DNA of 64,000 nucleotides, from NCBI GenBank assembly GCA_020354625.1, contig CP070651.1:1999321-2063320 (forward strand), in the 5' to 3' direction. This DNA comes from Trueperaceae bacterium. Its GTDB lineage: Bacteria > Deinococcota > Deinococci > Deinococcales > Trueperaceae. Every line of letters starts with the position of its first letter. The first letter of the stretch is position 1. Under the pieces are notes generated by a model, which was not told where the DNA came from, did not search any database, and was given only the letters and a program-made list of their open reading frames with translations. The translations under genes and the position numbers were made by a program. Shown here piece by piece: positions 1-64,000 of the stretch.

Positions 1-19
1 TCGCTATCTGCCTGGCGCC

Positions 20-121
20 TAAGGACCTCCAACTTAAGTTTGGGGCAATGCCTCAAACTTAAGGCTACAGAAGCGAGGTTGGACCGCGGCCGCCCGCGGT
101 CCAATTCTGCAAACATAACTT
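20..121 (+). repeat. Two-hairpin dispersed repeat, copy 1
   Basis: About 100 bp with two inverted repeats: 33-45 pairs with 51-63 (13 bp, one G-T pair, 5-nt loop), and 81-89 pairs with 94-102 (perfect 9 bp, GC-rich, 4-nt loop). A second copy lies in inverted orientation at 38530-38656. It shares the first hairpin, the flanking sequence and the right end, and carries about 24 extra bases between the hairpins. No gene lies inside. It is probably a small non-autonomous dispersed element or a structured intergenic repeat. Confidence 0.8.
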
Positions 122-150
122 GCTTAAAGGCAACCTAAAGGCAAACCTTA

Positions 151-402
151 ACCGCGCGCAACGTCGGCCTGAGCGTTCCCGCCGACCTCTCTGTCATCGG
201 CTACGATGATATCGACACCAAGCAGGCCCCAACACCGTCAGGCAGCACCTCGAGCTGAGTGGTCGGCGCGGGATCGAGTGGCTGCTCGCCTTGAATGGAA
301 GGGCACGATACGTGCCCTGAGCTCTTGCCAACGCTCGAGGTCGTGGTGCGTTACACTACAGGTAAAATGCCGATTGCCTCACTTTTCGCGAACGAACGAT
401 AA
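151..402 (+). pseudogene. LacI-family regulator remnant (C-terminal part)
   Basis: Reading 151-258 gives the typical LacI/GalR effector-domain stretch VPADLSVIGYDD. From 234 the homology moves to another frame (TVRQHLELSGRRGIEWLLAL), and from about 316 it returns to the first frame (ELLPTLEVVVRYTTG), which matches the normal LacI family C-terminus. The DNA-binding half is missing and at least two frameshifts are needed, so this is a decayed gene. It lies just upstream of a sugar ABC importer, the usual place for such a regulator, so it may once have controlled that operon. The family assignment rests on motif recognition only. Confidence 0.7.
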
Positions 403-855
403 GTCGATCTAGAGTAGCTTAGCCGTCAACCGTCGTCTTCAACCCAAGTGTTCAGAGTGATGTTTAGGAGGTGCAATCAACACAATCATTGAACCCACCG
501 CCCTACCGAAACCCATCGAAGCCCATGACCTCAACCAACCAGTCAGAGGGGGTGATCGCTTCGCAAAAGAAGCTCGACCTTTGCAACACTGGGAGTCGCT
601 GTAACAGCTAGATCAAATACGGTGTCGAATCCTTAGCGAATAGGACTTACCCGGATTCTATAAGAGGTATACAACTGCTATAGTCGTGGTCGAAGTCGGT
701 ATGCAAGAAGGAGAATGAGCGCTCTAAGACCCGCGCCTGTTCAACTTGATGAGTACTTTTGAACAGGAAATTGGTGCAAATAGCGCTGGATTCATCGAGG
801 TTTGTATACCCGATGAAAGGTCTGGAACGAACGAGTGGAGATTGAGGTGCAAAAT
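403..855. other. Intergenic region upstream of the sugar importer
   Basis: No convincing gene. An AGGAGGT at 466-472 is followed by an open but start-less frame to about 605. Its ribosome-site context (GGAGGTGCA) resembles those of the solute-binding genes at 856 and 20763, so it may be a decayed gene start. An AT-rich stretch at 655-685 with TATACA and TATAGT is a plausible promoter. A short frame at 716-763 encodes 15 residues after an AAGGAG; its significance is unclear. Confidence 0.4.
736..767. promoter_or_regulatory. Hairpin or operator upstream of the sugar importer
   Basis: Perfect 9-bp inverted repeat CCTGTTCAA (736-744) and TTGAACAGG (759-767) separated by 14 nt, about 90 bp before the start at 856. 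No T-run follows, so it is not an obvious terminator. It could be an operator for a sugar regulator or an mRNA leader hairpin. Confidence 0.4.
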
Positions 856-2163
856 ATGAAAAGGCTGATAAACCGAGTTCTTGCCGCCACAGTCCTCAGC
901 ATTCTGGTTCTCTCGATCGGTCTTGGGGTAGCCCAGAGCGATCTTTCAGGGACAACCGTAAGTATCTTTGGCGCATTTACCGACCCGAGCGAGGTGGGAG
1001 GCTTCAACGATGGCTTCGCCATGCTCGAAGAACAGACAGGCGTCGATGTCGTGTACGAAGGCTCAAGTGATTTTGAGATCTTGGTCAACACCCGTGTCGA
1101 AGCTGGAGATCCACCGGATATCGCCTGCTTCCCACAACCCGGACTCATGAACCGATTTGCAGATGACATCGTCGATCCTACAACCTTTTTAAGCACAGAC
1201 TACCTGACGACTCAGTACAACCCTGCTTGGCTCGACATGGCCAGGGCCACCGACGGCAGTGGGAAAGTCCTCGGCGTATGGACGCGTGTCGTCGTCAAAA
1301 GCCTCGTGTGGTACAACCCACAACGATTTGACGATTTCGGATACGATATTCCGGAAACCTGGGATGAACTCATTGAATTGACACAACAAATTGTGGATGA
1401 CGGTGGCGTGCCTTGGAGTGTGTCCATGGAGAGTGGTTCTGCCACTGGCTGGGTCGGTACCGATTGGATCGAAGACATCCTGCTGCGCATCACCTCGCTG
1501 GACAACTACGATGCTTGGACGGTCCCCGCGAACGCCGCAGATCGGCTCCTTTTCAACTCTGAAGAGGTCAGACAGGCCTGGGAATTGATGGGGCAGATCC
1601 TGCTCAACCCTGATTACGTATTGGGCGGCACAGATCGTATTATAGGTGTACGCTTCTTCGATACCGGTGTGCCGGTCGTCCAAGGCGATGCCTTCATGAC
1701 GAAGATGGGCAGCTTCATGCCCCCCTGGCTGGGCGAGGAGATCCTTGCACAGATCGAAATTGCACCTGATGGCGATCTTTGGTACTTCGTGTTCCCACCC
1801 ATCGATGCTGCCTACGGCACACCGGTGCTGACGTCCGGTGACGTTTGCTCCGCCTTTTCCGATCGCCCCGAAGTCCGTGCAGTCATGGAGCTCATGACGA
1901 AAGCGGAGTTCCTAAAACCAGGAATCGAAAATGGTGTATTCCTTTCACCACACAACGATCAAAACCTTGACTGGTATCCATCAGACACCAGAGGTCTAGG
2001 GGATATCCTCCTGACCGCTGACAGCTTCCGCTTCGACGGTGGTGACCTGCAACCGGGTGTGGTAGGTGCCGGTAGCTTCTGGCAAGGCGTAGTCGACTAT
2101 GTTCAAGGGACAAAAGACCTTGATAGCATCCTCAATGACATCGATGCAAGCTGGCCAAACTAG
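856..2163 (+). CDS. Sugar ABC transporter substrate-binding protein, AglE-like
   Basis: Extracytoplasmic solute-binding protein (family 1) that would deliver an oligosaccharide, probably an alpha-glucoside, to the two permeases just downstream. An N-terminal signal sequence (charged KRLINR, then a hydrophobic stretch ending near GVAQS) precedes the mature domain. Stretches such as GSATGWVGTDWIEDILLR resemble the AglE group. The ATG at 856 is preferred over the in-frame GTG at 835 because GAGGTG (844-849) sits 6 nt upstream and the signal peptide then starts normally. No ATPase or glycosidase is encoded nearby, so a shared MsmK/MalK-type ATPase elsewhere is likely. Substrate is inferred from family resemblance only. 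Confidence 0.85.
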   Translation: MKRLINRVLAATVLSILVLSIGLGVAQSDLSGTTVSIFGAFTDPSEVGGFNDGFAMLEEQTGVDVVYEGSSDFEILVNTRVEAGDPPDIACFPQPGLMNRFADDIVDPTTFLSTDYLTTQYNPAWLDMARATDGSGKVLGVWTRVVVKSLVWYNPQRFDDFGYDIPETWDELIELTQQIVDDGGVPWSVSMESGSATGWVGTDWIEDILLRITSLDNYDAWTVPANAADRLLFNSEEVRQAWELMGQILLNPDYVLGGTDRIIGVRFFDTGVPVVQGDAFMTKMGSFMPPWLGEEILAQIEIAPDGDLWYFVFPPIDAAYGTPVLTSGDVCSAFSDRPEVRAVMELMTKAEFLKPGIENGVFLSPHNDQNLDWYPSDTRGLGDILLTADSFRFDGGDLQPGVVGAGSFWQGVVDYVQGTKDLDSILNDIDASWPN

Positions 2164-2268
2164 GTACTGCAGAGACCCCTAGTGTCGCAATGTGCGGGCG
2201 CACATCTCCACGTATTGCTCCCGCACAACTCTATTTTCTAAAGTTGTTTTCTCTGAAGAAGGTGTCAG

Positions 2269-3396
2269 GTGGCGAAGAGTCAGCCGAGCAACCAAGCCGA
2301 GCGATCTGCAAGTAGCCTTTCTGATTGGATTACCACGGGACCACTACGCCTCCTCTTTGCCTTTGTCATACCCGTACTAGGATTTGTTGCCTTATGGCGC
2401 AGTTTTGTGTTTTTACGCGACGCCGAAGCGCCAAAACTTGCTATCGCCATCGTGGCGCTTATCGTCGGTATCTTCGGCATCTGGTTTCTATTCTGGGCGA
2501 CCAACAATGTGGTAGAGAGACTCTCTGAAAGGCTCCGGGGTGCACTGCGTCCCTTTGTGTTCGTGGGACCGGCTATGGTCATTCTCGGCGTTTATCTCGT
2601 TTACCCGGGCATCAACACCTTTATTCGCAGTTTCATGAACAGCGACTCTAGCGCTCTTGTCGGTTTTACACACTACCGTTTCATCTTTTTTAGCCGTGAG
2701 ATGCAGCAAGTCCTGCTAAACAACCTTCTCTGGCTCGTTTTCGTCACTGGTGGAACCGTGGTTGCAGGCCTGATCATAGCGGTTTTGGTGGATCGCATCG
2801 GCAGGTGGGAGCCGCTAGCCAAATCTCTTATCTTCCTTCCCATGGCCATCTCCTCAGTTGGGGCCAGCGTTATTTGGAAATTCATGTACGACAAACAGAC
2901 CAACCCGAACTTGCCTGAGATAGGGTTTATCAACGCGGTGATAACTGCGCTCGGCGGTAGCGGTCTCGATTGGATTCGAACGAGCCCTATCAACAACTTC
3001 GCCTACATGTTCATCATGTTATGGATGCTTACCGGCTTCTGCATGGTCATATTCTCTGCTGCCGTGAAAGGTGTTCCCGGTGAACTGCTTGAGGCGGGGC
3101 GTATCGATGGTGCAAACGAGTTCCGCGTGTTCTTCAACATCATCATCCCCTATATCGCACCCACCATTCTCACTGTCACCACCACTGTGCTGATCATGGT
3201 ACTCAAGGTTTTCGACATCATCTATGTTTTCGGCGGGCAGCTCTTCAACGCTGACGTCATCGCCAACCGCATGTTCCGCGAACTCTTTACGTACGTCAAT
3301 TTTGGATTGGGTAGTGCCCTCGCCTCGCTATTACTCGTAGCCGTGATACCGATCATCATTTGGAACGTGCACGAGCTGCAGAAGGTGAGGCGTTAG
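2269..3396 (+). CDS. Sugar ABC transporter permease, AglF/MalF-like
   Basis: Inner-membrane permease of a carbohydrate ABC importer. After two N-terminal membrane segments (about residues 24-75) there is a MalF-type core with several further helices and the permease loop motif around EAGRIDGANEFRVFF (about residue 280), where the ATPase docks. At 375 residues it is longer than the usual 300 because of the N-terminal membrane extension. It starts with GTG, preceded by AGAAGGTG. It lies between the binding protein and the second permease, four bases before the latter, so the three form one operon. Confidence 0.88.
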   Translation: MAKSQPSNQAERSASSLSDWITTGPLRLLFAFVIPVLGFVALWRSFVFLRDAEAPKLAIAIVALIVGIFGIWFLFWATNNVVERLSERLRGALRPFVFVGPAMVILGVYLVYPGINTFIRSFMNSDSSALVGFTHYRFIFFSREMQQVLLNNLLWLVFVTGGTVVAGLIIAVLVDRIGRWEPLAKSLIFLPMAISSVGASVIWKFMYDKQTNPNLPEIGFINAVITALGGSGLDWIRTSPINNFAYMFIMLWMLTGFCMVIFSAAVKGVPGELLEAGRIDGANEFRVFFNIIIPYIAPTILTVTTTVLIMVLKVFDIIYVFGGQLFNADVIANRMFRELFTYVNFGLGSALASLLLVAVIPIIIWNVHELQKVRR

Positions 3397-3399
3397 GCT

Positions 3400-4566
3400 G
3401 TGACGGTCGACATCAGGCAAGTACTCACCCGAGGGCCGCTCTACTTCATCGTCGCTTTTATCTGCATCTTTTGGTCCGTCCCGACACTAGGGGTTCTCAT
3501 CAGCTCGTTTCGGTCCGAGCGTGAGATCAACGAAAGTGGTTGGTGGTCTGTGTTCCGGCTGGAACGCGACAATCCCGCCTACACGAACCTTCTCAAGGAT
3601 GTACGAGATCGAGAAAGGGCCTTGGCGCGGGCTCAAGAACGACAACAGGAAGAAACCGTAGCGTTTGAGAGCGCCCAAACCACTTTAGAAACTGCACGTG
3701 CTTCGAACGATGCAACGCAGATAGCACAAGCAGAAGAGGCCTTGGCTGAAGCAGAAGAGGATCTGGCCAGTACCGAGGCCCGTCTCGAACGCCTCCAAGG
3801 TCGGCTGGAGGAAGCGCGCACCGCACTCGTCTCTTCCGGTGAGCCAGAAAAGATAAGGTTCGGCTCCGCCGCCTGGCGTGCCCAATGGACCATCGAGAAC
3901 TACAAGGCGGTGCTCACCACCGCCAATATGAATATCGCATTTTTCAACAGCCTGCTTGTAACCATTCCTTCGGTTGTCATCCCCATCACCATAGCCGCTT
4001 TCGCGGCCTACGCCTTTGCCTGGATGAAATTCCCCTTGCGCAATGTTCTTTTTGCACTGGTAGTCGTGCTCATGGTTGTTCCCTTGCACGTCTCTCTCAT
4101 CCCCATGTTGCGCCTCTACCTCAAGCTGGAACTCAACGGAACCTACCTGGGCATCTGGCTAGCCCACACCGGCTTTGGGATGCCGCTTGCCATCTACCTT
4201 CTCTTCGGTTACATCTCTACCATTCCGAGTGAAATTATCGAATCGGCAGAGGTGGACGGCGCCTCTCCTTTTACCAAGTTTTCACGCCTCGTTTTACCGC
4301 TATCTGTGCCCGCCATCGCTTCCTTTGCCATCTTTCAATTTCTCTGGGTGTGGAACGACCTTCTGGTTGCCCTGGTGTTTTTAGGAACCCAGATCGAAAA
4401 CCGGGTGGTGACGCGAGAACTCGCCGAGATGGTCGGTTCTCGAGGACAAGACTGGGAGGTACTCACCGCGGGAGCCTTTATCAGCATGATCCTGCCACTC
4501 TTCATTTTCTTTGCGCTGCAGCGCTACTTCATCCGAGGAATGATGGCCGGTTCGGTCAAAGGGTGA
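3400..4566 (+). CDS. Sugar ABC transporter permease, AglG/MalG-like with coiled-coil insert
   Basis: Second permease of the importer. Membrane segment 1 spans about residues 11-36. The MalG-type core, with the docking loop ESAEVDGASPFTKF, occupies the C-terminal 230 residues. Between them, about residues 61-147 form a long charged heptad region (repeated AEEALAEAEEDLASTEARLE-like text) that would project outside the cytoplasm. Ordinary MalG proteins are about 280 residues; this one is 388. AglG-type proteins are known to have an enlarged first loop, but the coiled coil looks distinctive. GTG start, with a purine-rich GAAGGTGAGG upstream. Confidence 0.85.
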   Translation: MTVDIRQVLTRGPLYFIVAFICIFWSVPTLGVLISSFRSEREINESGWWSVFRLERDNPAYTNLLKDVRDRERALARAQERQQEETVAFESAQTTLETARASNDATQIAQAEEALAEAEEDLASTEARLERLQGRLEEARTALVSSGEPEKIRFGSAAWRAQWTIENYKAVLTTANMNIAFFNSLLVTIPSVVIPITIAAFAAYAFAWMKFPLRNVLFALVVVLMVVPLHVSLIPMLRLYLKLELNGTYLGIWLAHTGFGMPLAIYLLFGYISTIPSEIIESAEVDGASPFTKFSRLVLPLSVPAIASFAIFQFLWVWNDLLVALVFLGTQIENRVVTRELAEMVGSRGQDWEVLTAGAFISMILPLFIFFALQRYFIRGMMAGSVKG

Positions 4567-4635
4567 CAGGCCAACAGACCGATCTAGTGACATCTCGCCA
4601 TAAATTAACATCGAGAATCTATTCTTGAGTCAATG

Positions 4636-4830
4636 TCAAGCCAAAAGCTCGAGCGGCACCTCGGACAGCCACGGCCCTGTCACCTCGGGGAAACGCTGGG
4701 GCGCGAAGCCAGCGGTCAGTGTATGGGCAGCCTGGGCCTGGTAGCCCTCGTCAGCCGGCTCGCTATAGACCTCGATCTGCCGCTCGACCAGGTTGACGAG
4801 CCATACTTCCGGAAAACAGTGCATAGGTCG
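4636..4830 (-). pseudogene. Uma2/DUF820-family remnant (C-terminal part)
   Basis: The reverse strand reads PEVWLVNLVERQIEVYSEP and then a stretch ending in a Uma2-like C-terminus (FPEVTGPWLSEV). This resembles the last third of Uma2 (DUF820) restriction-like nucleases. The frame stays open to 5010, but the upstream residues do not resemble the family, and the expected N-terminal catalytic region is missing. I read it as a truncated relic. It lies next to the degenerate repeats. Confidence 0.5.
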
Positions 4831-4990
4831 GCAGAAGTGGACTTTCTCCCGACGATGACATAAACTCAGACGCATGAAATGCAGGCCGCGCATCCGAACG
4901 CCGCGCACCTTCAAACGGCACCACCAGCACTGGTAGGGTCGCCGGCCGCTCTTTTGCTCTTGCAACGAATCAAACGGACAATACGCAGAA

Positions 4991-5256
4991 GGTGATGAGT
5001 AAACAGTCATGAGTGATGAGTAGGGCAGATGTCACCCGTTCAGCCCAACCGCTGGTAAATGATCTACCCATCACCCATCACCTTCCTTCCAGACGCGACA
5101 GTGGGTATAGACGGGATCAAGCACGAGCGTTCGCCGCACTCATTATCCATTACTCATCACTCATCACCTTGCTTCCAAACGCAACCGTTAGTATTGACAG
5201 GCTCAGCCACGACTGTTCGCAACACGCATTACCCATGACCCATCACTCATCACTCA
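4991..5256. repeat. Degenerate tandem repeats (TCATCAC heptamers and two ~90-bp units)
   Basis: The region is built from GATGAGT/ACTCATC heptamers (for example 4991-5023, 5069-5083, 5153-5170, 5239-5259). Two diverged units of about 90 bp, roughly 5076-5161 and 5162-5254, share the order CATCACCTT, TTCCA/TTCCAA, GACGGG/GACAGG, GTTCGC. A related block occurs at 7351-7375. Neither coding nor promoter function is apparent. Confidence 0.65.
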
Positions 5257-5299
5257 TTACCTAATGATCTTGTCGTAACCCAGTACGGAGGTACCTACA

Positions 5300-6513
<1,214 letters not shown>

Positions 6514-6517
<4 letters not shown>

Positions 6518-7302
6518 GCCGCATCGCAAGCGCCTTCGAAAGGGCCAAGCGAGAAAACCGCGCCGCCTTCATCCCCTATCTGACGGCGGGGTATCCCGAC
6601 GAAGCGGGTTTTTTAAAGGTGGCACAAGATCTTTTGGAGGTAGCGGACCTGCTCGAAGTCGGTCTCCCCTATTCGGATCCCTTGGGTGACGGGCCGACCA
6701 TCCAGCGCTCTTCTGAAGAGGCGCTGCGCCAGGGCGTGAGTACAGCCAAGGTCTTCGAGCTGATTGCACGCCTGCGGCGCCAGAGCGACAAACCGCTGGT
6801 GCTGATGACCTACTACAACCCGATCTACTGCTACCCGAGCGGCGAAGCCGGTTTTTTACAAGATCTCAAGGCAGCAGGCGGCGACGGCGTGATCCTGCCC
6901 GACCTGCCGGCCGATGAAGCAGACACGCTGATATCTGCAGCGCGCGAGCTGGGTATCGACACCATCTTCTTGGTGGCCCCCACTTCGACCGATGAGCGGT
7001 TGCGGGTGGTGACGTCAGCCTGCAGCGGCTTCATCTACGCGGTCTCGGTCACGGGCGTAACGGGAGCGCGCGACCAACTCCCCCAAGACGTTCCAGACCT
7101 CGTGCGCCGCGTCAAAGCCGTCAGCTCGGTACCGGTTGCCGTCGGCTTCGGCGTCTCCGGAAAAGAGACCGCCCGACCCGTGGCGGAGGTGGCCGACGGG
7201 GTAGTGGTCGGCTCGGCACTGATTCGCGCTATCGCAGAGCAGCGAGATCTTACCCCCCTGGCTGAAGAGATTGCTCAGGCGTGTAGAAAAACGCTCATGT
7301 AG
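6514..7302 (+). CDS. trpA: Tryptophan synthase alpha chain
   Basis: TIM-barrel subunit that cleaves indole-3-glycerol phosphate and channels indole to TrpB. The catalytic acids fall in [19 protein letters not shown], namely E48 and D59, matching the family pair. Glycine-rich phosphate-binding segments are present near the C-terminus (VGFGVSGKE and VVVGSALI). Length 262 aa is usual. The GTG start overlaps the trpB stop codon. Confidence 0.97.
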
Positions 7303-7426
7303 ATTTCCACGATCAAAAGGACCCGTGGGTTTCTTGGTAAAACCTTTGTCGTGATGGGTGATGAGTGATCTCACCACCCCACGGATCCTCCTGAGGATCG
7401 CACAACAGCATCTTTTGAAACCCGCT

Positions 7427-8062
7427 TTAGTCTGTAAAGATAAACACGTCACGTCCGAGGAGCTGATACAGCTCCTTTGAGACAAAGAACACACCGCCTC
7501 GGGTCTCCGGAACACGGTTATAGGCGACCCGCACAATGACCGGAGAAGTCGACTGGTCCGACGCGAGCAGTAGCAGCTGTCCGATCGGATATAAGGGGGA
7601 GGCCACCTCAAACCCCTTCAAAGTACCGGTCGGCACGGCTTGAGCCGAGGCTTGACCCGCCGTGAGCAGCTCGAGCTTGACCGGGGCCAAACCGCTACGC
7701 AGAAGACCGATGCGCTCGGCCGCTGCAGGGGATAAATCGATGATGCGTCCGGCCCGGAACGGACCGCGGTCGTTGATCCTTACGACCACGCTCTTACCCG
7801 TATTCAGATTGGTTACTCTGACTTGAGAATCGAACGGTAGCGTCTTGTGAGCAGCCGTGAGCTCATTGGGATCGTAGATTTCCCCGTTGGCCGTACTCCG
7901 ACCGACAAAGCCAGGGCCGTACCAAGAGGCCAACCCTTCCGAGGTATGGATCGGATGCTCATGACCGTGGGTAGAACTATACCCTGCCACCGGCACGGTC
8001 ACAGGCGCGCATGAAGCAGCCAAGAGGCAAACGAAAGCCAAAAAAAGAACGTAGCGGGCCAC
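7427..8062 (-). CDS. RlpA-like lipoprotein (septal lytic transglycosylase family)
   Basis: Secreted lipoprotein: the signal peptide ends in LAASC, so Cys18 would be lipidated. The middle carries the double-psi beta-barrel of RlpA (GLASWYGPGFVGRSTANGE, about residues 43-62, then RINDRGPF with the conserved Asp, then IDLSPAAAERIG). RlpA proteins cleave peptidoglycan strands lacking stem peptides, often at the septum. No SPOR domain is recognisable in the C-terminal 80 residues. The GTG start lies five bases after a TAGCAT box on this strand, so the mRNA may be nearly leaderless. Confidence 0.85.
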   Translation of the reverse strand: MARYVLFLAFVCLLAASCAPVTVPVAGYSSTHGHEHPIHTSEGLASWYGPGFVGRSTANGEIYDPNELTAAHKTLPFDSQVRVTNLNTGKSVVVRINDRGPFRAGRIIDLSPAAAERIGLLRSGLAPVKLELLTAGQASAQAVPTGTLKGFEVASPLYPIGQLLLLASDQSTSPVIVRVAYNRVPETRGGVFFVSKELYQLLGRDVFIFTD

Positions 8063-8105
8063 GCGCCATGCTACGCTAGCTTGATAGCTGGAAGCAAGTA
8101 ATTTC

Positions 8106-8282
8106 TTATCTTATCGGATACCAGGTGCGACGAGCGAGCTCTTTGTGGCAGAGTACGAACGCTTCGTAGTCCTCGATCTCAGCGGACCCGTTCGAGATCG
8201 CACTTTCGCACTCGTTGATCAGATCGCTCAGTTCCTCGTTGCTTAGCCGCTGGATGTTCCTGAAGAAATCACCTTGTTGCAT
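8106..8282 (-). CDS. Small hypothetical protein (58 aa)
   Basis: Small soluble, acidic, probably helical protein ending in CHKELARRTWYPIR. I do not recognise the family. An in-frame ATG at 8303 would add seven residues, but the ATG at 8282 has AAGCGAGG about 8 nt upstream, so I prefer it. It lies upstream of the RlpA-like gene on the same strand, with no clear terminator between them. Coding status is supported by length, the ribosome site and its placement only. Confidence 0.5.
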   Translation of the reverse strand: MQQGDFFRNIQRLSNEELSDLINECESAISNGSAEIEDYEAFVLCHKELARRTWYPIR

Positions 8283-8537
8283 CGTGTCGTGCCTCGCTTT
8301 CAAGTCGTAGGTGCAATGACGTTGTCTTCCAGCTACCGGCTTTAGACATCTGAAACTGTAACAGGCTCCCTCTTACGCTCCTCTTACAGAATCCTCACGG
8401 CTTTCTAACCCCACCATCCTCTCACAGATTCTGCAGGACTTCACCGCCTCTTTAGCCAGCAACCGAACGAATCAGGAACATCTTGTCCACTCTCGACGCA
8501 CCGTCATCACACGCCCACCAAGGATGCTCGAACCCGC

Positions 8538-8543
8538 TATGCT
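8538..8543 (+). promoter_or_regulatory. Leaderless -10 box of tatD
   Basis: TATGCT followed by exactly 6 nt and then the ATG at 8550. Transcription would start at or next to the start codon. No Shine-Dalgarno sequence precedes the ATG and no clear -35 is visible. Confidence 0.6.
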
Positions 8544-8549
8544 GACGGT

Positions 8550-9308
8550 ATGATCGATTCGCATTGTCATCTCGATTACTGTGATGAGCCGGCCCAAGCA
8601 GCTTCGAGCCTGCGCGGGCTGATCAGCGTCGGCACCAACCTGGAACGGAACGAGCGAACGCTCGAACTAGTCGACCGGCTCGCCAACACCTGGGCCGCCG
8701 TCGGCGTACACCCCAACAACGCCAGCGACGCGAGCGACCACGTCGTGAGAGAGGGTGTCGAACGACAAGCGAATCACCACAAGGTCGTCGCCATCGGCGA
8801 GACAGGATTCGATACCTACTGGAAAAAAGAATCGTTGTCTTCCCAACGGGAAGCGTTTCTTTGGCATGCCGAGTTGGCCAACGAGTTGGACAAACCCCTC
8901 ATACTGCACGTCCGTGATGGGCAAAACGACGAAAAGGCCTCGCTCGAAGCCGCACGGTTACTAGAGCAGGTAGCTTACCCGAAAGGCATCTTGCACTGCT
9001 TCAACGGCCACGTTCGCCTGCTCGAGACCGGGCTGGAACTCGGCTGGATGGTCTCTTTTGCCGGCAACCTCACCTATAAGAGCGCTGCCTCGATTCGAGC
9101 TGCGGCCCAATCGGTACCCGAAGACCGCTTGCTGGTTGAAACCGACAGTCCCTACCTAGCACCGATCCCCAAACGTGGCCGCTCAAACCGACCGGCCTTC
9201 GTTCACTACACCGCAGCGTTTCTAGCTGAACTCCGCGGGGTTTCAGTGGCCGCTATCGAGGCCATCACCGACCAGAATGCCATAAGGATATACGGGTTAC
9301 CCCTATAA
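8550..9308 (+). CDS. tatD: TatD-family metal-dependent DNase
   Basis: TIM-barrel metal-dependent hydrolase of the TatD/YcfH group, involved in DNA fragmentation and repair or 3'-end processing. Metal ligands are visible in order: H5 and H7 (DSHCHLD), the Glu of AIGETGFD, His of LILHVRDG, His of ILHCFNGH and Asp of VETDSPYLAP. Length 252 aa is typical. It has no ribosome-binding site but a TATGCT box 6 nt upstream, implying a leaderless mRNA. Confidence 0.93.
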   Translation: MIDSHCHLDYCDEPAQAASSLRGLISVGTNLERNERTLELVDRLANTWAAVGVHPNNASDASDHVVREGVERQANHHKVVAIGETGFDTYWKKESLSSQREAFLWHAELANELDKPLILHVRDGQNDEKASLEAARLLEQVAYPKGILHCFNGHVRLLETGLELGWMVSFAGNLTYKSAASIRAAAQSVPEDRLLVETDSPYLAPIPKRGRSNRPAFVHYTAAFLAELRGVSVAAIEAITDQNAIRIYGLPL

Positions 9309-9334
9309 CCGAAGGGGGTCATATCGCTCTTCGG

Positions 9335-9793
9335 TCAAGGACTCTTTTGCTTACCTACAAGCCGACTCTCTGGCTCGTGTTTGTCGTAACGCAGGAATTC
9401 AGCCAGGCGAGTACGCGAAATGACTCGGTGCGGATCGAAGGGGATAAAAGCCGTGATGATATCGACCCACCGCGCCCTGCTGTACTCGATGACGACATGG
9501 ATGGGTATTCGCACTTCTGGACTCACCTGAAGGTAACCGAGAACCAGGAGACGCTCATCCTCCCAGTACCGCATGAGCTCTCTCCCGTGCAAGATGGTGG
9601 AAACCATATCCCTTTCGGTGAACCCCTCACAAGAAGCGTGGTTGATAGCATGGCTACCGATCCGATAGCGCCCCTGCCTGACCAGTGGACGAAGGTCGTC
9701 GAGCGTCCTGTGTTTTGGTCCGACTTTACGCTTCGTCGACCGCTCGCGAGTCGTCGATCTTCCCTGGTTGGGGCCTTGCGTCAGCTCATCCAT
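9335..9793 (-). CDS. DUF4258-domain protein
   Basis: About residues 40-135 match the DUF4258 pattern: RIGSHAINHASCEGFTERDM, a GRELMRYWEDERLLVLGY segment, then HVVIEYSR and ITAFIPFDPHRV. This compact fold is related to RelE/BrnT-type toxins, but I see no partner antitoxin gene next to it, so toxin activity is not implied. The first 30 residues are basic and low in complexity. CTGGAGG is located 5 nt before the ATG. It converges with tatD, and a weak hairpin (ACCGAAG at 9308-9314 with CTTCGGT) lies between them. Confidence 0.7.
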   Translation of the reverse strand: MDELTQGPNQGRSTTRERSTKRKVGPKHRTLDDLRPLVRQGRYRIGSHAINHASCEGFTERDMVSTILHGRELMRYWEDERLLVLGYLQVSPEVRIPIHVVIEYSRARWVDIITAFIPFDPHRVISRTRLAEFLRYDKHEPESRLVGKQKSP

Positions 9794-10050
9794 GACGCCT
9801 CCAGAATATCTGCAGGATCACCGCCCCACCCCCTTCCACGTGAGCGTCCACGGTGTCCTGCAGTCCTGTACGGTTATGGTAGCATAGCGAGTAGAGGATG
9901 AGGCTGTCGTACGTCGCACGTTTGCCCCAGTCTTTGCCTGACCGGCCCGCATTTCGGCAGTTCGAATCGATCAACCCGTCACATGATCGTGCGGCACAGA
10001 ACTAGCCATTTCTTCACAAGACACCAACGAACCCCATACAAGAGGTCACC

Positions 10051-10275
10051 GTGATCGTATGTTTTTATGAGTGCCAGGGACCCCAAGCTGAGGCCATTCT
10101 GGTACGACTCGCCGAGGCTCTGACCAGCTCGGATTCGGCACCCGATACGCAGTTTCTGAAGAGTGCCGACCAAGAAAACCTCTACTTGTTGATCCTCTAC
10201 GGTTCACACCCACCTCATGTCGCAGTTCCTGCCTCGGTGCGAACCTGGACATTTGTCGACCGTCGGATCGACTGA
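10051..10275 (+). CDS. Small hypothetical protein (74 aa)
   Basis: Short protein with alternating beta and alpha character (MIVCFYECQG, then EAILVRLAEALTSS, then NLYLLILYG, then SVRTWTFVDRRID). It resembles a small ferredoxin-like fold, but I do not recognise a family. The GTG start is preceded by AAGAGGT at a good distance. It lies upstream of the alpha/beta hydrolase in the same direction, but that gene has its own promoter box. Confidence 0.55.
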   Translation: MIVCFYECQGPQAEAILVRLAEALTSSDSAPDTQFLKSADQENLYLLILYGSHPPHVAVPASVRTWTFVDRRID

Positions 10276-10344
10276 ACGCCGACATCTTCAGAGTGCCAAG
10301 CCAACAGAAGTGAAGCGCATGTTGCACATCGGCTGTCGGCCTCG

Positions 10345-10350
10345 TACAGT
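10345..10350 (+). promoter_or_regulatory. Leaderless -10 box of the alpha/beta hydrolase gene
   Basis: TACAGT with exactly 6 nt to the ATG at 10357. No ribosome-binding site precedes this ATG. Confidence 0.5.
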
Positions 10351-10356
10351 TCAGTT

Positions 10357-11220
10357 ATGAGCTTCGTCGATAACGCATACCACATCGTGCGCTCCGAAGC
10401 CGATCTCTATGTTGAAGAGGTCGGACCACCAGAGGGCAGAGTTCTCTTCTATCTCCACGGAGGACCCGGCTACAGCAGCTACTCCTTTCGAGATATCTGT
10501 GGTGACGACTTGGAGCTCTACCACATGATTTATGCCGACCAACGAGGAACGGGACGGAGCTATAGCGAAGGCTCATTCGACATCGACACGCTCGCAGGCG
10601 ATGTCAAAGGTATTCTCTCAGGTCTCGAACAGAAGAGCGCAACCCTGCTTGCACACGGATTCGGTGCGCTGATCGCCATACGCTGTGCAGTTTTATACCG
10701 AGAAGTCGAGCGGCTCATTCTCGTCAATCCCTGGGTTTCGATGCCGGTGCTAGCACTCAGCCTCCGACGTGCCGCAGCCTCGTTCAGTGGACCAAGCGAC
10801 GAGAATGATGAGATTTTCAAGGAACTGCCAGCTGTGTCGGAAATCGATCCGGAAACCGAGCTGGAACAGGCCTTTTCAAAGGTCCCAGCCAAACAACTTC
10901 TCGACCGCCTGGAGTTTCCCAACCCCTCCAGTCGCCTACGACTAGAGCACAGTGACGCCCAAGCGCTAACAGGACCCCAACAGATGGCTGCTCCCGAAGA
11001 CACTTGGAGTGCCGATGTGACCGATGAGCTCAGACAGGTCGATCAACCGATCGTTGTGATCGTGGGGCAAAGAGATGGCACCACCTACCCCGAACAAGCC
11101 GAGCTCGTTCTCAAAAACGCCCCTCGCGCCTTGGTCAGTTACCTCGATACCGGTCACTACCCGTGGCTTGACGATCCCGAAAGCTTCTTTCTCGTCCTCG
11201 GGGAAGCAGTGGAGACATAG
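10357..11220 (+). CDS. Alpha/beta hydrolase, proline-iminopeptidase-like, nucleophile missing
   Basis: Alpha/beta-hydrolase-fold protein with the HGGPG oxyanion motif (34-38) and DQRGTGRS (61-68) typical of proline iminopeptidases. The nucleophile elbow, normally G-x-S-x-G, reads AHGFGA (99-104), so Gly101 occupies the serine position. The later acid (GQRDG) and histidine (DTGHYPWL) are present. The base sequence there is unambiguous, with no frameshift. Either the protein is a non-catalytic relative or the active site has moved. 287 aa is usual for the family. The mRNA appears leaderless. Confidence 0.8.
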   Translation: MSFVDNAYHIVRSEADLYVEEVGPPEGRVLFYLHGGPGYSSYSFRDICGDDLELYHMIYADQRGTGRSYSEGSFDIDTLAGDVKGILSGLEQKSATLLAHGFGALIAIRCAVLYREVERLILVNPWVSMPVLALSLRRAAASFSGPSDENDEIFKELPAVSEIDPETELEQAFSKVPAKQLLDRLEFPNPSSRLRLEHSDAQALTGPQQMAAPEDTWSADVTDELRQVDQPIVVIVGQRDGTTYPEQAELVLKNAPRALVSYLDTGHYPWLDDPESFFLVLGEAVET

Positions 11221-11675
11221 AGCCGGCACCCAGCGGTTTCGAACTCTTTCCGACACCGCTGGTCACAAATCGGGGCAAGCTCTGCTAGACAGCTCTTCAA
11301 CACACCTCCCAAACCGGCGTTTTGTGCGCTTATCACGCCAGCTGAATACTCCCGCTTTACCCCGCCTTGTTTGGGTTTGGTAGGGCCCAGATCGACTGAA
11401 AAGCTGTTCGAAATACAGATGCCTTACGGCCTCTATCGAGCCGGCCGAGCGGCCCGCCCTGATCGTGATCCGGAGACACCGCTATTCAACTGGTAAGAAT
11501 TCTGTAAGCTCCAGCTCTCTACACTCGAGGATGATGGGCGGGTTTTCATGCAAATACCTCCATGAAATCGGGGGTGTCTCTGCAGTACGGTTTAGATTCT
11601 CCAAGTGCGCAAAACAAAGCCCCGGACGTGATTATCTTGGCTTACCCGAGATCAATACCGTGCTAGAGTTACCAC
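11221..11675. other. Intergenic region, no confirmed gene
   Basis: 455 bp without a supported gene. The + frame directly after the hydrolase stop stays open to the TAA at about 11483 but has no start until 11420 and resembles nothing I know. A 7-bp inverted repeat TTTCATG/CATGAAA (11544-11550 and 11561-11567) could be an operator for the downstream yqeG-pilF transcript. Confidence 0.4.
11664..11669 (+). promoter_or_regulatory. Leaderless -10 box of the yqeG-like gene
   Basis: TAGAGT with exactly 6 nt to the GTG at 11676. No Shine-Dalgarno sequence is present. Confidence 0.55.
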
Positions 11676-12179
11676 GTGCTGCTGAGACCCAGGCTCACGG
11701 TTGATGCGGCGTATAAGGTCAATCCCGCGCTGCTTGAGGAGCATCACATTCGTGCTGTACTTGTCGATCTCGATGATACCGTTCTCGCTTCGAGTGAAGA
11801 TGACATGAAACCGGTCTTTCGCAATTGGTTCCTAGAGCTTGAGGCAGCCGATATACCTGCCTTCATTCTCAGCAACGGCAGCAGAGAACGCGTTAGAAAG
11901 TGGACGACCATCCTCGGTATCGACGGTTTTTCCCTGGCGGGAAAACCGTTCTTCCCAGCCTACCGCCGAGCGCTTTGGCGACTGGGCAGCACACCGGATG
12001 AAACAGCTATGATCGGAGATCAACTCTTTACAGATATTCTCGGGGCCAACCTTGTAGGGGTAATGTCTATTCGCGTCCAACCTCTTAGTCCCGGAAAACA
12101 CTTGCACACGAGACTCATAAGAAAAGTCGAGAACCTTATTCTCAGGGGAGGTCGAAGTGCCCGTTCTCTCGATCGGTGA
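11676..12179 (+). CDS. YqeG-family HAD IIIA phosphatase
   Basis: HAD-superfamily phosphatase of the YqeG type. Motif I is VLVDLDDTVL (about residues 28-37), motif II the Ser of ILSNGS, and motif III the Asp pair in MIGDQLFTDILGAN. This family includes phosphatidylglycerophosphatase-like enzymes, but the substrate here is unknown. Length 167 aa is usual. It overlaps the start of the pilus ATPase gene by 23 bases, so both are probably cotranscribed. Confidence 0.85.
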   Translation: MLLRPRLTVDAAYKVNPALLEEHHIRAVLVDLDDTVLASSEDDMKPVFRNWFLELEAADIPAFILSNGSRERVRKWTTILGIDGFSLAGKPFFPAYRRALWRLGSTPDETAMIGDQLFTDILGANLVGVMSIRVQPLSPGKHLHTRLIRKVENLILRGGRSARSLDR

Positions 12180-14814
12180 CAAACGCCTTGGAGCGGTTCT
12201 TCTAGAGCGTGGTTACGTCTCCGATGAATCACTCCAGACCGCGATCGGCCGGCACGCGGATGTCGGCGGTCGTCTCGCCAATATCCTCGTCAACATCGGC
12301 GTCATCTCCGAACAACGTATTATCCGGGCCATAGAGGAATCCCTCGGCATCCCACAGGCACTTCTGACCCGTATCGATATCTCCTCCGACGCCTTGGCGA
12401 AAGTACCAGCAGATCTGGCCAACGAGGTTAGGGCCTTCCCATTCGGCCTCGATGGCGTTCGGCTACGCGTCGCCTTCGAAGACCCGTTGGATGCCTTGGC
12501 AATAGAAGAGATCGAAGACGCTTCAGAATGCCTCGTAGAACCGTACCAGGCACTCAATATCGAGCTGCAATGGGCGCTTGCCACGCACTACCCTGAACTC
12601 GGGCTCGAGCCACCCAACGAGCTAGAGCTCGACACGGGTCGTCGACTCGGAACCCTCGTGCTGGAGAGAGGGTATGCCACAGATCACGAACTCGATGAAG
12701 CGATCCGAGAACAGGAACGTACCGGCGGGCTTTTAGGAAGAATCCTAGTCGAGCGCGGCGTATTGACAGAGGAGGAGCTAGCCCCTCTGCTCGCAGAACA
12801 AGTGGGGATCCCCTTCCTCGAAAGACTCGACGACATGCCCTTCGATGAGGGGCTGGCAGATCACTTACTAAGACTTGACGCCATCGACTTCCACGCCGTC
12901 CCCTATAAAGAGGAAGACGAGAATCTGGTTATCGCTGTCGCCGATCCGCGCCGCATGCCTGATATCGAAGCGGTCATCAAGCGCCCCGTGACGTTTGTCG
13001 CCTCTACCGAGAGCTCGGTAATGAGGCGCATCGAGGCGATGTATGCCGACAACAAGGGACGTCTTGGTGAAACGCTACTGGTCAATCGAAAGCTCAGTCG
13101 CGACCAACTGCGTAAAGCGCTCGAGGAGCAGAAGAAACTCGGGCACGTCAAACCACTTGGCGAAATTTTGGTCGATCTCGGTTACGTAGGCAAGGCGGAT
13201 GTCGAAGAGGCGGTCAGCGCACAGAGGTCGGGTGGTGGTCGACTCGAAGACACGCTGGTTCAGTCTGGCAAACTGAGTCCCGACATGCTCGCAAAGAGCT
13301 TGGCCATGCAGTTGGGATACGAGTTCATCACCGAAGACAATCTCACCGTCGATCCGTACGCTGTAAGCTTGGTTCCCGAGGCAACCGCGCGCCGCTATAA
13401 TGCCATGCCGATCCGCCTCGAAGGCAACACCTTGATCGTGGCGATGAAAGATCCCAGGCATGTATTTGCCCTGGACGATATTCGCCTTATTACGGGCAAA
13501 GAGCTCCAACCCGCTGTCGCCACAGAGGAGACCTTGGGTAGGCTCATCAGTCGCTTCTACCGTAACGGCGACGATATGGACGAGCTCGCCAAAGCCGTTC
13601 TCGAAGAAGTAGGGCACCAGGAACAGGTTGTAGAAGACACCAGTGCCATCGATGACAATGCCCTTGTCAAGGTCGTCAACAATATCATACGAGAAGCCAT
13701 CCTCAACGATATTTCAGATATTCATATCGAACCGAGGCCGCTAGAGGTCCAGATCAGGGTACGTAAAGACGGTACACTCCGCGAGTACATGACCATGCCA
13801 AAAGCTACGGCCAGCGCCCTCGCTGCCCGGATCAAGATCATGGGTGGTCTCAATATAGCCGAGAGACGCGTTCCTCAGGACGGTCGAGTCCGTTTCAAAG
13901 ATAGGAGTATGGAGGTCGATCTACGGCTTTCGACGCTACCGACCGTATACGGGGAAAAGTCGGTCATGCGCATCCTGAAAAAAGCCAGTAATATCCCTGA
14001 AATCGAGAATCTCGGCTTCGCCGACTACAATTTCCGTCGTTTCAGCGACGTCATCCAGAAGCCTTACGGCATGTTTCTCATTACCGGTCCCACGGGGTCT
14101 GGTAAATCTTTTACCACCTTTTCAATCCTTAAACGCGTCGCGGTACCCGAAGTCAACGTTTCGACTGTCGAAGATCCCGTTGAGTACGAAATTCCTGGGA
14201 TCAATCAGACACAGATCAATCCCAAGGCCGGCCTAGATTTTGCAAGGGCCTTGCGCGCGTTCCTCCGTCAAGATCCGGACATTATCATGGTCGGTGAGAT
14301 CCGTGACCAGGAAACGGCCAAGATATCTGTAGAGGCCGCGCTTACGGGTCACCTACTGATCGCAACCTTGCACACCAACGACGCTTCCGGTGCCGTCACC
14401 CGCCTTACCGAAATGGGTATCGAGCCGTTCAACGTCTCGGCGTCACTGATCGGCGTCTTAGCCCAAAGACTCGTTCGAAAAGTCTGCAAAGACTGCAAGG
14501 TAGAGTACACGCCGGAACCAGATGTGATGAGAAGACTCAACATGGCCGAAGATCAGATCGCCGGCAAATCTCTCTTCCGTGGCGTCGGGTGCGAAAAGTG
14601 TAACGGCACGGGATACAACGGCCGCTACGGCATTCACGAGTTGCTGATCGTTGACAACGATATCGAAGCGGCCATCGTAAAAGAAAAATCGTCGTTTGAG
14701 ATCAAAGATATCGCCTCACAAAACGGTATGAAGACGCTAAGAGACGATGGTATTCACAAAGCGTTTGAAGGGATTACCACCCTCGAGGAGGTGCTGGCAC
14801 GCACTTCGGAATAG
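12157..14814 (+). CDS. pilF: Type IV pilus assembly ATPase PilF/PilB, Thermus type
   Basis: Cytoplasmic hexameric ATPase powering pilus extension and, in Thermus, natural transformation. Three N-terminal MshEN/GspE-N-like modules begin near residues 5 (RLGAVLLERGYVSDE), 158 (RLGTLVLERGYATDH) and 298 (RLGETLLVNRKLSRD). The C-terminal motor has Walker A GPTGSGKS (about 644), an Asp/His-box region, and a tetracysteine zinc site (VCKDC near 776 and CEKCNGTGY near 811). At 885 aa it matches Thermus PilF rather than the roughly 570-aa PilB of proteobacteria. GTG start with GGGGAGG 5 nt upstream, inside the end of the preceding gene. Confidence 0.95.
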   Translation: MPVLSIGDKRLGAVLLERGYVSDESLQTAIGRHADVGGRLANILVNIGVISEQRIIRAIEESLGIPQALLTRIDISSDALAKVPADLANEVRAFPFGLDGVRLRVAFEDPLDALAIEEIEDASECLVEPYQALNIELQWALATHYPELGLEPPNELELDTGRRLGTLVLERGYATDHELDEAIREQERTGGLLGRILVERGVLTEEELAPLLAEQVGIPFLERLDDMPFDEGLADHLLRLDAIDFHAVPYKEEDENLVIAVADPRRMPDIEAVIKRPVTFVASTESSVMRRIEAMYADNKGRLGETLLVNRKLSRDQLRKALEEQKKLGHVKPLGEILVDLGYVGKADVEEAVSAQRSGGGRLEDTLVQSGKLSPDMLAKSLAMQLGYEFITEDNLTVDPYAVSLVPEATARRYNAMPIRLEGNTLIVAMKDPRHVFALDDIRLITGKELQPAVATEETLGRLISRFYRNGDDMDELAKAVLEEVGHQEQVVEDTSAIDDNALVKVVNNIIREAILNDISDIHIEPRPLEVQIRVRKDGTLREYMTMPKATASALAARIKIMGGLNIAERRVPQDGRVRFKDRSMEVDLRLSTLPTVYGEKSVMRILKKASNIPEIENLGFADYNFRRFSDVIQKPYGMFLITGPTGSGKSFTTFSILKRVAVPEVNVSTVEDPVEYEIPGINQTQINPKAGLDFARALRAFLRQDPDIIMVGEIRDQETAKISVEAALTGHLLIATLHTNDASGAVTRLTEMGIEPFNVSASLIGVLAQRLVRKVCKDCKVEYTPEPDVMRRLNMAEDQIAGKSLFRGVGCEKCNGTGYNGRYGIHELLIVDNDIEAAIVKEKSSFEIKDIASQNGMKTLRDDGIHKAFEGITTLEEVLARTSE

Positions 14815-14816
14815 AG

Positions 14817-14845
14817 TTTGGCCCCATGTGTAAGAGTCGTACAAT
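14817..14845 (+). promoter_or_regulatory. Candidate promoter of pilT
   Basis: TTTGGC (14817-14822), 17-bp spacer, TACAAT (14840-14845), followed by about 40 nt of leader with an AGGGAGA ribosome site before pilT. The -35 match is weak. Confidence 0.4.
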
Positions 14846-14890
14846 TGCAGCCCATTCAACGGTACCCCACAACATGTAGGGAGAACGATC

Positions 14891-16102
14891 ATGGCAGATC
14901 AGATCAAAAATACCCAGATTCAAGTCGATATCGTAGACCTCCTCAGATTAGCCGTAGAGCGTCGTGCCTCAGATCTCTTGCTCACATCGGGCCTACCCCC
15001 GATGGTCAGAATCGACGGTGATTGGCGCAAGACCGAATACGATCCCTTACCCCCGAGTACGACGAGACGCTTGATGTACGCCATGATGGACGAAAAAAAA
15101 CAGAGGATCTTCGAGGAAGTTAAAGACCTCGACTTCTCGTTCAGCTTGAGCGGTCAAGGACGGTTTCGAGTCAACGTCTTCTACCAACGGGGAACCGTCA
15201 GCGGCGTGATGCGACTAATCAGCGAAGAGATCCTAAGCTTCGACGATCTCGGTATACCCAAGCATATAGGTGATATCGCCCGCCTCCCACGCGGTCTCGT
15301 GCTCGTCACCGGCCCCACCGGTTCAGGCAAATCGACTACGCTCGCAACCATGATCGATCTCATCAACACCGAATACTCAAAACACATCGTCACAATCGAA
15401 GATCCCATCGAGTTCTTCCACCAGCACAAGAGCTCGGTGGTGAACCAACGTGAAGTCGGTGAGGACACGCAGTCTTTTAGAAACGCCCTCCGTAGCGTCT
15501 TGAGACAAGCTCCTGATGTGATCTTGGTCGGAGAGCTGCGCGACTACGACACGATCGGACTGGCCGTCACCGCAGCCGAGACCGGTCACCTGGTCATGGG
15601 AACATTGCACACCAACTCGGCACCCGAGGCGATCGACCGCATTATCGACGTCTTCCCCGAAGTTCAACAAGAACAAGTCAGAGTGCAGTTGGCCAACAAT
15701 CTCCAAGCGATCCTCACACAGCAACTCCTCCCGAAAAACTCTGGCGATGGCAGGGTTCTGGCTTACGAGTTCATGGTCGCCAACCCTGCGATCCGGAATC
15801 TCATTCGTGAGGGCAAAACGCACCAGATCCTCTCCGCAATCCAGATGGGTGGAGAGCAGGGGATGATCACAATGGATGCCTACCTGGCCGAGCTCCACCT
15901 GAAACGGATGATCAGTTTCGATGTGGGAAGCAGCCGATCGGTCGATCGCAAGGAGTTCGAACGCCTGGTCAGCACCGGCGGGGTCGCAGGCAAAACCCAA
16001 GAGGGGGCTTCCAAGGGTCTAACCGGTGCTGGACGTGCCGCCGCGGTCGGGCGCACCACGCGTTCATCCGGTGGCAACTATGGACGCGGCGGAAGAATGT
16101 AG
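14891..16102 (+). CDS. pilT: Type IV pilus twitching motility ATPase PilT
   Basis: Pilus retraction motor, a hexameric AAA-like ATPase acting at the base of the pilus. Walker A GPTGSGKST (about 141-149), Asp box TIEDPIEF, Walker B VILVGELRD and the His box GHLVMGTLHTN are all present, followed by the PilT-specific C-terminal region ending near FERLVSTGG. A glycine-rich, low-complexity tail (about the last 35 residues) is unusual. It follows pilF after a 76-bp gap containing its own weak promoter. Confidence 0.96.
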   Translation: MADQIKNTQIQVDIVDLLRLAVERRASDLLLTSGLPPMVRIDGDWRKTEYDPLPPSTTRRLMYAMMDEKKQRIFEEVKDLDFSFSLSGQGRFRVNVFYQRGTVSGVMRLISEEILSFDDLGIPKHIGDIARLPRGLVLVTGPTGSGKSTTLATMIDLINTEYSKHIVTIEDPIEFFHQHKSSVVNQREVGEDTQSFRNALRSVLRQAPDVILVGELRDYDTIGLAVTAAETGHLVMGTLHTNSAPEAIDRIIDVFPEVQQEQVRVQLANNLQAILTQQLLPKNSGDGRVLAYEFMVANPAIRNLIREGKTHQILSAIQMGGEQGMITMDAYLAELHLKRMISFDVGSSRSVDRKEFERLVSTGGVAGKTQEGASKGLTGAGRAAAVGRTTRSSGGNYGRGGRM

Positions 16103-16128
16103 ATCTCTGGTCATTGACAGGCAGGCCA

Positions 16129-16157
16129 TTGACAGGCAGGAGCCGGTTCCTTATACT
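16129..16157 (+). promoter_or_regulatory. Strong sigma-70-type promoter of the leu operon
   Basis: TTGACA (16129-16134), 17-bp spacer, TATACT (16152-16157). A duplicated 15-bp unit (CATTGACAGGCAGG at 16112-16125 and 16127-16140) places a second TTGACA at 16114-16119. The repeat could be an operator or a -35 duplication. Transcription would start at about 16164-16165, on the start codon of the leader peptide. Confidence 0.8.
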
Positions 16158-16164
16158 CGGCCCA

Positions 16165-16266
16165 ATGCGCAACCTACGCGAGCCGATGCGTATAAGAAAA
16201 CGCCTGCGTATCATCAACCTTCTCCAGAGCAACCTCCTACGTAGATGTCGGGGTGCGATCGGTTAG
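16165..16266 (+). CDS. Leu operon leader peptide (33 aa)
   Basis: ATG at the predicted transcription start, 33 codons, TAG at 16264. Six codons are Leu (positions 4, 14, 19, 20, 24, 25) and four are Ile (10, 16, 17, 32). The central run IINLLQSNLL holds one Ile-Ile and two Leu-Leu pairs. An intrinsic terminator follows 22 nt after the stop and precedes leuC. This is the layout of a ribosome-mediated attenuator sensing charged Leu (and perhaps Ile) tRNA. The start lacks a ribosome site, consistent with leaderless initiation. Arg codons are also frequent (10 of 33), which weakens a simple Leu-only reading. Confidence 0.7.
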   Translation: MRNLREPMRIRKRLRIINLLQSNLLRRCRGAIG

Positions 16267-16288
16267 CTTGTACACGGTAACCTTAAGC

Positions 16289-16316
16289 TCCCTGGCCATC
16301 GCCGGGGGTTTTTTTT
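16289..16316 (+). terminator. Intrinsic terminator/attenuator before leuC
   Basis: Stem 16289-16296 with 16301-16308 (CCCTGGC against GCCGGGG, with G-T pairs), CATC loop, then eight T at 16309-16316. Short inverted repeats just upstream (GGTTA 16261-16265 with TAACC 16278-16282; AGCTT 16265-16269 with AAGCT 16285-16289) could be parts of alternative folds. Confidence 0.75.
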
Positions 16317-16331
16317 GGGAAGGTGGTTCTC

Positions 16332-17762
16332 TTGTCCTCACCAAAGAGTCTTTTCGAAAAGGTTTGGGATGCCCATAGCGTCCGGTCACTTGAAAATGGC
16401 CAGACACAACTCTTCATCGGGACACATCTCATCCACGAAGTAACGAGTCCACAGGCTTTCGGCATGCTTCGCGATATGAGCTTGCGGGTGCGCATGCCCG
16501 AGCGAACCTTTGCCACGGTCGATCACATCGTTCCAACCGACAAACGTGTAGAACCGTTCGACGACCCCTTGGCCGACGCCATGATCAAGGAGCTTCGCAA
16601 TAACTGCGTGGAACACAGCATCACGTACTTCGACCTCGATAGCGGCCGTCAAGGCATCGTCCATATGGTAGGTCCCGAGCAGGGCATTACCCAGCCAGGC
16701 ACCACCATCGCCTGTGGCGATTCCCATACGAGCACACACGGTGCTTTCGGCGCCATCGCCTTCGGCATCGGTACCAGTCAGGTAAGAGATGTACTCGCCA
16801 CGCAGACGCTTGCGATGAGCAAGCTGAAAGTGAGGCGTATCAATGTCGATGGGGAACTCGGTCCAGGCGTTTATGCCAAAGATGTCATTCTCCATATCAT
16901 CCGTACGCTTGGGGTCAAGGGAGGGCTCGGTTACGCCTATGAGTACGGCGGAGACGTCTTCGACCGGATGAGTATGGAAGAGCGTATGACGGTGTGCAAC
17001 ATGTCGATCGAAGGGGGAGCGCGCTGCGGGTATGTCAACCCCGACCAGACGACGTTTGCCTATCTCGAAGGACGGCCTTACGCCCCGACAGGTGAAGCCT
17101 GGCAGAGCGCAGTCGAACGTTGGCGCTCGATCGCTTCGGATCCGGGCTGCCATTACGACGATGTGGTCGATATCCGCGCCGAGGACATCGCTCCGACCGT
17201 TACCTGGGGAATCAATCCGGGACAAGCGATATCGATCGACGAACAGATCCCTATCGTCGAAGACGCACCAGAGAGCGACAAGGACTCGCTCACCGAAGCG
17301 CTGAACCACATGAAACTTACATCGGGCCAATCGATCAAGGGCGAAAAGATCGACGTGGCCTTTTTAGGCAGCTGTACCAACGCCAGACTTTCGGACTTCG
17401 TCGAGGTCGCCAAATACCTCAAAGGTCATAAGGTCGACCCGAAGGTTCATGCGATTGCCGTACCGGGATCCCAGATCGTCAAGCTCCAATGCGAAGAGCT
17501 CAAAATCGACCAGGTGTTCAAGGATGCCGGCTTCGAATGGCGCGATGCGGGCTGCTCGATGTGTCTGGCCATGAACCCCGATAAGCTCATCGGTGATCAG
17601 TTGTGTGCCAGCAGCAGCAACCGAAACTTCAAAGGTCGCCAGGGTAGTCCAACAGGACGCACGGTACTCATGAGTCCGGTGATGGTGGCTGCCGCCGCGG
17701 TGACCGGCATGATATCCGACGCTCGAGAAGTCTTCGGCGTTTCGAAAGGGGTGATGGCCTAA
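16332..17762 (+). CDS. leuC: 3-isopropylmalate dehydratase large subunit
   Basis: Aconitase-family enzyme that isomerises 2- to 3-isopropylmalate in leucine synthesis, acting as a heterodimer with LeuD. [4Fe-4S] ligands are C348 (GSCTNA), C408 and C411 ([10 protein letters not shown]). The TTG at 16332 is preferred over the in-frame GTG at 16323 because GGGAAGG (16317-16323) lies 8 nt upstream of the TTG and would overlap the GTG. It overlaps leuD by one base. Control is probably by the attenuator just upstream. Confidence 0.96.
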
Positions 17763-18367
17763 TGGCACTCGAAGCGATTGCTGGCGTACGAGGAAAAGGC
17801 GTCTACGTTCCCGGAGATGACATCGATACCGACCGGATCATTCCAGCCCGCTTCATGAAATGTGTGACTTTTGAGGGACTCGGGGAATACCTCTTTTACG
17901 ATGTCTGCCACCATGAAGACGGCAGCGCCAAGGCACACCCCCTCAACGATGAGCGCTACGCCGGGGCCACAATCTTGCTTACCGGCAGCAATTTCGGAAG
18001 CGGATCTTCCCGTGAACATGCACCACAAGCCCTCTATCGGCACGGCTTCCGCGCCGTTATCGCGGAGAGCTTTGCAGAGATCTTCTTCGGCAACAGCATT
18101 ACCTTGGGGATGCCCTGTGTAACTGCGGAAAAGGGTGCCATCGCAGAGATCGCTTCGCTCCTTGAAAAGGATCCCGACCTGGTCATCGAAATCGACATCG
18201 CCAAAGGAGTGATCGCGGTGGCAGATAAGCATTTTGAAGCGAAGCTCCCCGCATCGGCACAGACGGCGCTCTTGCGGGGCCGTTGGGATCCTCTGGCCGA
18301 GCTGCTCGAAGGGGAAGAGGCCATCACCACCACAGCGGCCCGCCTCCCCTACCTCGCGGGGAAGTAA
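17762..18367 (+). CDS. leuD: 3-isopropylmalate dehydratase small subunit
   Basis: Swivel-domain partner of LeuC. Contains DDIDTDRIIPARFMK (about residues 20-34) and the GSNFGSGSSREHAPQAL signature that binds the substrate. Length 201 aa is typical. The ATG shares its first base with the leuC stop (TAATG), giving tight translational coupling. Confidence 0.96.
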   Translation: MALEAIAGVRGKGVYVPGDDIDTDRIIPARFMKCVTFEGLGEYLFYDVCHHEDGSAKAHPLNDERYAGATILLTGSNFGSGSSREHAPQALYRHGFRAVIAESFAEIFFGNSITLGMPCVTAEKGAIAEIASLLEKDPDLVIEIDIAKGVIAVADKHFEAKLPASAQTALLRGRWDPLAELLEGEEAITTTAARLPYLAGK

Positions 18368-18370
18368 CAG

Positions 18371-19444
18371 ATGAGAGTTTCGATCGCTGTACTACCTGGG
18401 GATTTTATAGGTCCGGAGGTCATCGAAGCGACCATCGAGGTTCTTAACGTCGTAGGAGAGGGGTTTGGACTCGATTTCGACTTTCAGCGTTATCCCTTTG
18501 GGGGTAGCGCCATCGAGGCGTATGGCCAACCCTTACCCGACATCACCAGAGAAGCCGTTCTCGGTTCAAACGCGGTACTGATGGGTTCGGCGGGTGGACC
18601 GGTCGGCGACCACCCTTGGAATCGATTGCCACGTGAACTCCGGGTTGAAACGGGCATCCTCCAACTCCGCAAGCACCTTGGGGTGTTCAGCAACCTGCGA
18701 CCGGTCAAAGTCTTTTCCGGGCTCGAGCACCTCTCACCCTTGAAGAGCGAGGTGGCACAAGGTACGGATCTATTGATCATACGCGAGCTCACCGGGGGAA
18801 TCTATTTCGGCAAGCCATCTGAAAACACCCCGGAGAGAGGCGTTTCGACCATGGTCTATCAGCGCTATGAGGTGGAACGCATCGCACGGGTCGCCTTCGA
18901 AACCGCCATAGCGCGTGGTGGCAAGGTGACGAGCGTAGACAAGGCCAACGTCCTCGATGTATCGCAGCACTGGCGCGACGTGATCGAAGGCGTCCACCGC
19001 ACGGAGTTCCCCCAGGTCGGGCTCGAGCACCTCTATGTCGACAACGCCGCCATGCAGATCGTTCGCGATCCCAAACAGTTCGACGTCATCGTGACGGCCA
19101 ACCTCTTCGGTGATATCCTTTCGGATCTGGCGGCCGTTATCCCCGGCTCCCTCGGCGTGCTGCCGTCTGCCAGCCTCGGAGGCCCCATCGGGCTCTTCGA
19201 GCCAGTGCACGGTAGCGCCCCAGATATCGCCGGTAAAGGGATCGCCAACCCGGTGGGAACGATGCTTTCGGCTGCCATGATGCTGCGCTTCGGCCTGCGA
19301 GAGGGTGCGGCCGCCGACGCCATTGAAGAGGCCGTTCAACAGGCACTGGCCGAGGATCCAACACAGGATCTCGGTGGAACGAGAAACACGTCCGCGTTCA
19401 CAGAGGCAGTCTCCGCCGCTCTGCCGATTCCTAGCCGGTCCTAA
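18371..19444 (+). CDS. leuB: 3-isopropylmalate dehydrogenase
   Basis: NAD-dependent decarboxylating dehydrogenase, the third step of leucine synthesis. Conserved features include PGDFIGPEV at the N-terminus, the substrate Arg cluster around RELRVETGILQLRKHL, ELTGGIYFGKP with the catalytic Tyr, DKANVLD, and the metal Asp region NLFGDILSDLAA, followed by GSAPDIAGKGIANP in the NAD site. Length 357 aa. It starts three bases after leuD ends. Confidence 0.96.
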   Translation: MRVSIAVLPGDFIGPEVIEATIEVLNVVGEGFGLDFDFQRYPFGGSAIEAYGQPLPDITREAVLGSNAVLMGSAGGPVGDHPWNRLPRELRVETGILQLRKHLGVFSNLRPVKVFSGLEHLSPLKSEVAQGTDLLIIRELTGGIYFGKPSENTPERGVSTMVYQRYEVERIARVAFETAIARGGKVTSVDKANVLDVSQHWRDVIEGVHRTEFPQVGLEHLYVDNAAMQIVRDPKQFDVIVTANLFGDILSDLAAVIPGSLGVLPSASLGGPIGLFEPVHGSAPDIAGKGIANPVGTMLSAAMMLRFGLREGAAADAIEEAVQQALAEDPTQDLGGTRNTSAFTEAVSAALPIPSRS

Positions 19445-19446
19445 TC

Positions 19447-20637
19447 GTGCCAGAGATGACGCGCAGGGTCGGTAGCAGGCGGATCGCCGATTTCGGCGAA
19501 ACCGTGTTTGCAACCTACACCCGCCTCGCCACCGAACACAAGGCCATCAACCTGGGGCAAGGGTTCCCCGACTTCGAGACGCCGAGCTTTGTACTGGACG
19601 CCTTGCGCGCGTCCGCCGGGGAACACCAGCAGTATCCGCCGCTCCCCGGTCTCCCCGAGTTGCTCGAGGCCGTCTCCGAAGACCACGCCCGGCGTTTCGG
19701 CAGGACCTTGGATCCCGTGGCCAATATCCAGATCACGGTGGGGGCCACCGAAGGCCTTTTTGCCGCAATCCAAGCCCTGGTGGATCCCGGTGACGAAGTG
19801 GTGATTTTCGAACCGTTTTACGATGCCTATCCTGCCGATGTGACGATGGCAGGTGGTATCCCCAAATTCGTACCGTTACACCCCCAATCGGACGGTCTAT
19901 GGCACCTCGACGAAGCCGAATTGAGAGCGTGTTTCAGCCCCAAGACGAAGCTCGTGATCCTCAACACCCCCCACAACCCCAGCGGAAAACTCTTTTCGGC
20001 TGAAGAGCTGGATCTGATCGTCGAGCTGGCCGAACGCCACGACTCGTTGATTCTCAGCGATGAAGTATACGAGCACATCGCCTTCGGTCAACACCTCCCA
20101 CTCGCCAGCCGTCCCGGTGCTTGGGCGCGGACACTTACTATCTCGAGTATCGGCAAGACCTTCTCGGTGACCGGGTGGAAAGTCGGTTGGGTATCCGGTC
20201 CTGCTCCTCTCATCCAGGCGATTCGAATGGCGCATCAATGGATCCCTTTCACGGTAGCCACACCCCTTCAACGCGCATCTGCCGCCATCTTGAACGAGGC
20301 AGCTCAACCGGGAAACCCGTACTACCGAGAACTCAAGCAGGCCTACTTACGAAAACGCGATCTACTCGTCACAGCACTTCGGGAGACACCGTTTTCTCCC
20401 CTGGTGCCTGCGGGTGGATACTTCGTGATCGCCGATAGCCGAGAACTCGGCTACCGAGACGACATCGAACTCTGTAACGACCTGCCGGCCAGAGCTGGAG
20501 TGGTGGCCATCCCACCCAGCGCCTTTTACAGCCGCGAGCACAAAACGTTGGCTAGGCACTTGGTCCGTTTTGCCTATTGCAAACGCGACGAAGCGCTCAT
20601 CGAGGCTGGGAATCGCCTGCGGGCTCTCGCCGGCTGA
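19447..20637 (+). CDS. Class I/II PLP aminotransferase
   Basis: Fold-type I aminotransferase resembling the YbdL/kynurenine-glutamine transaminase group: INLGQGFPDFETP near residue 36, substrate loop YDAYPADVTMAGG, NTPHNPSGK (PLP-binding Asn) and the PLP lysine in SSIGKTFSVTGWKVGW (about residue 234). Usual substrates are methionine, aromatic or branched keto acids. Its position as last gene of the leu operon, two bases after leuB, suggests transamination of ketoisocaproate or related keto acids, though classical IlvE is fold type IV. GTG start. Confidence 0.85.
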   Translation: MPEMTRRVGSRRIADFGETVFATYTRLATEHKAINLGQGFPDFETPSFVLDALRASAGEHQQYPPLPGLPELLEAVSEDHARRFGRTLDPVANIQITVGATEGLFAAIQALVDPGDEVVIFEPFYDAYPADVTMAGGIPKFVPLHPQSDGLWHLDEAELRACFSPKTKLVILNTPHNPSGKLFSAEELDLIVELAERHDSLILSDEVYEHIAFGQHLPLASRPGAWARTLTISSIGKTFSVTGWKVGWVSGPAPLIQAIRMAHQWIPFTVATPLQRASAAILNEAAQPGNPYYRELKQAYLRKRDLLVTALRETPFSPLVPAGGYFVIADSRELGYRDDIELCNDLPARAGVVAIPPSAFYSREHKTLARHLVRFAYCKRDEALIEAGNRLRALAG

Positions 20638-20704
20638 CTTCCCAACTCGGTATCGGAACGACTGCTCGGCTTTGTCGAATCTGACCCGGGCAGGGAGCGG
20701 CTAG

Positions 20705-20734
20705 TTTACAAGGCTGAACCTCGCAGTGTATTCT
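20705..20734 (+). promoter_or_regulatory. Promoter of the tct-prp operon
   Basis: TTTACA (20705-20710), 18-bp spacer, TATTCT (20729-20734), then a short leader with TTGGAGGTG before the ATG at 20763. Confidence 0.55.
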
Positions 20735-20762
20735 CACAAGACGTAATTTTGGAGGTGCAGAT

Positions 20763-21731
20763 ATGAAAAGACTCTCAACTCTTCTCTTCGTGCTCTTTGC
20801 CGGCATCGCTCTGGCTCAATTTTCACCGTCAAATGTAGAGTGTATCGCCCCGGCCAGCGCCGGCGGCGGTTGGGATTTTACCTGCCGCGTACCCGCCGCC
20901 CAAGTCATGCCAGCCATCGGCGTAGTCGACGGTTCGATCCAGGTCACCAATATGGCCGGCGGTGGCGGTGGCGTGGCCATGGCCAACGTGATCACCCAAA
21001 GGGCTGACGACGACAACCTCATCGTGGCGGCAAGCGTCGCTACCGCTACGCGCCTCGCGCAGAACGCCTACGCCGGTTTCACCGCGGACGATATCCGCTG
21101 GCTGGGAGCCCTAGGGGCCGACTTCGGCGTACTGGCCGTCGGAACCGACTCGCCTTTGCAAAATCTCGACGACCTGGTCGAAGCGATGCGAACTTCACCC
21201 GACGACCTCACCTTCGTGGGCGGCAGCGCCGTGGGCGGCTTTGATCACATCAAACCGCTGTTGGTGGCGAAGGCTGCGGGCATCGAAAACCTGACCCAGT
21301 TCCGCTACGTATCGTTTGACGGCGGCGGGCCTGCCCTGATCGAAATCAAGAGCGGCCGGGCCGACGTCTTTACCGGTGACACCTCAGAGGTTCTTGGAGA
21401 TCTCGACGCCGGCTTGGTTCGGGTGATTGGTGTCTTCTCGCCAGAGCAGGTATCCCGCCTCGGAGATGCCCAGACGGCAAGAGAACAGGGATACGACGTC
21501 GTCGCCGGGAACTGGCGCGGCTTCTACGGTCCACCCAACATGTCGCAAGAAGCGTACGACTTCTGGGTCGACGCCATCCAGCAGGTGGCAACCTCAGAGG
21601 AGTGGATCACCTTGCGCGACGAAAACGGTCTGGCCCCCTTCGAAAGCTTCGGCGCCGACTTCGAGGCCTTCGCCAAAGACCAGATCGAGATCATGGTAGG
21701 CATATCGAAGGAGCTGGGCATTATCGAATGA
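20763..21731 (+). CDS. tctC: Tripartite tricarboxylate transporter substrate-binding protein (TctC)
   Basis: Periplasmic binding protein of a TTT-family transporter that captures di- or tricarboxylates. A signal peptide (KRLSTLLFVLFAGIALAQ) precedes the TctC pattern IAPASAGGGWDFTCR and the central NMAGGGGGVAMANV loop that binds carboxylates. Length 322 aa is usual. The ribosome site GGAGGTG and the start context are almost identical to those of the sugar-binding protein gene at 856. It overlaps tctB by four bases (ATGA). Confidence 0.92.
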   Translation: MKRLSTLLFVLFAGIALAQFSPSNVECIAPASAGGGWDFTCRVPAAQVMPAIGVVDGSIQVTNMAGGGGGVAMANVITQRADDDNLIVAASVATATRLAQNAYAGFTADDIRWLGALGADFGVLAVGTDSPLQNLDDLVEAMRTSPDDLTFVGGSAVGGFDHIKPLLVAKAAGIENLTQFRYVSFDGGGPALIEIKSGRADVFTGDTSEVLGDLDAGLVRVIGVFSPEQVSRLGDAQTAREQGYDVVAGNWRGFYGPPNMSQEAYDFWVDAIQQVATSEEWITLRDENGLAPFESFGADFEAFAKDQIEIMVGISKELGIIE

Positions 21732-22165
21732 CCGATCGCATAGCCGGCGTGATTCTCGTTTTACTCGCCTTGTGGTACGGCTTTGGGGCCTCGCGCCTCA
21801 AAGCCGGCTTTGGAGCGGACCCCCTTGGACCCAAGGTCTTCCCCTTCATGCTGGCTATCACGCTTTTTCTCGTGGCCTTGGCCATCATCTTTCGGGTCGA
21901 TCCCAACCCACCGTGGCCGAGGTTGGGTACCTGGTTTAATCTTGTTTTCGTCACGATCAGTTTTATCGCCTATGCCTATCTGTTGGTGCCGATCGGCTTC
22001 ATCGCAGCAACGACGCTGGAGACCACCTTCGTGAGCCAGCGTTTCGGAGCCAAAGCCTGGCAGGCCATCGTCACAGGTTTGTTGGCCAGTCTCGGAATGT
22101 ATGTCCTGTTCGTCTATGCCTTGGGCATTCCGCTACCCGTGGGCCGTGTATTCGGGGGGCGTTGA
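21728..22165 (+). CDS. tctB: Tripartite tricarboxylate transporter small membrane subunit (TctB)
   Basis: Small four-helix membrane subunit (145 aa) of the TTT transporter: RIAGVILVLLALWYGFGAS, PFMLAITLFLVALAIIF, LVFVTISFIAYAYLLVPIGF and a last helix near GMYVLFVYALGIPLP. The short lead DPLGPKVFP, preceding helix 2, is typical. The ATG at 21728 overlaps the tctC stop. An upstream in-frame ATG at 21602 lies inside tctC and is rejected. Confidence 0.9.
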   Translation: MTDRIAGVILVLLALWYGFGASRLKAGFGADPLGPKVFPFMLAITLFLVALAIIFRVDPNPPWPRLGTWFNLVFVTISFIAYAYLLVPIGFIAATTLETTFVSQRFGAKAWQAIVTGLLASLGMYVLFVYALGIPLPVGRVFGGR

Positions 22166-23680
22166 GTGGAGGTTTTTCAACTCTTGGGGCAAGGCTTCAC
22201 CATCGCCCTACAACCCACCAATTTGTTGCTCGCCCTGATCGGTGTGTCGCTCGGCACGGTCATCGGCATGCTCCCCGGTGTGGGACCGATCAACACCATC
22301 GCCATTCTGATCCCCATCACCTTTGCCCTGAACCTAGAACCCACGTCGGCCATCATCATGTTTGCGGGGATCTATTACGGTTCTCAATACGGCAACTCCA
22401 TCAGCAGCATCCTCTTAAACGTCCCGGGCACGGCCTCGGCCGTCGTCACCGCGCTCGACGGTTACCCGATGGCGCAACAAGGCCGCGCCGGACCGGCGCT
22501 GGCCATGTCGGCCATCTCTTCTTTTATCGGTGGCACCATTTCGATCTTCTTTCTGATCTTCTTTGCGCCCTTGCTTTCGAGGTGGGCGATCAACTTCGGC
22601 CCCGCTGAGTACTTCGTGTTGATGGTCTTCGCCTTCTCGACGCTTTCGAGCCTGACGGGGAGCAACGTTTTCAAGGGGATTGTCGCCGCACTGTTCGGGC
22701 TGATCCTTTCCACCGTCGGAATCGATCCCCAGGGAACGGCGACTCGTTTCACCTTCGGGCGCATGAACCTGCTCGATGGCATGGACTTCGTCGTCGTGGC
22801 CATCGGCCTTTTTGCGGTCAGCGAAGTTCTACAAATGCTCAGCGAAACCGATTCCGGTAAGCACGTGCAAACGAGCGTAGGGCGCGTCTTTATCAGCCTC
22901 AAAGAGTTTACCTCCTCGCTGTGGACGATCGTCCGAAGCAGCGTCTCCGGATTCTTGATCGGAGCCTTGCCCGGTGCGGGTTCGACCATTGCCAGTTTCG
23001 TGGCCTATACCACCGAAAAACAGATCGTCGACCGCGACGATCAGTTCGGCAAAGGAGATATCCGAGGCGTTGCCGCGCCCGAGTCTTCCAACAATTCTGC
23101 TTCGGTGGGGGCGTTTATTCCGATGCTGACCCTCGGCGTTCCCGGAAGCGGCACCACTGCGGTGATGCTGGCCGCCCTGCTGAGTTTGGGCGTGAGACCG
23201 GGTCCCCTCCTCATTCAAGACAACCCCGAGGTCTTTTGGGGCCTGGCCGCCTCGATGTATATCGGCAATGTCATTCTTATCGTTTTGAACCTGCCCTTGG
23301 TCGGCCTTTTCGCGCGCATTCTCCTCATCCCTAGGTGGGTGCTCATGCCGCTGGTGGCCACATTGAGTTTTGTCGGGGTCTATGCCGTCAACAACAACCC
23401 CTTCGATGTGCTGCTGATGGCCGGGTTCGGCTTCATCGGTTATTTCATGCGTAAGCTGGGCTTTCCACTCGCCCCGGTCATCCTCGGCTTGGTGCTCGGC
23501 GATCTCATGGAGGTCAACCTGCGCCGCGCCTTGACCTATACCCAGGGCAACTGGAGCATTCTCTTTGAAAGTTCCATCACCATCACCTTGTGGGTTCTGA
23601 CTGCCATCAGTCTGGTGGCTCCGGTCGTCATCAAACAGGTGGCGAGGCGGAGGCGCGAGCTCCATCTCGAAGGAGAATAG
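22166..23680 (+). CDS. tctA: Tripartite tricarboxylate transporter large membrane subunit (TctA)
   Basis: Main transport subunit of the TTT system (504 aa, about 12 helices). Diagnostic motifs are IGMLPGVGPINTIAILIPI with its Gly-Pro loop near residue 35, YGSQYGNSISSILLNVPGTASA, a second inverted-repeat loop GALPGAGSTIASFVAY and APESSNNSASVGAFIP. Driven by the cation gradient, it would import the ligand delivered by TctC. GTG start directly after the tctB stop. Confidence 0.95.
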   Translation: MEVFQLLGQGFTIALQPTNLLLALIGVSLGTVIGMLPGVGPINTIAILIPITFALNLEPTSAIIMFAGIYYGSQYGNSISSILLNVPGTASAVVTALDGYPMAQQGRAGPALAMSAISSFIGGTISIFFLIFFAPLLSRWAINFGPAEYFVLMVFAFSTLSSLTGSNVFKGIVAALFGLILSTVGIDPQGTATRFTFGRMNLLDGMDFVVVAIGLFAVSEVLQMLSETDSGKHVQTSVGRVFISLKEFTSSLWTIVRSSVSGFLIGALPGAGSTIASFVAYTTEKQIVDRDDQFGKGDIRGVAAPESSNNSASVGAFIPMLTLGVPGSGTTAVMLAALLSLGVRPGPLLIQDNPEVFWGLAASMYIGNVILIVLNLPLVGLFARILLIPRWVLMPLVATLSFVGVYAVNNNPFDVLLMAGFGFIGYFMRKLGFPLAPVILGLVLGDLMEVNLRRALTYTQGNWSILFESSITITLWVLTAISLVAPVVIKQVARRRRELHLEGE

Positions 23681-23686
23681 CCGCTA

Positions 23687-23722
23687 CATCTGGCGAGCAA
23701 AACCAGGACCTCATCTGGCGAG
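23687..23722. repeat. Direct repeat CATCTGGCGAG x2 upstream of prpD
   Basis: Two perfect 11-bp copies (23687-23697 and 23712-23722), 25 bp apart, lie just upstream of a TACAAT box (23751-23756) that sits 9 nt before the prpD start. They are a candidate operator for an internal promoter controlling prpDB. Confidence 0.45.
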
Positions 23723-23765
23723 AACAGTGGGAGAGTAGGGACCGAGCAGGTACAATGCAAGTCCG

Positions 23766-25274
23766 ATGAAATGCCACCACGTAAAGGTATATCCTTCCCA
23801 AGACAACCTTCCTAAAGAACAGCAACTCGCTTGGCAGATCGCCATGGTGGCCCACGATCGGGTCCCCTTAGATCACGAAGTCGAAGAGATGATCGTCAAC
23901 CGCCTGATCGACAATACGGCTGTCGCCATCGCCGCCATCAATAGGAAGCCTGTGGCCAACGCCCGGACGCAAGCCCTGGCTCACCCCCGCCCTGACGGGG
24001 CCACGGTATACGGCCTTCCGATAGAGCAGCGCTTCTGCGCTGAATGGGCTGCCTGGGCCAACGGCACCGCCGTGCGAGAGCTCGATTTTCACGACACCTT
24101 CTTGGCAGCGGACTACGCCCACCCCGGAGACGCCATCGCACCCCTTTTGGCCGTTGCCCAGCAGATGCAAGTCTCTGGCAACGAGCTCTTGAGCGGTATC
24201 GCCACCGCCTATGAGATCCACATCGGACTGGTCAAGGGCATCTGCCTGCACCAGCACAAGATCGACCACATGGCCCATCTCGCCCCCGCCGTGGTCGCCG
24301 GCTTAGGAACCTTGCTCCGGCTCGAGCCGAACGTCACCTACCAAGCAGTGCAACAGGCGGTACACACGAGTTTCACGACCCGGCAGTCGCGAAAAGGTGA
24401 GATATCGAGCTGGAAAGCCTATGTACCGGGCTACGCGGGCAAACTCGCCATCGAAGCCGTCGACCGCGCCATGCGAGGGGAAATGTCTCCATCTCCGATC
24501 TACGAAGGGGAAGACAGCGTCATCGCCTGGCTGCTCGACGGACCCGAAGCTTGCTATGAAGTCGCGTTCCCAGAGGCGGGGGAGAGCAAGAGGGCGATCT
24601 TGGAATCCTATACCAAAGCGCACTCGGCAGAGTACCAGGCCCAAGCCGTGATCGATCTGGCGTTCGATCTGAGAACAGCCGTGTCCGAGGAAGACGCGAT
24701 CGAGGAAGTAGTGATTCACACCAGCCACCACACCCACGTCGTGATCGGAAGCGGTTCGAACGACCCGCAAAAATACGACCCGCAGGCGAGCAGAGAGACG
24801 CTCGATCACAGCATCATGTATATCTTTACCATCGCGTTTCAAGACGGACGCTGGCATCATGAAGAGAGCTACACCCGCGCCCGGGCAACTCGAGCAGACA
24901 CCGTTCGGCTTTGGAACAAGGTAAAGACGGTGGAAGATCCCGAGTGGACCCGCCGTTACCACCACCCCGAACCGAACAAAAGGGCCTTCGGTAGCCGTGT
25001 AGAAGTCCGCTTAGCCGGCGGGAGCACCATCGAGCGGGAACTGGCCGTAGCCAACGCCCACCCTAACGGTAAGACCCCATTCGAACGCACAGACTACCTC
25101 CGAAAATTCACGCTTCTGACGCAAGATCTCATTACGCCGAGGGAGCACGAACGATATCTGGGCGCAGTTCAGCGTCTAGGCGAACTTCACGCAGACGAAC
25201 TCGCGCTGCTGAATGTCGAGATCCCCAAAGAGACCCTGCTGGCCAACACGCGAGACGAACGGGGAATCTTCTGA
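23766..25274 (+). CDS. prpD: MmgE/PrpD-family protein (2-methylcitrate dehydratase)
   Basis: MmgE/PrpD-family dehydratase (502 aa), which in the methylcitrate cycle converts 2-methylcitrate to 2-methyl-cis-aconitate. Conserved family text includes the N-terminal [54 protein letters not shown], and [13 protein letters not shown]. The next gene is PrpB-like, which supports this role. No prpC (methylcitrate synthase) is nearby, so the substrate may be imported by the TctABC system encoded just upstream. It overlaps prpB by one base (TGATG). Confidence 0.88.
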
Positions 25275-26170
25275 TGCTCTTTAGCGAAACCCCTCCTGCC
25301 GAGAAACGTCGCCGGCTCCATCAGGCTGTTCACAGCGGCAAACTCCAAAGGTTTCCCGGCGCCTTCTCACCGCTCGTCGCCATGCTGATCGAAGAGCAAG
25401 GCTGGGAAGGCGTTTACGTCTCCGGATCGGTCGTCGCCGCCGACCTCGGACTGCCGGATATCGGCTTGACTTCCATGAGCGAGGTGGTTTTGCGCGGTCA
25501 CCAGATCGCTCGCGCCACCGAGCTACCCACCATCATCGATATCGACACCGGTTTTGGAGAGGTCTTGAACGTCGTACGAACCGTCCAAGAACTCGAGCGT
25601 TTAGGGCTTGCCGGGTGCCATCTCGAAGACCAGCAGAATCCCAAACGCTGCGGCCACCTCGATCACAAAAGCCTCATCGAAACCGACGCGATGGTCAGAA
25701 AGCTGAGGGCCGCCGTGCAAGCCCGACACGATCCCCACTTTCTGATCGTCGCGCGAACGGATGCGCGCGCTGTCGAAGGTTTGCCACGGGCGATCGATCG
25801 GGCTCGGGCGTATGTCGACGCCGGTGCCGATGTGATCTTCCCCGAGGCCCTCGCCAACGAGGCGGAATTTGCGCTCTTTCGAAAGAACCTCGACGTCCCC
25901 TTGCTTGCCAACATGACCGAGTTCGGAAAGTCACCGCTCCTCACCAGTCAAGCCCTACAGGATCTCGGTTACAACCTGGTGATCTATCCCGTTACTGGGT
26001 TACGATTGGCGATGAGAGCTGTCGAGGAAGGGCTAGCGAGCCTGGCAGCAGGTGGGAGACAAACCTCGCTGCTGCCCAGAATGCAGTCGCGGCAACGCCT
26101 CTATCAGTTGATCCGCTATGCCGAGTACAACGCTTTCGATCAGCACATCTACAATTTTGAGCTAGACTAA
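25274..26170 (+). CDS. prpB: 2-methylisocitrate lyase (PrpB-like)
   Basis: Isocitrate-lyase/PEP-mutase superfamily enzyme that would split 2-methylisocitrate into pyruvate and succinate. The catalytic loop EDQQNPKRCGHLDHK holds the family KRCGH with the catalytic Cys. Metal-site acids appear in DIDTGFGE. YVSGSVVAADLGLPDIGL near the N-terminus and ARTDARAVEG are also typical. Length 298 aa fits. The C-terminus is close to the PrpB norm. Confidence 0.9.
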   Translation: MLFSETPPAEKRRRLHQAVHSGKLQRFPGAFSPLVAMLIEEQGWEGVYVSGSVVAADLGLPDIGLTSMSEVVLRGHQIARATELPTIIDIDTGFGEVLNVVRTVQELERLGLAGCHLEDQQNPKRCGHLDHKSLIETDAMVRKLRAAVQARHDPHFLIVARTDARAVEGLPRAIDRARAYVDAGADVIFPEALANEAEFALFRKNLDVPLLANMTEFGKSPLLTSQALQDLGYNLVIYPVTGLRLAMRAVEEGLASLAAGGRQTSLLPRMQSRQRLYQLIRYAEYNAFDQHIYNFELD

Positions 26171-26214
26171 TGCGGTACCAACAGACGGCGTGACAACCAC
26201 TTGGGAGGAGAATC

Positions 26215-27909
26215 ATGAGCAACACCCTTACACGTCCAAAGTTAAACCGCCGGAGTTCGATCATCACCGAGGGTGATCATCGCGCCCCGAACCGGGCCAT
26301 GATGCGAGCAGTGGGCTTCGAAGACGAAGACTTCAACAAACCGATCATCGCCGTGGCCAACGGCCACAGCAACATCACTCCCTGTAACGCCGGCCTGGGA
26401 GAATTGGCAGTGGCGGCTGAAGGCGCCATCCGCACCGCAGGAGGGATGCCACAGCTCTTCGGCACCATCACCATCAGCGACGGCATCTCCATGGGCACCG
26501 AAGGGATGAAGTGTAGCCTGGTCAGCCGCGAGGTGATTGCCGATTCGATCGAAACAGTCTGCAGAGGACAGAGTATGGACGGTCTCATCGCCGTCGGCGG
26601 CTGTGATAAGAACATGCCGGGAGCGATGATCGCCATGGCGCGCCTCGACATTCCCAGCATCTTTGTCTACGGCGGGACCATCAAGCCAGGTAACTATGAA
26701 GGAGAAGACCTCACCATCGTCAGCGCCTTCGAAGCAGTTGGTCAGTATAACGCCGGCCGGATTCCACTCGAAACCTTCCAGGCGATCGAGCGCAACGCGT
26801 GTCCCGGCAAAGGATCGTGTGGTGGTATGTATACCGCCAACACCATGTCGAGCGCCTTTGAGGCCATGGGCATGAGCCTCCCTTACTCGAGCACCATGGC
26901 AGCGGAAGATCGAGAAAAAGCCGATAGTGCCGAAGCGAGTGGACACGCCTTATTGAGTCTCATCGAGAACGACCTGACAGCTCGCAAGATCATGACCAGA
27001 GAGGCCTTCGAAAACGCCATCACCGTGGTGATGGCGGTGGGGGGTAGCACCAATGCCGTGCTCCATCTTCTCGCTGCGGCACACGCAGCCGAAGTCGATC
27101 TCGATCTCGCTGACTTCGAGCACATCCGCCAACGCACCCCACACATCGCTGACCTCAAACCGAGCGGAAAGTACGTCGCCACCGATCTGCATAAGGTAGG
27201 CGGCATCCCGCTGATCATGAAGATGCTGTTAGAAGAAGGCCTGCTTCACGGCGACTGCATGACGGTAACCGGCAAAACCGTTGCAGAGAACCTAAGCCGG
27301 GTTGCCAGTCGGCCTCCAAAAGATCAGGATGTCGTCCTCCCCTTCGACGCGCCGAAGTATCAGGAAGGTCATTTGGCAATCCTCAAAGGGAATCTCGCAC
27401 CAGAAGGGGCAGTAGCAAAGACGAGCGGTCTCAAGACGACGAAAATCACTGGGCCTGCCCGCATCTTCGAAAGCGAAGAGGCGAGCCTCAAGGCCATCTT
27501 GGGTGACGAAATCAGGGCAGGAGACGTCATCGTCATCCGCTACGAAGGTCCAAAAGGGGGTCCCGGCATGCGCGAGATGCTCTCCCCCACCGGTGCAATC
27601 ATCGGCAAGGGTCTCGGCGATTCCGTGGCCTTGATCACCGACGGGCGTTTTTCAGGAGGCACCTACGGCCTGGTGGTGGGCCACGTCGCGCCCGAGGCCC
27701 AAGTAGGAGGACCGATCGGGTTGCTCGAAGAGGGCGATATCGTCACCATCGACGCAGCGCACAATCTGATCGAGGTCGATCTCAGCGAGGAGGACTTGGC
27801 AAAACGCCGGAAAGCGTGGCAAGCACCCACCGCCAAATACGGACGTGGCGTACTGGCCAAATACGCCAAGTCGGTATCGAGCGCCTCACAAGGGGCGGTG
27901 ACCGATTGA
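26215..27909 (+). CDS. ilvD: Dihydroxy-acid dehydratase
   Basis: Fe-S dehydratase of isoleucine/valine (and so leucine) synthesis, converting dihydroxyacids to 2-keto acids. Cluster ligands lie in [10 protein letters not shown] (about residue 126) and [17 protein letters not shown] (about 195-211). The C-terminal [19 protein letters not shown] is also diagnostic. 564 aa is standard. GGGAGGAG precedes the ATG. It is separated from the leu operon by the tct-prp genes. Confidence 0.97.
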
Positions 27910-28021
27910 AGCGACACATCACCACGGCAACCGACATCAGATAAAACGAGCCTGCGGGACCGCGCGGGTAACTTGCTCGTAACGGTCCCCATCAGCACAT
28001 CAACCATGAGGGGGACACGCT

Positions 28022-28777
28022 ATGGCTGACAAGATTCGCGTCACCATCTGGAACGAATATCTCCACGAGCTCGAAGACGACACGGTGGAGGCCATCTACC
28101 CGAACGGGATCCACCAGACGATCGCTGAAGGGATCGGTCGGCACGGCAATTTCGAAGTGACCACCGCGACCTTGAACGAGCCGGAGCACGGGCTGAGTGA
28201 ACAGGTGCTTCAAGCCACCGATGTCTTGATCTGGTGGGGCCACAAAGCGCACGCCCAAGTGAGTGAGGAGGTGGTCGACCGCGCCCAGCAGCAAATCCTT
28301 TCCGGTATGGGTCTCGTGGTGCTCCACTCCGGTCACTTCTCAAAGTTGTTCAAACGCATCCTCGGTACGAACTGCTCGCTGAAGTGGAGAGAGGCCGATG
28401 AAAAAGAGCGGCTTTGGAACCTCGAACCGAGCCATCCCATCATGGAAGGCATTCCGGACTATTTCGAGCTCGAACAAGAAGAGATGTATGGCGAACGCTT
28501 CGATATCCCGACACCCGACAAACTCTTGATGATTTCTTGGTTCCAGGGGGGAGAAGTGTTTCGCAGCGCGTGTACCTGGCAGCAGGGACACGGCAAGGTC
28601 TTCTATTTCCGCCCCGGACACGAAACCTATCCGACGTACCACAACGATTACGTCGTCCGCATTATCGCCAACGCCTGCAAATGGTCGCGTCGGCGCGTCG
28701 ACCTACCCAATCAAGAGGCGCTCCAGGTCGAGGCCATCGAACCTGTGCCCAACCCCGGCAAGGAACATATCGTATGA
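28022..28777 (+). CDS. ThuA-domain protein
   Basis: Class I glutamine-amidotransferase-like ThuA family (trehalose utilisation) protein, 251 aa. Diagnostic features are [13 protein letters not shown] at the N-terminus, [26 protein letters not shown] and [18 protein letters not shown] near the C-terminus. The family is linked to sugar metabolism, but the reaction is poorly defined. A GAGGGGG precedes the ATG. It converges with the next gene across only 7 bp. Confidence 0.85.
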
Positions 28778-28784
28778 CATATCG

Positions 28785-30143
28785 TTATTTGGTCTGGTGA
28801 TGCCAGGCTAAACTAAGCGCACCAGGAGTCCTATCATTTGATGCCCCATCGCGCCTGGTGGCGTTAGACCAGGCGTACACCTCTTCGATGGGGAGAAAGT
28901 CGTTCACGTGTCGGTGATAGTGACATTTCTCGACACGCAGGTCTTCACCCACGAGTAGTTCGACCGGCCGACGTGCAACCCTTGGCGCTACTCTCCCTCT
29001 TGATAAACGTGAACGCACGAACGAGCGCAGTGGTTGCAGACTGAACGTCCTCCAAGACCTTGCCACACCGTAGCGCCTGTGCACCGAGCCTTCCGGGTCG
29101 ACGAGTACCGTAAATGGTAGACCGAAAGCCGAGGGCTGTTTGCGGAGTGCTTCATAGGGACTCTCGACCACACAAACAACCCGTAGACCCGCCTCCCGAA
29201 ACTCGGGCCACCATTCGACAAGCTCCTGGTAACGCTTCCTGTGACGAAAACGTTCAAAGCTTACCCCGAACAGAAGCAACGACTTCTCCCCTCGGAGCCG
29301 ACCGAGTGAATAGACCTCTCCTTCAAGCGTGGTCAAGCGGAAGGGGTGGGCGACATCCCCCTCGGAAAGCTGAGCTGACTTCGTCGCATCTACAACTCCG
29401 GTAGACGTACTCTCACCTATGAGATCGAGCTGCTCGAGCGTTAAGACCGTTTGGACGAGATCGTCCCAAGCCAGGTTGGTATTTTTGGCGACTTCCCATA
29501 ACGGTAGACCTTCACCGAGTACCGAAAGGACTCGGTACTCACGGAGACCGATATCTAGAGGGTTGCCCCGTTGATCGAAAACTTCAAACACCGAAGTCAT
29601 GCGGTATCCAGCCAAAGCCTGGTCGTTTCGATCGCGGCGACGCTCAAAAATCTCCTCGAGAACGGAGTCGATCTCGATGCCAGGACTTAAAAAACCGTCC
29701 TGTACATCCTCATTTGGATGAAAGCTATAGTGTGCTCGTCCGGTTCGCACGAGGGGGAGGAGACCAGCTACAATCCGCTCTTGCAAAAGTTCAGCAAGCC
29801 GTACCGTGCTCACCGCTCCATGACTCACCAATCGCTTGAGAAATTGTGGCGTATTATGCGCTAAGAGGCGCGCTTGCTGGAGATCACTCGGCAATAACCC
29901 TTCTTGCAACAGCGATATGCTCCAATTTGGAAGCATGGGGCTAATCACACCCCCGAGCTTCCCTCGCAACACTACCACTCTCGTATCCTGGATGTCCTCA
30001 GCCAATTTCAGGGTGAGGAAACCGGTCGCCTCTTCATTCTGAAGCCAACGAAGAAGATCGATCAGCGGCATCTTGCTCAGCTCACCCCTCAAGCTCATAC
30101 GCGGTTTGGTCTTGACGGTGACCATCTGACCTTTCTCGCTCAC
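28785..30143 (-). CDS. DUF4388 domain - redoxin-like fusion
   Basis: About residues 14-180 match DUF4388/PATAN-like regulatory domains (SLRGELSKMPLIDLLRWLQ, EEATGFLTL). A winged-helix-like stretch follows (ALAGYRMTSVFEVFD to LEQLDLIG). About 265-390 form a thioredoxin-fold AhpC/TSA-like domain (HPFRLTTLEGEVYSLGRLRG, then LLLFGVSFERFRHRKRYQEL). The peroxidatic Cys expected after the first strand is absent, so the redoxin part is probably not a peroxidase. The GTG at 30143 is the longest start; ATG at 30125, after GAGAAAGG, is an alternative. Confidence 0.7.
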   Translation of the reverse strand: MSEKGQMVTVKTKPRMSLRGELSKMPLIDLLRWLQNEEATGFLTLKLAEDIQDTRVVVLRGKLGGVISPMLPNWSISLLQEGLLPSDLQQARLLAHNTPQFLKRLVSHGAVSTVRLAELLQERIVAGLLPLVRTGRAHYSFHPNEDVQDGFLSPGIEIDSVLEEIFERRRDRNDQALAGYRMTSVFEVFDQRGNPLDIGLREYRVLSVLGEGLPLWEVAKNTNLAWDDLVQTVLTLEQLDLIGESTSTGVVDATKSAQLSEGDVAHPFRLTTLEGEVYSLGRLRGEKSLLLFGVSFERFRHRKRYQELVEWWPEFREAGLRVVCVVESPYEALRKQPSAFGLPFTVLVDPEGSVHRRYGVARSWRTFSLQPLRSFVRSRLSRGRVAPRVARRPVELLVGEDLRVEKCHYHRHVNDFLPIEEVYAWSNATRRDGASNDRTPGALSLAWHHQTK

Positions 30144-30329
30144 AAATCCCCCAAGGTAACCCTATTCAAAAGCCGCCCAGAGTACTGAAAGGTACAGAAG
30201 AACAGACCTACGAGAGGATCGCAGGCTCTTTGTGACATGACTAGGGCAGGACTTACGTTGTGTCGTACCATCGATTCCCATCAAATTGTAGGAAACCTGG
30301 CAGTGTTCCGCTGTTGTAAGGTACGCACG

Positions 30330-31154
30330 TCAACCAAATGTGGTGGATTTCACCCACCAGGAAGGATACCGATCCCGGAGGATTCCCACCACCTCTTTTG
30401 CGTGCGTCTCCTCACGCGCAAGACCGAAACACGTTGCACCAGAACCACTCATCAACACACCAGACAGGCCAGCGGAACGGAGTGCTTCGAGTACAGGGCG
30501 GATTCTCGGTTCCTTTCGCAAGACACCGGCCTGTAGAGCGTTGAAAAGCCTTGGGTCTTCGTTTCGCTCCAGACGACCCACGATCTCAGCTACTGGGAGT
30601 CTCCGACTGAAGTTTTGAAGGTGTTCATAGGCAAAACCGCTCATGACTTCCACTTGAGGGTTGGCGAGCACCAAGGCCGCATTGGGGAGTTCGATCGGCT
30701 CTAGCCTCTCCCCTCTCCCTCTCGCTCGAGCAGCTCTATGCTCGAGGACAAAGAAAGGGACGTCACTCCCCAACTGTAAGGCCAACGCCATCAGGTCGAT
30801 GTCTGCAGGATAGATCTGCGCCAACCCCCTCAAGACCGCGGCCGCATCGCTCGATCCACCACCCATACCTGAGGCTGTAGGAATCCTCTTCGTCAAGTGG
30901 AGATGAACTCCACGCCCCACTCCCGATGCACGTATGTAGAGAAGGGCAGCGCGGTAGGCCAGATTCTCTCGATCGTCCCCGAGCTCGGCACCACAGACAC
31001 GAAGTGTGACGCCTCGGTCTCTGGGCTCAAAGCGTATCGTGTCGTGGAGGGCGAGGCGGACCATGAGGGTGTCGATCTCATGGAAACCGTCCCCCCTCTT
31101 TGCGATCACGGCCAAACCCAAATTGATCTTGGCGGGTGCCTCAAGTGTCAGCAC
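30330..31154 (-). CDS. ispE: 4-diphosphocytidyl-2-C-methyl-D-erythritol kinase
   Basis: GHMP kinase of the MEP isoprenoid pathway. Contains APAKINLGLAV at the N-terminus with the catalytic Lys, the ATP-binding loop PTASGMGGGSSDAAAVL (about residue 92) and the C-terminal SGSGATCFGL. 274 aa is usual. It overlaps the end of ispD by 14 bases, placing two MEP enzymes in one operon with ubiX. Confidence 0.95.
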   Translation of the reverse strand: MLTLEAPAKINLGLAVIAKRGDGFHEIDTLMVRLALHDTIRFEPRDRGVTLRVCGAELGDDRENLAYRAALLYIRASGVGRGVHLHLTKRIPTASGMGGGSSDAAAVLRGLAQIYPADIDLMALALQLGSDVPFFVLEHRAARARGRGERLEPIELPNAALVLANPQVEVMSGFAYEHLQNFSRRLPVAEIVGRLERNEDPRLFNALQAGVLRKEPRIRPVLEALRSAGLSGVLMSGSGATCFGLAREETHAKEVVGILRDRYPSWWVKSTTFG

Positions 31155-31803
31155 GGCACCAACTCCGCTCTAACGCTCGAGCCATTTCCAGATCTTGGAG
31201 AGTTGTCACCTTCATGAGCATGGGGCTCCCTTCAACGAGGGCGACTTCGTGGCCCAACCTGCGAACCAATGCCGCATCGTCGGTAGCTGAGTAACCGCCC
31301 TCGAACGCTCTGAGGTGAGCCCGCAACAAGAGCTCGTGTCGGAATCCTTGCGGCGTCTGTACGGCCCGTAGCTTCTCTCGATCGACAGACATTTGGCTAG
31401 TCGTGTCTATTAGGCTATCCACCACCGGTCTCGCCGCCGTCACCGCGCCGTGACGGCGTGTGGCGGCCAACGTTCGATCGATGACAGCAGGTTCCAGAAA
31501 AGGCCTGGCTGCATCGTGTACGATGACGAGTTCCGCCGCAGTCGCTCGCAATAAATTGAGAACGGTAGCTTGACGACTGCTCCCCCCAACGATCATGCGC
31601 GCGTTCGAAATCCGCCCAGAAGCCTCATTCACCATTTCGGGAGAAACCGCTACCACAATCTCGTCTACCAGGCCGTCAAAAGCGTCCACGACATGCATGA
31701 GAAGCGTCTTTTGCCCGAGGCACACAAAAGCCTTTGGACCCATCCCAAGCCGCTCTCCCGTCCCCGCAGCGGGAATGAGGGCAGCGGTAGAAGGTCTACT
31801 CAT
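31141..31803 (-). CDS. ispD: 2-C-methyl-D-erythritol 4-phosphate cytidylyltransferase
   Basis: Second enzyme shown of the MEP pathway: transfers CMP to methylerythritol phosphate. ALIPAAGTGERLGMGPKAF is the nucleotide-binding signature. VHDAARPFL holds the metal/substrate site. The frame is open further upstream, but the ATG at 31803 begins right at the family start and gives the usual 220 residues. It overlaps the ubiX end by 8 bases. Confidence 0.94.
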   Translation of the reverse strand: MSRPSTAALIPAAGTGERLGMGPKAFVCLGQKTLLMHVVDAFDGLVDEIVVAVSPEMVNEASGRISNARMIVGGSSRQATVLNLLRATAAELVIVHDAARPFLEPAVIDRTLAATRRHGAVTAARPVVDSLIDTTSQMSVDREKLRAVQTPQGFRHELLLRAHLRAFEGGYSATDDAALVRRLGHEVALVEGSPMLMKVTTLQDLEMARALERSWCRADT

Positions 31804-32377
31804 CTTCCTTCCAACGCTTGACTCGATTGTTATCGATTCCGAATAGGTCGAGGGTACGGGAAGTGATACTTCCGACGAGCTCTGACAGCGTCTTCGGCCG
31901 GTGATAGAACCCCGGCGCAGCTGGCACAATAGTTGCACCAGCATCGTTTGCAGCGAGCATATTGACCAGCATCGGCCGGGAATACGGTGCCTCACGTACC
32001 ACCAACACCAAAGATCTGCGCTCTTTGAGAGTGACTTGCGCCGCACGCGACACTAAATTGTCCGAGAAACCGGTAGCGACTTTTGCAAGCGTACCGGCGC
32101 TACAAGGAACGATGACCATACCGAGCGTCAAGAACGATCCCGAGGCGATTGACGCCCCCAAATTGTTGTCCTTGTGGACCACCGTTGCCAGACGCTCAAG
32201 ATCGAGCGCTGTCTCCTCCAACTCAGTTGGAATGACCTGCTTGGCACCCGCCGTGATGATAAGGTGCGTCTCCAAATCCGTATGACGCAACGCTTCCAGG
32301 AGATCTTGAGCGTAGATGAGACCACTGCCCCCAGTGATACCTACCACCAAACGACGAGGAGTACTGTTCGGTCCCAC
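31796..32377 (-). CDS. ubiX: UbiX-family flavin prenyltransferase
   Basis: Makes the prenylated FMN cofactor of UbiD-type decarboxylases. LVVGITGGSGLIYAQDLLEAL is the FMN-binding start. ASGSFLTLGMVIVPCSAGTLAK and REAPYSRPMLVNM are characteristic. I choose the GTG at 32377 because a TATGGT box lies exactly 6 nt upstream, and this gives a family-like start; an in-frame GTG at 32395 is the longer option. No ubiD gene is in the window. Being cotranscribed with ispD/ispE makes sense because UbiX uses an isoprenoid phosphate. Confidence 0.92.
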   Translation of the reverse strand: MGPNSTPRRLVVGITGGSGLIYAQDLLEALRHTDLETHLIITAGAKQVIPTELEETALDLERLATVVHKDNNLGASIASGSFLTLGMVIVPCSAGTLAKVATGFSDNLVSRAAQVTLKERRSLVLVVREAPYSRPMLVNMLAANDAGATIVPAAPGFYHRPKTLSELVGSITSRTLDLFGIDNNRVKRWKEDE

Positions 32378-32383
32378 GATCTC

Positions 32384-32389
32384 ACCATA
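32384..32389 (-). promoter_or_regulatory. Leaderless -10 box of ubiX
   Basis: On the minus strand TATGGT is followed by 6 nt and then GTG at 32377. It is back to back with the leaderless promoter at 32423, about 34 bp away. Confidence 0.55.
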
Positions 32390-32422
32390 CCCCACCTAAG
32401 GCAGATAGGAAGGTGGGTCGAG

Positions 32423-32428
32423 TATACT
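32423..32428 (+). promoter_or_regulatory. Leaderless -10 box of the DUF309 gene
   Basis: TATACT with exactly 6 nt to the GTG at 32435. No ribosome-binding site is present. Confidence 0.65.
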
Positions 32429-32434
32429 CTTCTC

Positions 32435-32791
32435 GTGAGCAATTGGGGAAATGCACTACGTGAGGCCATCGTGTTGTTTAATGACGGCGACTACTGGGAA
32501 TGTCACGAAGTGCTCGAACCATCATGGCTCGAGACCGAAGGGGTGGAAAAGCACTTCCTGGCCGGGTTGATTCTGCTAGCAGCCGCCCTCTACAAAGCCC
32601 GTTGCATGAAGAGCGATCGCGGCGGACGGCGCAACTACGCTAAGGCCCTGCGGCACCTGGCACTCGTCCCCGACCATTTCGGTGGAGTCGATGTGCGTGA
32701 ATTGGAAGCGCGTGTACATCAGGCCCTTCGAACTTTAACGATCCATCCACGAGTCCCACTCCTGGTTGAAGGTACGTTGGAGCGTCACTAG
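32435..32791 (+). CDS. DUF309-family protein
   Basis: Small helical protein (118 aa) with the DUF309 signature FNDGDYWECHEVLEPSWL and a following FLAGLILLAAALYK helix. The conserved His/Glu pattern suggests a binding or metal site, but no function is established. The GTG at 32435 is supported by the TATACT box upstream. pspC-like gene follows after one base. Confidence 0.85.
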   Translation: MSNWGNALREAIVLFNDGDYWECHEVLEPSWLETEGVEKHFLAGLILLAAALYKARCMKSDRGGRRNYAKALRHLALVPDHFGGVDVRELEARVHQALRTLTIHPRVPLLVEGTLERH

Positions 32792-32792
32792 C

Positions 32793-33068
32793 GTGAACAG
32801 ATTCGATCCCAAAGGACAGGACAGCCTGCTGCACGATCAGCGTCGGGCAAGACGACCTTCTGCCCACAAGCGCCTAGCACGCTCGCATCGCCGATACCTT
32901 GCTGGCGTCTGCGGGGGAATCGCGCAGTTCGTCGGGGTCAAACCAACGGTCGTTCGTTTGCTGGCTCTGCTCTCATTGTTCTTGACAGGTGGTCTAAGCG
33001 GTTTAGGGTACCTCTTACTCTGGTGGTTGCTACCGTCGCCGCGATCCTCGAACACTCATCACGATTGA
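32793..33068 (+). CDS. PspC-domain membrane protein
   Basis: Small protein with a basic N-terminal tail of about 35 residues and a PspC domain, RRYLAGVCGGIAQFVGV followed by a hydrophobic helix (LLALLSLFLTGG to YLLLWWLLP). PspC proteins are associated with envelope stress responses, but no psp partner is nearby. GTG start one base after the DUF309 stop, so they are probably cotranscribed. Confidence 0.85.
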   Translation: MNRFDPKGQDSLLHDQRRARRPSAHKRLARSHRRYLAGVCGGIAQFVGVKPTVVRLLALLSLFLTGGLSGLGYLLLWWLLPSPRSSNTHHD

Positions 33069-33081
33069 CCGAGACCACCCA

Positions 33082-35097
33082 TCAAAGCACGAGTTGGACA
33101 GGCGCATTGAGTAAGTCGGCCACGTAGACCAGAAGTTTCGCCCCCTCCTCGGGTGGCAGAGTCGTTCCAGATAGCGAGAGAGTACTGTGGTACCGCCCTT
33201 GTTGATTATCGAAGAGAATCCTGCCGAGGGTCAACACGGGAACTCCTAAGTTGAGAACGGCTTCATCCACTTCTAAAGAAGACATATCTGCAACGACCAG
33301 GGTCGCACCGTTCATGACGTCACTTCCCACAGCGTCACGGGTCTCATTCAGCAGAGAGCGGAACGAGATTTCAGTCGCATCTGAGATCATTTTGGTCCCG
33401 AACCCATCACCTGTGATCACGGCCAATGCGAGTTCCGGTGGGCTATCACCAAGTCGAACCATCTCCATCGCCTTGGCAACCGCTCGGACAAGGAAAGGTG
33501 TTGGGGAGATCGGATCGTCTTCTGACAGTTCCCTGCTGACAGCGAGCTGCGCCTCGGCTAGCGAGGTCAGATCGAGATGGCGGCGCAACAACATGCCATA
33601 GGATACCAAGGGCAAGGGTATCTCTTCTGCCTGGAGCTGGTCTGTTGGCTCATCTAGAACACCCTTACCCACATCCGCCAACGACCCAATGCTTCGATCG
33701 GCTTCGGGTTCCGATTCAACAGACATCTCTTGCGATTCAACAGACATCTCTTGCGGTTCAACAGACATCTCTTGCGGTTCAACAGACATCTCTTGCGGTT
33801 CAACAGACATCTCTTGCGATTCACCATTCGATGATTCAAAAAACCCACCAGGTGCTTGACCACCGACTTGGACACCCGCTTCTTCATCCTCCGAGGCGAG
33901 TACCGCACCAGCACCCAAAACATGGGACTCCGGTCCAAACGAATCCACCGGTTCACTCTGCAGTGGCTCGTCTACGGGAGTTTCTCCCTGTAGAGCTTCC
34001 GTGCCCCCACCTTCACCGGCCACAAACGACGCTTCGGACTCCATCTCCTGAAAATCAGAATTGGGAGAAGTGTCGGCACCGATGCCTTCATCGAACGGTA
34101 ACGCCTCTTCATCCGATACAAAGAGCTCCGGCGCAAGATCGGACGAGAGCCCATCTACATTGTCAGCGAAAACATCGGGCACCTGCGCGAAGTCGGTAAA
34201 CCGCCCTCCGGTTTCGCCCTCTAATACCTCTCCACCAGAATCACTGATCGCCTCACTGAAGAGTTCAGAGCTGCCATCGTGCTGACCAATGTCCGGTTCC
34301 CCTGCGAGCGAGGGAGATCGTACCTCTTCTTCAAACGCGTCGAGAGGAATCTCTACCGATTCTTGGATCGGCGCAGATTCAAACGAATCACCAAGTCCAG
34401 CACCGATATCAGAAACTTCCAGAGACGGACCTTCAGGATCGGTCCTTCGTCCTTGCGAACCACTATATCCCGCACCGTCCGCGTGCGACACTTCCTGTTG
34501 GAAAGTCGCTGGTAGCACTTCACCAACATCAATTTCTGCTTGCTCTACACCATCATCGAAAAGGAAAATGTCTTCGCTGATCGCTTCCTCTTCGTCGCCG
34601 TGAACCGAAACACCTGCCGGAGGCGCAACATCCATCTCGACGTCGTCTATCTCGAGGAGATCATCATCATCGTCTTGATCTTGCTCAAGTGATACAAATG
34701 AACCATCCTCCAGATCGGAATTCTGAGCTGCTTCAACCCCTAAAGGTTCATCCGAAACGAGATCAGCCGGAGGTGGAGCATCCAACGCCGATCCCGGCGT
34801 AGACTCATCATAAGACGGGGAGGAAGCCGACAACTCAGCCTGAAGCTGATCCAGGTTGACGCCTCTCGGTTGGTACCCGGCGACGACATCCTCTTCAGGC
34901 CATGCGTCCATTCCATCAGGCACAGGCTCGGGCGTGGGATCGAGCGCAGCATCACCTGTCATTACGCGTGCCAAGTACTCGAGGACGTCCCTCTCAACCA
35001 CTTTTCCATCAGCCCCTGTGCCCGACAGCGACTGCCAATCAACATTATTTTCTTCCGCTAAGCGCCTCGCCAACGGAGAAATGTCAGGTTCGTTCAC
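33082..35097 (-). CDS. Degenerate E2-acyltransferase-like protein with E3-binding domain
   Basis: 671 aa. Residues about 4-43 are a peripheral-subunit-binding (E3BD) domain (ISPLARRLAEENNVDW, GTGADGKVVERDVLEYL). Residues about 44-500 are a very acidic Ser/Glu/Asp-rich disordered region including five 7-residue repeats. Residues about 505-671 resemble the catalytic fold of 2-oxoacid dehydrogenase E2 (RRHLDLTSLAEAQLAVSRE, ATLVVADMSS, PVLTLGRI). The E2 active-site motif HRxxDG is replaced by GTTLPPEEGA, and no lipoyl domain is present. It is therefore probably not an acyltransferase but a scaffold or regulator. GAGGAGG precedes the GTG. Confidence 0.75.
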   Translation of the reverse strand: MNEPDISPLARRLAEENNVDWQSLSGTGADGKVVERDVLEYLARVMTGDAALDPTPEPVPDGMDAWPEEDVVAGYQPRGVNLDQLQAELSASSPSYDESTPGSALDAPPPADLVSDEPLGVEAAQNSDLEDGSFVSLEQDQDDDDDLLEIDDVEMDVAPPAGVSVHGDEEEAISEDIFLFDDGVEQAEIDVGEVLPATFQQEVSHADGAGYSGSQGRRTDPEGPSLEVSDIGAGLGDSFESAPIQESVEIPLDAFEEEVRSPSLAGEPDIGQHDGSSELFSEAISDSGGEVLEGETGGRFTDFAQVPDVFADNVDGLSSDLAPELFVSDEEALPFDEGIGADTSPNSDFQEMESEASFVAGEGGGTEALQGETPVDEPLQSEPVDSFGPESHVLGAGAVLASEDEEAGVQVGGQAPGGFFESSNGESQEMSVEPQEMSVEPQEMSVEPQEMSVESQEMSVESEPEADRSIGSLADVGKGVLDEPTDQLQAEEIPLPLVSYGMLLRRHLDLTSLAEAQLAVSRELSEDDPISPTPFLVRAVAKAMEMVRLGDSPPELALAVITGDGFGTKMISDATEISFRSLLNETRDAVGSDVMNGATLVVADMSSLEVDEAVLNLGVPVLTLGRILFDNQQGRYHSTLSLSGTTLPPEEGAKLLVYVADLLNAPVQLVL
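33712..33822. repeat. 21-bp in-frame tandem repeat
   Basis: About five near-identical copies of a 21-bp unit containing ACAGACATCTCTTGC, encoding on the minus strand repeats of MSVEPQE/MSVESQE in the acidic region of the E2-like protein. The copies are almost identical, indicating recent expansion. It is not a CRISPR, since there are no spacers. Confidence 0.85.
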
Positions 35098-35302
35098 TCA
35101 CGTCCTCCTCAGGATCACGCTTCCGCCAGAAGCGGCTACTATCCAGAGCTAGCGTTGCAGATCGAACCCATGGTCTGCAGCGACAATTCCCACTCTAGAC
35201 CCGTCTCGATCGTTTGAACGACGTGGCCGGGTTCGAATCACGTACACTACCGTATCATCGGTTTGCATTGCACGCCACATTGTCGGTAGTCTAATTTTAG
35301 AA

Positions 35303-35638
35303 ATGCAACCGGTCAGCATACGCACTTTCCTCGAGGAGTTTCAAAAGGGTGCAGCCGCCTTCGACACACGTCCTTTGGCACTTTACGCTGCAGACGGCCT
35401 GCCCGGTCTACGCCACCTCGGCTTGGAGGCCGTTCAGGCCGGAAACCTACCCGATGTACCGAAGGAACTCCCGATCTATCTCATCTGCGAAAAGGGGTTG
35501 GTGAGCGAGTTGGTCGGCCTGTACCTCGAAGCCGCAGGCTTTGAACATGTCTTCAATGTGGAAGGGGGAATGCAGGCCTTGCGCTCCTCCAAGAATCGCC
35601 CCCAACAGCGCTCGGCGTCGCGAAAGATTGACGAATGA
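35303..35638 (+). CDS. Rhodanese-like domain protein
   Basis: Single rhodanese domain (111 aa). ALYAADGLPGLRHLGLEAVQAGNL resembles the substrate-fold part. LICEKGLVSELVGLYLEAAGFEHVFNVEGGMQAL holds the active-site Cys loop and C-terminal helix. It could transfer sulfane sulfur. The six-residue loop after Cys (CEKGLVS) fits the family. A TAATTT box lies 5 nt before the ATG, and there is no ribosome site. It converges with the PASTA gene across 7 bp. Confidence 0.8.
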   Translation: MQPVSIRTFLEEFQKGAAAFDTRPLALYAADGLPGLRHLGLEAVQAGNLPDVPKELPIYLICEKGLVSELVGLYLEAAGFEHVFNVEGGMQALRSSKNRPQQRSASRKIDE

Positions 35639-35645
35639 ATGGCGT

Positions 35646-36908
35646 TTAAGGGCTCCAAGCCTGAAAGAACACATCGTTGATGTACGTCTGCAAAAGGGCC
35701 TCACCGAATACGGTGACAACCGTGGACACGCTTTCGCCGGCCGGTACCTGACGCTCGATGACGACCCGCTCACCTTCATCATCACTTACAACCAAGCGCA
35801 GTTCGTACTCCCTGTCGGTAAGCGTACGCAGACCGAGGCGTACCGGATCGAAGGTGAAGGGGATGCTCCTGCTCCCCTCGAGCGACTCCACCGGCTCCGC
35901 CTCGCTCGCAAAACCCGTATCCAAATCGGAATCGCGTTGCGTCTCGGGTTGATTCGAGGTACGGTTGACACGTAACGCGACTGCCGTACCCACCAAGGTG
36001 TGTCCAGAAGGTTCTGTATCAACGATGCCTGCCGGTCTTTCTGGATCATCCAGATAGGTTATGGTTCCCACCTTCAAACCCGCCGCGGTCAACATGAGTC
36101 GCGCCCGGCGCAACGGCTGACCCAAAAGATCCGGGATTCTGATGATTCGATCGCTGGACACCGAATAGTAGAGCGTGACTGGCGTACTGGTAGGCACGGT
36201 AGCCCCCGCCTCGGGATTCTGTGTGCTGACCAGGCCCGGACGGTCCAGGCTCAAATGGGTGGCGATCGTCTCGATGCGCCGAAAGCCGAGGGCCAACAAC
36301 TCTTCTTGGGCTCTATCAAGAGAGACACCCTTAAAATCGGGGAGTGCCACCGACAACTCCTGCGCTCCTCTGCTGACGATCACGTTCAATCCGACACCGG
36401 GCTGCAACGTGGCGTTCGGATCGGGCCATTGACCTACGACGCTACCGGAAGGCGAGGAATGATACACATACTGTACTTCTTCAACCACAAGGTTCAGAGA
36501 TTGCACCCGCCCGATGGCATCAGCGAGCTTAAGACCGATTAAAAGCGGTGCTCGAGCAACTTCTGGAGGAGTATGAACCCCCAAGGTCACCACTCGCCCC
36601 TTCCTTACCACCGTCCCCGGCTCAGGACTCTGCGAAGTCACGCTGTTTGCAACCGCACCCACTACCGTTTCGGGGAATGTGGTGGCCTCGAAACCGAAAG
36701 CGCGCAACCCGTCGATCGCATCAGCGAGATCGAGCCCGGTAACGTTGGGCAAAGCCACCTCACCAACTTCGAAATACCGCCTTACCGAAACGAAGGAAAA
36801 TATGGAGAGCGCAAGCAAAAACGTGAGGATCAAAGCGAGCTTCAACTGCCCGAGGCGAGGCAGCCATCGAGCACTGTATCCTCTAGTCACAACAGAGGAT
36901 GGTATCAC
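35646..36908 (-). CDS. PASTA-domain membrane protein
   Basis: One N-terminal membrane helix (about residues 23-43) followed by four PASTA-like repeats (starts near VALPNVTGLDLADAIDGL, APLLIGLKLADAIG, VALPDFKGVSLDRAQEEL, IRIPDLLGQPLRRARLML), then a C-terminal domain. PASTA domains bind peptidoglycan fragments or beta-lactams. Unlike PknB-type receptors there is no kinase domain, so it may act as a structural or sensing envelope protein. The GTG at 36908 is the longest start. A GTG at 36890, with TACCAT 8 nt upstream, is an alternative. Confidence 0.85.
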   Translation of the reverse strand: MIPSSVVTRGYSARWLPRLGQLKLALILTFLLALSIFSFVSVRRYFEVGEVALPNVTGLDLADAIDGLRAFGFEATTFPETVVGAVANSVTSQSPEPGTVVRKGRVVTLGVHTPPEVARAPLLIGLKLADAIGRVQSLNLVVEEVQYVYHSSPSGSVVGQWPDPNATLQPGVGLNVIVSRGAQELSVALPDFKGVSLDRAQEELLALGFRRIETIATHLSLDRPGLVSTQNPEAGATVPTSTPVTLYYSVSSDRIIRIPDLLGQPLRRARLMLTAAGLKVGTITYLDDPERPAGIVDTEPSGHTLVGTAVALRVNRTSNQPETQRDSDLDTGFASEAEPVESLEGSRSIPFTFDPVRLGLRTLTDREYELRLVVSDDEGERVVIERQVPAGESVSTVVTVFGEALLQTYINDVFFQAWSP

Positions 36909-36964
36909 GATCTGTCGATCTTCCTCAAGGAAAAGCGCCGCTCGATTGGTACACTATACTCAAG

Positions 36965-37618
36965 ATGGTTCTAGGTTCTGAACCCATTGAACCCTTTCTC
37001 CTGCACGAGCGCCTTGACGAATTGAGCCTCCAGGAAGAGCCTGAGCTCGTAATTTTGGCCAGGCTTGTTGCAGCAGGCATTGCAGTGGCTCCAACCGTCA
37101 TCGTGCCCGCAGCTGCAGAACATCAGTTCTACCAGCTCAACAACTTACCCGAGCAAATCACAGACCTTTTTCGTGCCATCGACCTCCACGATCCTGATGA
37201 GGACGACCTAGAAGATGTCGTTCCCGAAGTACAGGCTCTGCTGCGATCCAACTTCCTGCTCGATGAGTTCATCGATTCACTCTACCGAGCGATCCGGATC
37301 CTGACGGTATCTGGCAGGATCCGGCGGGCCGGAAGCGTTGGCAGGACCGCTGTGCGGGGACGACCTACCTTGATGTCACTCAGAGACCTCTGGTTCGAGG
37401 ACTGGGGCCTCGAATCCCTGAGAATTCGACTCCAGAGGTACAAACGGTTGAACTTCAAGGCCAGCCCTGTTCTAATCCAGCCTCCCCAAGACCTGCTCGA
37501 CCGAGAAGGGCTCACCTCAAAGACGCAGCTGAACCTGGATCCGGCCATCACCTTGTACAGAGACCCTGAGTACGGCATAACCCGTGTACAGGGTTCGCAA
37601 CCCAAAAATGCGAGTTGA
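36965..37618 (+). CDS. Conserved-looking protein of unknown function (217 aa)
   Basis: I do not recognise this protein. The segment LARLVAAGIAVAPTVIVPA faintly resembles the start of PEP-synthase/PPDK nucleotide-binding domains, but the ATP-grasp motifs that should follow are absent. A middle acidic part (HDPDEDDLEDVVPEVQ) and a basic part (SGRIRRAGSVGRTAVRGR) follow. TATACT at 36955-36960 and TACACT at 36950-36955 lie just upstream of the ATG, suggesting a short or absent leader. It is followed by the acyltransferase gene and probably cotranscribed with it. Confidence 0.6.
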   Translation: MVLGSEPIEPFLLHERLDELSLQEEPELVILARLVAAGIAVAPTVIVPAAAEHQFYQLNNLPEQITDLFRAIDLHDPDEDDLEDVVPEVQALLRSNFLLDEFIDSLYRAIRILTVSGRIRRAGSVGRTAVRGRPTLMSLRDLWFEDWGLESLRIRLQRYKRLNFKASPVLIQPPQDLLDREGLTSKTQLNLDPAITLYRDPEYGITRVQGSQPKNAS

Positions 37619-37654
37619 TAGCGTGGAACGCCACGATGGGACGGGGAGTTTGCT

Positions 37655-38521
37655 ATGCCTTGGCTGATCGATAGGCCTTTATCCCCGAACGCCGAACGCC
37701 AACTGAGTCGGTTCATCGGCAGTCTCGCCGAAAAGCTGGATGATCCCTCTTTGGACAATAATGAGATCGTCTACCATACCTTGTCACGCCTCTTACACGG
37801 CAAAACCGCAGAGGAGTTGGAGTCCTCAGAGCCGATCGCTTCGTTTGCACTCGACCCCCAAAATATAACCTTTGAGGCCGAATATTACGTCGCCACCGAT
37901 CAGGAGAAATTCGCCAAGGTCAAGCCCTTGCTGTGGCTCTGGAAGTGCCTCGACCAGACGCCACTCGGACAATCGATGGCGAGCGGCATCGCCCTACGGA
38001 GAATGTTGGCCGCAAGGATCTTCAAACGCATCGGGAGCAACCTCAAAATCTTTCAAAACGTCGAGGTGTCGGTTGGGTACAACATCGAGGTCGGTGACGA
38101 TGTGGTGATCCACCGAAACGTATTTATAGACGATATCGGCGGGGTCATTCTTCATGATGGGGCGAGCCTCAGCGACTACGTCAACGTCTATTCGCATGCT
38201 CACGATACACTCAACGTCCCCGACGTTACGCTCAAACAGACGGTCATAGGCCGTGGTGTACGCGTGGCATATCACGCAACAGTTCTGGCTGGCACGGTCC
38301 TGAGCGACGACAGTATGCTCGGAGCCCTGGCGCTGGCCACACGCGACCTCGATCCACACGTCATCGGCCTCGGAATCCCTGCAAAACCTCGTGTATGGAA
38401 AGAAAGAGCAGGCGATCCTCGCTTCGTACACCTGCAAGTCAACGCTCAGAGCCACCTAAAGAGCCCTGATATCCGTGCCAACCCAGATTATGCTGATGAT
38501 GAGGACGCGTCAGGGCGTTAA
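37655..38521 (+). CDS. Hexapeptide-repeat (LbH) acyltransferase
   Basis: Left-handed beta-helix acyltransferase (288 aa). About residues 1-125 are helical. The hexapeptide repeats run from about 130 (NLKIFQNVEVSVGYNIEVG) through DDVVIHRNVFIDDIGGV, a His-containing loop YSHAHD, and VIGRGVRVAYHATVLAG, ending with GIPAKPRVWKER. The family O- or N-acetylates sugars or other small acceptors; the substrate is unknown. GGGGAG precedes the ATG. The two-hairpin repeat lies directly after the stop. Confidence 0.82.
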   Translation: MPWLIDRPLSPNAERQLSRFIGSLAEKLDDPSLDNNEIVYHTLSRLLHGKTAEELESSEPIASFALDPQNITFEAEYYVATDQEKFAKVKPLLWLWKCLDQTPLGQSMASGIALRRMLAARIFKRIGSNLKIFQNVEVSVGYNIEVGDDVVIHRNVFIDDIGGVILHDGASLSDYVNVYSHAHDTLNVPDVTLKQTVIGRGVRVAYHATVLAGTVLSDDSMLGALALATRDLDPHVIGLGIPAKPRVWKERAGDPRFVHLQVNAQSHLKSPDIRANPDYADDEDASGR

Positions 38522-38529
38522 GCACGTCC

Positions 38530-38656
38530 AAGTTATGTTTGCAGAATTGGACCGCGGGCGGCCGCGGGACGCAAGCTCGGCGCTTCGCTGACCCAACCTC
38601 GCTTCTGTAGCCTTACGTTTGAGGCATTGCCCCAAACTTGAGTTGGAGGTTCTTAA
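38530..38656 (-). repeat. Two-hairpin dispersed repeat, copy 2 (inverted)
   Basis: The reverse complement matches 20-121 over both ends and the first hairpin, with single-base differences (AACTTAAG against AACTCAAG, AACTTAAGG against AACGTAAGG). About 24 extra bases lie before the GC-rich hairpin, which is partly disrupted here. It lies 8 bp after the acyltransferase stop. Confidence 0.8.
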
Positions 38657-38763
38657 AGGGTGACCCGAACCAACGGGCAAATCGGTCCAAAAGCATTCGC
38701 TCGTAGTCTTTTGCGCACACGTGCTACAGACGACACGATGCAACCTCGTGAGCAAAACCTTTT

Positions 38764-39837
38764 TTACTGTAACCGCCGAGCAACCCCCAGCAGCGTATCG
38801 GTCACGCTGTCGCGAAACCACACCACGTCGACACCCCCACGAAGGACCCGAAGCATAACCCAAGGAGAAGTTATAACTTGCGCAGTGAGGCTGTCAGGCG
38901 GAGGCGTCACCTCCCGCATATCGATGAAGAGATCTCCGTCTTCCAAGCGGAGGTCCTGGATCTCGACACCATAACCAGAAGTAGGCCTGGTCCCCAAGAA
39001 GACGGCGATCACTGTCTCCCGCGCAAAATCGATCGTCGGAACAGGCGGAATACTCAAGCGAGACCCGTAGGCCCGATTCCACAAACTGAGCAGATCTCCC
39101 TGGTCGGCGACGATGAGAAAGCTCGGTTCGTCAAAGCCGGTTGCCTGGTCGCCACGAACGAGCTCTTCCCAAATGAGTGACTCGGGTGGCGGCGTAAACG
39201 CGCTCACGTCGGTCGATAACCCCTCTTGTACATAGAGTCCCGTCCGGAGGTGTTCAGAAAGTCCGTCGATCGTCCTCATGGGAACGTTCTCGGCCTGCAA
39301 AGCGGCTACGGCGAGAGCGCCCCCTCGCATCTCGAGCTCACGGGTAAGCACCTCAACCTCGTTCTGCGTGAGCTCACCCATCCCTTGTAAACCGCCCACA
39401 CGCAACCTCGGAACCACACGGGCACGGAAACCGGGTTCGGCCGACTCAAGGAGTGTAAACCACATCGTCCCATCAAAATAGAGTACAGGTGCAACGCGTT
39501 CATGAACGCGCACGATCAGATCGGTCGTGAGCGGAATTCGTTCTACTTCGAAAGGGCTTTGCGATCTGGCAGGCAGTGCTTCTCTCAAGTACGGTTTGCC
39601 ATCGATAAGGAGCGTGCCCTTTACTGCCAGCGGATCCTCTACTCTCCCCTCTTCGAGACTGAAATCAACACCCTCGATGGTTACTCGCGTTGGACCACCA
39701 TACGCATAGGTAAGCCGCATATCGTCAGCACCATAGAGATAGACCTCGTGCAATTGTGGGGAAGACTCCGGTTGGCAACCCACCAAAAAACCAACCGCCA
39801 TCAGGCCGAGTACCATCAGGACAGGAGAGAAACGCAT
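38764..39837 (-). CDS. PrcB-like C-terminal domain lipoprotein
   Basis: Lipoprotein of 357 aa. The signal ends in FLVGC, so the Cys near residue 20 would be lipidated. The last 110 residues resemble the PrcB C-terminal domain (DFARETVIAVFLGTRPTSGYGVEI, then ITSPWVMLRV), known from proteins associated with a spirochaete protease complex. The N-terminal 200 residues are not recognised. I choose the ATG at 39837 because GAGGAGG lies just upstream and a normal lipoprotein signal follows; an open frame extends to 39963. Confidence 0.75.
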   Translation of the reverse strand: MRFSPVLMVLGLMAVGFLVGCQPESSPQLHEVYLYGADDMRLTYAYGGPTRVTIEGVDFSLEEGRVEDPLAVKGTLLIDGKPYLREALPARSQSPFEVERIPLTTDLIVRVHERVAPVLYFDGTMWFTLLESAEPGFRARVVPRLRVGGLQGMGELTQNEVEVLTRELEMRGGALAVAALQAENVPMRTIDGLSEHLRTGLYVQEGLSTDVSAFTPPPESLIWEELVRGDQATGFDEPSFLIVADQGDLLSLWNRAYGSRLSIPPVPTIDFARETVIAVFLGTRPTSGYGVEIQDLRLEDGDLFIDMREVTPPPDSLTAQVITSPWVMLRVLRGGVDVVWFRDSVTDTLLGVARRLQ

Positions 39838-40039
39838 CCCAACCTCCTCGATACGCCATGCTACCACTGCCGCATGAGGTTCGTAATAGGATAGGTACAT
39901 TGTGCGTGTCACACCGGTATCAGCGGCACTGAGTGGTTCAACGACACGTCTTTTTCGCTCCAAACATTCGAACCTCTCACCCTCGATAACAGCGTAACCT
40001 CAACCGAAACTCGATATCTGGTCACCTTGGAACTCGATC

Positions 40040-41833
40040 GTGCGGCTACCCCCCCTCCTCACCCACCTTCTCACATTCATCACTCTACTCCTCTCTCAGG
40101 ATCTCGTCGGCCAGCGCCTATGGGGCCAGGGCGCTCTGGTCCCACTAAACCTCTACGACATCATTGTGGTCGGAAGCGAACCCGAGGGGATCAGTGCTGC
40201 CGTTGCCGCGGCAGAGAGCGGTTCGCGAACCCTGCTGATCACGAGTGATGCACGCTTGGGTGGGTTGTTTGTTCTTGGAGAACTCAACGTACTCGACTTG
40301 CGGACGCAACCACTCCTTTACCAACAGGGCTTTTTCCTCAGATGGTGGCGTCGGGTCGGCCAGCAACCGTCTTTCGATGTACGACGGGCCGAGCAGGTAT
40401 TCGAAGCCATGCTCGCCGAGGCAGGGGTCGACATCATACGTAATGCCGGTGATCTCACACCTTACATGCCCACAGAAGACATCGTGAGCGGAGTACTGCA
40501 AAACGATACGCTGCACTTGGCGAGACAGGTCATCGACGCCACTGCTGACATGAATTTTGCAGCAGATGCAGGGGCAGGTTTTAGCGTAGGGTTCTCCTCC
40601 ATCGGACACGATGCCCGCATGGTCGACACTCTGGTTTTCCGAGTGGCGAACGTGAATTGGGCAAGGCTCGAGCAGGGCGTGAAGGAACTCGGCCGCAACT
40701 ATGCGAACATCAAGGGAAACGTAGCTTGGGGGAGTTTTGGCGGTTATCCTGCGGCTTATAACCCCTCCGAACTCGGAATCAAGCTTCGCGGACTCAATTT
40801 GGGCCATCAGGACGATGGTACGGTTTTGGTAAACGCCTTACTCCTTTTCGATCTCGACCCATTCGACCCAGTTAGCCTCGATTCCGGGAGAGAGCGTGGC
40901 GCGCAGGAGGCCGCACGCATCGTGAGCTACCTCGCCGATGGAATTCCAGGTTTCGAAGCTGCCCGCCTCCAGGGTACGGCTGAGCGACTCTACATCAGGG
41001 AGACGCGTCATCTCGAAGCCCACTGCACCCTCACTATCGATGATGTGATCGACAATCGAGTGACATCGTTCGATATCGCAGCGGGGGGCTACCCCCTCGA
41101 TGTCCAGCCCCTCACACCGTTCGATTCAGGGTTTGTTTTCGGCGTCCCCGAAGTGTATGGCGTGCAGTTGTGTGTAAGCGTACCGCGAGACGTCACCAAC
41201 CTCTGGGTTGTGGGCAAGACCGCCGGTTACGATCCGCTCGCTGCAGCGAGCGCGCGTGTCGTCCCGTTTGGCATGGCAGTAGCCGAGGCCGTTGGGATCG
41301 CTGCGGCAGAAGCGGTGCACTTGAACGTCAGTTCTCACTTCATCGTAACGACGCCTGAAACGATCGCGACGGTGAGGGAAATACTATTGCAGCGTGGTGC
41401 CTTTCTACCTCAAGTCAAGACGAGGAATCCTGTCGGCCCGATCGACCACCCCAACTACCCTGACTACCGGGTTCTTTTAAGCCGCGGGCTCGCCGTTGGT
41501 GGTTACGACAACGATCCTCGGCTCGACGAGCCGGTGTCGGCGCGTAGCTACCTCTACTTGCTGAGTAACGTCGGGCGACGCTTCCACCAGAACCGACAAC
41601 TCGGGCCGAATCTCATCGAAAATTTCGGCCACACAGAGGGGCCTCTTTCATCTGAAGCAGCGCTGGAGATCACTTCATGGGCAGCGTGCGCACTCGGGAC
41701 GTGTGTGGAAGCCACCTCCTGGCAAGCCCTACGAGATCTCGCCCTGGCCCCTCCCCGCTTCAGCGGGCGTGATTCATTCACGCGTGGCGATATGTACTCA
41801 CTGGCCTCACGCCTCGCCCATCTCACGCCTTAG
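40040..41833 (+). CDS. Exported FAD-dependent oxidoreductase
   Basis: 597 aa. A hydrophobic N-terminal segment (PLLTHLLTFITLLLSQ) suggests export or membrane anchoring. The FAD dinucleotide-binding motif DIIVVGSEPEGISAAVAAAE (about 36-55) has the family layout, with E replacing the usual G in the second part. LGGLFVLGELNVLDL follows, as in FAD_oxidored (PF12831-type) proteins. A second FAD contact, near NLWVVGKTAGYDPLAAASARV, is in the expected place. The substrate is unknown. GTG start with only a weak ribosome site. Confidence 0.75.
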   Translation: MRLPPLLTHLLTFITLLLSQDLVGQRLWGQGALVPLNLYDIIVVGSEPEGISAAVAAAESGSRTLLITSDARLGGLFVLGELNVLDLRTQPLLYQQGFFLRWWRRVGQQPSFDVRRAEQVFEAMLAEAGVDIIRNAGDLTPYMPTEDIVSGVLQNDTLHLARQVIDATADMNFAADAGAGFSVGFSSIGHDARMVDTLVFRVANVNWARLEQGVKELGRNYANIKGNVAWGSFGGYPAAYNPSELGIKLRGLNLGHQDDGTVLVNALLLFDLDPFDPVSLDSGRERGAQEAARIVSYLADGIPGFEAARLQGTAERLYIRETRHLEAHCTLTIDDVIDNRVTSFDIAAGGYPLDVQPLTPFDSGFVFGVPEVYGVQLCVSVPRDVTNLWVVGKTAGYDPLAAASARVVPFGMAVAEAVGIAAAEAVHLNVSSHFIVTTPETIATVREILLQRGAFLPQVKTRNPVGPIDHPNYPDYRVLLSRGLAVGGYDNDPRLDEPVSARSYLYLLSNVGRRFHQNRQLGPNLIENFGHTEGPLSSEAALEITSWAACALGTCVEATSWQALRDLALAPPRFSGRDSFTRGDMYSLASRLAHLTP

Positions 41834-41943
41834 AGCCGAGCAGAGCCGTGATCTGACTCTACTCCTTGATCAAACCCATATGATTTGCTGTTTCACCCAG
41901 CTGCACCGCGTCAAACAAGCGGTGAAGGAGACCTGTGCCGGGC

Positions 41944-43158
41944 TCAACTGTTCTCAGCCTTGACGCTATCGATAAACTGTTGAGCCGTACGACCTGACAG
42001 GCCGTTTCCCCACCTCGCGTACTCGACCGCGCGCTCGAGCAACCCGCGATCTGCAAGACCTTCCCGGCGCGCCAGCTCCTCCACGATGAGCGAGAACCGT
42101 TGCTGGGTCGCTGTTGGAAACGTGATCGTAAGCCCGAAGCGATCGGCCAACGCCAACCGTTCGTTCTGTGTATCCCAACTGTGGACGTCGTCGTCTAAGG
42201 GATCGGGTCGCTCTGAAAAGCGCTCCATCACAAGATGCCGACGATTGCTGGTGGCATAAACGAGTAAGTTGTTGGGGCGAGCGGTCAGCGAACCCTCGAG
42301 TAGGGTCTTGAGCGGTTGATAGCGGTGATCACTCAACTCGAAACTGAGATCGTCGACGAAAAGAATGAACCGATGCGGTTGCACCCTCAGCTGCTCGACG
42401 ATAAGAGGTAGATCGATCAAATCCCCGACTGAAATCTCAACCAGCCGCAACCCCTCCCCCCAGTAGAGCTTGAGAAGCCCCCGAACAGCGGTCGACTTCC
42501 CAGAACCCCGGGGGCCGTAAAGGAGCGTATTGTGAGCTGGAGCTCGCTTGAGAAAACGCTCTGTATTTTCTTGAAGAGACGCGATTTGTCGATCCACGGC
42601 GATGAGCTGTTCTACTTCGGTTTCGGCCGGATACACCAGGCCCTCGAGCTGACCCTTACTCCAACGGAACGCTCTGAAACGAGCGAGGATACCGCTCCCG
42701 TGCCGCACATAGGTACCCATCAACCACGACAGCACCTCGGCAGGCTCTCCTCGCCGTAGCACATCCGTGAGCTCTCTCACCGAGGGGTCTATATCGTGGG
42801 CGAGTCGTTCTAGTGGAGGGACACTCGTCCCCACCACCTGACCGACCTCATCTTGCCAGTCCCGCCTCAACACGGCTTGCGTACGACCGATGTCGTGTAG
42901 AGCTGCTGCGCGAAGACCTTCGGGGAGCGAGCCGTGCTTTAGAACAGTTCCGCTCACAGCCGTCTCTCCCCAAAGGAGATCTTCCGCTACGGCCGAATAG
43001 AGATCAGCAGTAGGACGCGCCACCAAAGCTGAAAGCAGTACCGAATAGGCATCCACACAGCCTTCTGCATCCCTAGCCACCAGAGCAGCATCTAGTGCCC
43101 TCAGCGGTTGCCACCAATCTGCCGAACACGCTGGATGAAGTACAAAACGTCGTGCCAT
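41944..43158 (-). CDS. DUF815-type AAA ATPase
   Basis: P-loop ATPase of the DUF815 family (404 aa). Walker A LLYGPRGSGKST lies near residue 215 and Walker B FILFVDDLSFE follows. LKTLLEGSL and YATSNRRHLVMERFSE are typical of DUF815 proteins. The sensor/arginine-finger part runs to RFGLTITF. The cellular role is unknown. It is transcribed away from dnaX, with 79 bp between the starts. GGAGAGTGG is a likely ribosome site. Confidence 0.85.
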   Translation of the reverse strand: MARRFVLHPACSADWWQPLRALDAALVARDAEGCVDAYSVLLSALVARPTADLYSAVAEDLLWGETAVSGTVLKHGSLPEGLRAAALHDIGRTQAVLRRDWQDEVGQVVGTSVPPLERLAHDIDPSVRELTDVLRRGEPAEVLSWLMGTYVRHGSGILARFRAFRWSKGQLEGLVYPAETEVEQLIAVDRQIASLQENTERFLKRAPAHNTLLYGPRGSGKSTAVRGLLKLYWGEGLRLVEISVGDLIDLPLIVEQLRVQPHRFILFVDDLSFELSDHRYQPLKTLLEGSLTARPNNLLVYATSNRRHLVMERFSERPDPLDDDVHSWDTQNERLALADRFGLTITFPTATQQRFSLIVEELARREGLADRGLLERAVEYARWGNGLSGRTAQQFIDSVKAENS

Positions 43159-43237
43159 GATTCCACTCTCCAGCTGCTATGGTACAGGTTCTATACGGTT
43201 TGGGGTCGATCACGGACAAGTGGTAGCATAAGGTCGC

Positions 43238-44680
43238 ATGGCAGCCATCTATCAGCGAGCACGGCCGAGAAGGTTCGACCAGATTGTCGGCCAGAGCCAC
43301 GTCACGGAAATACTGCTTGCCGCCATCAGTCAGCAGAAGATCGGGCATGCCTATCTCTTTTCCGGACCGAGGGGGGTCGGTAAGACGACGACTGCCCGCC
43401 TCCTGGCAATGGCTCTGAACTGCCAGCGAACATCTGCCGAAGAACGCCCATGCGGCTCCTGTGAAAGCTGCGAGCTCGTCCAGCGCGGCAGTCATCCGGA
43501 TGTCATCGAGCTAGATGCGGCCAGTAACAACTCCGTCGAGGACGTAAGGGATCTTCGGGAGAAGGTCACTTTGGCACCGCTACGTGGTGAAAGCCGCGTC
43601 TGGATTCTGGACGAAGCACACATGTTAAGCCGCGCGGCTTCCAATGCGCTCCTCAAAACTTTGGAAGAACCCCCACCGAAACTCGTCTTCATTTTAGCTA
43701 CCACGGAGCCCGAGAAACTCCCTGCCACCATTCTCTCACGCTGCCAGCACTTCAGATTTAGACGCTTGACGGACGCCGAGATTCGCAGCAAACTCGAAGG
43801 GCTCTGCCGGCAGGCGGAAATCGAGGCGTCTACGCCCGCGTTGGATTTGGTGGCTAAAGTTGCCGACGGTGCGATGAGGGATGCCGAAAGTTTGCTGGAA
43901 CGGCTCTTTACGTCGGGCAAGAGCATCACTCTCGATGCTGCCGAAGAGGCACTCGGCCTCCCACCACAAGAGCGACTCCGGCAATTGGCCGAAGCGCTAG
44001 TCGCTGGAGAGCTCAGCACGCTCTTCGACCTAGCAAACAGCTTCTACCAGCAGGGATACGCACCTCGCAGTATCGCCGAGAAGCTTTCGCTTACGCTCAG
44101 AGATGCACTCGTCAATCAAGTGAGCAAAACCGGAGACGGCTTCACCCTTGCGATCGAAGCGATCGATCTTCAACGCCTCATCCATGCACTCGACGACGAT
44201 CAGGAGCGGTTTACGAAACGAGACGATCTTTTCAGCCTTGAGGTTACACTCATCAAAGCCCTCAACACGCTTACGGGTCAGCTACCGCAATACTACCCGG
44301 GAGAAACCGTTGGCGAATCCGCTGAGCGGAACCGTCCCGCAACACCCGAGCCCACACTGCCCTCACTCGCAACCGAGAAACCACCCGAGGTGGCTAAACA
44401 GATTCCAACGGCCAAAACGATCGAACCCCCTGCGAGCAAGCTCAACTGGCACACCGTGAAATCGAAAGCAAACCCCCAACTCAAAGCCTTCCTCATGCCC
44501 GCCCAGGAGTCGATCCAAGATTTTCAGGTGACGCTTCGCTACAGCGAAACGCACAAGTTTCACTTTGCCGAGCTGAAAAAACGGCACGACGAACTGGTAG
44601 AGCTCATTCAACAAGTTGCGGGGCAACGCTACTCACTGCTCATCGAAGGTCCCGGAGAGACCCTCAGAAAAAAGTCCTAA
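43238..44680 (+). CDS. dnaX: DNA polymerase III subunit gamma (0-frame product of dnaX)
   Basis: Clamp-loader ATPase of the replicative polymerase. Walker A GPRGVGKTT (43-51), a four-Cys zinc module (C62, C72, C75, C78), Walker B DEAHMLS and sensor-1 ATTEPEKL are all present. The 0-frame product is 480 aa, ending two codons after a slippery A AAA AAG (44668-44674). The -1 frame continues for 150 residues to 45126 (separate entry), which would make a tau of about 629 aa. TAGCAT lies 8 nt before the ATG. It heads the dnaX-ebfC-recR cluster. Confidence 0.95.
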   Translation: MAAIYQRARPRRFDQIVGQSHVTEILLAAISQQKIGHAYLFSGPRGVGKTTTARLLAMALNCQRTSAEERPCGSCESCELVQRGSHPDVIELDAASNNSVEDVRDLREKVTLAPLRGESRVWILDEAHMLSRAASNALLKTLEEPPPKLVFILATTEPEKLPATILSRCQHFRFRRLTDAEIRSKLEGLCRQAEIEASTPALDLVAKVADGAMRDAESLLERLFTSGKSITLDAAEEALGLPPQERLRQLAEALVAGELSTLFDLANSFYQQGYAPRSIAEKLSLTLRDALVNQVSKTGDGFTLAIEAIDLQRLIHALDDDQERFTKRDDLFSLEVTLIKALNTLTGQLPQYYPGETVGESAERNRPATPEPTLPSLATEKPPEVAKQIPTAKTIEPPASKLNWHTVKSKANPQLKAFLMPAQESIQDFQVTLRYSETHKFHFAELKKRHDELVELIQQVAGQRYSLLIEGPGETLRKKS

Positions 44681-44705
44681 CGGAGCGTCCCGAGAGGGAT
44701 GCTCC
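44654..44705 (+). promoter_or_regulatory. Programmed -1 frameshift signal in dnaX
   Basis: SD-like GGAG (44654-44657), 10 nt, slippery heptamer A AAA AAG (44668-44674) in the correct phase (codons AAA AAG), 7-nt spacer holding the 0-frame stop TAA (44678-44680), then a 10-bp stem GGAGCGTCCC/GGGATGCTCC (44682-44691 with 44696-44705, one G-T pair) closed by a GAGA tetraloop. These are the same element types and order as in the E. coli dnaX signal. Confidence 0.85.
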
Positions 44706-45126
44706 TGCCCCCCCCACCTCAAAACCCGAGCAAGAACCCGCCTCTCCTGCGACCGCATCAAGCGGGCCACCAGAAACGATCGGGGCTGGTCTACCCGCCG
44801 AGCCGACAGCTTCTCGCGTTCAAGAGACAGAGCACTCAGCAGCGCAAAGAGAAGATAGCACGGCCATGATTATCGCCGAGAGCGAAACCCCCTTTACGCT
44901 CGAAGAACTCCCTCCCAACTTTTGGGAAGGTGAACAGAGCGCCCCCCCAGAGCCAGCACCCCATCAAGAACCTGAGCGGCAAGACCCGTCCGCACCAGCT
45001 CTAGAAGGGACCTGGGGAGTTCTTCAGACCCTCTTTCCTGGTCATATCATCCATACCGAAACGCTCTCCGAAGACGAGCTTGAAACAGAGGGAGCAGATG
45101 TTCAAAAGACCCCTCAAGACGAGTAA
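44674..45126 (+). CDS. dnaX: Tau-specific C-terminal extension of DnaX (-1 frame)
   Basis: Reading -1 after AAG gives 150 further residues with no stop until 45126. It is a Pro/Glu/Ala-rich linker (about 55 residues), then IIAESETPFTLEELPPNFWE and a compact end around GTWGVLQTLFPGHIIH and an acidic tail. Thermus tau also has a Pro/Glu-rich linker and a C-terminal region that contacts the polymerase; I infer the same role. It has no start codon of its own with a ribosome site. If frameshifting does not occur, this would be a frameshift mutation or an assembly error. Confidence 0.75.
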   Translation, partial: VLTERPERDAPAPPTSKPEQEPASPATASSGPPETIGAGLPAEPTASRVQETEHSAAQREDSTAMIIAESETPFTLEELPPNFWEGEQSAPPEPAPHQEPERQDPSAPALEGTWGVLQTLFPGHIIHTETLSEDELETEGADVQKTPQDE

Positions 45127-45153
45127 ACAAGGTAGACTACCTCAGGAGTCAGC

Positions 45154-45465
45154 ATGAATATTCAAAAACTGATGAAAGAAGCGCAGAAAGCCCAGCGAAA
45201 AATGGCCGAGGCCCAGGAGCGCCTGGCCGACCTGTCGGTAGAGGGCAGCTCTGGAGGCGGCCTCGTCACCGTTACAGCAGGTGGAGATGGTACCGTCACC
45301 GGCATCAAGATCGACCCCAGCACAGTCGATCCCGAAGATGTCGATCTCTTGGAAGACCTTATCACAGCCGCTGTCAATGAGGCTCAGCGCAAAGCCAAGG
45401 AGCTCCAGGAGACCGAGCTAGGTGATGCCATGGGGGGCCTAGGTGGTCTGGGAGGGCTCTTTTAA
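45154..45465 (+). CDS. ebfC: YbaB/EbfC-family nucleoid-associated protein
   Basis: Small DNA-binding dimer (103 aa). IQKLMKEAQKAQRKMAEAQERL at the N-terminus, EGSSGGGLVTVTAGGDGTV and KIDPSTVDPEDVDLLEDLI in the core are typical, with a glycine-rich end. Position between dnaX and recR is the conserved bacterial arrangement. CAGGAGTC precedes the ATG. Confidence 0.95.
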   Translation: MNIQKLMKEAQKAQRKMAEAQERLADLSVEGSSGGGLVTVTAGGDGTVTGIKIDPSTVDPEDVDLLEDLITAAVNEAQRKAKELQETELGDAMGGLGGLGGLF

Positions 45466-45489
45466 GTACCACCCGAGCAGTCTGTCGAG

Positions 45490-46092
45490 ATGAGATACCC
45501 AACAGCGCTGATTACCCTGATCCGCGAACTCGGCCGACTGCCCGGCATCGGCCCGAAAAGTGCCCAACGTCTCGCCTTATACCTCTTCAACCAACCTGAG
45601 GAAGATGTTCTAAGTTTGGCTCAGGCGATCGCTGAAGCGAAAGAGACCTTGCAACGTTGTCCGATCTGTTTCAGCATCATGTCCAGCGACGATACGCGGT
45701 GTAGCGTCTGCGACGATCCCCAACGAACCCAGAAGCTGCTTTGCGTTGTAGAACAACCGGCCGATCTTTTGGCCATCGAACGGAGTGGTGAATACGTGGG
45801 GCTCTATCACGTACTGCACGGTTCACTGAGCCCTATGCACGGTATCGGTCCTGACCAACTCACCATCAAACCCCTCCTCTCACGCCTCGACGGGATCGAC
45901 GAAGTCATCTTAGCCACCTCGACCACCGTAGAAGGCGAAGCGACGGCCATGTATCTAGCACGCCTGCTGAACGATCTCGAAGTCAACACGACGCGTATCG
46001 GGTACGGTCTACCCGTTGGTGGCGATCTCGAATACGCTGATGAGGTCACTCTCGGTAGGGCTATCGCCAACCGCCGACAACTGCAGTTATGA
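45490..46092 (+). CDS. recR: Recombination protein RecR
   Basis: Ring-forming partner of RecO/RecF in gap-repair recombination. N-terminal helix-hairpin-helix (LGRLPGIGPKSAQRLALYL), C4 zinc finger (C57, C60, C71, C74), Toprim domain (LLCVVEQPADLLAIE) and the C-terminal Walker-B-like TRIGYGLPVGGDLEYAD. Length 200 aa is standard. recO is also in this window (49680). Confidence 0.97.
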   Translation: MRYPTALITLIRELGRLPGIGPKSAQRLALYLFNQPEEDVLSLAQAIAEAKETLQRCPICFSIMSSDDTRCSVCDDPQRTQKLLCVVEQPADLLAIERSGEYVGLYHVLHGSLSPMHGIGPDQLTIKPLLSRLDGIDEVILATSTTVEGEATAMYLARLLNDLEVNTTRIGYGLPVGGDLEYADEVTLGRAIANRRQLQL

Positions 46093-46456
46093 ATTGTACA
46101 TGCCCTTTGTACCCTTTGACCCCTTGATGATCCGACAACCTTGCTGTGATTCTAAGGTACCGGTCGGAGAATCTATCCCGTATACGATGATCAGGTCCAG
46201 AGACGAACAGATCGCTATGCCGATAGGGCGCCTCGTTGACGATGTCGAACGGCCCGAGCTCATCTAGGGTGTTGTCGCCAGGACGCAAGGCACCTTCCGT
46301 GCCGACGAGTAAACAAATCCCCAACAGGTGGCGAGGCGCGTTCATTACGAAAGGAGAAGAGGATCATTCCCTTATCGTTATGCGCTTGACAAGAGTGGTC
46401 GAAGTCCTACAAACTAGGCCGGAACCATTCGAGGCCAACGATTGAGGTCGATCACC
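46093..46456. other. Intergenic region before topA with candidate promoter
   Basis: No supported gene in 364 bp. An open reverse frame (46061-46345) overlaps recR and has no clear ribosome site or family resemblance. TTGACA (46386-46391), 16-bp spacer, TACAAA (46408-46413) is a candidate topA promoter. Confidence 0.45.
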
Positions 46457-49315
46457 ATGAAACTTGTCATTGTCGAATCACCCACGAAAGCACGCACCAT
46501 TAGACGCTTCTTGCCAAACGAATACAAGGTAGAAGCGAGCATGGGACACGTTCGCGATCTGCCCGCCTCTGCGGCCGAAATACCCACGCACCTCAGAAAG
46601 GCAACGTGGGCCAGGCTCGGAGTACATATCGAGAACGATTTCGAACCCCTCTACATCACCTCTCCAAACAAGCGTTCCGTTGTGTCTAAGCTTCAATCAG
46701 CTCTTAAAGAGGCAGAAGAACTCTACATCGCCACAGACGAGGATCGCGAAGGTGAGTCCATCGGGTGGCATCTCATCGAGGTTCTCAACCCCTCGGTTCC
46801 CGTGCGGAGAATGGTCTTCCACGAAATTACCAAGAACGCGATCGAAAGAGCCTTACAAGAGACACGTGATATCGACCAGAACCTCGTCGAGGCTCAGGAA
46901 ACGCGCCGCGTTCTCGACCGGCTTGTGGGATACACCATCTCCCCCCTTTTATGGAAGAAGATCGCCCCCAAACTTAGTGCCGGACGCGTACAGAGTGTGG
47001 CGGTTCGACTGCTGGTCTTGCGTGAGCAAGACCGGCTCCGCTTCGTCACCGCCGAATATTTCGATCTTCTGGCTCAGCTCTCGAAAAACGAGGGCTCGTT
47101 CGAAGCTACCATGACGCACTATCGTGGAATACGGCTCGCAACTGGTCGTGATTTCGACGCGGAAACAGGTACCTTGGGAAAGGGCTTGGTCGCCGGCAAT
47201 GACCTCCTACTCCTCAACGAAGCCGAGGCACGAGAGATTGCGACCGAAGCCCGTCAGGGAACGTGGGTTGTCGACAGGGTCGAAGAGAGGCTGGTAACTA
47301 GAACACCGAGTCCTCCTTTTACCACTTCAACTCTCCAGCAAGAAGCGAGTAGAAAGTTGGGCTTGAGCGCCAAACAGACCATGAGAATAGCCCAGAGCCT
47401 TTACGAACAAGGCTATATCACCTATATTCGAACCGACTCGACCAATCTCTCCTCCGAAGCCATCGATGCCAGCAGAGACGCCATAAAGCGACGCTACGGT
47501 GAGGAATACCTCAACCCGCAGCCCCGGCGCTTCAAACAGAAGGCGCGCAATGTTCAAGAGGCTCATGAGGCCATTCGACCTGCTGGTACGTTGATGCAGA
47601 CCAGGGAGCACTTGGGGCTAAAAGGCCAAGATGGCGCGCTCTACGACCTGATTTGGAAGCGTACAGTAGCGACCCAAATGGCAGACGCCCGGCTGAAATT
47701 TATCTCTGCTTTCATCAAAGCGACCGTCGGTGACAAAGAAGCCTCCTTCCGGGCAACGGGGCGCACCACACTCTTCCCGGGCTTTTTTCGGGCCTATGTC
47801 GAAGGGAGTGATGATCCAGAAGCCGCGCTCGATAGCCGGGAACAACCCTTGCCACCGCTTACAGAAGGTGATCGCCTCGACTGCGGATCTGTCGAGGCAC
47901 GCGGTCATGAAACAAAACCACCGGCCCGTTACACGGAAGCGTCCCTGGTCAAGCAGCTCGAGCGCGATGGTATCGGCCGCCCCAGCACCTACGCCAGCAT
48001 CCTCGATACCATCACCCAACGCGGATATGCTCGGAAAAAGGGCAATATGCTCATCCCGACATTCACGGCCTTTGCGACGAACAACCTACTCGAGCAACAG
48101 TTCGCCCAACTCGTCGATACCGAGTTCACGGCCAACATGGAGACCGCCCTCGACGACATCGCCAACGGTGAACTCCAACCCACTCCATACCTCAAGACGT
48201 TCTATTCTGGTGATGAGGGGATCGAGTCGCGCGTCGAAGACGGCCTCGAAGACATCAACGCTCGAGAGATTTCAACGATTCGCGCAAACAAGTGGGGGCC
48301 CTATCTGGTTCGAGTCGGGCGTTACGGCCCTTACGTAGCGGGTGACGTATCAGGCGAACTACGTACAGCCAGCCTACCTGAGGACCTCGCCCCTGCCGAC
48401 ATCACGCGAGAAATGCTCGAACAACTTCTTGAAGAAGAAAACAGAGGAGACAAGCAACTCGGACACCTCCCGGGGACCGATCAGGTCATGCTGCTGAAAC
48501 AAGGCCCCTACGGACCCTATGTTCAACTCGGAGAAGATGAGGATCAGGAGAAACCGAAGCGCGTCTCGCTACCGAAGACGATGCAGACTGCAGAAGTGAC
48601 CTCTGAGGTTGCAGCCGCGCTCCTCTCGCTACCACGCAACCTCGGCAAACATCCCGAAACCGGCGACGAACTACTGGCTCATATCGGGCGCTACGGACCC
48701 TACGTACGCCACAAATCGACTTTCGCCTCGATCCCGAAAGGCGAAAACGTCTTAGAGATCTCGTTCGATCGAGCCCTAACCTTGATTCGACAAAAAGAGG
48801 AAAAAAACAAGCCGTTACGAGAACTCGGACCGCACCCTGAAACGGGTCACGAGATCACAATCTACCAGGGACGTTACGGGCCCTACGTGAAACATCAGAA
48901 AACCAACGCCTCCTTAGCCAAAACACAACATCCGGACACGATTACTTTGAAAGAGGCGATCGAGCTCCTCACCACTCGGGAGAAGACCAAGAAGGGATCA
49001 CGGGGCAAGACGAGACAAGCCTCTCGGAAAGATACGAGCAAAACCAGGGCTGCCAAGAAGAGCAAGAAAGCAACCTCTTCGAACCGGCCGAAAGCCACAC
49101 CGGAACAGCTAGCAGCATTTCTCGACAAGGTTGAGCCACAGGTAGCTGAGGTGATCCAACGCCTCGAAGGCATGGGCAGAAGCAAACAAGATGCGATGAG
49201 CGTAGGCGTCTCACTCGGGCTCGAGGAGAGCGAGGTCAAGAAGCTTCATAAAAAGGGGATGTTTCAGCTTCGCATGGCTTATGGGCGCTCTCTCAGCCGT
49301 CGGGAAGGTACCTAA
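46457..49315 (+). CDS. topA: DNA topoisomerase I
   Basis: Type IA topoisomerase that relaxes negative supercoils. The Toprim domain has VIVESPTKA and the metal acids in DEDREGE. The catalytic Tyr is about Y323 in GYITYIRTDST. Instead of C4 zinc fingers, the C-terminal part has four GRYGPYV-type repeats, followed by a Lys-rich stretch (about residues 845-880) and a final helical domain (RLEGMGRSKQDAMSVGVSL). 952 aa. The ATG at 46457 is preferred over an in-frame TTG at 46442 because of GAGGT 8 nt upstream. Confidence 0.96.
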   Translation: MKLVIVESPTKARTIRRFLPNEYKVEASMGHVRDLPASAAEIPTHLRKATWARLGVHIENDFEPLYITSPNKRSVVSKLQSALKEAEELYIATDEDREGESIGWHLIEVLNPSVPVRRMVFHEITKNAIERALQETRDIDQNLVEAQETRRVLDRLVGYTISPLLWKKIAPKLSAGRVQSVAVRLLVLREQDRLRFVTAEYFDLLAQLSKNEGSFEATMTHYRGIRLATGRDFDAETGTLGKGLVAGNDLLLLNEAEAREIATEARQGTWVVDRVEERLVTRTPSPPFTTSTLQQEASRKLGLSAKQTMRIAQSLYEQGYITYIRTDSTNLSSEAIDASRDAIKRRYGEEYLNPQPRRFKQKARNVQEAHEAIRPAGTLMQTREHLGLKGQDGALYDLIWKRTVATQMADARLKFISAFIKATVGDKEASFRATGRTTLFPGFFRAYVEGSDDPEAALDSREQPLPPLTEGDRLDCGSVEARGHETKPPARYTEASLVKQLERDGIGRPSTYASILDTITQRGYARKKGNMLIPTFTAFATNNLLEQQFAQLVDTEFTANMETALDDIANGELQPTPYLKTFYSGDEGIESRVEDGLEDINAREISTIRANKWGPYLVRVGRYGPYVAGDVSGELRTASLPEDLAPADITREMLEQLLEEENRGDKQLGHLPGTDQVMLLKQGPYGPYVQLGEDEDQEKPKRVSLPKTMQTAEVTSEVAAALLSLPRNLGKHPETGDELLAHIGRYGPYVRHKSTFASIPKGENVLEISFDRALTLIRQKEEKNKPLRELGPHPETGHEITIYQGRYGPYVKHQKTNASLAKTQHPDTITLKEAIELLTTREKTKKGSRGKTRQASRKDTSKTRAAKKSKKATSSNRPKATPEQLAAFLDKVEPQVAEVIQRLEGMGRSKQDAMSVGVSLGLEESEVKKLHKKGMFQLRMAYGRSLSRREGT

Positions 49316-49606
49316 GTGTCCGGAATCGAACAGCCTTTGAATCTGGTCAGTCTGGCCAGAAGTGCCTCGGACCGAGCCCTGGTTCCGGGCACAGCCTTTG
49401 AGGTCGTCTCACTCACCAAATCGAGCCACACGATGCTCGAGAGATCGCTCTGGCTGCTAGTGCTGAGCGGCGAGCTCATCATCGATCTACCTCATGGAGA
49501 CTTCAGAATTCTCAAGGTCGGTGACAGCCTCCACTTGCCCACTGGTTTGAAGATCGGTTTCGAACCGCTTGACGACGTCGTCTTTCTGCGCGTACAGGAT
49601 ATGTGA
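49316..49606 (+). CDS. Small cupin-fold protein
   Basis: 96-aa single-domain cupin-like protein: FEVVSLTKSSHTMLERSLWLLVLSGELIIDL resembles cupin motif 1 and FRILKVGDSLHLPTGLKIGF motif 2. The usual HxH metal ligands are mostly absent. The GTG start immediately follows the topA stop, so it is translated from the same message. Function unknown. Confidence 0.7.
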   Translation: MSGIEQPLNLVSLARSASDRALVPGTAFEVVSLTKSSHTMLERSLWLLVLSGELIIDLPHGDFRILKVGDSLHLPTGLKIGFEPLDDVVFLRVQDM

Positions 49607-49679
49607 GTCGTGCGCCTTCGAAAGGACGTTGCCTAGGCGTGGGAGGCAGGGACAAACACGCTTCGAGAAGGAAAGGGAG

Positions 49680-50429
49680 ATGAGTCGGCGCTATAGGGTG
49701 CGAGACGGAATCATTATTCGCCGTAACGCGCTTCCGAACGGTGATATCGTGGCGACGATACTGGGAGAGAAGGGCAAGTGGCACGGCATCGCCCGCAAAG
49801 GGAAAATCCCAGGCGGCAACCTCGGCCGCTTGAGCCTGTTCCACGACGTTACCATCCAATATTATCGGCGCGGAGAGGAAGCGCTCGCCCTCATTACCCA
49901 AGTTCAGCTCAACGGTGCGTTATCGCGCTTGAGTCAGCCCGACGTCTATCCTTATGCCCACATTCTCGCCGAGCTAGCCGACGCGCTCTCCGTCGAAGTC
50001 GAACCCGGTGGGCAGATCTACGACTACCTCGCCAGCGGGTTGCGAGGCCTCAACCAACATCGTGATACCGAGCTCGTTGCCTTGGCTTATGCTTGGAAGC
50101 TGACAGCACAAGCGGGACTCGCCCCCCAAGTGGCAACCTGTACACACTGTAAGACGACCTCCCAACTCGCGTTTTTCGACATCGCCGGAGGTGGCCTCGG
50201 CTGTCAACAGTGCCGGGTTGGGCTTCCGCTACTGGAAAGGCAGGCAGCCGAAGTTCAGCAGTTGGTGAGGGGGAGCGTTCGCACCACGCTAGACATGCGG
50301 CTTCCCGATCGTGCTCTGCACTGGAGAATCTTACACCGCTACCTGGCTTACCACGTAAGACCGCTCAAGAGCCTCATCAACCTATCGAGCCTTACAGAAA
50401 CATACAAGGGCGAAGCGTCACGTGTTTGA
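49680..50429 (+). CDS. recO: DNA repair protein RecO
   Basis: RecFOR mediator that loads RecA on gaps. N-terminal OB-fold region (DGIIIRRNALPNGDIVATILGEKGK) and a C-terminal zinc site (CTHC, about 50 residues after the helix bundle, and CQQC). 249 aa is usual. The ATG at 49680 is chosen because AAGGAAAGGGAG precedes it and it matches the family start; a longer frame from 49569 overlaps the cupin gene. It overlaps plsY by 8 bases. Confidence 0.93.
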   Translation: MSRRYRVRDGIIIRRNALPNGDIVATILGEKGKWHGIARKGKIPGGNLGRLSLFHDVTIQYYRRGEEALALITQVQLNGALSRLSQPDVYPYAHILAELADALSVEVEPGGQIYDYLASGLRGLNQHRDTELVALAYAWKLTAQAGLAPQVATCTHCKTTSQLAFFDIAGGGLGCQQCRVGLPLLERQAAEVQQLVRGSVRTTLDMRLPDRALHWRILHRYLAYHVRPLKSLINLSSLTETYKGEASRV

Positions 50430-51039
50430 GCTACTCGTCACCACCGGGCTCGGCTATGCGATCGGATCGGTACCGAGCGCAGCGTGGCTTGCAAGGCTTA
50501 AGGGCAAGGCCATTTTCGACATCGGATCTGGCAGCATGGGCGCGATGAACACGGCTCGCAATGTCGGTTGGACACTGGGGATCTTGGTACTCGTTGCAGA
50601 TACCGGAAAGGGTGTGTTCGCTACCTCTTTGGCGAGGCGGATGGCGAGTCTCACCGAAACAGACGGGCTCGCTGCACTGGCCTTTGCCCTCACCGCAGGC
50701 GTCGGTGCCGTAGCAGGTCACGCGTGGTCGATGTTTGCGGGCTTCAAGGGGGGAAAGGCGCTGGCAACGACTTTTGGAGTGGCCTTACCTGTCTATCCCT
50801 TGGCAGCGCTCTACGCTCTCATCGTGCTCGTCGGTCTGATCTTGCTCTCGCGCCGAGTTGTGCTGGCTTCGGTTATCACCGCGCTCTGCTATCCCTTTGT
50901 GGTCCTAGCCACGCTCTGGCGTCAGGGCCATCCACAAGACACCATGTTCTCGGTTTTCACATCCGTGATGATCATTTCGTCGATTGTATTGATCAAACAT
51001 ATACCAGATCTTAGACGGGGGGAAGAACGCCTCTTTTGA
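50422..51039 (+). CDS. plsY: Acyl-phosphate:glycerol-3-phosphate acyltransferase PlsY
   Basis: Polytopic membrane acyltransferase that starts phospholipid synthesis. Conserved loops are IGSVPSAAWLARL, GSGSMGAMNTARNVG (canonical GSGNxGATN is changed to GSGSMGAMN), GHAWSMFAGFKGGKALAT and the C-terminal IKHIPDLRRGEE. 205 aa. The GTG start lies inside the recO end. Confidence 0.93.
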   Translation: MFELLVTTGLGYAIGSVPSAAWLARLKGKAIFDIGSGSMGAMNTARNVGWTLGILVLVADTGKGVFATSLARRMASLTETDGLAALAFALTAGVGAVAGHAWSMFAGFKGGKALATTFGVALPVYPLAALYALIVLVGLILLSRRVVLASVITALCYPFVVLATLWRQGHPQDTMFSVFTSVMIISSIVLIKHIPDLRRGEERLF

Positions 51040-51092
51040 GGCGGGATCCTCACGACGCATGAGACGGGCGGGAAGCTTTGCCCATCGTCCGC

Positions 51093-52370
51093 TCACTGCC
51101 ACCTTTCGAGTTCTTCACATCGCTGGTTTAGGACATACGCACGAAGTTCAGCCACCAAAAACAGGCTTCCTGTGACCAGCACATGTTCTCCTCGCTCACT
51201 CGTTCGAATCGCAACCTCGAGTGCCTCACGTGGATCTTCCTCCACGTGGACCGTTTCGAGATACGTTGCGATCAGAGCCGGCTCGAGGGATCGTGGGCTG
51301 GTTTTCGCCCGGGTTGCGATCACCCGCGGCATAAAAGAGGAAAACGCATCGAGAACTCCGAGAATGTCCTTGTCCTTCGCCAGACCGAGAACCAACGTCG
51401 GTGGGTGCTCTTCCAACACTCCCCATGCCGCCACCAGTGCTGCGGCCGCACTCGGGTTGTGCGCCCCGTCAAGGACCACCCAACGATCCCTGTAGGGAAC
51501 TCGTTCGAGCCGCGCAGGCCAGCGGTGTTCACGAATCCCGATTTCTACGGCCTCGCTTGCGATGCCTAGAGATTGAGCCGATAACATCGCCAGGGCAAGA
51601 TTCCTCGATTGATGTCCCCCAACCAATGGGGACACCGCCGTGATGTCTCCATACTCGCCGTAGGTCGTCACGCTCTGCCCCTTCCAGCCCAACAACTCAG
51701 CTCGGTAGCTCGCCTCTTTTCCCAACACGACAAGTGGGACGTCTTGCACTGTCGCCCGATCCTCTATCACCCGGAGCGCAACTCCCGTTGCAGCCGTTAA
51801 CGCGGGGACACCTGGTCGCATAATGCCCGCCTTATCGTGTGCGATCGCCTCGAGCGTATCCCCGAGAACCTCCGTGTGATCAAACCCGACATTCGTTACC
51901 ACCGACAAGGAGGGATCGAGGACATTGGTGGCATCGTATCGGCCGCCCATACCGACCTCGAACACACCGATTTCTACTCTTTCACGTGCAAACAAGGCAC
52001 AACACGCAGCGGTCACGATTTCGAAAAAGGTCGGGTCGAGACCGGCAGATACGCGCTTGATGTGATCGAGGACATCCTCTAATTCGGAAAGCGCTAGCTC
52101 GTGACCACAAACTTGGAAGCGCTCCATAACCCTACATAGATGTGGGCTCGTAAAGAGCCCCACGCGCAGACCAGCAGCAGCCAGACACGCTGCCAGCGCG
52201 CTCGCTGTGCTCCCCTTCCCGTTGGTGCCCGTTACCAAGACCACAGCGAATGCGTCCTGGGGACGACCGAGACGATTCAGAACTTCGCCGATCCTTTCGA
52301 GGCCTGGTTTGATCCCGAAACGCTGGCGCTCAAAGAGCCAAGAAACGAGGCTTCGATCAGGTCTTTTCAT
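51093..52370 (-). CDS. folC: Folylpolyglutamate/dihydrofolate synthase
   Basis: Mur-ligase-family enzyme adding glutamate to dihydropteroate or folates. P-loop VLVTGTNGKGSTASAL, a FTSPHL substrate motif, FFEIVTAACCALFARE, VFEVGMGGRYDATNVL and the C-terminal LVLGLAKDKD. The ATG at 52370 gives 425 aa and a normal start (SLVSWLFERQRFGIKPGLERI). The open frame extends to 52451 inside the upstream HD gene. It overlaps the HD gene by 14 bases. Confidence 0.93.
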   Translation of the reverse strand: MKRPDRSLVSWLFERQRFGIKPGLERIGEVLNRLGRPQDAFAVVLVTGTNGKGSTASALAACLAAAGLRVGLFTSPHLCRVMERFQVCGHELALSELEDVLDHIKRVSAGLDPTFFEIVTAACCALFARERVEIGVFEVGMGGRYDATNVLDPSLSVVTNVGFDHTEVLGDTLEAIAHDKAGIMRPGVPALTAATGVALRVIEDRATVQDVPLVVLGKEASYRAELLGWKGQSVTTYGEYGDITAVSPLVGGHQSRNLALAMLSAQSLGIASEAVEIGIREHRWPARLERVPYRDRWVVLDGAHNPSAAAALVAAWGVLEEHPPTLVLGLAKDKDILGVLDAFSSFMPRVIATRAKTSPRSLEPALIATYLETVHVEEDPREALEVAIRTSERGEHVLVTGSLFLVAELRAYVLNQRCEELERWQ

Positions 52371-52854
52371 CGATACGCCTGAGGAGTTCTGCCTGGGTAT
52401 CCTCTCCCGGTCGGTGATGACGGGCCACCAATTGGGCAACCTCCTCGTCACCTCCCACCGAGCGGATTATCTCGGCACCATACTCAGCGTGGTGCAACTT
52501 TATCTGCCACGCTCCACGCAAACCGCTCATGAGCGGCTCAGAGGGTAGATGTCGAGGCGTATAGAGATGTACAGCGATCCGTTGCCATAATCGGAAAGGC
52601 CGGCGCACCTTCCCGACATCGTGCAAAAGCGCAGCACGTACCAGAACCGACGAAGCTCTCGGTTCTTGAGCCAGGAGGGTCTTGGCGACAAAGCATGCGT
52701 GATTTCGGTCCCGCCTATCCATCTTTTGGTAAAGCGGGTACTCTGCAGGCGATAGATATGTTTTGGCGAAATGATCATCGACAACCAGAAGTCTGGGGAA
52801 CCAAGCTCCCAAGGTGCGCCTCGTTACGTTTAGATACCAGCCCGTGGGCTTCAC
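52357..52854 (-). CDS. HD-domain phosphohydrolase
   Basis: 165 aa with HD signature: His in RNHACFVAKTLL, LLHDVGKVRRP with the paired HD, His in LHHAEYGAEII and ARHHRPG. The substrate is unknown, possibly a nucleotide. GTG start 6 nt after a TAGACT box on this strand, implying a leaderless mRNA that also carries folC. Confidence 0.85.
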   Translation of the reverse strand: MKPTGWYLNVTRRTLGAWFPRLLVVDDHFAKTYLSPAEYPLYQKMDRRDRNHACFVAKTLLAQEPRASSVLVRAALLHDVGKVRRPFRLWQRIAVHLYTPRHLPSEPLMSGLRGAWQIKLHHAEYGAEIIRSVGGDEEVAQLVARHHRPGEDTQAELLRRIDEKT

Positions 52855-52860
52855 GCTAAG

Positions 52861-52866
52861 AGTCTA
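52861..52866 (-). promoter_or_regulatory. Leaderless -10 box of the HD-folC operon
   Basis: Minus strand TAGACT, 6 nt, GTG at 52854. Divergent from the TATGCT at 52911; the two -10 boxes are 44 bp apart. Confidence 0.6.
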
Positions 52867-52910
52867 ACGCACCGGGAAGAGAACCACGGACAGAATGTGA
52901 GCCTCTACGG

Positions 52911-52916
52911 TATGCT
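52911..52916 (+). promoter_or_regulatory. Leaderless -10 box of the membrane protein gene
   Basis: TATGCT, exactly 6 nt, GTG at 52923. No ribosome site precedes this GTG. Confidence 0.6.
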
Positions 52917-52922
52917 TGCTGA

Positions 52923-54146
52923 GTGAATAACGTGCAAGATGCCAAGCAGATCAAGCCTTCCCCCCTCCACATAGACCTCCTCTTGCGTAGATGGTTGATC
53001 CCAAGTATGTGGTGCCGCTTTTCAAAGGTCGCTTGCCGAGGGAGCGCGGGTTTTACCTACCGACGTCTCTGCTTTTCCTTGTTTCCTCTGTTGGCCGCCG
53101 CACTCCTCTTCCAGGTTGCAACGGCCCAGTTCGCCACTGGTGCGGATCCTGAAGCGGTCGCGGACGACGCAGTGCGCTCCTGGCTCGAACAAGAACAACC
53201 CACCCTACAAAGCGTCAGCAACCTCACCACAGCAGAGGTCTGCCAGCTCCTCCCCGATCTGGTGCAAAACCCACCACCCGAACCCAATACGAAGGTCAAC
53301 TTCGACGACCGCCTCGAACTCGAGACGGGTGACGCCGATGTCAGGCGCTTCACCTACAGCGCAGTCCGCCCAAACGACCAGCTCGAAGTCGTCCAGGTGA
53401 CCTTGGAACGGCATGAGGAAGGTTGGTCCGCCACGCAGGTCGGTTACCGGCTACCCGCCAACAGACAGGGCAGGCAGTGGTTACAAAACCCGTTGGTCGG
53501 TTGGATCTTTACAGCCTTTAGTTTATACGTCTTGTTTTTGCTGATGACACCATCTTTTCTCAGGCAATGGCTCTCGATCGGTCTTAAGGCGATCCGAGAG
53601 CACCGCGGTCTCGTTCTGTTCACCATGGTGCTGCTCTACAGCGTTATGGTGCTCGGAACACTTACAGGAAGACAGCTACCAGATGAATGCGGTGACGCCG
53701 TGTTGACGATCGTCACCTCGACACTCGACTCCATCGGTCTCACAGATGCGCTGGGAAGCGGTAGCGTGATTCGAACTGCATCGTTTATCTTCTACCAGAA
53801 CTTCGTGGTGGTTACCCTATCGGTTACCTTCAGCCTCGCGCTCCTGTTCGGAATCCCAGCCTACCTCTTCAGCATGATGTCGTATTTCGTGCAGCCGATC
53901 GCCTGGACGATATTGGGAGCCTTCTCAGGTCCTCAAGTCATACCGTTTCTCACTCTCCTACTCCTCGAACTCACTGCCTACTTCTTGATCGTGGCGGGTG
54001 GAGGAATGTTCTTGAGCACGCTTCTGAAAAAGGGTTTTGGCTCTCTTTCCGAAGGGTTCACCAAGTTGGCGCTCATGCTACCGATCGCCATGATTCTTCT
54101 GCTTATCGGTGCCTGGTACGAATCGGTGTTGGTGTTGATGTTTTAA
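52923..54146 (+). CDS. Multi-pass membrane protein of unknown function
   Basis: 407 aa. A basic N-terminus of about 45 residues, then a hydrophobic segment (LFPLLAAALLFQVATA), an extracytoplasmic domain of about 110 residues, and five or six membrane helices. The second half (NFVVVTLSVTFSLALLFGIPAYLFSM, then LLLLELTAYFLIVAGGGMFL) faintly resembles SpoIIM-type proteins, but I do not assign it. Its stop codon TAA is formed by the first bases of the inserted repeat at 54144. The leaderless TATGCT box supports the GTG start. Confidence 0.75.
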   Translation: MNNVQDAKQIKPSPLHIDLLLRRWLIPSMWCRFSKVACRGSAGFTYRRLCFSLFPLLAAALLFQVATAQFATGADPEAVADDAVRSWLEQEQPTLQSVSNLTTAEVCQLLPDLVQNPPPEPNTKVNFDDRLELETGDADVRRFTYSAVRPNDQLEVVQVTLERHEEGWSATQVGYRLPANRQGRQWLQNPLVGWIFTAFSLYVLFLLMTPSFLRQWLSIGLKAIREHRGLVLFTMVLLYSVMVLGTLTGRQLPDECGDAVLTIVTSTLDSIGLTDALGSGSVIRTASFIFYQNFVVVTLSVTFSLALLFGIPAYLFSMMSYFVQPIAWTILGAFSGPQVIPFLTLLLLELTAYFLIVAGGGMFLSTLLKKGFGSLSEGFTKLALMLPIAMILLLIGAWYESVLVLMF

Positions 54147-54248
54147 AGCAGGTATCATCTGGTCACAGACAAAGTCAGCGGGTGAAAACCTGTCCTGTAG
54201 CCCGTTGCTTGGATGATACCTGCCTACATAACTATGGCAACCGCTTTA
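54144..54248 (+). repeat. TA-flanked ~105-bp element, copy A
   Basis: Begins TAAAGC and ends GCTTTA. A perfect 12-bp inverted repeat GCAGGTATCATC/GATGATACCTGC (54148-54159 with 54212-54223) lies inside. About 85-90% alike with copies at 60846-60947 and 62282-62386. If the core is AAGC...GCTT with a duplicated TA, removal restores TTTTAACC, which still has TAA as stop of the upstream gene. It lies between two convergent genes. Confidence 0.85.
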
Positions 54249-54261
54249 ACCGAACGTCGCT

Positions 54262-55173
54262 CTACATGTTGGGAGTGCTTAAGCCCAAGGCCCGACGAAT
54301 CGCAGGGGCGATCTCTGTCAAGTCCTCTGTCCGCCGAAACTGCGATGCGGCTGACCCCACGACGAGCAAGGGCACCGGAGCCCGCGTGTGCGTCCGGAGC
54401 GAGCTATCCTCTAAGTTTCCGTGATCCGAAGTCACTACCAGGGTAACACCTTGCAAATGAGGGATCAATCCCGACAAAAAGGCATCGAGCGACTCGACGA
54501 GAGCGACTGATGCAACCGAGTCACCACGGTGCCCGAGTCGATCGCTAAGCCAGAAATCGAAGAAGGTAAAGGTATAATCAGCAGCGATCCGAGCCAAGTG
54601 AGCACCAGCCTGTCGCGGTGTGAAAACCGGTAAGTCGGTATCGAGTTTCTGTAAGTGTTCACCCGTCAGATCGGCTGCCAAAGCTCGACCGTTCCGATAG
54701 GCCCCAATTGAAGCGAGCTCCAGTCCAGCAGACTGAGCTGCGAACGCAGGAGCATTCACCCTGAGGACCCGCTCCTCCAACGCCGTAAAGTAACGAGGTG
54801 GATAGGCATTCGCGAGGTACGCTCGCCCACCGTTCGCTTCCACATGAACAAACAGGGATTCTTCTTGTAAGAGGGCTTTTAGCGTCGGTCCCGGCCAAGG
54901 ACCGTAATGACCTTCCATCAACTCCGCGCCGTTGCGACCCGTCAACAGGGTAGCCTGCCCGGTTGCCGACTGAGGCAACCCGGAAAAACCTAGGGTCGGG
55001 TCGACCCTGCGAAATACGAGGTCGCCTTTGTGACAAGATGGTGTCGCCTCAGTCAATTGTCCACCGAGGACCTCCTGCAAAAAGGGGGTCTCAGCAGCGG
55101 CAAATGGATTCGAACCGGGGTCGGGAGAACCGATCCCGATCCCATCTACAAACAGAAAAAGGATCTGGTCCAT
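54262..55173 (-). CDS. Alkaline-phosphatase/phosphoglyceromutase-superfamily metalloenzyme
   Basis: 303 aa metalloenzyme-domain protein. FLFVDGIGIGSPDPGSNPF holds the first metal Asp, SATGQATLLTGRNG the phospho-acceptor region with Ser/Thr, FFDFWLSDRLGHRGD and VVTSDHGNLED the remaining metal ligands. Family members are phosphopentomutases, independent phosphoglycerate mutases and related phosphatases. This is shorter than those (about 400-510 aa) and the substrate is unknown. Next to trpS on the same strand. Confidence 0.85.
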   Translation of the reverse strand: MDQILFLFVDGIGIGSPDPGSNPFAAAETPFLQEVLGGQLTEATPSCHKGDLVFRRVDPTLGFSGLPQSATGQATLLTGRNGAELMEGHYGPWPGPTLKALLQEESLFVHVEANGGRAYLANAYPPRYFTALEERVLRVNAPAFAAQSAGLELASIGAYRNGRALAADLTGEHLQKLDTDLPVFTPRQAGAHLARIAADYTFTFFDFWLSDRLGHRGDSVASVALVESLDAFLSGLIPHLQGVTLVVTSDHGNLEDSSLRTHTRAPVPLLVVGSAASQFRRTEDLTEIAPAIRRALGLSTPNM

Positions 55174-55201
55174 AGCAAACGAACCCTACTATGCCCCCAG
55201 C

Positions 55202-56263
55202 TTATCCGAGACCGACAGCGTTCTTTACTCTTTCAAGCGTGTTTGCCGCCGTCTCGCGAGCCCGGTCGGCATTTTTGCGCAAGATGGTATCTAGGCCGTC
55301 CGGATCGTCCATGATTTCACGATGACGGGCTTGAATCGGCGCGAGGGTATCCAACACGACAGCCAAAAGTGCCTTTTTCAAAACACCGTAACCTTGCCCC
55401 TCAAATTCTGCCTCGATCTCCGCTCGCCCATTCCCTGTCAGGACTTGATAGAGAGTCAACAGGTTCCGCACCCCCGGCGACGCACGGTCGAAGCGTAGTT
55501 CTCGCTCCGAATCCGTCACTGCCGACATGATGGTCTTTTTGATCGTTCTCTCGTCGTCCAGAAGATTGATGGCATGTCCCCGCCGCTCAACCGCGATACT
55601 CTTGCTCATTTTTACTTCTGGTTCATCAAACCCCATAATGCGGGCACCAACCTCTGGCACGACCACCTTCGGCAACACCAAGACTTCTTCGAAGAGATTG
55701 TTGAACCGGACGGCAATATCACGAGTCAGCTCGACATGCTGCCTCTGATCTTCCCCCACCGGTACGATATCGGTGTCATAGAGCAAGATATCGGCGGCTT
55801 GCAACACCGGGTAATCGAGGAGACCGGTGCCGATACTTTCGGCACGCTGAGCCTTGGACTTGAACTGTGTCATACGCTGAAGCCATCCGAGCGGGGTAAT
55901 GCAGTTCAAAATCCAGGTGAGCTCAGCATGTTCGTGCAGTTGCGACTGTATAAAGACAATATTCTCATCGGGATCGATACCACAGGCAAAATAGAGTGCT
56001 GCCACCTGTCTAGCAGCATTTCGAAGCTGCACCGGATCGATGCCTTCGGGAACTGTCAGAGCGTGCAAATCGACAACGCAAAAGATATTGTCGCGCTCCT
56101 TCTGTCTCTCAACCCACTGCTTCAATGCCCCCACATAGGTTCCGATGTGTAGGTCTCCGGTCGGTTGGACACCCGAAAATACACGGGGCTTTCGGCCAGC
56201 TTTAGAAGAGGGGTCGTTTTCTGGCTGTTCGCTAGAAACGTCTTGTCGGCTAGGAGATGTCAT
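55202..56263 (-). CDS. trpS: Tryptophanyl-tRNA synthetase
   Basis: Class I aminoacyl-tRNA synthetase charging tRNA-Trp. HIGH motif DLHIGTYVGAL and KMSKS motif EVKMSKSI are present, along with a typical tryptophan-binding region (GLLDYPVLQAADILLYD). The ATG at 56263 is chosen because TATACT lies exactly 6 nt upstream; it gives 353 aa with a short hydrophilic N-terminal extension of about 28 residues before the catalytic domain. A longer frame from 56293 is open but would include the promoter. Confidence 0.95.
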   Translation of the reverse strand: MTSPSRQDVSSEQPENDPSSKAGRKPRVFSGVQPTGDLHIGTYVGALKQWVERQKERDNIFCVVDLHALTVPEGIDPVQLRNAARQVAALYFACGIDPDENIVFIQSQLHEHAELTWILNCITPLGWLQRMTQFKSKAQRAESIGTGLLDYPVLQAADILLYDTDIVPVGEDQRQHVELTRDIAVRFNNLFEEVLVLPKVVVPEVGARIMGFDEPEVKMSKSIAVERRGHAINLLDDERTIKKTIMSAVTDSERELRFDRASPGVRNLLTLYQVLTGNGRAEIEAEFEGQGYGVLKKALLAVVLDTLAPIQARHREIMDDPDGLDTILRKNADRARETAANTLERVKNAVGLG

Positions 56264-56269
56264 CGCACA

Positions 56270-56275
56270 AGTATA
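56270..56275 (-). promoter_or_regulatory. Leaderless -10 box of trpS
   Basis: Minus strand TATACT, exactly 6 nt, ATG at 56263. Confidence 0.65.
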
Positions 56276-56421
56276 GCCGCTCGTATTTGCCAATCTCTAC
56301 AGATCGTGCTCCGTTTTTGTTGAGCCCTTACCCTTGCGCTATTAGGAATGGGAGTGCCGAAGTGATCTTTAGATGTTTGCAACGAAACCGTACACAACCG
56401 ATTACGCATCGCACCTGCCCA

Positions 56422-57558
56422 TCAAGGGAGAATTTTCCCCACCCAAGCATGTGGATCGGTCGCCAACCCACCGATTCGCACCTCCCAGTGGAGGTGGGGG
56501 CCGGTCGAAACCCCTGTAGAGCCGACACGTCCGATCACATCACCTCGGCGTACGTGATCTCCCACCTCGACGCCAATACTGGACTGATGAAAATATAAGC
56601 TGCTGACTTCGGCACCGTGGTCGACAACCACAAGACCCCCTTTGATCGGGTAGAAACCTGCCACCGATACGACCCCGTCATTCATCGATCTGATCGGTGT
56701 ACCCTCTGGTGCTGCGATGTCGCTCCCTTGATGGTGGGATACGTCCCCACCCCGAACATATCGCCTCGGCGACCCGAAGCCGCTCGTGGCTACACCCTCG
56801 ATGGGTGCGATAAATGGATCTCGCCATAGCATCTCGGGCCTTCTCTGTTCGAAAGCACGCTCCAATACCCGGCGCTCGAGTTCGAAGCCTTCTGGTGTCC
56901 TGGCCTCGAGAATCTCTGCAGAGAGGTTTAACTCTTCGACAGAACGGACGTCGGCTGTGACGGTAATAAGGTTCTCGAGAGTGATCTCCTGCCCAAACTC
57001 ATCCGTTACCGTAAGGGTCAATGGAACAAGACCGGCTTCGCTTCCCAGCGGTACCACCCCAAAACCGGTGACACCCCACTCATAAGGGATCAGAGGTAAG
57101 CTTTTGCCTGCCAGGCTCGCCTCCATCCGCCGGACCGCAGCTCCCTCAAAAGGCCATACCGCTTTGAAGGCGATGGGATCACCGGCCATGACCTCTTCTG
57201 GGAATTCGAGCTCTGGCTTCAAAGGAACGACACCCACAACCCCAGCTCGGTGGTGACTCATATTCCCTGACATGTCGACCGCGGTAACCGCGAGCTCGTG
57301 CGGCCCCTCTTCCGCCAACAGAGATACTTCGAGTTCCTTGGTAGTTCGTTCGTAAACGAGATCGACGTATCCGAGCGTGTAAAGGACCGGTTCGTCGGCA
57401 GCGAGCCTCACGGTGAACGGTCTACCGGCCGGTACACGCTCACTCAACTCCACGACAAACTCCGGAGGAGTTTCATCACGCCAGACTTGTGAAAGCGCCA
57501 GACCGATCGTGACCGTCGATATCACCACGACGAGGACCAGCCAGAGCGCACGAGACAC
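56422..57558 (-). CDS. M23-family peptidoglycan endopeptidase
   Basis: 378 aa, anchored by a single N-terminal membrane helix (about residues 4-22) and otherwise extracytoplasmic. Residues about 30-240 look like Ig-like beta domains. The C-terminal LytM domain has H276 and D280 (HHQGSD) and H355/H357 (HLHWE), giving a complete zinc site. It would cut peptidoglycan cross-links. It starts with GTG one base after the hpt stop. Confidence 0.9.
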   Translation of the reverse strand: MSRALWLVLVVVISTVTIGLALSQVWRDETPPEFVVELSERVPAGRPFTVRLAADEPVLYTLGYVDLVYERTTKELEVSLLAEEGPHELAVTAVDMSGNMSHHRAGVVGVVPLKPELEFPEEVMAGDPIAFKAVWPFEGAAVRRMEASLAGKSLPLIPYEWGVTGFGVVPLGSEAGLVPLTLTVTDEFGQEITLENLITVTADVRSVEELNLSAEILEARTPEGFELERRVLERAFEQRRPEMLWRDPFIAPIEGVATSGFGSPRRYVRGGDVSHHQGSDIAAPEGTPIRSMNDGVVSVAGFYPIKGGLVVVDHGAEVSSLYFHQSSIGVEVGDHVRRGDVIGRVGSTGVSTGPHLHWEVRIGGLATDPHAWVGKILP

Positions 57559-57559
57559 G

Positions 57560-58102
57560 TTACTCGCCCTGACTCGTCACGAAGGGGATATTGCGATACT
57601 TGTGGTCGACATCGAGACCGTAACCGTATACAAAGGCATCTTCGATCTCAAACCCGAGATAATCGACTTCGACCTCTACGACACGCCGTGCCGGCTTGGA
57701 CAACAGGGCCACAACCTTGACCGACAAGGGTTCACGCCCCCCCAGATAGTTCATCAGGTACTGCATGGTCAGGCCTGTATCGACAATGTCTTCAACCAGC
57801 AGCACATGTTTGTTTTTCAGAGACTGATCCAAGTCCTTGACGAGCTTGACCTCCCCACTCGACTCCGTACGCGATCCGTAACTCGACACCGATAGAAAAT
57901 CGATGGTGAGCGGGAGATCGATCTCCCGCACCAAATCGGCCATGAATACAAAGGCACCGTTGAGAACACAGATGAGGTGAAGGGGTTCTCCTCGATAGTC
58001 CCGTTGGATCTGAGCACCCAGTTCTGCAATGCGCCCTTTGATCTCTTCTTCGGAAAGCTGGACCCGGCCTCCGCCAGACTGAAATATCCCATTATTCGAC
58101 AT
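57560..58102 (-). CDS. hpt: Hypoxanthine phosphoribosyltransferase
   Basis: Purine salvage enzyme, 180 aa. The PRPP-binding motif VLLVEDIVDTGLT and the metal/substrate loop SSYGSRTES are present, with VYGYGLDVDHKYRNIPFV at the C-terminus. AAGGAAG lies about 11 nt before the ATG. Confidence 0.95.
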   Translation of the reverse strand: MSNNGIFQSGGGRVQLSEEEIKGRIAELGAQIQRDYRGEPLHLICVLNGAFVFMADLVREIDLPLTIDFLSVSSYGSRTESSGEVKLVKDLDQSLKNKHVLLVEDIVDTGLTMQYLMNYLGGREPLSVKVVALLSKPARRVVEVEVDYLGFEIEDAFVYGYGLDVDHKYRNIPFVTSQGE

Positions 58103-58220
58103 CGGTCTACCGCTTCCTTAATAACAATGAGGCTCGAGTTACGGAGCACCCTGCACTCCGACATGGAAAGGTTCGACTTGGACCTGGAGAGTGGCTATAA
58201 ACCAGCCTCCCCGCTCGCAA

Positions 58221-58934
58221 CTAGCTCCGAGTATACCTAAGGCGCCGAACCTCTTTGCGGGTTAATTCACGATACTCGCCCGGAGCCAACTCCGCGAGCT
58301 GGAGACCGGCAAATCGCGTACGCAGCAATCTCGTGACGGTATACCCGACACTTGCCAACATGCGCCGGACCTGCCGCTTGCGGCCCTCAGCCAGGACCAC
58401 TACACATCCCCCTGGCTTCGGATATGCCCGCAGTGCGCGTGCTATGCCATCTTCGAGAAGTACTCCGGCACAGAGCCGAGCGAGCATAGAAGGCACTACT
58501 CGCCCCTCTCGACACCACACTCTGTACTCCTTTTCGTGGCGATAACGTGGGTGGGTAAGTTCTTCGGTCAACCCTCCATCGGTCGTAAGCAACAAAAGCC
58601 CTTCAGAATCTCGATCGAGACGCCCTACCGGGTGGAGCGCAGGAATGAGAGGCATCAGCTCCATGACCGTCTTGCGCCCATATTTGTCGTGTGCGGTCGT
58701 GAGAACCCCGGTCGGCTTGTAAAGCATAAACGTGCGATGCCTTTCAGCCGGCACCACAACCTCTCCCCGTACCCGCACTTCATCGCCGGGCCCGACGCTC
58801 ATCCCGAGCACGGCCCGGCGACCGTTGACGACCACCTCACCTGCTTCGATCAGCAGCTCGGCCTTCCTGCGACTAGCTATACCTGCACGAGCAAGATATT
58901 TTTGCAATCTCTCTTTGTACACCGGATCTGCCAC
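58221..58934 (-). CDS. RluB/RsuA-type rRNA pseudouridine synthase
   Basis: 237 aa. S4 RNA-binding domain (ERLQKYLARAGIASRRKAELL) followed by a catalytic domain with GRLDRDSEGLLLLTTDG, where the Asp is the nucleophile, and EGRKRQVRRML. It modifies a uridine in rRNA; which subunit is not determined. The GTG start is 8 nt after a TAGACT box, and GGAGGT lies farther upstream. Confidence 0.92.
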   Translation of the reverse strand: MADPVYKERLQKYLARAGIASRRKAELLIEAGEVVVNGRRAVLGMSVGPGDEVRVRGEVVVPAERHRTFMLYKPTGVLTTAHDKYGRKTVMELMPLIPALHPVGRLDRDSEGLLLLTTDGGLTEELTHPRYRHEKEYRVWCREGRVVPSMLARLCAGVLLEDGIARALRAYPKPGGCVVVLAEGRKRQVRRMLASVGYTVTRLLRTRFAGLQLAELAPGEYRELTRKEVRRLRYTRS

Positions 58935-59085
58935 TGCCTAATAGTCTACCTCCGCTCTTCACACCTAACGACATATCAACCATAGCGCAGGAAATAACGA
59001 GCTCGACATGGCTGTGTATTCCCAACACCGGTCCCGAGCAACAATCCAAAACCGATTTTTGACCCAACGTTTGAAAAAGCTCTGG

Positions 59086-59091
59086 TAGGCT
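59086..59091 (+). promoter_or_regulatory. Leaderless -10 box of the M29 aminopeptidase gene
   Basis: TAGGCT with exactly 6 nt to the ATG at 59098 and no ribosome site. Confidence 0.55.
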
Positions 59092-59097
59092 TGCTCC

Positions 59098-60186
59098 ATG
59101 ATTCACCCTCTTTACGAGAAGTATGCCCATTTGCTGGTCGCCTACTGTTGTGACATACAGCCTGGCGAAACCGTCGCCATCCACGTAGATACTCCCGCCG
59201 AAGTGCTGGCACGGGCGGTCTATCGGGAGGTTTTGAAAGCAGATGCCCTCCCCATCTTGCGCCTTCGTTATCCCGAGGTACTCGAAGACCTTCTCGAACT
59301 CGCCTCAGACAGCTACTACCAACGAACGCCCAATTTTGAACTCAGCGAAGCAGAGCAGATTCAGAACTCGATCCATATCTCTTCTACAACCAATAGCCGA
59401 TCGTTACAGAACTCTGATAAGGATAAGCTTTCAGCACTCGCCAAGCGAAACCAGCCTGTCCAAGAGCTCCGCCTGAGAAACACGAAATGGGTCGTGACGC
59501 GTTTTCCGACCCATGCTGCCGCCCAAGATGCCGGTATGAGCCTCTCAGAGTACGAGCGTTTCGTGTACGACGCCATGTTTCTTTTCGATGATGATCCGCT
59601 CGCGAAGTGGCTCGATATGCACGATTTTCAAGCGCGGCTTATCACACGGCTCGAGAAGGCGAATGAGATAAGGATTATTGGTCCCGACACGGATCTTCGA
59701 CTAAACGTCAAGGGGAGGGAATGGATCAACAGCGATGGGCGCCGCAACATGCCTTCGGGGGAAGTGTTTACAGGACCACACGAAGCGAGCGCGACCGGTT
59801 CGATTCGGTTCGGCGTACCAGCCTCTGTAAGCGGAATCGATATCAGCGACATTCGACTACGTTTTGAAGGCGGTAAGGTCGTCGAGTCGTCAGCCGCAAA
59901 GGGACAAGACTTTCTGCTAAGCCAGCTCGATACCGACGCCGGAGCCCGCTTCCTGGGAGAGCTCGGTATCGGCACCAACTACCGCATCAAAACACCTACC
60001 AGAAGCACTCTTTATGACGAGAAGATCGGTGGAACGATTCACCTGGCTTTGGGACGATCCTATCCTGAGACTGGTGGAAAGAACGACAGCGCCATCCATT
60101 GGGACATGATCTGCGATCTCAGGAGCGGTGGCGCCATCTACCTCGACGGAGAGCTTTTTCAGGAGAACGGGCTCTTCGTAGAATGA
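59098..60186 (+). CDS. M29-family aminopeptidase (AmpT/AmpS-like)
   Basis: Metallo-aminopeptidase of the family first described in Thermus (AmpT) and Bacillus (AmpS), 362 aa. N-terminal ADLLV-like lead (YEKYAHLLVAYCCDIQPGETV). Predicted metal ligands are the Glu of MPSGEVFTGPHE, a Glu near SYPETGG, and the His-Trp-Asp of AIHWDMICDL near the C-terminus. It removes N-terminal amino acids in the cytoplasm. It overlaps the downstream secreted protein gene by an ATGA. Confidence 0.92.
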   Translation: MIHPLYEKYAHLLVAYCCDIQPGETVAIHVDTPAEVLARAVYREVLKADALPILRLRYPEVLEDLLELASDSYYQRTPNFELSEAEQIQNSIHISSTTNSRSLQNSDKDKLSALAKRNQPVQELRLRNTKWVVTRFPTHAAAQDAGMSLSEYERFVYDAMFLFDDDPLAKWLDMHDFQARLITRLEKANEIRIIGPDTDLRLNVKGREWINSDGRRNMPSGEVFTGPHEASATGSIRFGVPASVSGIDISDIRLRFEGGKVVESSAAKGQDFLLSQLDTDAGARFLGELGIGTNYRIKTPTRSTLYDEKIGGTIHLALGRSYPETGGKNDSAIHWDMICDLRSGGAIYLDGELFQENGLFVE

Positions 60187-60848
60187 GTGGTACCGGTCTG
60201 ATCAACACGCCCGTCGGTCGATGCAACTTCGTTCTCGTACCGCTTGCTTTCGATTCATACGAGAGAAGATATCTGGCGATAAAACTACTTGTTAGCCTCG
60301 TGTTGTTGGGATTCAGCACGGCTTTGGCACAAACGACCTACCATCTCGAAATCTTGATTGAAGGGGATCCCATATCCTGGACAGCACCTGGTTTCAGTAC
60401 AACGACTTCCGACACATTTACCGTGCCGTCCGGAACTGAACGGATCATGATCGACTTCGCGGTAGGCTTGCTCGACCTGAATCTGGCCGATTTCGGCATC
60501 TGGGACTTTGCACATGTCATCGGAGTAAAGGTACAAACCATCGCAGCTGACAGCTACTCCTTCAGCGCAACGGTGCGGCACAACGACCAGGGATGGGAAC
60601 ACTATGCCAACCGTTGGTACGTCTCTGGTGATGACGTCCAAAATGGGGTTCGGGAGCTTTTGCACCCTCACGATAACGAGCAGCCCTTCACCCGCTCAAC
60701 CTCAGGTGTCCGTGCCACTGGCGAGGTCGTTTTCATAGCCGAGGATACGGTACACGGCACAGGAGGGAGCACGATCACACTCGACCTCAGGAGACTACCA
60801 GAAAGTGATTTTTCACTCGAGACCAGATTGTCGATACAGGCAGAGTAA
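60183..60848 (+). CDS. Secreted protein of unknown function
   Basis: A hydrophobic signal (IKLLVSLVLLGFSTALAQ) follows about 36 residues of N-terminal sequence when started at the ATG overlapping the aminopeptidase stop; a later start is possible. The mature part, about 165 residues, is beta-rich and not recognised (TFTVPSGTERIMIDFAVG, SFSATVRHNDQGWEHYANRW). Its TAA stop is supplied by the inserted repeat at 60846. Confidence 0.65.
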   Translation: MSGTGLINTPVGRCNFVLVPLAFDSYERRYLAIKLLVSLVLLGFSTALAQTTYHLEILIEGDPISWTAPGFSTTTSDTFTVPSGTERIMIDFAVGLLDLNLADFGIWDFAHVIGVKVQTIAADSYSFSATVRHNDQGWEHYANRWYVSGDDVQNGVRELLHPHDNEQPFTRSTSGVRATGEVVFIAEDTVHGTGGSTITLDLRRLPESDFSLETRLSIQAE

Positions 60849-60947
60849 AGCAGGTATCATCCGGTCATAGACAAAGTCAGTGGGTGAAAACCTGTCCTGT
60901 AACCTGTTTCTTGGATACCTGCTTACATAATGATGGCAACCGCTTTA
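60846..60947 (+). repeat. TA-flanked ~105-bp element, copy B
   Basis: 102 bp between TAAAGC and GCTTTA. The right inner arm is 3 bp shorter than in copies A and C, leaving GCAGGTATC/GATACCTGC. It lies between convergent genes, only 6 bp before the stop of the dehydrogenase gene. Excision with one TA would leave GAGTAAAAACG, so the upstream stop codon is TAA with or without the element. Confidence 0.85.
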
Positions 60948-60953
60948 AAAACG

Positions 60954-61721
60954 CTACGTCGCCGTCCAACCCAGGTCGATCGTCTGCACGCTTCCGGTGA
61001 TACCCCATGCTGCTTCGGAGGCCAGAAACGAAACGTAACGGCCGACATCCTCAGGCTCGAGAAGTTTCTTGATCGCAGCCCGTCCCAAAAATACCTTCTG
61101 CTCGACCTCTTCTATCGGGATCGCTCGCGTCCGTGCCTGATCACGCACCTGCCGTTCAACGAGGGGAGTCCTGACGTAGGCCGGACATATCGTATTGCAC
61201 GTGATGCCGTAGGGAGCACCCTCCAAGGCTGCCACGCGCATCAGACCGAGTAAACCGTGTTTGGCACTCACATACGCCGCCTTGTATGGACTGGCGCGGA
61301 GACTGTGAATGCTACCGATGTTGACGATACGCCCCTGTCCACTCCGCTTGAGGTTCTCCCAGGAATATTTGGTCAGCAAGAAAGGGGCCGTCAGCAACAA
61401 CGCAAGCATCTCATCCCATATATCCTCGGGGAAATCAGGGAGAGTGCTGATGTGTTGAAATCCGGCATTGTTCACCAGGATGTCGAGCCCTCCGCAACGT
61501 TCCACCACTTCGAGAACTGCTTCTTCGCACCCTCTTCGCGTACGCAAATCCGAATGGACAAACACGCCACCGAGTTCGTCTGCGACACATTGCCCACGAT
61601 CCCGGTCGATATCCACAAGCGCGACAGAGGCGCCGTCTGCAGCTAACGCCCGTGCAGCAGCCAGTCCGATACCACTCGCGCCACCTGTCACGAGTGCAGC
61701 TCGCCTCATCATCACTCCCAC
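60954..61721 (-). CDS. 3-hydroxybutyrate dehydrogenase-like SDR
   Basis: Classical short-chain dehydrogenase, 255 aa. NAD site [35 protein letters not shown] typical of 3-hydroxybutyrate dehydrogenases, catalytic Ser in [10 protein letters not shown] and YVSAKHG with Tyr and Lys, and [13 protein letters not shown]. It would interconvert 3-hydroxybutyrate and acetoacetate. The GTG at 61721 is 8 nt after TATAGT; ATG codons at 61712 and 61709 are alternatives. Confidence 0.88.
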
Positions 61722-61884
61722 AGTGGCCCACTATACCAACGAATAGGGGGTCTGAAGCCTCCTATCAACCCACCTGTTGCAAGGGCTCGGCTCGGTCACC
61801 CACACCCCCTCAATCCCGCATCGTACGAATGTGATAGACTTATGGCTGCATTGTTACGGTGAAACGATCGTAGTGTGCAGATGA

Positions 61885-61971
61885 GCCGAAGTGGCGGAAT
61901 TGGTAGACGCGCATGATTCAGGGTCATGTGCCCGCGAGGGCGTAGGGGTTCAAGTCCCCTCTTCGGCACCA
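61885..61971 (+). tRNA. tRNA-Leu (anticodon CAG)
   Basis: Acceptor GCCGAAG (61885-61891) pairs with CTTCGGC (61961-61967), discriminator A, encoded CCA (61969-61971). D loop GGCGGAATTGGTAGACGC, anticodon stem CATGA/TCATG with CAG at 61919-61921, a variable arm TGCCCGCGAGGGCGT typical of class II tRNAs, and T arm GGGGTTCAAGTCCCC. Anticodon CAG reads CUG. A TAGTGT box lies at 61871-61876, 8 nt before the gene. Confidence 0.97.
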
Positions 61972-62281
61972 ACGATTTGATAGCCTGACGGCTGTATCTG
62001 ACAGAGATGACCAGGTCTATTTTAAACCGTCTTGCGGTGATCTTGGCAGTGCCAAGATCAATTGATCAGACCGAGGTTAAGCAAAAGCGTTCAGTTAGCG
62101 TGACAAGTGCACTGAAGGCCGGTTTAGGACATGAGATCCATGAATAGGTCGTTCTTGGACCAACCCGGACCAAGTACAGACGCTTGGACGTGAGGCGTAT
62201 GTAAGCGACTATTCTGCGTAGATCACAGAGATCGAGACCTCTTTCCAATCTACATGTGAAGCTAACTGAAAGCCGCTCGAC
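61972..62281. other. Intergenic region after tRNA-Leu
   Basis: 310 bp without a gene. It contains a perfect 9-bp palindromic hairpin GATCTTGGC/GCCAAGATC (62039-62047 and 62051-62059, loop AGT) with no T-run after it, so it is more like an operator or RNA hairpin than a terminator. A reverse open frame here extends into the repeat at 62282 and is not supported. Confidence 0.5.
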
Positions 62282-62386
62282 TAAAGCGGTTGCCATAATT
62301 ACGTAAGCAGGTATCATCCAAGAAACGGACTACAGGACAGGTTTTCACCCACTGACTTTGTCTATGACCAGATGATACCTGCTTTA
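62282..62386 (-). repeat. TA-flanked ~105-bp element, copy C
   Basis: Same ends (TAAAGC/GCTTTA) and perfect 12-bp inner arms (62307-62318 and 62371-62382), in the opposite orientation to A and B. Relative to the adjacent gene (glyS, minus strand) the orientation is the same as for A and B, and it lies 19 bp after the glyS stop. Confidence 0.85.
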
Positions 62387-62405
62387 CTCGCTCTGCTCAG
62401 CTGAT

Positions 62406-64000
62406 CTAGACTCCTTCGAGCTGATCGAGATCACCGAGAGGACGTAGGGAATCACGCACCCCACGTAATAGGGCCAACCGGTTTTCCCGCACCGCACTCT
62501 CTTCGACCATGACCAGGACGTTGTCCAAAAAGGTATCGAGTGGCTCTTTCAAAGAGAGCACCTGTTTTAGCGCCACATCAACTTCGGGGAAACTCCCACT
62601 GGGCGAGCGACCCAAGTCCCATGGAGACAGCGATCGCCTAACCGTCGCAAGTAGTTTCTCCATGCCGCGTTGGGCATCGGGTAGGGCAACATGGAGCGGA
62701 GACTCGCTCGCGTCACGAAACAGGGTTGAATCTACTTCGCGACAATCACCAGACTCTTTCGCAAGGTTGGCCGCTCTCTTGTACAAGGCCAATAGATCTG
62801 AAAAGTCCTGGGTCTGCATCAACCGTCGCAGCAGGTGGGCTCGCCGTGATGCGCTAATGATGGACGGTGCGTCAGCTATCGCTGCTCGAATGACCGTGAT
62901 CCTGACACCTTCATCGACGAGGAGCGAAGCGACCCGATCCCAGATAAAGTCGCTGACTTCTCCGACGACCGACTCTGCAATGGAAACATCCGAATTTCGG
63001 TAACTTGTTACCGCAGCCTCGATAAAATCGGTCGGTGGCAAATGCCAACCCACGGAGTTGAGCGTCCGGGCGACAGCGACGGCATCACGGCGCAGTCCGA
63101 AAGGATCGGCCGAACCGGTCGGACGCTTGCCGAGCGCGAAAAAACCCACCAACTTATCGATTCGATCGGTAATCGAAAGGAGCGCACCCACACGAGACGT
63201 CGGCAAAGGACCACCAGGCTGCATGGGCATGACACCTTCTTCGAGCACCTCTGCTACGGTAGGGTCGAGCCCCTCGGCCAATGCATAAGCCCGCGCCATC
63301 ACGCCCTCGAGATCCGGGAACTCGTACACCATCTCTGTGCTTAGATCGGCTCGAAAAATCGGCAGGGCTCGATCCAAAACTTCCCTCTCTTCTCGTGTCA
63401 GATGGAAAGCTTCCGCCAACAACCTACTCGTTTCCCCTACCCTGGAGATCTTATCGGCCATGCTGCCGAGCTGCTTTTGGAACCCGATGCCGGAGAGACC
63501 CCAAGCGTGCTGTGACAGGCTCTTCTTTCGATCGGAATCCCAGAAGAAACGGGCGTCATAAAGGCGCCCTTCTAGCACCTGCTCGTAGCCAGATCGCACA
63601 ACCCCTTCATCAGGCACTCTGTTGTTTGAAACCCCAACGAAAAAGGGCGCCAAGCGACCGTCCTCGTACCGGGTGGGAAAAAAGCGTTGGTGCTGAATCA
63701 TCACGGTGGAGAGAACCTCTTCGGGCAGGGTCAGATAGCTCTCGTCGAAATGACCCAAGATGGCGTATGGATACTCCACCAAATTGCTCACCTCTTCGAG
63801 GAGAGTGGGTTGGTCGTAGATTCTCAGATCTCGTGTTCCTGCAACCGCCATCGTCACCTTCCAGGTCAGCAGCCTGCGTTCCTCACAATCGGCGAGTACC
63901 CGGCCCTCCCGCAAGCTGGCCACATACGTGTCGGGAGACGCTAACGTAAGGGCTTGCGGCGCCAAGAACCGGTGGCCGTAGGTAATCCTATCTGCGCTGC
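62406..64000 (-). CDS. glyS: Glycyl-tRNA synthetase beta subunit (5' end outside window)
   Basis: C-terminal 530 or so residues of the beta subunit of alpha2-beta2 glycyl-tRNA synthetase. The frame is open to the window end, and the sequence entering it (RITYGHRFLAPQAL) matches the family, so the start lies beyond 64000. Other typical text: YPYAILGHFDESYLTLPEEVL, HQRFFPTRYEDGRLAPFFVGVSNN, GRLYDARFFWDSDRKKSL, and the DALR-like anticodon-binding end. The alpha subunit gene glyQ should lie upstream unless the two are fused. Confidence 0.93.
   Translation of the reverse strand, partial: SADRITYGHRFLAPQALTLASPDTYVASLREGRVLADCEERRLLTWKVTMAVAGTRDLRIYDQPTLLEEVSNLVEYPYAILGHFDESYLTLPEEVLSTVMIQHQRFFPTRYEDGRLAPFFVGVSNNRVPDEGVVRSGYEQVLEGRLYDARFFWDSDRKKSLSQHAWGLSGIGFQKQLGSMADKISRVGETSRLLAEAFHLTREEREVLDRALPIFRADLSTEMVYEFPDLEGVMARAYALAEGLDPTVAEVLEEGVMPMQPGGPLPTSRVGALLSITDRIDKLVGFFALGKRPTGSADPFGLRRDAVAVARTLNSVGWHLPPTDFIEAAVTSYRNSDVSIAESVVGEVSDFIWDRVASLLVDEGVRITVIRAAIADAPSIISASRRAHLLRRLMQTQDFSDLLALYKRAANLAKESGDCREVDSTLFRDASESPLHVALPDAQRGMEKLLATVRRSLSPWDLGRSPSGSFPEVDVALKQVLSLKEPLDTFLDNVLVMVEESAVRENRLALLRGVRDSLRPLGDLDQLEGV

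Follow-up and report, generated by a model that had tools for sequence, protein, structure and literature searches.

A conserved arrangement for predicted -1 frameshifting to tau in the dnaX gene of Trueperaceae

The normal reading frame of dnaX in the Trueperaceae bacterium analyzed here ends after 480 amino acids, and this raises the question how the long DnaX form, tau, would be obtained from such a gene. The gene is located in a window of 64,000 nucleotides (the whole stretch of DNA that was analyzed), which belongs to a genome available as one contig of 4.29 Mb. The closest named relatives are metagenome-assembled genomes of Trueperaceae, followed by Meiothermus and Thermus, which assigns the organism to Trueperaceae within Deinococcota. 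All features of the locus that are relevant for the question are compiled in Table 1.

Table 1. Position of the dnaX reading frames, the putative recoding elements and the adjacent gene in the window.
Feature	Position	Strand	Remark
dnaX zero-frame ORF	43238..44680	+	gamma-like DnaX, 480 aa, most of the DnaX_C domain
SD-like GGAG	44654..44657	+	10 nt between GGAG and heptamer
Slippery heptamer A_AAA_AAG	44668..44674	+	in -1 shift phase
-1 frame tail of tau	44674..45126	+	150 codons plus stop; linker rich in Pro, LPPNFW, LFPG module
Zero-frame stop TAA	44678..44680	+	one codon 3' of the heptamer
Putative stimulatory hairpin, 10 bp and GAGA loop	44682..44705	+	stem 44682-44691 / 44696-44705
ebfC (YbaB family)	45154..45465	+	downstream gene, then recR

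The 480-aa product was recognized by the NCBIfam model NF011524 (DNA pol III gamma and tau) with 624 bits at a cut-off of 601, and the Pfam families DNA_pol3_delta2 and DnaX_C (PF20964) were matched in the gene. At the site of interest the zero frame reads AGA (44666) AAA AAG TCC TAA (44678-44680), while the codons of the -1 frame extend from 44674 to 45123 with the stop at 45124-45126, giving a shifted product of 629 aa. Between the stop of this tail and the start of ebfC (45154) there is a gap of 27 nt, and the gene order dnaX-ebfC-recR is common to the window and E. coli. The window dnaX is therewith a two-ORF gene, in which the normal frame specifies a short DnaX and full tau is reached via the -1 frame.

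The A run in the window dnaX consists of six A (44668-44673) and forms, together with the subsequent G, a heptamer of the X_XXY_YYZ type in the phase of a -1 shift (44668-44674). The SD-like element approximately 10 nt upstream, the distance known from the E. coli type, was calculated to form a duplex of -6.6 kcal/mol with the 3' end of the 16S rRNA, compared with -6.3 kcal/mol for E. coli dnaX at an equal 10-nt spacing. In the 16S rRNA, GGTTGGATCACCTCCT was found with a shorter search pattern; a pattern anchored at a fixed upstream position had no match. Downstream, a spacer of 7 nt separates the heptamer from a stem, and the hairpin folds with -21.1 kcal/mol (z = -4.4), a value that was equalled by 0 of 200 shuffled sequences; an equally strong stem is available at 0.2% of all positions in the window dnaX. 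Situated just downstream of the heptamer, as in the E. coli type, the hairpin is predicted to be stimulatory. Its identification as an intrinsic terminator was rejected, as no T run follows the stem, and a comparison of the element with Rfam yielded no meaningful match. The pattern AAAAAAGNNNTRACGG is present in only two copies in the 4.29-Mb genome, the second of which is flanked by short frames only. A first-pass annotation of this DNA had claimed a GGAG exactly 10 nt before an in-phase A AAA AAG, a 7-nt spacer with the 0-frame stop, a stem of 10 bp capped by a GAGA loop, a normal-frame end at 480 aa with a long form of about 629 aa by a -1 shift, and 150 open -1 codons ending just before ebfC. 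The elements were found at precisely these places, exact to the base, and our reading of both frames matched the claimed products.

The same annotation had attributed to the site the elements of E. coli dnaX with a reversed outcome, which holds true. In E. coli, too, GGAG lies 10 nt upstream of A_AAA_AAG, a hairpin is located a few nt downstream, and one of the frames runs into a stop shortly behind the site. There, however, the normal frame encodes tau and the shift leads to the short gamma, whereas in the window the normal frame, with its stop at 480 aa, encodes the short form.

A dnaX gene that needs recoding for tau represents a known kind of arrangement, since both the genes compiled by Antonov 2013 and the ribosomal candidates discussed by Atkins 2016 are of this kind. 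The former comprise 17 dnaX genes, nine of them with A10, whose recoding was ascribed to polymerase slippage; 12 of the 17 carry a poly-A of seven or more A, and five are without a listed poly-A stretch (Antonov 2013, PMC3711429). Like the window dnaX, these two-ORF genes, those of Chlorobium and relatives included, have a normal frame that ends early and require -1 recoding for tau. They differ in their runs, which are mostly A10 (also A7-A9), whereas in Trueperaceae A6G or A7 combined with an SD-like element and a hairpin predominate; the window dnaX with its six A lacks a poly-A of seven or more A. For a minority of bacteria tau seemingly derives from ribosomal frameshifting, and Chlorobium phaeobacteroides is a ribosomal candidate with E. 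coli-like potential stimulators (Atkins 2016, PMC5009743). In Thermus dnaX, gamma is formed by transcriptional slippage (Atkins 2016, PMC5009743). The recoding run of Thermus thermophilus is located at the position homologous to that of Trueperaceae, but Thermus-type genes mostly carry A9 in a continuous tau frame, whereas Trueperaceae have shorter runs, a normal-frame stop and a hairpin; a run of about nine A is absent from the window dnaX (A6). No record of dnaX recoding in Truepera or other Trueperaceae was found in the main texts of the literature searched.

To what extent the arrangement is conserved was seen from dnaX genes read across the Trueperaceae and about 40 genomes at the level of the order, many of the compared relatives being draft metagenome assemblies. 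Of the 33 Trueperaceae with a readable site, 31, distributed over 15 genera, combine a zero-frame stop directly behind this site with an open -1 frame, and in most of these 31 carriers the open -1 frame extends to the vicinity of ebfC. The heptamer is AAAAAAA in 17 carriers (in one of them, G002, within A9), AAAAAAG in 12, G_GGA_AAA in one and an off-phase A7 in one, and A_AAA_AAR at the same distance to the stop occurs in 29 of the 31 genomes with the arrangement. Genome G020 (L109), which carries G_GGA_AAA with only four A, has kept the stop, the hairpin and the -1 tail. These three features are also kept in G015 (L021), where the A7 is off the usual heptamer phase (AAA AAA ATA GTC TGA), due to either a sequence error or a different slip. 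Exceptions among the 33 are G004 (L105), whose tau frame is uninterrupted and lacks a run, and G008 (L107), where A9 lies within the tau frame. The first-pass annotation had named the dnaX genes of relatives as a check and uninterrupted tau frames without a stem-loop in relatives as an argument against its claim; the comparison spoke in its favor, with stop, open -1 tail, slippery site and enriched hairpin in the relatives and an uninterrupted frame only in G004 and G008.

In the relatives 6-7 nt separate the heptamer from the start of the hairpin, and strong stems are enriched at the site relative to the remaining positions of these genes (KS p 3e-16, 28 genomes); in some relatives (G001, G002, G009, G017, G036) the hairpin is weak or unremarkable. 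At stem position 4 a G-C pair in 20 genomes is replaced by A-T in seven with the pairing kept, and at position 6 C-G, G-C, T-A, T-G or A-T are found between genomes, with changes on both sides of the pairs. These counts are supportive and are not to be read as a formal covariation test, because the relatives are non-independent and the best arm was chosen for each genome. The SD-like element is likewise enriched over 28 relatives (p 1e-11), more strongly at A6G sites, with a median rank of 0.028, than at A7 sites with 0.104 (Mann-Whitney p 0.055); conserved Gly codons could account for part of this enrichment.

Taken at the level of sequence, these data make it probable, at roughly 0.86 by our own estimate, that the window dnaX yields a gamma-type product of 480 aa when translated in the ordinary way and, through programmed -1 ribosomal frameshifting, a tau of 629 aa. 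The ribosome would be held by the SD-like GGAG and the hairpin while two lysine codons are placed on A_AAA_AAG, a fraction of the ribosomes would slip back one base and so bypass the stop one codon on, and the shifted ribosomes would then translate the linker and the conserved C-terminal LFPG module. The ribosomal nature of the slip, the making of both products and their ratio we infer from the sequence, and the level of tau would presumably be set by the efficiency of frameshifting. The interpretation as a frameshift cassette, put forward in the first-pass annotation, is thus well supported by the elements, the relatives and the selection on the tail, while the arrangement itself had been published before.

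A slip during transcription would lead to the same long product: RNA polymerase would add a base on the A run, and mRNAs with seven A would give tau by ordinary translation. For the window we regard this as improbable. Its run has only six A, although the sites of 17 of the 31 carriers have A7 or more, mostly one base longer than the window run, and slippage of RNA polymerase becomes likelier on the A9 of G002. Antonov 2013 assigns two-ORF dnaX genes with A7-A10 to this process (PMC3711429), and runs of A8-A10 are present at the homologous position in sister families; the conserved hairpin downstream and the SD-like element upstream, however, would act on ribosomes and not on the polymerase. 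Since the hairpin is located 3' of the run, it would still be untranscribed while RNA polymerase stands on the run, which argues for the ribosome. G020 keeps the arrangement on G_GGA_AAA without a long A run and therefore also points to the ribosome rather than to RNA polymerase. Moreover, the ribosome is favored in Trueperaceae because the runs mostly comprise six or seven A and because the spacing of the SD-like element in the window dnaX equals that in E. coli.

Ribosomal frameshifting would add a tail that bears the marks of a coding sequence. In ten pairs of relatives pN/pS of the tail was 0.43-0.75 for the -1 frame, against 0.83-1.8 for the two remaining frames, which contain stops; by this measure the -1 tail is evolving as protein. 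Of 28 tails, 26 contain the LFPG module and many an LP..FW motif, and weak matches to the LFPG module were obtained in sister families. The tail of G035 (L019) has no LFPG motif near its end, possibly as a result of an indel error in the assembly. Compared with Pfam, the tail alone gave no match, so that a distinct domain was rejected. Judging from DnaX biology, the tau tail may serve polymerase coupling.

It is very unlikely that the tail represents a small protein of its own, translated after reinitiation (86-aa ORF, ATG 44866), or is unexpressed, so that only the 480-aa DnaX is used. An ATG-started ORF does exist at 44866-45126, but about 64 codons of the tail precede the first start codon listed for it. 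Most of DnaX_C is already inside the 480-aa product; the profile nevertheless scores better across the junction (32.4 bits) than on the short product (26.8 bits), and in the single-frame genes of G004 and G008 the tail motifs, including LFPG, are continuous with DnaX. The conserved in-phase heptamer, the SD-like element and the hairpin would moreover be left without a reason. An assembly error or a recent inactivating mutation, with a true gene one A longer and in a single frame, has next to no probability and was rejected, error-prone as homopolymer runs are, because the zero-frame break is conserved at the same codon in 31 of the 33 family genomes, which come from 15 genera and were assembled separately. 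The direction of the break is identical in all of them, the hairpin is conserved, and the tail is under selection at the protein level.

The lysine tRNAs count against programmed ribosomal frameshifting. The source genome encodes tRNA-Lys UUU and tRNA-Lys CUU, as do many relatives, and with tRNA-Lys CUU present, slipping on AAG should be less frequent. In E. coli there is just one lysine tRNA, and CUU is missing (Atkins 2016, PMC5009743). Because of the second lysine tRNA, the 50% efficiency of E. coli cannot be assumed for the window dnaX. IS elements use A_AAA_AAG-type motifs in species with both tRNAs (Sharma 2014, PMC4066793). It was suggested that two lysine tRNAs may bear on the use of polymerase slippage in Thermus (Atkins 2016, PMC5009743), and the dnaX genes of Trueperaceae provide a test of this suggestion.

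In the sister families (Thermus and Meiothermus type) A8-A10 is found at the homologous position, mostly inside a continuous tau frame; the Thermus-type genes mostly carry A9, and some sister-family genes have a zero-frame stop. The distance of the recoding run from the conserved Trp of the C-terminal domain has a median of 68.5 codons in the sister families and 73 in Trueperaceae. Meiothermus/Thermus-type genes that combine A9 or A10 with an early zero-frame stop, from G072, G075 and G076 (L154, L155, L158) and in two further cases (L137 vs L140, G067/G068; L151 vs L149, G093/G090), stand beside close relatives whose A9 lies within the tau frame; the default dnaX product flips inside one family. 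In the tree, the Trueperaceae are united in one clade (SH-aLRT 99) in which the new arrangement occurs throughout; G008 is placed among the carriers. The genome of G008 is AT-rich, and its nesting with the carriers points to another change in the reverse direction or to a history of its own. With some reserve, we favor the view that within one order and at one homologous dnaX site RNA-polymerase slippage (A9, tau by default) gave way to ribosomal -1 frameshifting (A6G/A7 flanked by an SD-like element and a hairpin, tau obtained by shifting). The default subunit would thereby have been inverted, despite two lysine tRNAs, which had been assumed to disfavor ribosomal slipping on AAG.

As far as checked, the conservation throughout a family of Deinococcota looks new, and so do the apparent switch between mechanisms at a single site, the intermediate states that form a series, and the use of the arrangement despite two lysine tRNAs. 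At one position a natural series is available, consisting of A9 in frame, A9 with a stop, A7, A6G, G_GGA_AAA and no site, and this series from Trueperaceae and sister families makes the mutual replacement of RNA-polymerase slippage and ribosomal frameshifting directly testable. For genome annotation it means that a gene caller restricted to one frame will truncate tau in the Trueperaceae genomes with the arrangement. In the replicase the polymerase cores are linked to the clamp loader through tau, and a tau that depends on frameshifting would therefore mean that the make-up of the replicase is set by the behavior of the ribosome.
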